Assembly (NCBI RefSeq): GCF_016751895.1
Contig: NZ_JACVVM010000004.1
Location: 1 to 35,385 of the forward strand
Origin: Candidatus Sarmatiella mevalonica
Lineage (GTDB): Bacteria > Pseudomonadota > Alphaproteobacteria > Rickettsiales > Rickettsiaceae
Direction: 5' to 3'
DNA length: 35,385 nucleotides
The translations under genes were made by a program, and so were the position numbers. The notes beneath the pieces are model-generated. The model did no database searches and was not told the DNA's origin. It saw nothing but the letters and a program-made list of their open reading frames with translations. Each line of letters opens with the position of its first letter. Positions within the stretch are counted from its first letter, which is position 1. Positions 1 to 35,385 of this stretch are shown in pieces.

Positions 1-132
1 AACTCGCTCATGATGAGCAAATGCGAGGAGTATACGAAGCACAGAGCCGCAGCGTACATGAAGTACGTGAGGACTTGCGCATCGACAGCGTCGCCACAGT
101 TGCCATCAGGAGTAGAGTTAGAAAAGAGGTCT
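1..132 (+). repeat. Palindromic repeat, copy a (cut by window start)
   Basis: This stretch aligns without gaps to 34568-34699, with only a handful of substitutions. It begins inside the repeat, so about 13 bases of its left end are missing. It ends with GAAAAGAGGTCTAAT, the conserved right terminus. It lies about 155 bp beyond the 3' end of hemW. The frame used by the mtaB copy is open through this copy until TAA just after the end. Positions 133-286 hold nothing I can recognise. Confidence 0.9.
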
Positions 133-286
133 AATAATCACGAACAACCTTCTTCACCCCTCGCATTGGCTAATTGTTAATTAAATACCTACGCAAGAGA
201 TCTACTCAAATTTCAACTTAATTTACTATATATAGTAAGAGCATATAATTGCGCCCAAGCGCTATGTCAGAGCTCCGCTTTCTGTT

Positions 287-1444
287 TTACGCATGCAATA
301 AAGAATTAAGTATATAGGAATATAATAAAACACCAGAGTCTGTAAGATACATACTCACCTCATCTAATTTTAACAAACCATCTTGCACAAAAGACCTAAC
401 CTTCTTCTCATCAAGCATACTTTCCAAACTCACTCCAATCTTGCGCAAAAATTCGCCTCTCTCAATACCATCCCTTAATCTCAATCCCATCATTATCATC
501 TCCATACCTCGCTGCTCCTGGCTAAGCTGCTCATCAACATCCAGGCCATGCCACGTTTGCTCTACAGATTCAATCCATTTGCTTGGCGTTTTATGCATAG
601 CCATAGCCCTAGCCCCAATTCTACTATGAGCGCCAGGCCCCAAACCCAAATAACTCCCATATCTCCAATAATGCAAATTATGAGCGCATTCTTGGGATGG
701 TTTGGCAAAATTAGAAATCTCATATCTATCATAACCCGCTTGCTTGAGTCTATGCATTGTATGAGTATACATTTGCGCTAACGCTTCCTCCTGAGGTAGT
801 ATGATGCGACCTTGCTGCAATAGCTTAGCAAAACCAGTGCCAGTTTCAATTGTTAACATATAAAGAGATAGATGTGAGCAATTTAGCGCCAAATACTCCT
901 CTAGCTCTTCACGCCACTGTTCAAGCGATTGGTCCATTAGACCATATATCACATCAAAAGATACGCGATCAAATATTTCCTTAGCACTTCTCACCGCTTC
1001 TAATGCACAGGCGGCGCTATGATTGCGTCCTAGTTTGTGCAAATTGTCATCATTCAAAGATTGTAGGCCTATCGAAACCCTGTTAATACCATATTTACTA
1101 AAACTTTCAAACTTTTGATATTCAAATGAAGTAGGGTTCACCTCGATACTAATTTCTGTTTCTCTACTTACAGAAGTATTCTGAAACAAAAAAAGCAGAA
1201 TGGCATTTAATATTTCTAATGGCATTAATGATGGCGTACCACCACCGAAAAAAATTGATTTTATTCTTTGATCTTGAATGAGAGGTAAGAAATATTGTAA
1301 TTGCGATAAATAGGCCAATTTCCATCTATGAATATCTATATCATTTTTAAGTACGTATGAGTTAAAGTCGCAATAAGGGCATTTAGATGCGCAAAATGGC
1401 CAATGGATGTAAATTGTAATAGCAGATTCTTGCGATTGATTCAT
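287..1444 (-). CDS. hemW: HemW-like radical SAM heme chaperone
   Basis: This 385-residue protein belongs to the HemN/HemW radical SAM family. The [4Fe-4S] cysteines are C18, C22 and C25 in FCASKCPYCDF. The residue pair after C25 is DF, as in HemW; coproporphyrinogen oxidase HemN has another cysteine there. FFGGGTPSL and the IEVNPTS strand are standard SAM-binding features, and the C-terminal HemN domain is present. HemW is thought to bind and deliver heme rather than make it. The ATG lies 12 bases downstream of the SPOR gene stop, so the two are probably co-transcribed with argS. Length is normal for the family. Confidence 0.93.
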   Translation of the reverse strand: MNQSQESAITIYIHWPFCASKCPYCDFNSYVLKNDIDIHRWKLAYLSQLQYFLPLIQDQRIKSIFFGGGTPSLMPLEILNAILLFLFQNTSVSRETEISIEVNPTSFEYQKFESFSKYGINRVSIGLQSLNDDNLHKLGRNHSAACALEAVRSAKEIFDRVSFDVIYGLMDQSLEQWREELEEYLALNCSHLSLYMLTIETGTGFAKLLQQGRIILPQEEALAQMYTHTMHRLKQAGYDRYEISNFAKPSQECAHNLHYWRYGSYLGLGPGAHSRIGARAMAMHKTPSKWIESVEQTWHGLDVDEQLSQEQRGMEMIMMGLRLRDGIERGEFLRKIGVSLESMLDEKKVRSFVQDGLLKLDEVSMYLTDSGVLLYSYILNSLLHA

Positions 1445-1456
1445 TGATTATATGAG

Positions 1457-2182
1457 CTATTTTCCACCCCCTTCTTCCACACCAAGCATCTGATTGCGCA
1501 GCACAGCATCTTCCACTACAAAACAGCTGTTACCATCAGCAGTAATTCTTGCGCATAAATCATTAGCATCTTTGAGCTCTCTATAAGGCCCTACTAGAAT
1601 TGCATAAAATATCCTGTGCTTTTTAAGTACTTTATGTATTTTAAACAAATCATCTTTTAATTCATAAAGTTTACTCATCCGCTCAAACAATGCACGTCCA
1701 TTTTCTATAGACACTACATATCCAATATTTATGTAATATAAACCTAAATCTAAATGAGTAATGAATATCTTATCTTCGTTTAAATTCTTCTTGATGATTC
1801 TATCTAAACCTAGCGCCTCATCGTCTTCTTTGGCATTTTGCTGAAAAGACTCTAAAATATCATTTCTCTCCGACAATTGACCAAAGCTATCTTGATTGAA
1901 GTTGTCTGATATTTTAGATGATTTTTTATTATTAGTCCAAATAATATTAAGTTTTCTATTTTTAGCTAACTGTGAATACAAAATACTCTCATGTGGCGCA
2001 AAAGATTGATGCGCCTCAGGAGACTCTTGCTGTTGTTTTGTTGGTTTTGATTTAAACTCTACATACTGCGGCTGCAGGTGCGGCGTGATTGAATTGTTGT
2101 GCACCCAAAACACACTAATAATAACAATCACAAGCAAAAGCGTGTGTTTTTTATATTGCGTTATCTTTTGATTAAGCATCAC
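1457..2182 (-). CDS. Membrane-anchored SPOR-domain protein
   Basis: This 241-residue protein starts with a short basic tail and one membrane segment at about residues 14-28, placing the rest in the periplasm. The middle (about 35-135) is polar and low in complexity. The C-terminal part (about 145-225) reads as a SPOR-like repeat: YYINIGYV, then RALFERMSKL, then YAILVGPYRELKDA and a final CFVVED strand. SPOR domains bind denuded glycan at division sites, so a role in envelope or septum is likely, but the gene is not a recognised FtsN. Its start overlaps the argS stop by four bases (ATGA), which suggests translational coupling. Confidence 0.75.
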   Translation of the reverse strand: MMLNQKITQYKKHTLLLVIVIISVFWVHNNSITPHLQPQYVEFKSKPTKQQQESPEAHQSFAPHESILYSQLAKNRKLNIIWTNNKKSSKISDNFNQDSFGQLSERNDILESFQQNAKEDDEALGLDRIIKKNLNEDKIFITHLDLGLYYINIGYVVSIENGRALFERMSKLYELKDDLFKIHKVLKKHRIFYAILVGPYRELKDANDLCARITADGNSCFVVEDAVLRNQMLGVEEGGGK

Positions 2183-3948
2183 ATTGATTGCATAGCTTGT
2201 ACGCCTATAATGGAGAAGATTTGCAATAAAACTTTTTGCACAGCGCGCGCTAAGCCAACCCTAGCATTCGTAAGTTCTAAGTTTTGTGGCACAATAAATT
2301 TATAACTTACTCCTTCATCGTTTTCATTCCACAATGCATGAAATTTTGATGCAAGTTGTATTGCGTAAAATACTACGCGATGCACTTCGAATGAAGATGC
2401 TGAGCTTTCTAATACCTTTTGCCAAAAAGCTATAAATCTAGCCAGATCTATCTCAGATTCTTGCGTAAGCAGAGCGAAGTTTGAATGATCTTGAACATCC
2501 AATCCATTTTCCTGCGCTTTTCTTATAATCGAATTAATCCTCACATTAGCATATTGTACATAAAATGCTGGGTTTTCTTTCGATTGCTCTACTACTTTTT
2601 CTAGATCAAAATCAAGCAAGGCATCGTTTTTGCGAGTGAGCATAATAAACTTAATCACATTAGGATCCACAACATCCAACGCATCCTGTGCAGCGGCAAA
2701 GTTACCAGATCTCTTAGACATTTTTACTGGTACTCCATGCTTCATAAGGTTTACCATCTGACACACTTTCACCTCTACACTCACATCCTGGTTAAAAGCT
2801 TTACACACCGCATTAAGCCTCTTAACATAGCCTATATGATCAGCACCTAAAATAAAAATTAAGTAGTTAAATCCTCTATCGATCTTATCTTTAATATAAG
2901 CGCACTCTGCCGCGAAATAAGTCCATGATCCGTCCGATTTTACCAAGGCCCTATCTTGATCGTCACCAAATTGCGTGGCTTTAAACAAAATTTGCGCACG
3001 CTCCTCCCATGGAGCATTGCTAGCTAAATCTTTAGGTCTAGGCAAAACTCCTTCGTATATTAAATTCATACGCCTTAGCTCTTCTAGCACTTTAGTGATG
3101 GCACCAGCGCTATGCAGGCTTGACTCAGAAAAAAATAAATCATGCTCTACTTCTAACTGCTGTAAATCGCTTTTGATGATTTTCATCATATAATCTAGCG
3201 CAAAATCGCGCACTATTTTATTGCAAGCCTCATCATGCTGATTAAGCCGAGGGTTTAATTGATATAGCTGTTGCGCGGCATCTATTAGATATTGCCCTGG
3301 ATACAACCCATCTGGAATAGGGGTATTAGCACCATGCGCCACGTTGTTATATCTAATCCATAAACTCTGGGTTAGCGTGTCTATTTGCGCTCCTGCATCG
3401 TTTATATAATATTCTCTTGTTACATTTAGATTGCAATATTTGAGTAGATTTGCCAAAGCATTGCCATATACCGCACCTCGCACATGCCCTATATGCAACG
3501 GGCCGGTTGGGTTAGCTGATACATATTCTAAATTTATTTTTTTAGAATCATTTAATTCTTTATTAGCAATTAAATCTACGGTTAACTTGTCTTTTGTTAA
3601 AATATTAGCAATACTGCAACGCCATACACTAGGGTCTAGATAAAAATTGATAAAACCAGGACTGATAATCTCAATTTCCTTAACAAAGGGTTGTTTTATT
3701 TTATCTTTAATTTGGTTAGCTAGCTCCATCGGGTTGCGTTTCAACATCTTAGCTAGAATCATCGCGGCGTTTGTCGCTAAATCTGCTTTGGTTTGATTAC
3801 CTGGAGGAATTTCGATTGAAATAGCGGGCAATATCCGTCTTAACTCCCTCTCTTGCATGCTTGATATGCTTGTTTTGCATATCTCAATTACCGCATCGTT
3901 AATTATATTTTTGAAATTTATAAAAATATTGTCAAAAAAGTGCATCAA
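2179..3948 (-). CDS. argS: Arginyl-tRNA synthetase
   Basis: This 589-residue class I synthetase charges tRNA-Arg. The N-terminal Add-1 domain covers about residues 1-105. The HIGH motif is intact at 152-155 within NPTGPLHIGHVRGA, and the KMSKR loop reads VKMSKRSGNF. The C-terminal DALR anticodon-binding domain is present (FYVQYANVRINSI through to the end). The length matches bacterial ArgS. It is first of three overlapping or tightly spaced minus-strand genes (argS, SPOR protein, hemW). Either of two adjacent ATGs could be the start. Upstream it diverges from the Fe-S carrier gene across an AT-rich gap of about 80 bp that must hold both promoters. Confidence 0.97.
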   Translation of the reverse strand: MMHFFDNIFINFKNIINDAVIEICKTSISSMQERELRRILPAISIEIPPGNQTKADLATNAAMILAKMLKRNPMELANQIKDKIKQPFVKEIEIISPGFINFYLDPSVWRCSIANILTKDKLTVDLIANKELNDSKKINLEYVSANPTGPLHIGHVRGAVYGNALANLLKYCNLNVTREYYINDAGAQIDTLTQSLWIRYNNVAHGANTPIPDGLYPGQYLIDAAQQLYQLNPRLNQHDEACNKIVRDFALDYMMKIIKSDLQQLEVEHDLFFSESSLHSAGAITKVLEELRRMNLIYEGVLPRPKDLASNAPWEERAQILFKATQFGDDQDRALVKSDGSWTYFAAECAYIKDKIDRGFNYLIFILGADHIGYVKRLNAVCKAFNQDVSVEVKVCQMVNLMKHGVPVKMSKRSGNFAAAQDALDVVDPNVIKFIMLTRKNDALLDFDLEKVVEQSKENPAFYVQYANVRINSIIRKAQENGLDVQDHSNFALLTQESEIDLARFIAFWQKVLESSASSFEVHRVVFYAIQLASKFHALWNENDEGVSYKFIVPQNLELTNARVGLARAVQKVLLQIFSIIGVQAMQSM

Positions 3949-4029
3949 TATCTAAAAGAACTGTAAATTTAATAGGTTATGTGCTATATTATATAGTACT
4001 TATGGTGTAAAATGAAGTGGAGTGGGTTT

Positions 4030-4356
4030 ATGGATATTTCTAGTGCAGCAATAGAGCGCATTAAACAGCTTAATGCGCAGAGGGGCTATGAAAGAATGCT
4101 GCGCGTTGCAGTAGATGCTGGCGGGTGTTCTGGGTTGCAATATTCATATGAATTTGTTAAAACCTCTAATGCGGATGATGAAATAATAGAAAGGGATGGC
4201 GTGAAACTAGCGCTAGATCCAATATCCAAGGAGTATCTGGTAAATTGCACTCTGAATTTTGTTTCAGAATTAGGCAGTAGTTATTTTAGTATAGATAATC
4301 CGCGCGCTACCAAAAGATGTGGCTGCGGCCAATCCTTCGATATGGTTTCGCCTTAA
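4030..4356 (+). CDS. erpA: A-type iron-sulfur carrier (ErpA/IscA family)
   Basis: This is an HesB/IscA-type scaffold that passes Fe-S clusters to apo-proteins. The three invariant cysteines are in GGCSG near the N-terminus and CGCGQSF at the C-terminus. I chose the ATG at 4030, giving 108 residues, because GGAG sits seven bases upstream; an in-frame ATG at 4012 would add six residues. The gene stands alone and is not in an isc or suf cluster. ErpA and IscA are hard to separate by eye, so the symbol is tentative. Frataxin (26329-26691) and nuoE in this window belong to the same Fe-S economy. Confidence 0.85.
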   Translation: MDISSAAIERIKQLNAQRGYERMLRVAVDAGGCSGLQYSYEFVKTSNADDEIIERDGVKLALDPISKEYLVNCTLNFVSELGSSYFSIDNPRATKRCGCGQSFDMVSP

Positions 4357-4431
4357 AAGTCATTTACTAGATAAAGCGCAATATGGTTCAAACAAAACGC
4401 ATATGAAATGTAATTTTTTATGACTCTTTAG

Positions 4432-5037
4432 CTATATATCAGTATAACTGCTAAGTTTCTGCGTATGATCTAAAATATCACCGACTAGTTTCGACTCTTG
4501 CTCAAGTGCTTTGAATACTTGGGGAAACCATGGCGTATACGTGCTAGGATCTTTTTGTAGGGATTGACGCACCTGAGTAAATGATTGCCATTGATATTCC
4601 ATAATTTCATCGGGATTCGGTTTAGGTTCTTGATTTGCGGGCATTAAACCAATTAATACATGATTCGCTTCGTTTTCCCACATATTGTCACCAACTTGAG
4701 CTGTGTATTGAAAAAATGAAAATTGCATGAGATCAATATGCAATCCAAATTCCTCAAATAGCCTGCGCTTTGCCGCAATTATCACCTCCTCTCGCACTCT
4801 TGGATGACCGCAACAGGTGTTAGTCCATAAACCTGGAGTATGATATTTATTCATTGCTCTACGCTGCATGAGTATTTCCATACCATCTTGCTCGTATACT
4901 GCACCTATTTTGCGCAAAATTGCTATGGAGAAAGAAAGATGTAGCAAGCGCTGCGCGTGTGCTTTTATTTTTTCTTCTGCACCAATGGGTTGGTATGTAC
5001 TATTTACTAACACCACATATTCCTTTTTATGGGTCAT
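4432..5037 (-). CDS. idi: Isopentenyl-diphosphate delta-isomerase, type I
   Basis: This 201-residue enzyme interconverts IPP and DMAPP, feeding polyprenyl, quinone and tRNA-modification pathways. It is the Nudix-type (type I) enzyme: WTNTCCGHP holds the catalytic cysteine (C75 or C76) and a metal-binding histidine, and RRLFEEFG is the degenerate Nudix helix. The metal-site glutamates fall in the MWENEANHVLIG region. Many Rickettsia are annotated with the unrelated flavin-dependent type II enzyme, so a type I copy is a useful lineage marker. The gene is monocistronic. About 75 bp upstream lies a repeat interrupted by a MITE. Confidence 0.92.
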   Translation of the reverse strand: MTHKKEYVVLVNSTYQPIGAEEKIKAHAQRLLHLSFSIAILRKIGAVYEQDGMEILMQRRAMNKYHTPGLWTNTCCGHPRVREEVIIAAKRRLFEEFGLHIDLMQFSFFQYTAQVGDNMWENEANHVLIGLMPANQEPKPNPDEIMEYQWQSFTQVRQSLQKDPSTYTPWFPQVFKALEQESKLVGDILDHTQKLSSYTDI

Positions 5038-5114
5038 AACTAGACAGGCCTCAAATTGTATTGATGGATAATATTTTTCTCTCTTTCATAAAACACAGTG
5101 GAAGAGTAGTAACA

Positions 5115-5412
5115 TACCTCTTGTGCAAACTCTATTCCTGATGGCAACTACATATAGTAATTTAGGTTGAATTAGATATTTTAAATAATTTAGATACTTG
5201 GTCATAACTATTCCAAGCTTCTAATATATTGTACTACTTTTTCTCTTAAATCATTACTATAGCTTTTTGTCATTTTTCCTTTCATTATAACGAAAAATTA
5301 TATCTAATTCAACCTAAATTACTATACATCAGCGTCGATGCTTAAACCTTTACTTCAGTACGTTCAAAGTGCTGCACTTTCATTTGATCCATGTATTTAC
5401 TCATCATTGATA
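5115..5412 (-). repeat. Palindromic repeat, copy b, degenerate and split by a MITE
   Basis: The left arm (5115-5152) reads ACCTCTTGTGCAAACTCTATTCCTGATGGCAACT and matches the reverse complement of the repeat at 34555-34699. The right arm resumes at 5327 with CATCAGCGTCGATGC and can be followed, with growing divergence, through TTTACTTCAGTACG and CTGCACTTT to TTTACTCATCATTGA near 5412. Removing the MITE and one TA target copy restores a continuous repeat. This is the most decayed long copy in the window. Confidence 0.72.
5155..5324 (-). mobile_element. IS630-derived MITE (170 bp)
   Basis: Both termini carry the same inverted repeat as the IS630 copies at 24276-25169 and 32652-33568 (TAGTAATTTAGGTTGAATTAG). 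Flanking TA dinucleotides at 5153-5154 and 5325-5326 fit the TA target duplication of the IS630/Tc1 group. Inside remains only the start of the first transposase ORF, about 37 codons on the minus strand. The large internal deletion joins the two ends at a shared TTTTAAA, suggesting a microhomology event. It has no transposase of its own and could only move in trans. Confidence 0.88.
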
Positions 5413-5788
5413 GTACTAACCCTGAGTACCTAAATACTTGCCATCACATATGTCTTGTGTATGTCTTCGTTACATATGTTTTTCTCCATCTATCCAGAAT
5501 TTATTGTTATTTTTTACTATAGATTAGCTTGTTCTTCAAATTCTTGCAACCACCTTTTTGCAAAGTTCGTGTCATATAGGATAGTTAACAACTATTTGTT
5601 TGGTTAGGCAAGAAGTTTAAGACATGAGTAATAAGTGATATAAATTAAACATATGACAGATTTTTTTCATGATTTAATTTCAAGCTATTGCGCCTATCGA
5701 ATGAAATAAACTGCCGTAGATATACAGGGTTACAATCCTGTATTTTACATGTTATTTATATTTTCTGATCTATTATTATTTTTTTAGA
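5413..5788. other. AT-rich intergenic stretch
   Basis: I see no convincing gene here. One small hairpin is visible: ATACAGG at 5722-5728 pairs with CCTGTAT at 5737-5743 around an eight-base loop, followed by a short T run. It could be a weak terminator or a chance palindrome. The rest looks like decayed sequence. Confidence 0.4.
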
Positions 5789-5932
5789 ATGAAAGGTAGT
5801 GATTTTGGTGGCGCATTGAATCAGACGGCGGCTTTTGAGCGTAGAAACGACCCGTTCTACTCTAATATGCCAAGTGATCCAAACGCAGCTATGCGTTACT
5901 GCACAACGCACCGCTATCGCGATTTACCATAA
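5789..5932 (+). CDS. Possible 47-residue protein of unknown function
   Basis: An ATG-to-TAA reading frame encodes 47 residues, starting MKGSDFGGALNQTAAFERR and ending THRYRDLP. Its base composition is visibly richer in GC than the AT-rich DNA just upstream, and its residue mix is soluble and charged with no membrane segment. There is no clear Shine-Dalgarno sequence before the ATG. The overlapping frame from 5835 is also open, so coding is uncertain. I do not recognise the product. It could instead be the last piece of a decayed gene or part of a structured RNA. Confidence 0.3.
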   Translation: MKGSDFGGALNQTAAFERRNDPFYSNMPSDPNAAMRYCTTHRYRDLP

Positions 5933-6128
5933 ATTTTGCGCACCCCACTCCTTGTGCCTATTAGAGCAATTAGCCTATATCAGTATTTATAGCATAATAG
6001 GTCCAAAAAAACCCTCCCGGCACGTGTTCAGCGATGCATAGTTGGCATGTGCGGGGTTGGTTATTCGCTAAACACAAAAAACAGTATCAAGCTCATTCGC
6101 TTAACGCAATTAGCTTAGTACAATTAAC
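5933..6128. other. Intergenic region with an imperfect hairpin
   Basis: Between the small ORF and the mtaB stop, CCCGGCACGTG near 6017 can pair imperfectly with CATGTGCGGGG near 6047-6057. It may act as a terminator for transcripts arriving from either side, but there is no strong T tract. No gene is supported here. Confidence 0.3.
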
Positions 6129-7595
6129 CTAGCACAATTCGCCCAGCATTAAATTGCCGCGATATCCAGCCAGCCTCACCCTTGCAATATCAGACCTCTT
6201 TCTTGGCTCTACTCCCGATGGTAACTGCGTTTCGTATGCTCCTTGTATTTGCTCATCGTGAGCGAGTTCGGAAAGAGGTTTATTATTCGCAGTTCCGCGC
6301 CACACCCCCCGCACCTCCTCGCCATCTTCTAGCTGAACTTTAATGAAATTTTCACATCTCCCAACATTCCCACCTTCCATTAATACATCAACAGTCTTGC
6401 CAACATAAGATGCAAACAGCAGCTTTAATTGCTCATTACCCTGGGCACGCAGCAGCTTTGCGCGTTTCTTACGAATTTCCATAGCAATTTGAGGCATGCT
6501 AGCTGCAGGAGTGCCTGTGCGTACAGAATAAGGAAAGACATGCAAGAACTGTAATCCAGCCTCATGAATTAGATTAAAGGTGTTTAAAAACATTTCTTCG
6601 CTCTCCATAGGAAAGCCAGCGATAATATCCGCTCCCAAGGTGGCATCGGGCCTTGCTGCCTTGATATTATAGCAAAAATCTAGAATCTGTTGTCTGTTAT
6701 GCCTCCTCCTCATTAATTGTAAAACATCGTTATCACCCGACTGTAAACTTAAATGAAAATGCGGCATGATTCTTTTTTCGTGCGCCATTAATTCCATTAA
6801 CTCATCGTTAATTTCTGCCACATCTATCGAGGAAAATCTGAGTCTGGACAGGTTAGGCACCAGCTTTAACACTCTACGCGTCATCTGAGCGAGGCTGGGG
6901 CGGGCCGGTAGGTCTAAACCATAGCCAGTAATATCTACACCAGTAAAGACTATCTCCTTGTATCCATTTTGTAGAAGTTTATTAATTTGATCTACTATCA
7001 CGCCAACTGGCACTGACCTACTACGACCCCTAGCATATGGAATAATGCAAAAGCTACACCTATGGTTACAACCATTTTGGATCTGCAGAAAAGCTCTGCT
7101 GCGATTTTCAAAATGCGTTAGCGCCTCTATTGGCGGTATATGCTTCGCTGCAAAGATATTGTTAACCGATATCTTGCTACGATTGATACTAGCGCAATCT
7201 CGCCCATCCTCTTTCTCGCCCCCCTCATCTCGCTCTTGCTGTAAGCTATTCTGCGGCAAATTATTAAGATGTGATGAGTTGCTATGATAATTATCTGCAA
7301 GTAATTTTTCCTGGTTCCCCAAAACCTTACTCACTTCCTCCATATCTGCAAACAACTCAGGTTTAATCTGCGCAGCGCAGCCAGTGACTATAATTTGCGC
7401 ATTCGGTTTTTGCGCCTTAATGCGCCTAATGGCTCTGATAGCCTCTTTTTCTGCATCTTGGGTAACGGCGCAAGTGTTGAAAACAACTATTTGTTGCCCC
7501 TCATGCATCCGCTGTTTTTGTAAATTATCCTTGATGATTTGGCTTTCATAAGTGTTTAATCTACAACCAAAGGTGATAATTTCTACATCATTCAT
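6129..7595 (-). CDS. mtaB: tRNA t6A37 methylthiotransferase with in-frame repeat insertion
   Basis: MtaB is a radical SAM enzyme that converts t6A to ms2t6A at tRNA position 37. The N-terminal UPF0004 domain carries its cluster cysteines at C11 (FGCRLNTYE), C42 and C73. The radical SAM cysteines are C176, C180 and C183 in CNHRCSFCIIP. A C-terminal TRAM-like domain starts near residue 400. Two oddities lengthen it to 488 residues, against a usual 410-440. A hydrophilic, low-complexity linker lies at about 101-141. Residues 439-468 are exactly encoded by a 90-bp palindromic repeat, placed in the TRAM domain between a GVWRG strand and the final RVRLAGY strand. The catalytic core looks intact, so the protein is probably still active. 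Confidence 0.93.
   Translation of the reverse strand: MNDVEIITFGCRLNTYESQIIKDNLQKQRMHEGQQIVVFNTCAVTQDAEKEAIRAIRRIKAQKPNAQIIVTGCAAQIKPELFADMEEVSKVLGNQEKLLADNYHSNSSHLNNLPQNSLQQERDEGGEKEDGRDCASINRSKISVNNIFAAKHIPPIEALTHFENRSRAFLQIQNGCNHRCSFCIIPYARGRSRSVPVGVIVDQINKLLQNGYKEIVFTGVDITGYGLDLPARPSLAQMTRRVLKLVPNLSRLRFSSIDVAEINDELMELMAHEKRIMPHFHLSLQSGDNDVLQLMRRRHNRQQILDFCYNIKAARPDATLGADIIAGFPMESEEMFLNTFNLIHEAGLQFLHVFPYSVRTGTPAASMPQIAMEIRKKRAKLLRAQGNEQLKLLFASYVGKTVDVLMEGGNVGRCENFIKVQLEDGEEVRGVWRGTANNKPLSELAHDEQIQGAYETQLPSGVEPRKRSDIARVRLAGYRGNLMLGELC
6192..6281 (-). repeat. Palindromic repeat, copy c, in frame inside mtaB
   Basis: The copy is 90 bp, exactly 30 codons. On the coding strand it runs from AAACCTCTTTCC to AGAAAGAGGTCT. 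It keeps both inverted ends but lacks about 55 bp of the interior found in the 145-bp copies. The encoded peptide starts KPLSELAHDEQ and ends LPSGVEPRKRS. The interior loss leaves a length divisible by three, so mtaB stays open. Confidence 0.93.
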
Positions 7596-7707
7596 TCAAT
7601 TACTTGTCGTCTAACTACACAGCTTTGCGTGCGGAGGAAAGCTGAGCTTGTTTATACCTTAATTATTTTTCCTATAGGCAGAATTATATTATAAAAGCGG
7701 CCCTAAT

Positions 7708-8646
7708 TCAATAAATCAATGCGCGTTCTATGAGGTTAGCAATTGGTACGATTTGTATTTTTTTGTCTGCATCATCTAAACCAGCACCCCGATGAATACT
7801 CTGCTTATGGCAGATACTATTAGTAGTGTATATATGCTTGATGCTTTGATTGCGCAAAAACTCCTCGCGGTTTTTAGAAAGCAACAAATGAGTTACTACT
7901 ATATTTATGCTAAATGGTTTAAAAGATTGTAGCATAGCAATAATCTGTAACATGGTTGAACCTGTATCCAATATATCATCAACTATTACGCAATTTTTTA
8001 ATTTATGAGAGCATTGAATTGGTCGAAACGAAACAACATCACGCGTTCTATGCTTATGCATAAAAAGGCAATGCGCTCCTAATTGCCGCGCCATACGTCG
8101 CACTCTTTGGCTTCCACCAGCATCTGGAGCAATTAATGTTAAATCCGGTATTTTGCTTAGCATTTGGCAAAAATTTTCGCTAGGATCAATATTGGTGAGC
8201 TGAGCATGGGAAAAATAGTTAAAATAAGCCTGTGAATGTAGATCTAGTGTAATAATACGCTGAATGTTGTATTGCTTAATGATATTACTTAAGCATCTCA
8301 TTGGATTTGGTTGATGCTCTGGGGTTTTGTCGGACCTCGCATAGCAGAAATAAGGTGCGATGATTATAACGTTTGATAACCCGTCCCTTGGATTATTTAG
8401 TTTATGTTGTAGATGATCTAATATAAAAAGCAATTCTACCAGGTTTTGGTTTGGGTTTTGAAAGGAGATTAGTAATACTATTGATTGGTTAGAATAGTTA
8501 GCAGTGTTGATTGTAATTTCTATTTCCTGATCCGAAAAGATATGTGTTTTAATAAACAGTGGAGTAAAGTTTGCAATTACCATGCTCGACGTGCAAAGCT
8601 GACGATAAAGCTCCGCGCAATTAGGAGATATGAGAATGTAACCCAT
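7708..8646 (-). CDS. prs: Ribose-phosphate pyrophosphokinase (PRPP synthetase)
   Basis: This 312-residue enzyme makes PRPP from ribose 5-phosphate and ATP for nucleotide and NAD synthesis. Visible hallmarks are the catalytic flexible-loop region (YFCYARSDK), DLHSQAYFNYF, the TLIAPDAGGSQR segment and the PRPP-binding signature VIVDDILDTGSTM near residue 218. The length is typical for class I enzymes. The sequence is rather divergent from the enterobacterial protein; for example the loop has RSDK where RQDRK is usual. It lies between mtaB and dnaA with gaps of about 110 bp on each side, so it probably has its own promoter. Confidence 0.92.
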   Translation of the reverse strand: MGYILISPNCAELYRQLCTSSMVIANFTPLFIKTHIFSDQEIEITINTANYSNQSIVLLISFQNPNQNLVELLFILDHLQHKLNNPRDGLSNVIIIAPYFCYARSDKTPEHQPNPMRCLSNIIKQYNIQRIITLDLHSQAYFNYFSHAQLTNIDPSENFCQMLSKIPDLTLIAPDAGGSQRVRRMARQLGAHCLFMHKHRTRDVVSFRPIQCSHKLKNCVIVDDILDTGSTMLQIIAMLQSFKPFSINIVVTHLLLSKNREEFLRNQSIKHIYTTNSICHKQSIHRGAGLDDADKKIQIVPIANLIERALIY

Positions 8647-8752
8647 GTAGTTTTGCGATAATTAAAATATATGTTTTATCTAATAGACTAGTCGTTCATT
8701 AAGGAAGTCATTTTTCAAGTTCTAAAAATCTTACTTACGCAGCTGATCTATT

Positions 8753-10138
8753 TTAGGAATTGAGTAAAATATGAGTAATTTGGTCTAGTTCTTGTTTAAA
8801 ATCCAGAGAGTCTCGCATTAATTCTTCCACTTTTTCTATAGCATACATAACAGTGGTGTGGTCTTTACCACCAAATCTCTTGCCAATCTCAGCTAAGCTA
8901 TATTTGGTGAAATTTTTAGTAAGATACATAGCAATCTGTCTACTTCTACTCACCTTGCGTAGCCTGTTATTAGATTGCATATCAGCAACTCTAATATCAT
9001 AGAATTTCGCGACTACTTTTTGTATATTTTCTACACTAACGAGGCGCTGGTTGGATCTTAGCAAATCTTTGAGGATATTCTTAGTACTTTGTACTGATAT
9101 TTTTTCTTGCACTAGCTTGGCATGCGCAAGAACCTTGTTTAAAGCCCCCTCCAACTCTCGCACATTGGAAGTAATTTTTTCCGCTAAAAATTCTATAACT
9201 TCCTGAGGGATGTGAACACCCATTTGCTCGATTTTAGAATAAAGAATCCCTAACCTAAGTTCATAAGTAGTGCTGTGCACATCTGCAACTAAACCCCAGC
9301 CAAGCCTTGAGCGGATGCGATCTTCTATATTATCTAAATCAGAAGGGGAGCGATCACACGAAATCACCATCTGTCTATTATTGTCCATAATGGTATTAAA
9401 AGTATGGAAAAATTCTTCCTGTGTACTATCTTTACCGCAAATAAATTGTATATCATCAATCATGAGCACATCCACAGAGCGTAGACCATCTTTAAAAGAC
9501 ATCACATCCTTATTACGCAGCGCTTTAACAAACTTATGCATAAAGCTTTCTGCTGACATATAAGCCACCTTTCTATAGCTGCTATTTTTTTTTATACTCC
9601 ATGCAATAGCGTGCATCAGATGGGTCTTGCCTAGTCCTACTCCACCATATAAAAATAAAGGATTAGACTCTGCTATCACAGACCTAGACTCCGCCACAGC
9701 GCGCGAGGCCTCATAAGCAAATTCGTTAGGTTTACCAACCACAAAATTATCGAACGTCAGGCGCGGGTCAAGATATGAGAAGTAATCCTCCACCTGATGC
9801 GCTATTACAGAAGGCGCTTCGGTTTGTTCAGCAGCGCGCACCTGCCCATCTATGGTATGTTGCACTACTATTTCTATTGCGCTCACGGCGCTATCTTTGC
9901 GCTTCCAAAGATCTAGAATGATGTGCGCATAGTGAGATTTAATCCAGTCCTTTAAGAAGGTGCTAGTAGTGCATAAAATAACAGAACTACCAGTTTTTTC
10001 AACGAACTTTAACTTACTAAGCCAGTTAGTGTAGATCATTTCTCCATATATTTCGCTCATTTCTTGCACTATAGATGAAAATAAAGCGTCATTTATTGGA
10101 GATTCTCGAGATGCGCTCACATGAGAGTGTTGTTCCAT
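8753..10138 (-). CDS. dnaA: Chromosomal replication initiator DnaA
   Basis: DnaA binds DnaA boxes at oriC and opens the duplex. Domain I covers about residues 15-95. The AAA+ core shows Walker A GGVGLGKT at 165-172 and Walker B LMIDDIQF at 225-232. The C-terminal domain IV has the DnaA-box signature [12 protein letters not shown]. Length is 461 residues, normal for alphaproteobacteria. dnaN is not adjacent, as is common in Rickettsiales. The gene diverges from truA across about 175 bp in which I could not identify a convincing cluster of DnaA boxes, so I do not call an origin here. Confidence 0.98.
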
Positions 10139-10313
10139 ATCAAAGACTCATCTTACTGTTGGTAATTCCTGTGATTTTATATTAAATTGTAGGTTGGTTA
10201 TTAGGGTTTTTATGTCTATGCATGACCATCCTTATGTTTATTAAATAGGATATATTAGTTATTCTGTAAATCAATATGATTGATTTAAGGTGAAGATTTT
10301 TTATAAGCAATGC

Positions 10314-11066
10314 ATGCGCAAAGAATTAATACGATATAAAGCTGTGGTAGAATACTGCGGCAGTGGTTTATGTGGTTGGCAAAAGCAGCTGAATCTGCCT
10401 TCTGTACAGGGAATTTTGGAATCTGTAATTTATAATTTTACTAAACAAGAAGTTGAAGTATTTTGCGCCGGTAGAACGGACAGGGGCGTGCATGCTCTTG
10501 GACAAGTGATACATTTTGACCTTTGCGGTGAGTATGATGCGCGCAAATTAATTAGATCATTAAATCATTTTCTGCGCGGTACCAATGTTGCTATTTTAGA
10601 TTGCGAGGCGGTAGATATGAAATTTCATGCTCGTTTTAGTGCAAAGAGTAGAAGTTATTTATATAAAATTTTGAACAGGAATGTTTTGCATAACCCAGTG
10701 TATCAAAATAGAGTTAGCGTTGTGTATCATCCGTTGGATGTAGAGCTAATGCAATTAGGTGCAAATGAGTTGGTGGGTACTTATGACTTCACATCCTTTA
10801 GAGCAGCAAATTGCCAGGCCAATTCTGCCATTAGAACTATGAGCGAAATAAAAATATGGAGAGAAGCAGAGTTGATAACTTGTTATTTTCACGCCCCTTC
10901 GTTTTTATATCATATGGTGCGTAATATCATGGGCACTTTAATTTTGGTGGGGGCTGGCAAGATGACGCCGCGGCGGGTGAAGGAGATTTTACTAGCGAAA
11001 GACAGAAGTATTGCTGGACCAACCGCTAAACCAGAGGGGTTGTATTTTTTGCGTGTAAATTATTAA
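10314..11066 (+). CDS. truA: tRNA pseudouridine(38-40) synthase TruA
   Basis: TruA isomerises uridines 38, 39 and 40 in the tRNA anticodon arm. The catalytic aspartate is in the invariant RTDRGVHA motif (D56 from the chosen start). Other family landmarks are GWQKQ near residue 22, FHARFSAKSRSYLYKI and the C-terminal FLYHMVRNIMGTL. I use the ATG at 10314, giving 250 residues, because it puts the RYKAVVEYCG strand at the usual distance from the N-terminus. A GTG at 10290 would add eight residues. It transcribes away from dnaA; fabI follows after about 150 bp. Confidence 0.95.
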   Translation: MRKELIRYKAVVEYCGSGLCGWQKQLNLPSVQGILESVIYNFTKQEVEVFCAGRTDRGVHALGQVIHFDLCGEYDARKLIRSLNHFLRGTNVAILDCEAVDMKFHARFSAKSRSYLYKILNRNVLHNPVYQNRVSVVYHPLDVELMQLGANELVGTYDFTSFRAANCQANSAIRTMSEIKIWREAELITCYFHAPSFLYHMVRNIMGTLILVGAGKMTPRRVKEILLAKDRSIAGPTAKPEGLYFLRVNY

Positions 11067-11218
11067 TCTGCACTATTGTGGCAAGTAGATATCTTTTGAT
11101 AGTATAATAAATTAGATGGTTGCTTAACAGTTTAGTAATGCAAACTTCCATCATACTTTCCTCGCCTACAAACTTAGATGATATCAATTATATTTAGAAT
11201 TACTTAGGTATATACTAT

Positions 11219-12016
11219 ATGACTCAAGAACCGCAAAACTTACTATCTGGTAAAAAAGGTTTAATTACCGGAGTTGCAAACAACATGTCTCTAGCCTATC
11301 ATATCGCTTCTTTCGCCAAGCAGCAGGGGGCAGACATTGCCATGACTTATCAATCAGAAAAATTAAAGAGTAGAGTGGAGCCATTGGCGCAAGAGCTTGG
11401 TGCAGACTTTATACACGAGTGTGACGCGTCAGACGCTTCATCCCTAGACGGGTTGTTTGAGGAGATAGAACGTAAATGGGGTAAGTTAGATTTCCTGCTG
11501 CACTCTATGGCATTTATCGACAAAAATGAGCTTAAAGGGAGGTATGTAGATACTAATTTAGATAATTTCCTATATTCTATGAATATCTCATGCTATTCTC
11601 TAGTTTCGATGACTCGTAGAGCAGAGAAGTTAATGAACAGCGGCGGCAGCATTCTCACGCTCACTTATTATGGTTCACAGAAGGTTATTCCGTCTTATAA
11701 TGCCATGGGTGTAGCCAAAGCAGCATTAGAAACGAGCGTAAAATATTTGAGTGCAGATGTGGGTAAGAACGGGATACGTGTGAACGCTATTTCTGCCGGA
11801 CCAATTAGAACCCTGGCTGCATCTGGCATAGGAGATTTCAACTCTATGCTAGAGATGCATCAAAGCACGGCTCCTTTAAAGCGCCTTACTACGCAGAGAG
11901 ATGTTGCGGGTGCTGCGGTATATTTATTTAGCGATGCTCTGTCTGCAGGGGTTACTGGAGAGGTGCATTATGTAGATTGTGGTTATAATATTATGGGTTA
12001 TGCTAAGGAAGTATAA
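11219..12016 (+). CDS. fabI: Enoyl-[acyl-carrier-protein] reductase (NADH) FabI
   Basis: FabI carries out the last reduction in each cycle of type II fatty acid synthesis. It is a short-chain dehydrogenase with the FabI-type glycine motif GVANNMS (residues 28-34, in place of TGxxxGxG). The active site has Y150 and the Y160-x6-K167 pair, the FabI spacing rather than the YxxxK of ordinary SDRs. HSMAFI and the closing GEVHYVDCGYNIMG segment are also typical. At 265 residues it is standard length. The MnhE-like gene starts 45 bp downstream on the same strand. Confidence 0.96.
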   Translation: MTQEPQNLLSGKKGLITGVANNMSLAYHIASFAKQQGADIAMTYQSEKLKSRVEPLAQELGADFIHECDASDASSLDGLFEEIERKWGKLDFLLHSMAFIDKNELKGRYVDTNLDNFLYSMNISCYSLVSMTRRAEKLMNSGGSILTLTYYGSQKVIPSYNAMGVAKAALETSVKYLSADVGKNGIRVNAISAGPIRTLAASGIGDFNSMLEMHQSTAPLKRLTTQRDVAGAAVYLFSDALSAGVTGEVHYVDCGYNIMGYAKEV

Positions 12017-12060
12017 ATAATTTGTAATAGTTTTGAGTTAATTAATTGGGCTGATTTTTC

Positions 12061-12381
12061 ATGCTTCTTTTTGTTAGTCGTAGTTTTAATTGTCTTGCAT
12101 ATTTCTGTTGGCTATTATGGCAAATATTTTTGTCCGGATATGCCTTATGCTTGATAATAGCAAAAAACAAACAGTGCGAAGAGACTACTCAGTGGGTTTC
12201 GTGCCCTTCTAGCAATGTGTGGGTGAGAGTGATATATGCCAGCTCCATCACCCTCACACCTGGCACAACCACACTTGGTTTTGCTAAAGATAAGATTTAT
12301 GTGTATGCGATTGATCAATCTGTGATGCAGGATCTACAAAGCGGCGTGATGTTGGCGCGTATTCAGCAGATCTTTTCATAA
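12061..12381 (+). CDS. mnhE: MnhE/MrpE-like Na+/H+ antiporter subunit E
   Basis: This 106-residue membrane protein has two hydrophobic stretches near the N-terminus (about 5-36). A conserved MnhE core follows: SSITLTPGTTTLGF, then KIYVYAID and a short C-terminal helix. MnhE is a small subunit of multi-subunit Mrp/Mnh cation/proton antiporters, whose large subunits resemble NuoL, NuoM and NuoN. The usual length is about 150-165 residues, so this is a short version, missing mostly N-terminal membrane sequence. No other mnh subunit is nearby. It may assemble with subunits encoded elsewhere. Confidence 0.72.
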   Translation: MLLFVSRSFNCLAYFCWLLWQIFLSGYALCLIIAKNKQCEETTQWVSCPSSNVWVRVIYASSITLTPGTTTLGFAKDKIYVYAIDQSVMQDLQSGVMLARIQQIFS

Positions 12382-12539
12382 TTTATAGAACTCTTCCTAT
12401 GAGCGCGTGTTTAGATTAGGAAGAATGAGATAGAAGAAACAAGCTGAGCATGGAAAATCGGCTATTAATGGCGTTGGAATATATCAAAATTAATTCCTTC
12501 GGCGATGATTCAACTCAAATACACACGCGAGCAAGGTGG

Positions 12540-13325
12540 TTATTGCATATACTGTCCTCCATTTACATGCAATACAGACCCAGTAATAAAAGCAGAGTTA
12601 GCCTGGCATAAAAAATACACGGCGTTAGCTACCTCATAAGCTTTACCTAATCTACCCATAGGTATATCACTAATAATTTCTTGCATAACGCTTTGATTCA
12701 CGTCGCGCGTCATCTCAGTATCAATATACCCAGGGGCAACACAATTCACTGTAATGTTCTTGCTAGCTGACTCTTTGGCCAAAGCCTTAGTAAAGCCTAT
12801 AATACCAGCCTTAGCAGCGCAATAATTCGTCTGCCCTAGCTGCCCCATAGTGGCATTAATAGAGCTGATATTCACTATCCTGCCCCACTTGCTGTTTCTC
12901 ATGTTATTAATTACAACGCTCGACATATTAAAGCAAGAATTTAAATCAGCATTTAATACATCATGCCACACCTCTGGCTCCATCCTATGCAACATTTTGT
13001 CTTTGATGATACCGGCATTATTAATTAAAATTCCCACTGGTTTCTTATGCTCCTCTTCTATCTCCTCAACTGCCCTTCTGCAAGCCTGATAGTTGGTCAC
13101 ATCCCATTGTTTAACTTTTATTCCAGTTTCGCGAGCAAACTGCTGAGCCTTTTCGACGCTAGATACAAAGTTTGCCACCACCGTAACGCCTGCATTAGAT
13201 AAGAGTTCAGAAATCGCTCTGCCTATCCCCCTAGTACCACCAGTAACTATTGCGACGCAATCCAATCCTTCATCGTTAAAATTCTGTACATCGCTTTTTT
13301 GTATATTACCTAAACTTGCGCTCAT
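12540..13325 (-). CDS. phaB: Acetoacetyl-CoA reductase
   Basis: This 261-residue short-chain dehydrogenase most resembles PhaB, the NADPH-dependent enzyme that makes (R)-3-hydroxybutyryl-CoA for polyhydroxybutyrate. The cofactor motif is TGGTRGIG (28-35), NNAG is at 102-105, and the YxxxK pair is Y168 and K172 in GQTNYCAAKAG. GQLGQTNY and the ending LHVNGGQYM point to PhaB rather than FabG, though FabG remains possible. The first 20 residues are an extension before the first strand. A second hydroxybutyrate enzyme, bdhA, lies 4 kb away on the same strand. Confidence 0.87.
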   Translation of the reverse strand: MSASLGNIQKSDVQNFNDEGLDCVAIVTGGTRGIGRAISELLSNAGVTVVANFVSSVEKAQQFARETGIKVKQWDVTNYQACRRAVEEIEEEHKKPVGILINNAGIIKDKMLHRMEPEVWHDVLNADLNSCFNMSSVVINNMRNSKWGRIVNISSINATMGQLGQTNYCAAKAGIIGFTKALAKESASKNITVNCVAPGYIDTEMTRDVNQSVMQEIISDIPMGRLGKAYEVANAVYFLCQANSAFITGSVLHVNGGQYMQ

Positions 13326-13464
13326 ACTATAATGAAATACCTCGTATAACTAAGTTAAATTATAAGTTGTTATATTTCTAGTATTTCACGCGCTCAAAAA
13401 ATTTGCAAGTATAAACTTAATATCTTTGCAAACTTTCTATCTTATGTTTACAAGAACTCGCAGC

Positions 13465-13734
13465 TTATCCTAAAACATGCCACTGTTTAGCGCTATAATA
13501 TACAAAACTTTTTGATGCTAAAAAGAAGAAATACATACCCTCTTGCGGCTCGAGTGTGCGCCAAGCATTTTTAGGGCTATGATGATAATATAAGCAATTA
13601 TTTTTTTTCAGAATATAATTTTTACCAACCACAGCATTCTGCTCGTGCTCTAGAAAGTCAGTAATAGCAATATTCGTTAGGGCATCTAACACAACTAAAT
13701 TTTCATTCAGCAACACATCTCTGTTATGTTGCAT
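13465..13734 (-). CDS. Small protein of unknown function (possibly DUF2793-like)
   Basis: This is an 89-residue reading frame with a clear ATG and a plausible residue mix. The middle and end carry a pattern of aromatic positions (PKNAWRTLEPQEGM, then FVYYSAKQWHVLG). It recalls the repeat in DUF2793 proteins of phage or tail-like origin, where an AW...EG...Y.G..W pattern recurs. That likeness is from memory of the pattern only. It has no signal peptide or membrane helix. It lies between pheS and phaB on the same strand with gaps of 100-140 bp. Confidence 0.55.
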   Translation of the reverse strand: MQHNRDVLLNENLVVLDALTNIAITDFLEHEQNAVVGKNYILKKNNCLYYHHSPKNAWRTLEPQEGMYFFFLASKSFVYYSAKQWHVLG

Positions 13735-13838
13735 AGGTTCTAGTATTTGTAGTTGATAGTTTTTCGAGGTTAGGCTTTGCTTAATAACTCACATTTTGTA
13801 GAGATAACAAATATAAGCTATCGAACGCCCATCACTAA

Positions 13839-14969
13839 CTACAACAAATGTTGATAGTCAAAAAACGTACGCAAATCATTCAAATTATATTTAATCATTG
13901 CGAATCTTTCTATGCCAAGCCCAAACGCAAAGCCGCGATACTCTTCAGGATTTAACTTGCAAAAACTCAATACACTTGGATGCACCATCCCACACCCCAT
14001 CACTTCTAACCAACTACCATTTTGCTTAATATCCACTTCAAAAGATGGTTCCGTAAAAGGGAAATAACTGGCTCTAAACCTCACTTCCAACTCTTCATTT
14101 TCAAAAAAATTTTTAATAAAAGCGCTGATAGTAGAGTGCATGGTATGTATACTCACTGCCACATCGCTTTTGCAATGACTCACCCACGCACCTTCCATTT
14201 GGTGAAACATGGGGGTATGAGTTCGATCTGAATCTTTGCGATAAGTTCTACCGTAAGAAATAAATTTTAAATCACTAACGCCGCTTTCTCTCAGAGCCTC
14301 AAACATCTTCACCTGCGTGTTAGAGGTGTGCGTGCGCAACAACCACTTTACCGCACCTTCTTTAATCTTATTCCGAGTCACTTCGCCTCCTCCTACTTCC
14401 AAAGGCTCGCTTGAGTCACGCGCAAAGCAATCTAAATAAAAACTATCATGATCTTGTCTAGCAGGATGATATTCATCTACATTTAATGCAGTAAAATTTT
14501 CCCAATCACTCGTTATATCGTCATTACAAGCATAGGCAAAACCCATATTGCCTAAGATAGCGCAGAGTTCTTTACTTGTTATAGAAATTTTATGCATTTG
14601 ATGCACAGGGTGCGTGGGTAGCAGTGGTAAGTCTAAGTCAATAAACTCCTGCTGCAGTTTCCTCGCCAACTCTTGGCTTTCGATTTGCGCTTGCGCGTTG
14701 GATATAAGGTGTGTAAATTTTTCTTTAGCACGATTCAAACCCCCTCCAACTAACTTCCTATCTTCATGCGAAAGCTGTGAAAGTTGACGCATCTGTTCTT
14801 GCATCCAACTATTTTTGCCTAAAAATTTACTTTGTATTTGATGTAGTTGATTAATGCTGTTAAAAGATTGGCTCAGCTCTTGTTCTAATTGCTGCAGCAG
14901 CGCATCCAGCTCGCGCTCCATGTCTTCTAATAAAAGTGGATTCAGTGGATTATTTGCGTTGATTACCAT
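13839..14969 (-). CDS. pheS: Phenylalanyl-tRNA synthetase alpha subunit
   Basis: PheS is the catalytic subunit of the (alpha-beta)2 synthetase that charges tRNA-Phe. The N-terminal coiled-coil arm covers about residues 15-110. Class II core motifs follow: RTHTSNTQVK, the tRNA/ATP region TPMFHQMEGAWV, GMVHPSVL and motif 3 GFAFGLGIERFAMIKY near the end. At 376 residues it is longer than the E. coli protein (327), mostly at the N-terminus. An internal ATG at residue 17 (MERELDALL) is a reasonable alternative start. pheT is not adjacent: upstream is virB4 and downstream a small unknown gene. Confidence 0.95.
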   Translation of the reverse strand: MVINANNPLNPLLLEDMERELDALLQQLEQELSQSFNSINQLHQIQSKFLGKNSWMQEQMRQLSQLSHEDRKLVGGGLNRAKEKFTHLISNAQAQIESQELARKLQQEFIDLDLPLLPTHPVHQMHKISITSKELCAILGNMGFAYACNDDITSDWENFTALNVDEYHPARQDHDSFYLDCFARDSSEPLEVGGGEVTRNKIKEGAVKWLLRTHTSNTQVKMFEALRESGVSDLKFISYGRTYRKDSDRTHTPMFHQMEGAWVSHCKSDVAVSIHTMHSTISAFIKNFFENEELEVRFRASYFPFTEPSFEVDIKQNGSWLEVMGCGMVHPSVLSFCKLNPEEYRGFAFGLGIERFAMIKYNLNDLRTFFDYQHLL

Positions 14970-15081
14970 ATGGATTCTATAACTCTGAGAAAATACAAAT
15001 ATATTTTAACCGCTATTGCAATCCATTACCATAGACGACATAAAAATATATATTCACAACTTTCCCACTTCAGCCGCGCTA

Positions 15082-17511
15082 TTACACCAATTTGGCTTGT
15101 AATACGCTATAAACTTTGCGCTGAAGCTCTTCGGCGCTTTGTGATTGGTCGTTTTGCAGTATCTTATCAAACAATACTTCGTCCTTTTTTTTGCAAGATA
15201 ATATCTTAGTAATAGCCTCCAGATTAGAAATGCTCAGCTCTAATCCAATACACGCTTTATTACGCACTAACATAAACCCATGCATAATGCTACTAAATTG
15301 CGCTAGTTTCTCGCGATCAGTTTGAGTGATGCTATAAAGCTCATGTGCTTCTAACGGGTAATTTCCGCTTAATAATATAACCTGCGCCATCTTTTCTATG
15401 CTACTCTTATGCTCAATAAAAATACTACGTCTGTTTGCATTAAATATAATTACGCCATTATTTTTCTGATATTCATCTAACACCTGAAAAGCCTTTTGCA
15501 TAAAGTAATGAGCATTGATTAAAATATCTAGACTATCTAACACTAACATCTTTCTACCAGATCCATAACACTCATCGTGCGTTTTAATAAGAGCATAAAA
15601 AAGGGCGAAGCGCACCGAATGATGGTAGTCTAAATCTCGATAAAACTGCTCCAAATATTTTTGTTCAAGCGGTCGGAATTTGACTGTAAACCATTCGGCA
15701 GAAATACCACCAAGCGCAAAATAAAGATTATTAGCACGCACAGACTCAGCACAATCAAACATACCAGCACAGTAGCCATCAGCTACAAACGGCTTTAATA
15801 TCTCTAGCCATTTCTGTGTTGCTGCGCCTTTACCAGCAAAGTCAAAGTTTTGCAAAACAAAAGTCAAAGTTTTTTGGGCTTGCTCCAAGCCGGCAATCCA
15901 ATCTAATAATAACTCTAACGTTTGTAAATCTTCATCAGATAATGGTACGATATAGTGATTAAGTATGATTTTAAAAAATTCCTTAATACTATCTCTACTT
16001 GCCCAAAGCAAAGGGTTTACTAGTCCTTTGAGATCATTGATATAACAAACGCTCCCAAGCATATAATTAAATATTCTCGAGCTAGTTGTTTGGCTAATGT
16101 ATAAAGTGCTCACCTGATACTTTTGCGCCTGAGCGGTAATAAAATTAGTCAATACCGTCTTACCAGAGCGCTCATGTCCTATAATAGCAGTAACATTACT
16201 ATCGTTGTCTCCATGGAGGTTAAAAAAATAAGGCGTGCCTATTTCAGTTCTGAATAAAGTTACAGCCCTTCCCCACTTATTATATTTGCTGCCCAAAGGA
16301 AAGTTATGCACAGATGCGAAGGCGCCAGTATAACGTAGCAGATTGTAGCTTAATCTTTTTAAAAAAAGAAAATTCCCTGGCAAGTTAGACCAAAACCCAG
16401 CTTCTAAATCTATATCCTCGCGCACATGCATTAATCCTAAAAGAGAAAGTTTTTGAGATACTTTCTTGATATTAATATCTAAGGTGTCTAATGTATCATT
16501 TATTACGGTTATAGAAATACGTTGCGCGCAAAAAGACTCGTTGTTCTGTTGAGTAGCAACAATAAACTGGCTTGCCTGTATCAATTTTTGATCAGCATGT
16601 GTCTGCAATATTTGATTTCTCTCGATAAATTTGCTGGCAATTTCTGAGCGATCTACTGCATAAAACACCTCGGTAACAATCATACCTGCGGGTATTTGGA
16701 GCAGATAATCTAATTCTTGCACTGGAATTTCTTGGTACTCTTTTATAGATACAATCGCCGCAAACTTACTGCTATCACCAACGCTAATCTCTATCTTGTC
16801 GTTGCCTATGGCATATCTTTTGTCATATGTGAGCAAATCTGAAAGCTGTACATCCTGCAGATAGAAAAAACCTTCTTCAAACCATAATAATTGCTGATAT
16901 AAAGCAGCGAGCTGAGAATGCACGCCATCGGAGCTTTCTATTAAACCGAGGCGATATGCACCATATTCACTTAAGCCCTGCACAAGCATTTCGCTTACGC
17001 GGTTTAAATTGTTTAATGCATCTTGACAATACCGCTGGTGCGCAACAATCAGCCCATCTCCAGTCAGAATTTTTAGAAAACTGCTAAAATTATCAAAATC
17101 TATCTTTGCTGCTTGATGCACTATCGAAATATATAAATTATTTATATATTTATCGCACCAATAGTTTTTCTTATTCCATTCATCATTTAATTCGCTAGCA
17201 AAAAAACATGAATATTGCGCGTGATCAGAAAGATCGGCCATTGTTTTAATGGTATGGACCCACACAGCAAGTTCTTTACTATCCCCAATGGCCCCGAGTA
17301 ATGCTTCACGCACTACCTGACGCAGCTGCAGCAGCGATTCTCCCGCCTCTTTGGCATCGACACTTCTTACTCTGATTGTTTGTATTAAATGGCCATCTTT
17401 AGAAATTAAAGTATGTTCGTTATAATGAGCTATTACGGGCACAAATAAATAACAATGTTCCTTATATTGATCGGAATCTAGTTTATTCGCACCCTTACGA
17501 AAATTAAACAT
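15082..17511 (-). CDS. virB4: Type IV secretion VirB4-family ATPase (divergent second copy)
   Basis: VirB4 is the large cytoplasmic ATPase at the base of type IV secretion channels. This 809-residue protein has the CagE/VirB4 N-terminal domain followed by a RecA-like C-terminal domain. Walker A is intact (GHERSGKT, 445-452). At the Walker B position the sequence is LVLDSLDIL (656-664), with serine at 660 where active VirB4 proteins have glutamate (LDEAW). The later motif that is usually ATQ-like reads NAN (691-693). Rickettsiales carry two virB4 genes, the second divergent in its NTPase motifs; this fits that second type. No other vir gene is adjacent. It starts 18 bp after the bdhA stop, so the two are probably co-transcribed. 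Confidence 0.9.
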   Translation of the reverse strand: MFNFRKGANKLDSDQYKEHCYLFVPVIAHYNEHTLISKDGHLIQTIRVRSVDAKEAGESLLQLRQVVREALLGAIGDSKELAVWVHTIKTMADLSDHAQYSCFFASELNDEWNKKNYWCDKYINNLYISIVHQAAKIDFDNFSSFLKILTGDGLIVAHQRYCQDALNNLNRVSEMLVQGLSEYGAYRLGLIESSDGVHSQLAALYQQLLWFEEGFFYLQDVQLSDLLTYDKRYAIGNDKIEISVGDSSKFAAIVSIKEYQEIPVQELDYLLQIPAGMIVTEVFYAVDRSEIASKFIERNQILQTHADQKLIQASQFIVATQQNNESFCAQRISITVINDTLDTLDINIKKVSQKLSLLGLMHVREDIDLEAGFWSNLPGNFLFLKRLSYNLLRYTGAFASVHNFPLGSKYNKWGRAVTLFRTEIGTPYFFNLHGDNDSNVTAIIGHERSGKTVLTNFITAQAQKYQVSTLYISQTTSSRIFNYMLGSVCYINDLKGLVNPLLWASRDSIKEFFKIILNHYIVPLSDEDLQTLELLLDWIAGLEQAQKTLTFVLQNFDFAGKGAATQKWLEILKPFVADGYCAGMFDCAESVRANNLYFALGGISAEWFTVKFRPLEQKYLEQFYRDLDYHHSVRFALFYALIKTHDECYGSGRKMLVLDSLDILINAHYFMQKAFQVLDEYQKNNGVIIFNANRRSIFIEHKSSIEKMAQVILLSGNYPLEAHELYSITQTDREKLAQFSSIMHGFMLVRNKACIGLELSISNLEAITKILSCKKKDEVLFDKILQNDQSQSAEELQRKVYSVLQAKLV

Positions 17512-17529
17512 GCGTTATGTCATCACCCC

Positions 17530-18354
17530 CTAACGCGCGGTCCATCCACCATCTATAGTAATCGCACTACCAGTAATAGACATAGCCCCTTCTGATACTA
17601 AAAATAATACTAGTTGCGCTATTTCCGAAACCTCTATAAATCTCTTATTTGCATGAGACCCCAGAATAATTTCATCCATTACCTGCGTCTCTGAACAATT
17701 TCTACACTTAGCAGTATCAGCTATCTGCTTTACTACCAGATCTGTTTTTACATAACCAGGGCATATAGCATTCACACTCACTCCATGCTCTGCGCACTCT
17801 AGCGCAACGCTCTTAGTCATGCCAATTAAACCATGTTTTGCAGCAACATAAGCGCTTTTATATGGAGACGCAACCAAACCGTGAGCAGAAGCTACATTCA
17901 CTATCCTCCCCCATTTTTGTTGTTTCATATGTGCTATAGTCTGTTTAATGGTATAAAAACTAGAAAGTAAATCTACTCTTATAATCTGCTCGAATTTGTC
18001 ATCAGGAAATTCTTCTATACATGATACACATTGTACTCCTGCATTATTAATTAAAATATCCACATACATTCCAGCATTTTGTATTTTATTAAACATATCG
18101 CTAATTTCCGATGGATTAGCTAGGTTAGCGGCATAATAATGTACGTTTTTTGCGCCTAACTTTCTTAAACTCTCCAGTTTTTGCGCTGCCATTTCTGCTT
18201 GCAACAAATCATGAATAATGAGCTGTGCCCCGCACGTTGCCATATCTGCGGCGATGCCAAAGCCAATGCCACCAAGCCCTCCAGTGATTAAAGCTGTTTT
18301 ATCTGATAAATCTAAACTCAATTTATTACTCCTTTCTATAGTCATATATATCAA
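17530..18354 (-). CDS. bdhA: D-3-hydroxybutyrate dehydrogenase
   Basis: This 274-residue short-chain dehydrogenase interconverts (R)-3-hydroxybutyrate and acetoacetate with NAD. It matches the bacterial BdhA pattern closely: TGGLGGIG cofactor loop (24-31), NNAGVQ, the long conserved stretch NVASAHGLVASPYKSAY, and the catalytic pair Y169-x3-K173. AICPGYVKTDLV, KQIADTAK and the ending AITIDGGWTAR are also typical. ATG codons at residues 1 and 4 are both possible starts. It sits between a lipoprotein gene (19 bp upstream) and virB4 (18 bp downstream). With phaB it implies turnover of hydroxybutyrate or PHB. Confidence 0.93.
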   Translation of the reverse strand: MIYMTIERSNKLSLDLSDKTALITGGLGGIGFGIAADMATCGAQLIIHDLLQAEMAAQKLESLRKLGAKNVHYYAANLANPSEISDMFNKIQNAGMYVDILINNAGVQCVSCIEEFPDDKFEQIIRVDLLSSFYTIKQTIAHMKQQKWGRIVNVASAHGLVASPYKSAYVAAKHGLIGMTKSVALECAEHGVSVNAICPGYVKTDLVVKQIADTAKCRNCSETQVMDEIILGSHANKRFIEVSEIAQLVLFLVSEGAMSITGSAITIDGGWTAR

Positions 18355-18373
18355 CGAATATTTATTATTAATC

Positions 18374-19036
18374 TCACACTGAATCTGTATTGCATTTAGA
18401 GCAAGACCCCTTGCTCTCGTCTACATCATGCGTTAGCATGCTCTTCTCGCTATTTTTGCTAACACTAGTTCTTTCTAAAGATTCTGATATGTTTTCATTG
18501 ATCTCAGCTGTGGGTTGCTGATGCTTCATCAATTCCTCTCTTGTTTGCACGAGCATAGCGCGCAATTCTTCTAACTCTTTCCTAAGCTGCTCTTCTTGAT
18601 TAGTGCTAGCATCTATAGTTTCGTTAGCTTGTTTTAATTGCTTAGCGCCACTCTTTTGTTTTTTATTTTTTTGCGAGGAAGTTTCTTGGCGTGCCATTTC
18701 TCCCTCCTTCTTAATCATGGCGATATACATTTGTTTATGCAGATCTTTTGAGCTAATAATCTTCTCAATCTCGTCAATTTGCTCTTCCTCTTCTTGATTT
18801 ATGCGATTTTGCGCAATATTGCGCTTTGCAAGCTCAATGTATTTTGTATTATAAAGTGGTAACTTTTTACCATTTTTTATCGTCTTGTCTGTATGTAGGT
18901 TAGGGTTGGAACAACCAAAAAGTAAGAAAGCACATAATAGTAACGCCGTGTATTGCTTAAATAACAAAACTATGCTCTGCTTATTCCTTTTTGATAATAT
19001 TTTGATATGATGTAATGATAACTTTGCTACTATCAT
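18374..19036 (-). CDS. Lipoprotein with coiled-coil region, function unknown
   Basis: This 220-residue protein has a lipoprotein signal: a hydrophobic run (about 29-40) ending in LLFGC, the lipobox, so it is probably anchored in a membrane and faces the periplasm. The n-region before it is unusually long (about 28 residues), and a TTG at codon 24 could be the true start. Residues 70-180 are rich in Glu, Lys and Gln and look like an interrupted coiled coil (QLRKELEELRAMLVQTREEL). Two cysteines near the C-terminus (CSKC) could form a disulfide. It is first of a probable lipoprotein-bdhA-virB4 transcript. A structural role with secretion is possible but only by position. Confidence 0.65.
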   Translation of the reverse strand: MIVAKLSLHHIKILSKRNKQSIVLLFKQYTALLLCAFLLFGCSNPNLHTDKTIKNGKKLPLYNTKYIELAKRNIAQNRINQEEEEQIDEIEKIISSKDLHKQMYIAMIKKEGEMARQETSSQKNKKQKSGAKQLKQANETIDASTNQEEQLRKELEELRAMLVQTREELMKHQQPTAEINENISESLERTSVSKNSEKSMLTHDVDESKGSCSKCNTDSV

Positions 19037-19204
19037 GCAAAACCTTGTTGAATGTTCAATAGTTTTAGAAAAAATACCTCTGTATTTAAATTATATTAGG
19101 CAGTTTTACTGCATAGCAAGTATTAGCAATGTGTTATATGTATTTATCTATAAGTTGAATCATTGATATCACTATACCATAGTTATATCCCACGGCACCT
19201 GGTT

Positions 19205-19990
19205 ATGAAAGATTCGCGCAATATAAAGCTAGCTATCATCGGCTCTAATAGCTCACACTCCCTTGAACTAAAGGACAAATTGGATGCGTTATATGATGCA
19301 GTTCAACCGGAATGCGCGGATGTTATAGTGGTGATTGGAGGTGATGGATTCATGTTGCATACTATACATCAATATCTGCACCTGAATTTGCCCTTTTATG
19401 GAATTAATACAGGCTCTGTTGGATTTTTAATGAACGATTTGGGCGTAGAATGTAGTAATATACCCCAAACGATTCAAAATAGTATTGCTGCAACAATCAG
19501 ACCTCTAGATATAGAGGCAGAAAACGTCGAAGGTGTAAAATTTCATTTGCGAGCTATAAATGAAGTAGCTCTTTTTAGAAAAACTAGTCAGGCCTGTAAA
19601 ATCTCAATTAAAGTAAACGGTCTCACTAGAATACCTCAGCTCATTGCTGATGGAGTGATTGTAGCAACTGCGGCTGGTAGTAGCGCATATAATTTTTCTG
19701 CGGGCGGGACAATAGTACCTATACATTCTCGACTACTTTGCATCACTCCCATCTCGCCTTTTCGCCCTAGAAAGTGGCATGGCGCACTCTTGCCATTTTC
19801 TGCAAGTATAGAATGTGATATATTAGAAGAGCGAGAGAGAGTTGGTAATATTTCGGCTGATTTTCAAGAAATCCAAGATGTAAAAAAATTTGTCGTACAA
19901 GAATCAAAAACCGATGTAATTAATATTCTATTTAATACTACTCACTCTCTAGAAGAAAAGGTCATGAGGGAGCAATTTATATATTTTTAA
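19205..19990 (+). CDS. nadK: NAD kinase
   Basis: NadK phosphorylates NAD to NADP. The GGDG nucleotide motif is at residues 45-48 from the chosen start. The family's NE motif appears in AINEVALFR, and the DGVIVATAAGSSAYNFSAGG segment is characteristic. I use the ATG at 19205 (261 residues); a TTG at 19163 is in frame but would add an unusual N-terminal tail, and neither has a clear ribosome-binding site. It opens a same-strand run (nadK, thyX, ppiD-like, kdsB, recR) with gaps of 54 bp or less, probably one operon. Confidence 0.94.
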   Translation: MKDSRNIKLAIIGSNSSHSLELKDKLDALYDAVQPECADVIVVIGGDGFMLHTIHQYLHLNLPFYGINTGSVGFLMNDLGVECSNIPQTIQNSIAATIRPLDIEAENVEGVKFHLRAINEVALFRKTSQACKISIKVNGLTRIPQLIADGVIVATAAGSSAYNFSAGGTIVPIHSRLLCITPISPFRPRKWHGALLPFSASIECDILEERERVGNISADFQEIQDVKKFVVQESKTDVINILFNTTHSLEEKVMREQFIYF

Positions 19991-20039
19991 TCTTTGAATT
20001 TTTTATAATAATTACAATAAATATCAGGAAACGAACGGC

Positions 20040-20954
20040 ATGACACAAGAACAACCAAAAACTTTAACAGCTAGACCAACCGTAGAAGAATTAGAGAAAA
20101 TCATTGCGCAGCCAATACCCATCTTAGATAAGGGGTTTATCAGGCTAGTAGATTATATGGGAGACGACGCGGCGGTGGTGCAAGCCGCCAGGGTGTCTTA
20201 TGGCGTTGGTACCAAGCAGTCTAGCCAAGACAAAGCTCTTATCAATTACCTAATGCGACATAGACACACCAGTCCATTTGAAATGTGTGAGATAAAACTG
20301 CATATCAAGCTCCCTATCTTTATTGCAAGACAATGGATTAGGCACAGAACCGCTAGTGTGAACGAGTATTCTGCTCGCTATTCTATTTTAAGTAATGAGT
20401 TCTATCTACCAAGTCTAGAGCAAGTAAAGCCCCAAGCCAAAAACAACAAGCAGTGCAGTGCAGACGCACCGTTACCAACGCAAGAAGCAATGGAGGTGTT
20501 AGAAATTTTAAAACAAGACGCGCTTCGTAATTACGAACACTATATTCACATGATGAACCAGGACGAGGAGGGGAACTGCATTAATGCAAACCGTTTTGGA
20601 ATTAGCAGAGAATTAGCGAGGATGAATCTAACATTGAACTATTATACTCAATGGTATTGGAAAACTAACCTCAGAAATCTATTGCATTTTTTAGATCTAA
20701 GATGTAGCCCGCACGCCCAATATGAAATAAGAGTGTATGCTCTTGCTCTCATGGATGTAGTAAAAAAATGGGTGCCTATGGTTGCTCAGGCATTCGAAGA
20801 ACATGTCTCCAATGGCATAACCTTGTCTGCTAGCGCTAAGGAGCTAATTAAGCGTATTATACATAAACAACCGCACAAAGAACAATTAGATAATATGAAT
20901 AAAAAGGAGTTGGCTCAGATTACAGAGATTTTTGGTATAGAAGATCTGGTATAA
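20040..20954 (+). CDS. thyX: Flavin-dependent thymidylate synthase ThyX
   Basis: ThyX makes dTMP from dUMP using FAD, NADPH and methylene-tetrahydrofolate; the unrelated ThyA uses folate as reductant. The signature [15 protein letters not shown] is intact at residues 101-115. The fold's other conserved points are visible, including SPFEM and the late [12 protein letters not shown] segment. The length of 304 residues is usual for alphaproteobacteria. AGGAAA lies about ten bases before the ATG. ThyX is the standard thymidylate synthase in Rickettsiales. Confidence 0.97.
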
Positions 20955-21008
20955 TCAATCATAGAAAATAGATACGCATCAAATTAATAAAGACTGAAAA
21001 ACGATAAA

Positions 21009-22568
21009 ATGTTATCTCATATTAGAAAAAATAGTAATAATCTCTTTTTCCGCGCGCTTTTTGTTTTAGTTCTCATTGCCTTTGCTTATGGTTTAAAGCA
21101 AAGCTATCGCGCTGATCAAGAAGATGCTGCTATAGTACAATTTCGTAATGCGCAAACAATTAAACGTAGCGACTTTCTGGAAGAAAAATATCGATTCGTT
21201 CAAAACGTACAGAAAAATCTAGATAATAACATAAGTTACGAGGAGCTAGGTAATATACAAAACAATCCAGCGGTAAATCTAGAAATATTAAACGATATGA
21301 TTTATCGCAGGTTACTAGATAACTTAGTGCAAGATTATTGCCTCGATCTATCTAGCGCTGATGTGATGGAATTAATTAAAAATAACTTGATTGAATCTAA
21401 TCAGAATAACTATGACCTAGACAAACAACGCCAGCTTATTCTTAGCATAGGCGAGGTTATTAAGGCCGAGGAATTGCGCAAATTGCTCATCTCGTCATTG
21501 CAAGACACAACCATCCTCCCAAACTCGTTAATATCTCATTTATCCTTGTTTAATAAACAAATTAAAGTGTTTGATCTTGTGGTTATGAAATTAGATGAAA
21601 AATTTGATCAAAGCACAACGCAGCAACCAACAGAAGAGGAGCTAAAGGAGTTTTATCAGAATAATATTTATCAATTCGAAATACCAGAAAAGCGCTCATT
21701 TAGCTATATCTACATACCTTTCGCATCCATTGAGAAGAATATCGCAACTGTGAATGATGAAGAGGTGCAAGCCTTCACGCAGGAAAATAGTGAAGATGTA
21801 GAGAGTTTAGAGCCGCAAAAAATACAAGAAATGGCTCAAAATAATAAAAATAAAAGTGAATTGCAGAATCTGATTAGAGCGGTGGAGAATGATATCGCAT
21901 CTGGTTTAGATCTCAAAGATTTATCTAGTAAATACAATTGGGCGGCGTGCGAAGCGTTAGCGCTAGCATATAATGACTTACTGAATGCAGAACAAAAAGA
22001 TGAGCTCAAGCAAGGAGCGAATCATATTTTTGATTTAGAAATAGGCGAGGTGTCTTATCCAATAGAACTAAACAGCGGTTTGTTGATTGTGCATATGCAT
22101 GAAATTAAAAATCAATATACACAAAACTTCGAAGAAGTGCGCGTGCAAGTTACTAAAGGGTGGAGAGAAGAAAGAAATAAGGAGAATAATTATAAATTAA
22201 TGCAACAATTAAATAAAGACTTTGATGCAACAAAAATAAGCTCTCTGGACGGAGCATATGCAAAGTTAAAAATTTATCGTGGTCTACTAAGTAATAACTT
22301 TGCTACCAGAGTAACTAACATAGAATTTAACGATAACTTTTATGAGGCATTAGCCAGCACCCCTAACAACGGAGTTACGTTGGTGGCTGATAATGAAGAC
22401 TACGCCTATTTTGCTTATGTTAGGGAAACTAGAACAAGTAAAAAACCGGAAACGCCAGAAGAAAGAGCGGAAATCAAGGATGAGATAAAGAGCTTATTGC
22501 TTGAAGAAATCATAAATTATGAATATAAAACCCAAGAAGTAGATATTAAACAAAAAGACTTAAAATGA
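21009..22568 (+). CDS. PpiD/SurA-like periplasmic folding factor
   Basis: This 519-residue protein starts with a basic tail and one membrane anchor (about 13-29), leaving the bulk in the periplasm. This is the layout of PpiD. A SurA_N-like helical chaperone region follows (about 45-215). A parvulin-like region comes next (about 235-370), recognisable by GLDLKDLSSKY, IFDLEIGEVSYPIE and GLLIVHMHEI. The parvulin part is weakly conserved, so isomerase activity is uncertain. A second helical region closes the protein. PpiD-type factors help fold outer-membrane proteins leaving the Sec channel. Confidence 0.78.
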   Translation: MLSHIRKNSNNLFFRALFVLVLIAFAYGLKQSYRADQEDAAIVQFRNAQTIKRSDFLEEKYRFVQNVQKNLDNNISYEELGNIQNNPAVNLEILNDMIYRRLLDNLVQDYCLDLSSADVMELIKNNLIESNQNNYDLDKQRQLILSIGEVIKAEELRKLLISSLQDTTILPNSLISHLSLFNKQIKVFDLVVMKLDEKFDQSTTQQPTEEELKEFYQNNIYQFEIPEKRSFSYIYIPFASIEKNIATVNDEEVQAFTQENSEDVESLEPQKIQEMAQNNKNKSELQNLIRAVENDIASGLDLKDLSSKYNWAACEALALAYNDLLNAEQKDELKQGANHIFDLEIGEVSYPIELNSGLLIVHMHEIKNQYTQNFEEVRVQVTKGWREERNKENNYKLMQQLNKDFDATKISSLDGAYAKLKIYRGLLSNNFATRVTNIEFNDNFYEALASTPNNGVTLVADNEDYAYFAYVRETRTSKKPETPEERAEIKDEIKSLLLEEIINYEYKTQEVDIKQKDLK

Positions 22569-22618
22569 TTTTTTAGAAGATATACATTCATTACCTATAA
22601 CAAATACTCGCAATCGAT

Positions 22619-23374
22619 ATGCTAAACACGGCCGTTATAATACCAACAAGACTACATTCTCAGAGACTGCCGCACAAACCGCTGCAAACAATAGGAGAGT
22701 ATAGCTTAATAGAACATGTTGTGTTGAATGTGTATAAAAAAATACAATGCAATGTATACCTCGCCACAGACTCTGAGTCTATCGCTGATGCAGTTGCTAA
22801 GCATAGCGTACCCGTGATTATCACTCCGGAATTACCATCTGGCACAGACAGAGTACACCATGCTATCCAACAGATAGACCCCCAGCGTAACATTCAATAT
22901 GTCGTGAACTTGCAGGGAGATATGCCATTTATAGAACCAGACCTTATTAACCAGATGCTCCATCAGCTACACCAAACAGAATGCGATATCCTTACCTTAG
23001 CAAGAAAAGGGGAGTGTGTGATGCAAAAGCAGCAATTTGTGAAGATTATCTCGGATGCCTACAATAGAGCGTTATACTTTTCTCGCAACGATATTCCGTA
23101 TGGGGCGCAGCAATTTTTATACCACACTGGCATATATGGCTTTACTAGGTCAGCGCTAGAGCGCTTTGTAGCGCTCCCCCCATCGAATCTTGAAACTATC
23201 GAAAATCTAGAGCAGCTTAGGGCGATAGAGCATGGCATGCACGTGAGTTTAATGCATCATTATCAAGAGGTGATATCTGTAGACACTCAAGAAGATTTAG
23301 AAAATGCCCGAGAGTTTTGGCGCAAGACTCAACAATCGTCACCTGCAACAAATCTTGCTCATTCTAATGTCTAG
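22619..23374 (+). CDS. kdsB: 3-deoxy-manno-octulosonate cytidylyltransferase
   Basis: KdsB activates Kdo to CMP-Kdo, needed for the lipid A-Kdo core. The nucleotide-binding start IIPTRLHSQRLPHKPL matches the family, as do YLATDSESI, PSGTDRVHHA, NLQGDMPFI (metal site) and YFSRNDIPYG. HTGIYGFTRSAL and the ETIENLEQLRAIE segment complete the pattern. The length of 251 residues is typical. It implies that a Kdo-containing LPS, or at least its precursor pathway, is or was present. The stop codon overlaps the recR start. Confidence 0.95.
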   Translation: MLNTAVIIPTRLHSQRLPHKPLQTIGEYSLIEHVVLNVYKKIQCNVYLATDSESIADAVAKHSVPVIITPELPSGTDRVHHAIQQIDPQRNIQYVVNLQGDMPFIEPDLINQMLHQLHQTECDILTLARKGECVMQKQQFVKIISDAYNRALYFSRNDIPYGAQQFLYHTGIYGFTRSALERFVALPPSNLETIENLEQLRAIEHGMHVSLMHHYQEVISVDTQEDLENAREFWRKTQQSSPATNLAHSNV

Positions 23375-23960
23375 AAATTTAAATGATATAGAAAAGTTAG
23401 TATACTTTATATCCACTTTGCCTGGGTTAGGCAGCAGATCGGCCCGCAGGATAGTGCTCTATCTTCTGCAAGATAAAGACAATCGGTTACAAACGCTTGA
23501 ACATTTAATACACAACATCTACTCATCTATTCATTGTTGCAGCGAATGCTTCAATTTTTCTTCAGATAAGATATGTGAAATATGCTCTGACCCAAGCAGA
23601 GATAACCAAGTGATAGCGGTTGTGGAAACAGTCGCCGAGTTATGGGCAATAGAGCGGAGCAAGACCTTTAAGGGTAAATATCATGTGCTGAATGCGCAAG
23701 AGAATCATCGCAATCACAGCTCCTTTAATTTAGATAAACTACTTTCTAGGTGTAAGCGACATCAATGTCAAGAATTAATCATCGCAACTAACCCTACGAT
23801 AGAAGGGCAGATGATTGCGCATAGTGTTATTGATTACTTTCATGGTGTGCCGATTCTTATTTCAAAATTGGCATATGGGCTACCAATAGGTGGGGAGCTA
23901 GACTATATAGACGAGGGCACCCTCACTTTGGCAATAAATAGCAGAAGGTTATATGAGTGA
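23370..23960 (+). CDS. recR: Recombination mediator RecR
   Basis: RecR works with RecO and RecF to load RecA on gapped DNA. I place the start at the ATG at 23370, which overlaps the kdsB stop by five bases and gives 196 residues, the normal length; the open frame extends further upstream. The helix-hairpin-helix segment (LPGLGSRSARRI), the four-cysteine zinc finger (CSEC then CEIC) and the Toprim domain (VVETVAELWAIE, ATNPTIEGQ) are all present. So is the closing signature GLPIGGELDYIDEGTL. The overlap with kdsB suggests coupled translation. Confidence 0.96.
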   Translation, partial: SRNLNDIEKLVYFISTLPGLGSRSARRIVLYLLQDKDNRLQTLEHLIHNIYSSIHCCSECFNFSSDKICEICSDPSRDNQVIAVVETVAELWAIERSKTFKGKYHVLNAQENHRNHSSFNLDKLLSRCKRHQCQELIIATNPTIEGQMIAHSVIDYFHGVPILISKLAYGLPIGGELDYIDEGTLTLAINSRRLYE

Positions 23961-23980
23961 GGGGGGTTTATTTTACTAAC

Positions 23981-24007
23981 TGAGCGAAGTTTGAAAAAGA
24001 TGTCTAA
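23981..24007 (-). repeat. Palindromic repeat, copy d, terminal relic
   Basis: GAGCGAAGTTTGAAAAAGATGTCTAAT, just past the recR stop, resembles the repeat end GAGCGAGTTTCGAAAGAGGTCTAAT. Only this end is recognisable. It points the same way as copy e, about 170 bp downstream. Confidence 0.5.
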
Positions 24008-24111
24008 TGATTTCTTATCATCCAATCCTCTTTTTAAGGTTGAGCATTGCGCGACCTATTCTGAAGGGTAATTTTGTTGTCAAAACTCTTTTGCGCTCCT
24101 CATATACTAGA

Positions 24112-24182
24112 GTATGCTGCGGCTCTGTGCTTCGTATACTCCTCGCATTTGCTCATCATGAGCGAGTTTTGAAAGAGGTCTA
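24112..24182 (-). repeat. Palindromic repeat, copy e, half element
   Basis: Reading from GTATGCTGCGGCTCTGTGC to GAAAGAGGTCTA, this is nearly identical to the corresponding half of the copy at 34555-34699. The other half is missing: homology stops near 24112, and CTAGAGTATG replaces the expected sequence. The stretch from here to 24275, between the repeat and the truncated IS630, contains no gene that I recognise. Confidence 0.85.
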
Positions 24183-24275
24183 TTGTTGCCTAAAGCGTCA
24201 TGGCTGCTCTGTATTGCCTAAAAAAGAAATATCTACCTTTGCTGATAAAAAGAAATTCAAGCAATATCCAATTGG

Positions 24276-25169
24276 AGAATTAGGTATTTTAAAGAAATAA
24301 GAAATAGCCTCATATAATTGATTAAATTCAGTAATTTGATTTTTAATCCATCGTTTCATATTAGCCCAAAATTTCTCTATTGGATTCAGAGCCGGTGAAT
24401 ATGGAGGCAAAGAAATGATCCTGCAATTTACTATTCAATCAATTCTTTTGTCTTCTTAGATTTATGAAAAGAAGCATTTTCCATAATTACAACTTGGCCG
24501 GACTTTAATTCCTTAATTAAAACATTCTCCACCTAGCTTTCAAATAATAGTGCATTGCATGGACCATTAATACCATAGGTGCTGTTGACTTATCCTGCTA
24601 TAATATTCGTTCTTTCGTAATGTTTGCCACTCTTTTTACTAACTAGTTTCTCGCCTTTCTTTCCCCATCCCCGATCCTTGCATATCGTCATCTCGATACC
24701 GCTCCCGTCAATATAAACTACACTTTCAGTAGATATATCTTTTATTTTTTCCTGGTAATCTTGACGTCTTTCTTCGCTAGCTTCCAAGTAGGAAAAGTCT
24801 TTTTTTTATAGCGAAAGCCTAGATTTTTTAACCAGTAACTTATTGTAAAAATACTTACTCCAAATTTTTGGGCAGCTTTTTTCAATGTCATATTTTCATT
24901 TAATTTAACGTAGCTTTCAAGTGCTTCTAGATCAATTTTTCTTTTTGAACCACCTCGTTTCTTTGCAAGATAATTGCCTTCTTTTTTATATTTTCGGTAC
25001 CACCTTCCTATTGCTGATACACTTATTTTAAATAATTTAGATGCTTGGTCATAACTATTCCCAGCTTCTAAATATTGTACTACTTTTTCTCTTAAATCAT
25101 TGCTATAGCTTTTTGTCATTTTCCTTTCATTATAACGAAAAATTATATCTAATTCAACCTAAATTACTA
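24276..25169 (-). mobile_element. IS630-family insertion sequence, decayed and truncated (copy 1)
   Basis: The right end carries the full terminal repeat (AATTCAACCTAAATTACTA) with TA at 25170-25171. The left end is lost: similarity to the intact end of copy 2 stops at GAATTAGGTATTTT near 24276. The first ORF (25119-24742) encodes the helix-turn-helix half, 125 residues. An A8 run at its end looks like the frameshift site joining it to the catalytic half. The catalytic half is broken: a deletion near 24590 removes codons present in copy 2 and brings in a stop. The second acidic residue is also changed, MENASFH where copy 2 has MDNASFH. The element is not functional. Confidence 0.92.
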
Positions 25170-25284
25170 TACCATACAAAGTTTTAATTTTGTGCGCAGA
25201 TTTGTCTTGACTCAACATTTCTGCGATATAACCCCACCCCCGTATCTAAATCGGCGTCGTGGTTATCATCAATTAACTTAAACA

Positions 25285-25419
25285 ATGTATGATAATGTTA
25301 TTTACAAAAATTTTTCTTTAATATCCGCTCTCCTTTGCTTTGCATTAATCATTCTTAGTTGCTTTTATTTATTAACTATGAATTCAAAAATTGACGCTAC
25401 ATACATACGTATATTTTAG
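25285..25419 (+). CDS. Possible 44-residue single-pass membrane peptide
   Basis: An ATG-to-TAG frame encodes 44 residues with one clear hydrophobic segment (SLISALLCFALIILSCFYLL) after a short polar N-terminus. There is no convincing ribosome-binding site and the surrounding DNA is AT-rich, where hydrophobic frames arise by chance. It lies in the 450-bp gap between IS630 copy 1 and repeat copy f. I cannot name it. Confidence 0.2.
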   Translation: MYDNVIYKNFSLISALLCFALIILSCFYLLTMNSKIDATYIRIF

Positions 25420-25622
25420 TTGATATGATGCGTCAACTGTTTATGGCAATCCACTAAGCATGTATACCTCTGATCAAATAAGAGTTGGCAAGGGGCGCGG
25501 GAAAGTAGTAAAATCAGATTGGAAATAAAACGCTCACGGAAAACAGAAAGGGCGAAATTGATATCTCATTATAAAAATGAGCGGGATACAAAAATATGCG
25601 ATAGAATCAAGGTAGTTTTCAT

Positions 25623-25772
25623 AAACCTCTTTCACACTCCACTCCTTCATGGCGATATGCGCGTAGTGTCCAACGCGAAATCCTCGCTTAACCCCATGCA
25701 GGCTCGAAGTTCCGTGATTATTCGTACACTCTTCACATTTATTCGTCATGCAGCGAGTTTCGAAGGAAGTCT
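25623..25772 (-). repeat. Palindromic repeat, copy f, full length but diverged
   Basis: This copy of about 150 bp runs from AAACCTCTTTCACACTCCACTCC to GCGAGTTTCGAAGGAAGTCT. Both terminal inverted repeats are recognisable. The interior is more diverged than in copies a, e and h, and the mtaB frame is closed by stops. Its boundary ATTAGAC overlaps the last base of the nuoE stop codon, so it forms the immediate 3' flank of nuoE. Confidence 0.82.
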
Positions 25773-25774
25773 AA

Positions 25775-26287
25775 TCAACCGCGCCCCGCATCACTCTTTT
25801 TTAAGCTACGTATGATATCTATCATCGATTGCGGAGTAACTTTTTCATGACATTCATTATTTATATGCACAACTGGCGCACCGACGCATGCACCTAAACA
25901 CTCCACTTCTGATACAGAAAACAACCCATCCTCACTGATATTTTTGGCATCGCTCACACAGGTTTGCTCGCGAATGAGGGCTAGTAGCTCATCTGATTTT
26001 ACTAAACAGCAGGGGGTAGTGGTGCAAACCTTGAAGTGAAACTTTCCTCGTGGTTCAAGCTGAAACATGCTATAAAACGTAGCAACCTCATATACCCTAA
26101 TATAAGGTAGGTCTAACAATTGTGCCACATACTCCATCGCCTCCACAGACAACCACCCGTCATTTTGGTTCTGCACCAGCATGAGACAGGGTAGCAACGC
26201 ACTCCTTTTTTGGTCTTTCGGATATTTTGCTAAAATCAGATGAAATTTTGCTAAATTTTCACTACTAAACGCAAAAGCATGAGTCAT
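25775..26287 (-). CDS. nuoE: NADH-quinone oxidoreductase subunit E
   Basis: NuoE is the 24-kDa-type subunit of complex I and carries the [2Fe-2S] cluster N1a. The thioredoxin-like fold shows its four ligand cysteines: the pair in CTTTPCC and the pair in ECLGACVGAPV. YEVATFYSMFQLEP is a family hallmark. At 170 residues the length is normal. nuoD and nuoF, its usual neighbours, are absent. It follows cyaY by about 40 bp on the same strand, so the two are probably co-transcribed. The stop codon abuts a palindromic repeat, so the last residues (DAGRG) may have been set by that insertion. Confidence 0.95.
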   Translation of the reverse strand: MTHAFAFSSENLAKFHLILAKYPKDQKRSALLPCLMLVQNQNDGWLSVEAMEYVAQLLDLPYIRVYEVATFYSMFQLEPRGKFHFKVCTTTPCCLVKSDELLALIREQTCVSDAKNISEDGLFSVSEVECLGACVGAPVVHINNECHEKVTPQSMIDIIRSLKKSDAGRG

Positions 26288-26328
26288 GCTTATACCCTAC
26301 AAATAAATTGCCAAATCAGCCAGCGTTG

Positions 26329-26691
26329 TTATAGCTCGTCGCTAGTGGGCGGCTCCGAATATTGGGCATTAAACTGCTTAATGCAGTCTAATTCTATTTG
26401 CAACACGGCAAAAAGCTCTGAGCCATTCTCAGTGTTCAACCATTCACCAGTGGCTGCGTTATATGCAAAATGACTAGGGCCGTTCGTTGGAGAAGAAATC
26501 CATACTTGATTTGCGAAAGAATGTTTATTAATAATAAAAACTCTTTCCTGCTTATCTATTATGCCCACTAGCTCGTTGTTATATTCTATATCTGCACAAT
26601 CATCAATCGTAGAATCAACAAACGATAATATTCTCTCAAAAACATCCAGTAATTCCTGGGTGCTATAAAAACTAAATGTAGGTACACTCAC
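26329..26691 (-). CDS. cyaY: Frataxin-like protein CyaY
   Basis: CyaY/frataxin binds iron and modulates cysteine desulfurase during Fe-S cluster assembly. The fold is recognisable from an N-terminal helix with acidic residues (FERILSFVDSTIDDC), then the sheet DIEYNNELVGII, VFIINKHSFANQVWISSP, SHFAYNAATGEWLN and a last helix. QVWI and the GEW positions are hallmarks. I favour the GTG at 26691 (120 residues), which has AGGA five bases upstream; an ATG at 26742 would add 17 residues not expected for the family. A short acidic tail follows the final helix. Confidence 0.85.
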   Translation of the reverse strand: MSVPTFSFYSTQELLDVFERILSFVDSTIDDCADIEYNNELVGIIDKQERVFIINKHSFANQVWISSPTNGPSHFAYNAATGEWLNTENGSELFAVLQIELDCIKQFNAQYSEPPTSDEL

Positions 26692-26860
26692 ACGCTTCCT
26701 TATATTTTCACAATAATCCCGATGTAGTATATAGATATACAAAAAGGCTTAGTTCCTAAAAATAAAATCTACTTACGGTAGTACTCGTTATGCTTTGTTA
26801 TGGAATATATAATACAATTGAACTATAACCCGTAATTCTTAGAGTTCATCATAACAAAAC

Positions 26861-28351
26861 ATGGATCCGAAATACATAATATATTTTATTGTATTTTTAC
26901 TGTACGTCAACCTTACGTATGCAAAAGTAGGAGAAAATATTGCACATGACCACTATTTAGTTGCCGGATGGAATGATGAACCACCATACCAAATGCTTGA
27001 TGTAACAAGGAAATCAGTGGGGTTAACGGGGCTAGATATCGAATTATTAAACTGTTTATTTAAAGCAAATAAAATCGAAATCAAGTATCAAAAAAATGAT
27101 TGGCATCAGCAACAGATTGATCTGCAGAATGGAATACAGGATGTGGCGATGGATGTTACTAAAACAGAATCTCGCGAAGGTTTCGTATCCTTTTCTGTGC
27201 CATACCGCATAGAAGAGAATAGTTTATTTATATTAAAACAACAAAATAAACTATCAAATTTTCACAATATCCCAGAACTGCTCTCGCAATTAAGGCTATA
27301 TAACACGCGCGTTGGAGTGATTAAGGGCAACGTTTTCTCTTCTAACGAATTAAATCTTTTTATAAATCATGAATTTAATCAAGATATAGTTTTTCATTAC
27401 TCCAATTACGATGCATTAATCAAAGATTTAAAAGAACATATAATTGAATGTTGCTTTGGCGACAGGCTGATTATTGCCGATTTTATATTTAATAATGCTC
27501 TAGAGAATGAAGTACAGGAGATATTTGTGAATCTTAAAACACCCGTACATCTAGCCTTGAGCAAAACAAGTGTTTCGCCAGAATTAACGCAAAAAATTAA
27601 TCAAGGCATTATTGACCTTATAGATAGCAGGGAATACCAGAATATCTTAAAAAGATATCTCTATCCCTTACTGTTATTGCAGGTAATTAATTCTGATTTA
27701 TTTTCTTATCTTGCAATAGCGGCCACTATTTCTTTCGCATTTTCAGCAATGTTGATTAGCATAGAGTTTAGAATCGGATTAATGAACACTATATATTTAG
27801 CGCTCATACCATCTTTATGTGGCGGAGTAATGCGAGATGTGATTATTGACCGTAGACCCGTTGGTATCATTCTCAATCCAGTTTACATATATCTATCTTG
27901 CTGCGCAGTGTTAGCAGGGCTTGTAGTTGCCAAATTTATAAAAATGCACAACATAAATCTTGATCTCTATTTGCCACGTATACAAATGGCTAGAGCATAC
28001 TGCGATGTCTTTGCGAAATCTAGCTTCATTGCAATCGGAGTTGCGATGACGGTTATGTCTAGAATCGAACCATTAGAATTATGGGGACCATTTTTTGCCT
28101 TACTTACCTGTAGTGGTGGCGCGCTCATTCGCAATCTTTTGCTTAAAACCTTTGTTGTTGGTTGCGAAATTCGTTCTGAAGGTTCATGGGTATATCTGTT
28201 TTGGAGCGCTGTGCTTAGTGGCTTTATTTCCTTTGTCTCTAATCAAAACAAAGAGTATTTAGAGCTTGCGGTATACATTACCTCTTGCGCCTGCTTATGC
28301 ACGGCAATAGCAATGCTTAAACTAAAAACAAAAGACTTAAAGTTTTACTAA
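26861..28351 (+). CDS. Fusion of a periplasmic solute-binding domain to a UPF0126 membrane domain
   Basis: This 496-residue protein has three parts. A signal or anchor sequence covers residues 5-21. A type 3 solute-binding domain (about 30-265) shows GLTGLDIELLNCLFK and the hallmark TKTESREGFVSFSVPY, as in amino-acid-binding proteins of ABC systems. A membrane domain (about 270-490) has the two-repeat UPF0126/TRIC-like pattern: GGVMRDVIIDRRP at 321-333 and a weaker second copy SGGALIRNLLLK at 418-429. UPF0126 proteins are thought to be small channels or transporters; glycine has been proposed as a substrate. The fusion suggests a ligand-gated or binding-protein-fed permease. It is upstream of nuoN with a nine-base gap and diverges from cyaY. 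Confidence 0.8.
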   Translation: MDPKYIIYFIVFLLYVNLTYAKVGENIAHDHYLVAGWNDEPPYQMLDVTRKSVGLTGLDIELLNCLFKANKIEIKYQKNDWHQQQIDLQNGIQDVAMDVTKTESREGFVSFSVPYRIEENSLFILKQQNKLSNFHNIPELLSQLRLYNTRVGVIKGNVFSSNELNLFINHEFNQDIVFHYSNYDALIKDLKEHIIECCFGDRLIIADFIFNNALENEVQEIFVNLKTPVHLALSKTSVSPELTQKINQGIIDLIDSREYQNILKRYLYPLLLLQVINSDLFSYLAIAATISFAFSAMLISIEFRIGLMNTIYLALIPSLCGGVMRDVIIDRRPVGIILNPVYIYLSCCAVLAGLVVAKFIKMHNINLDLYLPRIQMARAYCDVFAKSSFIAIGVAMTVMSRIEPLELWGPFFALLTCSGGALIRNLLLKTFVVGCEIRSEGSWVYLFWSAVLSGFISFVSNQNKEYLELAVYITSCACLCTAIAMLKLKTKDLKFY

Positions 28352-28360
28352 TTTTACTAA

Positions 28361-29653
28361 ATGTTTTATCATATAAACTCTTTTTTAAATAACACCCTAA
28401 TGCTAAACTCTATAAAAGACATCGGATTGTTGCTCCCAAACTCCAATTTATTTACCGCACTCATAGCTAGCGGTTTTGGTGCAGTTGCAGCGATTTTACA
28501 CATGGAGTCTAGCAAAATGCGCAAGTTGTCAGTGAATTTTGAATATTTTGCGCTGTTATTAATCAATTTATTTGCTGGCATCGCTATCATTGGCTTACAA
28601 GACCTCTTCGCTCTTATGTGCGCTCTAGAATTACAAACCTTTTGTTTGTATGGGCTATGCATGCTATGCTCACAAAACGGCGCGGTAAATAGCATCACAA
28701 GATATTTAATCATTCATCTCATCGTGAGTGCAGTAGGGTTCTATGGGTTATCGCTAATCTATGGTTTTAATGATGGTAGTCTTGAATATCAGTCGCTTGC
28801 ACGAATTTTCAACAATCCAGAAAAGAGCGGTGCATGCATTGGTTTGTTTCTGTTCTGTATTAATATATGGTTCAAACTCTCTCTCGCGCCTTTTCATTTG
28901 TGGACGCTAGATCTATATAGCAGTATTAGCATTACAACCATAAACTACATTGCAACCGCTCAGAAGTTTACTATTTTACTTGGTTTGATAAATCTTATTA
29001 AATATCTACCAATCTCGCCTATCCTCTCTTCTTGGCTGTTACTTTTTCTCCTGACTTCTCTAATATTAGCGAGCATTTGCATTTTAACTGAAAAAAATAT
29101 TAAAAAAATTGTAGCATATAGCGAATTATTTAATACTAGCTATCTGTTGGTACCGATGACTATGAGTTTTAACCAAGATCTTTCCAAAATTTCTATCTTC
29201 TATCTTTTGGCTTATATGATTAACGGCATTGGTTTTACTGCTATCCTTGCCTCTCTTAGCAAGGCCGAGAAGCTAGAAGACTTGTCTGGCGTGGGGAGAC
29301 GCTACAAGTGGCTTGGCATTGCGCTCATCATAGTTTTATTCTCTAACGTGGGTATTCCACCTCTTTCCGGCTTCTTTGGTAAATATTTTATTCTGCATTA
29401 TTTATTTCAAGAACAGCAAATCTGCATAGCGCTTCTTGCAATAGGATGCAATCTAGTGATGTCTTTCTATGTACTTAACATGTTAAAGGTTGTTTATTTT
29501 GATCAAACTATGCCTATAAAGTTGGAAGGGCGGGGTATTAGACCTCTTGCCAAACTCGCTCATCACTCTCTCGTGTTTATTGCATATTTATCTATTAGCT
29601 TTATATTAGGAGCATTACTTGTTGTTGAGGAAATATTTCTATGTCTTGGTTAG
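28361..29653 (+). CDS. nuoN: NADH-quinone oxidoreductase subunit N
   Basis: NuoN is one of the three antiporter-like, proton-pumping membrane subunits of complex I. About 12-14 membrane helices are apparent in 430 residues, a little short for the family. The conserved lysine-bearing helix NIWFKLSLAPFHLWTLDLY, the segment NIKKIVAYSELFNTSYLL and the GIPPLSGFFGKYF loop are clear. nuoL and nuoM are absent, so the subunit is encoded apart from its partners. Residues 394-402 (RPLAKLAHH), in the loop before the last helix, look like a relic of the palindromic repeat. The gene overlaps birA by 13 bases. Confidence 0.94.
   Translation: MFYHINSFLNNTLMLNSIKDIGLLLPNSNLFTALIASGFGAVAAILHMESSKMRKLSVNFEYFALLLINLFAGIAIIGLQDLFALMCALELQTFCLYGLCMLCSQNGAVNSITRYLIIHLIVSAVGFYGLSLIYGFNDGSLEYQSLARIFNNPEKSGACIGLFLFCINIWFKLSLAPFHLWTLDLYSSISITTINYIATAQKFTILLGLINLIKYLPISPILSSWLLLFLLTSLILASICILTEKNIKKIVAYSELFNTSYLLVPMTMSFNQDLSKISIFYLLAYMINGIGFTAILASLSKAEKLEDLSGVGRRYKWLGIALIIVLFSNVGIPPLSGFFGKYFILHYLFQEQQICIALLAIGCNLVMSFYVLNMLKVVYFDQTMPIKLEGRGIRPLAKLAHHSLVFIAYLSISFILGALLVVEEIFLCLG
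29540..29566 (+). repeat. Palindromic repeat, copy g, in-frame relic inside nuoN
   Basis: AGACCTCTTGCCAAACTCGCTCAT matches the left end of the copy at 34555 in all but two of 24 positions, and it is preceded by ATT as in the consensus. It begins on a codon boundary of nuoN. It is read in the same frame as the mtaB copy (RPLAKLAH here, KPLSELAH there). No right end is visible. Confidence 0.62.
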
Positions 29654-30372
29654 AAGAATATCGCTTATTAATCTTCGACTCTATCGACAGCACTAATAGC
29701 GAAGCGCTACGCTTGATTAAAACTGGAGAAATGCAACATAGCTTTGTGATTTGGAGTAAAGAGCAAACCAAGGGGCGCGGTAGATATGGCAAAAACTGGA
29801 TAGGCAGCGAAGGAAACCTATATGCCACCATAGTTTTACTAGAGCAGCTCAGCCTAGAACAAAAGGGGCAGCTACCCCTGCTTGCCGGCTTAGCTTTTTG
29901 TTTAGCGCTCAACGAGCTCACTCAACCAGCTCAAGTGCAGGTAAAATGGCCTAATGATCTTATGTATAATCATCAAAAACTCGGTGGTATTCTTGTGGAA
30001 TCTATAATGTTAAATAAGCAAGAGTATTATCTAGTAGGAGTAGGGATAAACGTAAATAAAACACCTCATATAGATCGCCCATTAACCAGCCTCGCCCAAA
30101 TCATTGGTAATCAATTGGAAGTGGGGGCAGTACTCAACGCCTGTATGCAATCTTTTATGCATTGTTACCATGCATGGATTAGATATGGCTTTGAATTGAC
30201 GAGAATTCAATGGCTAAATAACGCATATAATCTAGGCAAAACCATCACTTTTCATAATCAACAAGAATGTATTACTGGTGAATTTGTTGATATAGACTTA
30301 ACTGGCAACTTGATGATAAAACTAAAAGATAATCAAATACAAAATTTTTCCATAGGACATATCCTATCTTAG
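29641..30372 (+). CDS. birA: Biotin-[acetyl-CoA-carboxylase] ligase
   Basis: This 243-residue ligase activates biotin to biotinyl-AMP and attaches it to the biotin carboxyl carrier protein, and to other carboxylases if present. The biotin/AMP loop GRGRYGKNWIG is intact, as are KWPNDLMYN, KLGGILVES and the VGIGINVN-like strand VGVGINVN. It lacks the N-terminal DNA-binding domain of E. coli BirA, so it is the monofunctional type and should not repress biotin genes. The start lies inside the end of nuoN, which suggests coupling. Confidence 0.94.
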   Translation: MSWLEEYRLLIFDSIDSTNSEALRLIKTGEMQHSFVIWSKEQTKGRGRYGKNWIGSEGNLYATIVLLEQLSLEQKGQLPLLAGLAFCLALNELTQPAQVQVKWPNDLMYNHQKLGGILVESIMLNKQEYYLVGVGINVNKTPHIDRPLTSLAQIIGNQLEVGAVLNACMQSFMHCYHAWIRYGFELTRIQWLNNAYNLGKTITFHNQQECITGEFVDIDLTGNLMIKLKDNQIQNFSIGHILS

Positions 30373-30441
30373 ATAAAAATTTATTATTTTTTATATTATT
30401 TTAATCTAATCCATTTTTCTTTTGTTACGATAAGCCAAAGC

Positions 30442-30900
30442 ATGTTCCGCAACTTTATGCTACTGGCCATAGATATGGCGAAACAGGCCGTCCAGTTAGG
30501 AGAGGTGCCAATAGGAGCGGTGTTGGTAAACAATAGGCGAGGGGCGCTCTACAGAGCGTGCAATTTAGTGCAAACCTGCAATAACCCCTTGTTGCACGCA
30601 GAGTTTTTGGTTATTAGAGAAGCAATTGCTAATAGGGAAGAGAAATTTTTGCATGAATTTGATTTATATGTCACGCTTGAACCATGTTATATGTGTGCAT
30701 GCGCTATATCGCTCTCTAGAATTGGGCGTGTGTTTTATGCTGTACAAAGCAACAAATTTGGCGCATTATCTAATGATCATAATTTTTTCTCATCTCCGCA
30801 GTGTTTTTATCGTCCAGAAGTATATCCAGATCTTGGATATCATGAATATGAAGAGATCTTGAGAGATTCTTTTTGTAAAATGAGAAAAAATGATGTATAA
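30442..30900 (+). CDS. tadA: tRNA-specific adenosine deaminase TadA
   Basis: TadA converts the wobble adenosine of tRNA-Arg(ACG) to inosine. The zinc deaminase signature is complete: LLHAE supplies the histidine ligand and catalytic glutamate, and LEPCYMCACAISLSRI supplies the two cysteines. The N-terminal helix with VPIGAVLV is typical. Length is 152 residues. The start ATG begins MFRNFMLLAI. It lies about 70 bp after birA and 36 bp before motA on the same strand. Confidence 0.93.
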   Translation: MFRNFMLLAIDMAKQAVQLGEVPIGAVLVNNRRGALYRACNLVQTCNNPLLHAEFLVIREAIANREEKFLHEFDLYVTLEPCYMCACAISLSRIGRVFYAVQSNKFGALSNDHNFFSSPQCFYRPEVYPDLGYHEYEEILRDSFCKMRKNDV

Positions 30901-30936
30901 TCACTACCACTTTTATTATTAATTTTTTTTGTAGAT

Positions 30937-31794
30937 ATGACGTTTCTTATCGGACTGCTGATAGTACTAGGTTCTATCGGCTTTGGTTACGCGATGCATT
31001 CCAGAGATTTTCTAGTATTGTTCCAACCTTCTGAAATATTAATTATTCTTGGTAGCTCTCTAGGCGCCTACATTATCGCAAGTAAATACGAAGTGAGTTT
31101 GCGCACTCTAAAATCTTTGAAATATCTGATATCTTCTCCCTCACCAAAAAAAGAAGACTACGTATCGTTATGCGTCTTGTGCTTTAATTTATTTAAAGTT
31201 GCCAAGTCCAAAGGGTTACTTGCATTAGAGGAGCACGTGGAGAGTCCAGAAGACAGCGCATTTTTTAAAAATGCAAGCAAGTACATCAAAGATAATGAAA
31301 ATGTCAAAAAGTTTTTGTTAGATAATTTGCGAATAATACTCACTGGTATTAACAAAGCAGATGATCTAGAGTCGATGATGAATCATGAAATTGAAGTATA
31401 TACAGATCACGAATTAGAGACTTCTGGTTCTCTGTTTTTTATCGCTGATGCATTGCCGGCGCTTGGTATAGTAGGTGCGGTGTTGGGTATGATAGTAACC
31501 ATGAGAAGTGTAATGGAACCCCCTGATGTTTTAGGTGCATTAGTGGCATCGGCATTATCTGGTACATTCCTCGGAGTTTTGATCGCATACACCATGGTGG
31601 CGCCAATCGCTAAAAAGCTAGAAACTTATTCCATTGATCATTCTCACTTTTTACAATCTATCAAACTTGGTTTAATAGGATATGTAAATGGCCATCAACC
31701 GGCTGTAGTGGTTGAATTGATGAGAAAGGCTACTCCACAAAGCGCGAAACCTTCTTTTCAAGAAGTAGAAAAAGCAATCAATGCAATAAAATAG
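30937..31794 (+). CDS. motA: Flagellar motor stator protein MotA
   Basis: MotA forms the ring around MotB in the stator that couples ion flow to flagellar torque. Four membrane segments are apparent: about 3-18, 33-48, 168-190 and 200-222. The large cytoplasmic loop keeps the KSKGLLALEE segment, where K90 and E98 match the rotor-facing charges R90 and E98 of E. coli. P174 in ADALPALGIVGAVLG and P223 in MVAP match the two conserved prolines. The length of 285 residues fits the family. motB starts 22 bp downstream. ExbB/TolQ was considered, but those proteins are shorter and differ in layout. Confidence 0.93.
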   Translation: MTFLIGLLIVLGSIGFGYAMHSRDFLVLFQPSEILIILGSSLGAYIIASKYEVSLRTLKSLKYLISSPSPKKEDYVSLCVLCFNLFKVAKSKGLLALEEHVESPEDSAFFKNASKYIKDNENVKKFLLDNLRIILTGINKADDLESMMNHEIEVYTDHELETSGSLFFIADALPALGIVGAVLGMIVTMRSVMEPPDVLGALVASALSGTFLGVLIAYTMVAPIAKKLETYSIDHSHFLQSIKLGLIGYVNGHQPAVVVELMRKATPQSAKPSFQEVEKAINAIK

Positions 31795-31816
31795 TTAATA
31801 TTTTTTAACATACTAT

Positions 31817-32575
31817 ATGAGAAAACGTAAAGAAAGGAAGTCTGGTAGTTGGAAAGCGGCATATGCGGATTACGCAACGGCGATAATGTGCTTTTTTATG
31901 TTAATGTGGATTTTAAACATAGTGCCAAAGGAAACTAAAGAGGGGCTTTCGCAGTATTTTGTTCAAGCTCAAGATCTAGAAGGGGGGTTGAATTTTAACC
32001 AAAAACACGATGGTTTAACAGACAAAGCTTCAGAGATAGAGATAGATCACGATCAGATTGGAAAATTAGATCCAAGACATGATATAAAAATATTCCAAGA
32101 AGTTATAAGACAAGCAAAATTAATCAACACTTTTGGTAATTTCCGAGAAAACATCTCAATGGAAATTTCTACAGAAGGTTTAAAAATTAAACTACAAGAC
32201 GCCGCCCAACGCGCTGTGTTTCAAAGAGGTACAGATGTGGTACAGCCTTATATGTATAGCGTAATTTCCAATATAGCGGATTTAATAAAAGAATATAAAT
32301 ATTATATTGCAGTTGTTGGCCATACAGCTACCGGCAATGGGCAAGATGATATGTGGGAACTGTCAACAGGGCGAGCAAATGCTGTGCGCAAATTGCTGAT
32401 AGAATATGGCGTAGACCCTAAATGGTTTGTTAAAATCGTTGGTAGCGCTGATAGAGATGCGATTCAGTACGAGGGCGCCGGTAATATTAAGGCTGATATT
32501 ATTCTGTTGAATCAGAACTCGTTAAACAAGTCTCAATCACCATTTGCAAATCAAATTTTAGATCAAGCTAAATAG
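31817..32575 (+). CDS. motB: Flagellar motor stator protein MotB
   Basis: MotB carries the ion-binding aspartate and anchors the stator to peptidoglycan. The N-terminus is basic, followed by SWKAAYADYATAIMCFFMLMWIL, a single membrane helix with D18 at the position of E. coli D32. The AYAD context is like that of proton-driven MotB rather than sodium-driven PomB. A plug-like amphipathic stretch follows (KEGLSQYFVQ). The OmpA-like domain shows VVGHTATG and STGRANAVRKLL. At 252 residues it is shorter than the E. coli protein (308) at the C-terminus. It forms a pair with motA. No other flagellar gene is in the window. Confidence 0.92.
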   Translation: MRKRKERKSGSWKAAYADYATAIMCFFMLMWILNIVPKETKEGLSQYFVQAQDLEGGLNFNQKHDGLTDKASEIEIDHDQIGKLDPRHDIKIFQEVIRQAKLINTFGNFRENISMEISTEGLKIKLQDAAQRAVFQRGTDVVQPYMYSVISNIADLIKEYKYYIAVVGHTATGNGQDDMWELSTGRANAVRKLLIEYGVDPKWFVKIVGSADRDAIQYEGAGNIKADIILLNQNSLNKSQSPFANQILDQAK

Positions 32576-32651
32576 ATCTCGTCTTAAAAACCGCAAGAGT
32601 AATCTAAAGAAATGTTAGCCGCTTTAACTTCCAGTGCTGGGACATAAACTA

Positions 32652-33568
32652 TAGTAATTTAGGTTGAATTAGATATAATTTTTCGTTATAATGAAAGGAA
32701 AATGACAAAAAGCTATAGCAATGATTTAAGAGAAAAAGTAGTACAATATTTAGAAGCTGGGAATAGTTATGACCAAGCATCTAAATTATTTAAAATAAGT
32801 GTATCAGCAATAGGAAGGTGATACCGAAAATATAAAAAAGAAGGCAATTATCTCGCAAAGAAACGAGGTGGTTCAAAAAGAAAAATTGATCTAGAAGCAC
32901 TTGAAAACTACGTTAAATTAAATGAAAATATGACATTGAAAAAAGCTGCCCAAAAATTTGGAGTAAGTGTTTTTACAATAAGTTACTGGTTAAAAAATCT
33001 AGGCTTTCGCTATAAAAAAAGACTTTTCCTACCTGGAAGCTAGCGAAGAAAGACACCAAGATTGCCAAGAAAAAATAAAAGATATATCTACTGAAAGTGT
33101 AGTTTATATTGACGAGAGCGGTATCGAGATGACGATATGCAAGGATCGGGGATGGGGAAAGAAAGGCGAGAAATTAGTTAGTAAAAGAGTGGCAAACATT
33201 ACGAAAGAACGAATATTATAGCAGGATTAGTGAATAATAAGTCAATAGCACCTATGGTATTTAATGGTCCATGCAATGCACTATTATTTGAAAGCTAGGT
33301 GGAGAATGTTTTAATTAAGGAATTAAGGTCCGGCCAAGTTGTAATTATGGACAATGCTTCTTTTCATAAATCTAAGAAGACAAAAGAATTGATTGAATAG
33401 TAAATTGCAGGATCATTTCTTTGCCTCCATATTCACCGGCTCTGAATCCAATAGAGAAATTTTGAGCTAATATGAAATGTTGGATTAAAAATCAAATTAC
33501 TGCATTTGATCAATTATATGAGGCTATTTCTTATTTTTTTAAAATACCTAATTCAACCTAAATTACTA
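32652..33568 (+). mobile_element. IS630-family insertion sequence, complete ends but pseudogenised (copy 2)
   Basis: Both terminal inverted repeats are present (TAGTAATTTAGGTTGAATTAG and its complement), flanked by TA at 32650-32651 and 33569-33570. The element is 917 bp. The transposase is dead: TGG tryptophan codons have become TGA at about 32819 (IGRWYRKY) and 33465 (IEKFWANMK), and there are further stops and shifts. The acidic triad is still readable (IDESGIEM, VIMDNASFH, LNPIEKF). It serves as the reference for the broken copy at 24276-25169 and for the MITE. Confidence 0.93.
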
Positions 33569-33570
33569 TA

Positions 33571-33773
33571 ATTATTACGGCAGTGGAGAATATGTTAAAA
33601 ATGGCTTTGTAAAGAAGAAGCAAAGATACGAATGCAAGGAGTACGGGAAGACATTCAGGGAAAGAGACTTAAGAGAGGTATACACAGATAAAAAAGGCTG
33701 AGAGTAATTAAATGGTATCTTGAGGGAGCCCGGATTATGTCTATAGAAAAAATGGAATGGGTATCAAACCCCG
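33571..33773 (+). pseudogene. IS1-like transposase fragment (zinc-ribbon part)
   Basis: The frame GSGEYVKNGFVKKKQRYECKEYGKTF resembles the zinc-ribbon N-terminus of IS1-type InsA proteins, although the second cysteine pair reads CKEY rather than CKEC. A one-base shift leads to RVIKWYLEGARIMSIEKMEWVSN, the helix-turn-helix part. The left end is cut by IS630 copy 2 and the right end by the IS4 element. The frame may resume beyond it at 35123 with residues VAKIINFTKN. Confidence 0.62.
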
Positions 33774-33803
33774 TAGTACCCTACATTTTTTTGAGCTCGC
33801 TAC

Positions 33804-35043
33804 TTAAGAGTGCAAAAAGAGGGTGTCGGGCGGTCTTAAGTTGTGAGATAATGTCTCGATAAAGCACTTCACGGTTGCACGAAAGCAGGATTTTAACCTA
33901 TCAAAGCCTAAGGTAAAAAGGAACCAAATAGGAACTTTTACCTCCTCTTTTTTCTTTATTTGTATCTTTTGATAGCCGGCTTCTATTAATCCTTGTTTAA
34001 TAATAATTGCAGCCGAAATTGCGGCTAAGGTGATCAATTTTTTATACCTTTCATGGCAAGTTATACGGCTTTTTTCAATATTGAATCCGCCGCTGTTTAA
34101 ATGTTTAAATAACCTTTCGATAGCCCACCTATATCTGTATTTCTCAAAAGCTTTTTGCTCTAATTCTTCGCAAGAAGCTAAAATCATTAAATTGCCCGAT
34201 TCATTTTTGGATGCGTAAATAATCACCTTGTGCCCCCACAAAATTCCTTCGGAATACTCATATCCTAAAGGTTTTAAATTTGCAAAAGCTTTTGCTCCTC
34301 TTCCCTTCTCTAGTGAAGCGCGTCCAGCCTGTATTAACCTAAGATGCATGTTACAACGGAGCGGGATAATAAAATTAATTTTCTTTTAAAAAATCTAGCC
34401 AATCTTTATTCATAAATTCTCTATCGGCAAGTAAGCGCTCGATGTTAATATTGGGAAAATAGGTCAAAAATTTTTGTAAAAATTCTTTCATCAACCTTGT
34501 CGAACAAGTGCCGCAATGGGGTAAAAATTCTCACATAATCGGTACGGAAATATTAGACCTCTTTCGAAACTCGCTCATGATGAGCAAATGCGAGGAGTAT
34601 ACGAAGCACAGAGCCGCAGCGTACATGAAGTGCGTGAGGACTCGAGCATCGACGGCGTCGCCACAGTTGCCATCAGGAGTAGAGTTAGGAAAGAGGTATA
34701 TTGTTTATAACTACCGCGAGAAATAAAGTATTAATATCCGTTTTTCCGAATTCCCAATTAGTTCTGTCCATTGCCAAAACATAACTTGTGATTCCGAATA
34801 AACCGATGATTAACTTAGCAATCGAAACAAAATCTATAGTAAAGCTTTTCAATAAACGATAAATTCTATGAGTTTTAGATTTATCCTTTGCGGGACCAGG
34901 AAGAGATAGCGCAAGCTCTTTTTGGTGAATACCAGCATCCGTAATAATACTCAAGATTGCTGCAACAAAAGATTTTACTCTTGATTTATTTCCGGCTATA
35001 TGAGGTGATAGCGCTTGAAGGCTTGAAGTAGTATATTATGCAT
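33804..35043 (-). pseudogene. IS4-family DDE transposase pseudogene
   Basis: The reading starts at an ATG at 35043 (MHNILLQA). An 8-bp tandem duplication (CTTCAAGC twice) then shifts the frame. It continues as LSPHIAGNKSRVKSFV through AMDRTNWEFGK to VVINN, where the palindromic repeat breaks it. Beyond the repeat it resumes as ISVPIM, a TGA replacing the expected tryptophan, then EFLPHCGTC. LLADREFMNKDWLDF follows, and a further small frameshift lies near 34385 before the last 181 codons. The DDE residues are visible in MDRTNW, LADREF and YRYRWAIERLFK, the last being the IS4 Y-R-E block. It cannot make an active enzyme. Confidence 0.9.
34555..34699 (+). repeat. Palindromic repeat, copy h, full length, inside the IS4 transposase
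   Basis: This is the best complete copy, about 145 bp from AGACCTCTTTCGAAACTCGC to GGAGTAGAGTTAGGAAAGAGGT. The outer 21 bases form an imperfect inverted repeat with 18 matches when the consensus flank is included. ATATT stands at both sides (34550-34554 and 34698-34702). Deleting the repeat and one ATATT restores the transposase codons for VINNISVPIM. The whole copy is open in the frame read in mtaB (RPLSKLAHDEQMRGVYEAQ and onward). Confidence 0.93.
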
Positions 35044-35159
35044 TTTTGTCACAAAAAATAAACGATATATACTACTTCAAACCCTCATAGTAAAGCCTTT
35101 CCTTAAAAAATGTAGGGTACTATGGCAAAAATCATCAATTTTACGAAAAATATCAACTA

Positions 35160-35385
35160 TAGTAAATTAATTTGAGGTAGCGTATTTAAAAAAGAAAGAT
35201 AACGAAGCAAAAAGACTCTGAAAGTCAGAAATTTTCTGCTTAACCCATCGCTTCATATTAGCCCAAAATTTCTCTATTGGGTTAAAATCAGGTGAATAAG
35301 GAGGAAGAAAAATTACCTTACAACCAACAGATTCAATGAGATCTTTTGTCTTTTGTGATCTGTGAAATGCAGCGTTATCCATTAT
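35160..35385 (-). mobile_element. IS630-family insertion sequence, second type, cut by window end (copy 3)
   Basis: One end is visible, starting TAGTAAATTAATTTGAGGTAGC after a TA. Inside is the 3' part of a transposase (stop at 35167): VIFLPPYSPDFNPIEKFWAN holds the last acidic residue, and MDNAAFHRS the second. The sequence differs clearly from copies 1 and 2 in both terminus and protein, so it is a separate IS630 type. The visible catalytic part has no stops. The rest lies outside the window. Confidence 0.88.

Follow-up and report, generated by a model that had tools for sequence, protein, structure and literature searches.

How has a conserved tRNA-modifying enzyme come to contain residues that its homologues lack? 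The question is raised by mtaB of Candidatus Sarmatiella mevalonica, which lies in the 35,385-nucleotide stretch of contig NZ_JACVVM010000004.1 analysed here (the window, to which plain coordinates refer; the assembly is a draft of 122 contigs, 89.6% complete). The initial annotation described a 90-bp repeat copy, with both inverted ends, lying exactly on codon boundaries at residues 439–468 of MtaB, and saw in it mobile DNA turned into protein sequence. Translation and a repeat search confirm the placement, and the matches of a large repeat family bear out the origin. The features of the gene are as follows.

6129..7595, minus strand: mtaB, tRNA (t6A37) methylthiotransferase, 488 aa (TIGR01579; radical-SAM and UPF0004 domains; cysteines)
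6192..6281, minus strand: contracted RPE1-like palindromic element, MtaB residues 439–468 (repeat match; missing in homologues)
6271..6281, minus strand: 5′ terminal inverted repeat, coding strand AAACCTCTTTC
6192..6202, minus strand: 3′ terminal inverted repeat, coding strand GAAAGAGGTCT
6225..6231, minus strand: internal 54-bp (18-codon) deletion junction, TACGAA/ACGCAG
6282..6284, minus strand: upstream target-duplication copy, AAT on the coding strand; the left junction in the family is usually AAT/AGACC
6189..6191, minus strand: downstream target-duplication copy, GAT on the coding strand, presumed to be a mutated AAT

The ORF matches the MtaB model TIGR01579 over its full length with 422 bits against a cut-off of 357 (E = 2e-126). 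Cys11, 42, 73, 176, 180, and 183, invariant or nearly so among 36 sequences, are all kept, as are other invariant residues. Apart from the insert the gene is therefore intact, as had been claimed, with a complete ORF and the cluster cysteines present. Residues 439–468 (KPLSELAHDEQIQGAYETQLPSGVEPRKRS, encoded by the 90 bp at 6192–6281) are absent from more than 100 aligned homologous ORFs, one of which ends before the region, and the alignment check proposed at the outset thus gave the predicted result. The identity of these homologues is at most about 55–61%, and no empty mtaB site was found at the DNA level in closely related genomes. In a relative from the same family, Rickettsiaceae, the C-terminal 300 residues of MtaB are the same as in a record of Candidatus Phycorickettsia trachydisci. 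About seven further residues just before the insert (RGVWRGTA region) are also missing from relatives; the element does not explain them.

The TRAM loop differs in length among MtaB homologues, and natural expansion of this loop with no mobile element involved would be one reading. Its probability is negligible, since the DNA of the segment has inverted ends and recurs dozens of times across the genome: 67 pieces in all, the best other copy being 92% identical over 63 bp. Such a match is far beyond chance, and the repeat family rules out both chance and natural loop expansion.

The family, like the frame of the insert and the homologues without it, can be read directly from the sequence. The peptide of one full-length genic copy finds 145 places in this genome. 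Full-length copies run from AGACCTCTTTC to GAAAGAGGTCT with an ANT triplet on each side, and form palindromes of 144 or 145 bp with terminal inverted repeats, within the length criterion of about 105–146 bp. For the lpxK copy, folding gives a long hairpin (−70 kcal/mol, z = −10.3), whose tip is lost from the mRNA hairpin of the mtaB copy. The window holds further members in various states of decay.

1..132, plus strand: copy cut by the contig end, adjoining an IS5-type transposon end
34555..34699, plus strand: non-genic copy of full length (145 bp), flanked by an ATT/ATT duplication
24097..24181, minus strand: half copy
25625..25772, minus strand: old, diverged copy
29537..29563, plus strand: ATT followed by the element's first 24 nt, within a NuoN-like gene and translated as RPLAKLAH in the family's frame

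At that point the NuoN-like protein has about eight residues more than its relatives, and its insert is probably a far-eroded genic copy. At 5115–5327, a fragment with IS630-like ends (TATAGTAATTTAGG...) abuts a palindromic-element remnant. Elsewhere in the genome, AGACCTCTTGCATAACC forms the ends of a further small element, about 141 bp long (L223, L298), which may represent another family of palindromes whose ends are related, and an ORF at 1–1038 of L258 (G000:C64:6500-7833) bears a tandem repeat with units like YAMGDKEQQDL.

The flanks of the family are mostly AAT/AAT or ATT/ATT. Among the 49 copies with ANT on both sides, the triplets are identical in 36 (13 of 15 genic ones; p = 7e-4 against 1/2), and the occurrence of ACT/ACT cases speaks for a true duplication. 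Beside the mtaB copy, whose inverted arms lie at 6186–6202 and 6271–6287, the AAT and GAT are, to judge from the sequence, probably the remains of such a 3-bp target duplication. As the duplication belongs to the insertion, the insertion in its present form amounts to 93 bp, or 31 codons; of the 30 extra codons first reported, residues 439–468 are real, while the size of the insertion has to be corrected.

The history of the length has to be revised too. It had been supposed that full-length copies, at about 145 bp, would put the gene out of frame, and that this one came to fit by losing about 55 bp inside. The 145-bp length is found mainly in non-genic copies, whereas full-length genic copies measure 144, 147, or 150 bp or are shorter multiples of three. 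The length is divisible by three in 17 of the 18 genic copies against 10 of the 38 non-genic ones (Fisher p = 1.3e-6), which are mostly 145 bp (25/38 leave remainder 1). The missing part itself is exactly 54 bp (18 codons) relative to the closest copy, in trhO (C18), which is of the 144-bp type, and in that copy it is bounded by the imperfect repeats GCACAG and GCGCAG. By its sequence signature the mtaB copy is of the genic 144-bp type, and its two halves are read in the frames that the lpxK copy uses. Arrival of a 145-bp copy in mtaB, with a frame shift later repaired by a loss of about 55 bp, would accord with the length of most non-genic copies and with the shortening seen here. This route is nevertheless quite unlikely in view of the lengths of the other full-length genic copies, the frames of the two halves, and the type of the closest relative, and it would demand that the frame-shifted state survive in the meantime. 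Most likely, the mtaB copy was in frame from the start, because it belongs to the 144-bp genic type and its deletion is exactly 54 bp.

Nor does mtaB stand by itself: its insert belongs, with about 30 genic copies in all, to a family resembling RPE1, the palindromic element of Rickettsia (TIGR01045) that PMC2229807 and PMC10969869 trace to Ogata et al. 2000. Both are palindromes of about 144 bp with inverted ends and an open frame of 48 residues, and both are inserted in frame in many unrelated conserved protein genes. In relatives, the best RPE1 copies (53–81 bits) are 144 bp long, run from AGACCTCTTTC to GAAAGAGGTCT, and have AAT/AAT or ATT/ATT flanks. TIGR01045 scores above its 30-bit cut-off in six relatives, reaching 92 bits, whereas the best copies in this genome attain 26 and 21 bits, and single peptides give 13–15 bits or no match; among 14 control genomes the same search found no RPE1. 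The family is called RPE1-like because it shares the workings and the build of RPE1 while staying below the curated cut-off. By its length, termini, reading frame, and 3-bp duplication, it appears to be a diverged relative of RPE1, distinguished by its sequence and high copy number (the 145 peptide matches) and, in mtaB, by the shortening to 30 codons. Selfish palindromes in proteins have been known since 2000, and the present family adds a diverged variant. PMC2229807 also describes small, non-autonomous repeats read as protein in other hosts, namely the protein-coding palindromes of Wolbachia and MITEs of the ERIC/Correia type fused in frame; they are likened here by description.

As for the machinery that moves these palindromes, the target duplication of RPEs is entered as unknown in a review (PMC2229807), and a search of the open literature (subscription papers lay outside its scope) found no paper naming an IS5 partner for them. 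A candidate comes from a relative, G024, which carries a 908-bp IS with ends AGACCTCTTTCGAAACTC and AGACCTCTTTCGAAACTGG. Both ORFs of this IS match the IS5-family transposase model NF033581, and identical ANT duplications flank all 16 copies with both flanks present. In the same genome the ends of RPE1 and of the IS are identical (18/18 and 17/17 nt). The autonomous element and the palindrome thus have matching ends within one genome and the same ANT target duplication, as expected of a MITE. They differ in that IS5-family elements (NF033581, DDE_Tnp_4) of 908–951 bp encode a transposase, while the palindrome encodes none and shares only the ends. Relatives of the G024 IS are present in 20 of the 85 family genomes searched, and the genome studied here retains a decayed 951-bp relative (C57) with AGACCTCTTTCGAAACT at both ends. 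The right end of the local palindrome subfamily (AGACCTCTTTCCTAACTC) fits the IS end less well, with 16 of 18 positions matching.

Two other elements were considered as partners. An IS630-type transposase gene in the window (24742–25119) was dropped, as the ends of that type (TATAGTAATTTAGG...) differ. As a partner, the G024-type IS is also better than the first IS5-like element encountered in this genome, whose ends, AGACCTCTTGCGTAAGTAT, agree only in part. The latter is a high-copy element (L257 = G000:C90, L218-L247) that breaks many contigs; many palindrome copies lie directly behind the stop codon of its transposase and so probably travel with it.

It is also conceivable that other machinery moved the RPEs and that the IS5 end match reflects shared ancestry or convergence without mobilisation: G003 and G009 both have RPE1 copies, and a DDE_Tnp_4 transposase was sought in these two genomes and not found. 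This account seems unlikely, given an identity of 17–18 nt at both ends in one genome and an ANT duplication common to both elements; moreover, loss of the IS after RPE spread would account for G003 and G009. The palindromes are thus most likely IS5 MITEs, a step that rests on matching ends and target sites, both legible in the sequence, from which we infer the responsible transposase and the order of events.

What the inserted peptide does in its hosts can be approached through the other genic copies. About 30 ORFs hold the element in frame, reading N-RPLSKLAHDEQ...LPSGVE..KRS. Carriers named by HMMs include LigA, MurF, TsaB, YbeY, FtsY, an RND permease, Mfd, ribulose-phosphate epimerase, CydB, TrhO, RecF, a photolyase, LpxK, and a mevalonate-kinase-like protein, and in several of them the insert interrupts the HMM domain match. 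In G024, similar copies occur in Era and LpxB, the latter at the C-terminal end. Three carriers are tRNA-modification genes, trhO (L171), tsaB (L200), and mtaB, and tsaB makes the t6A that MtaB modifies. This set was gathered by peptide search and, having been collected with the peptide, cannot prove a frame bias; among the 30 loci gathered by DNA, all seven genic cases share strand and frame, a small sample.

The genic copies are older than the free ones, with a median identity to the consensus of 77% against 96.5%. In 32 of them (a copy in the ComF ORF, probably upstream of the start, was left out), differences fall at codon positions 1, 2, and 3 in 349, 340, and 372 cases (p = 0.46), so that the test reveals no silent-site excess, the counts against the consensus mixing changes from before and after insertion. 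That some 30 different proteins contain the same peptide, inserted in one orientation and frame, might suggest that it was recruited for a function in the host proteins, such as a shared surface tag or binding segment. Such recruitment is very improbable: silent differences are not in excess, the mtaB and nuoN copies are eroded, the insert is predicted to be disordered, and the single frame is largely due to stop codons in the others. The element peptide appears to be tolerated rather than evidently useful.

How MtaB accommodates its insert is suggested by an AlphaFold model built from 36 sequences (mean pLDDT 80.6). The TRAM strands before and after the insert (401–422 and 470–487) are modelled with a pLDDT of about 90 or above, those following it exceeding 90, whereas loop 425–463 stays below 50 and is predicted to be disordered. 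In the model the insert therefore occupies a disordered loop in an otherwise well-folded TRAM domain. Gene loss is typical of obligate intracellular bacteria, and mtaB might accordingly be a decaying pseudogene, whose insertion would say nothing about tolerance. This is improbable: the ORF is complete, its HMM match well above the cut-off, its invariant residues are kept, the TRAM strands past the insert are confidently modelled, and some 30 other genes, several of them normally essential (ligA, ftsY, murF, tsaB), carry frame-keeping insertions. We infer that MtaB is made and active despite the insert. A precedent is the RPE-containing guanylate kinase of Rickettsia, likewise a conserved enzyme with a palindromic insert in frame, whose expression and activity were measured (Abergel 2006, as described in PMC2229807).

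Taken together, the mtaB segment is very probably a contracted RPE1-like MITE of the 144-bp type, inserted in frame by IS5 machinery at an ANT site and later deprived of 54 bp. An IS5-family transposase would have recognised the element ends (AGACCTCTTTCGAAACTC) and placed a copy in mtaB at an ANT target, with AAT duplicated. With the duplication, a copy of the 144-bp type would add 147 bp and keep the frame, the element frame being free of stops in the mtaB orientation. No essential part of the host would have been lost, since the insert came to lie in a loop between strands of the C-terminal TRAM domain. Slippage between the GCACAG and GCGCAG repeats probably removed 54 bp later, which would have shortened the loop by 18 residues and taken off the tip of the mRNA hairpin. 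More generally, it is likely that RPE1-type palindromes are IS5 miniatures of which only the class of 144 bp plus 3 bp persists in genes, eroding there in frame (from 48 to 30 residues in MtaB, to about 8 in the NuoN-like protein).

With mtaB, a striking case is added to the selfish palindromes already known within proteins. The roughly 30 genic copies amount to natural experiments, in which the same peptide sits in different enzymes at varied ages and stages of erosion, and they bear on the tolerance of proteins to insertions. Of most interest among the results is the likely mobilising IS5 element. The case offers a concrete and testable answer to how these palindromes spread. If it is true, the RPE1-type palindromes, known since 2000 without a known way of moving, would gain an IS5-family transposon as their means.
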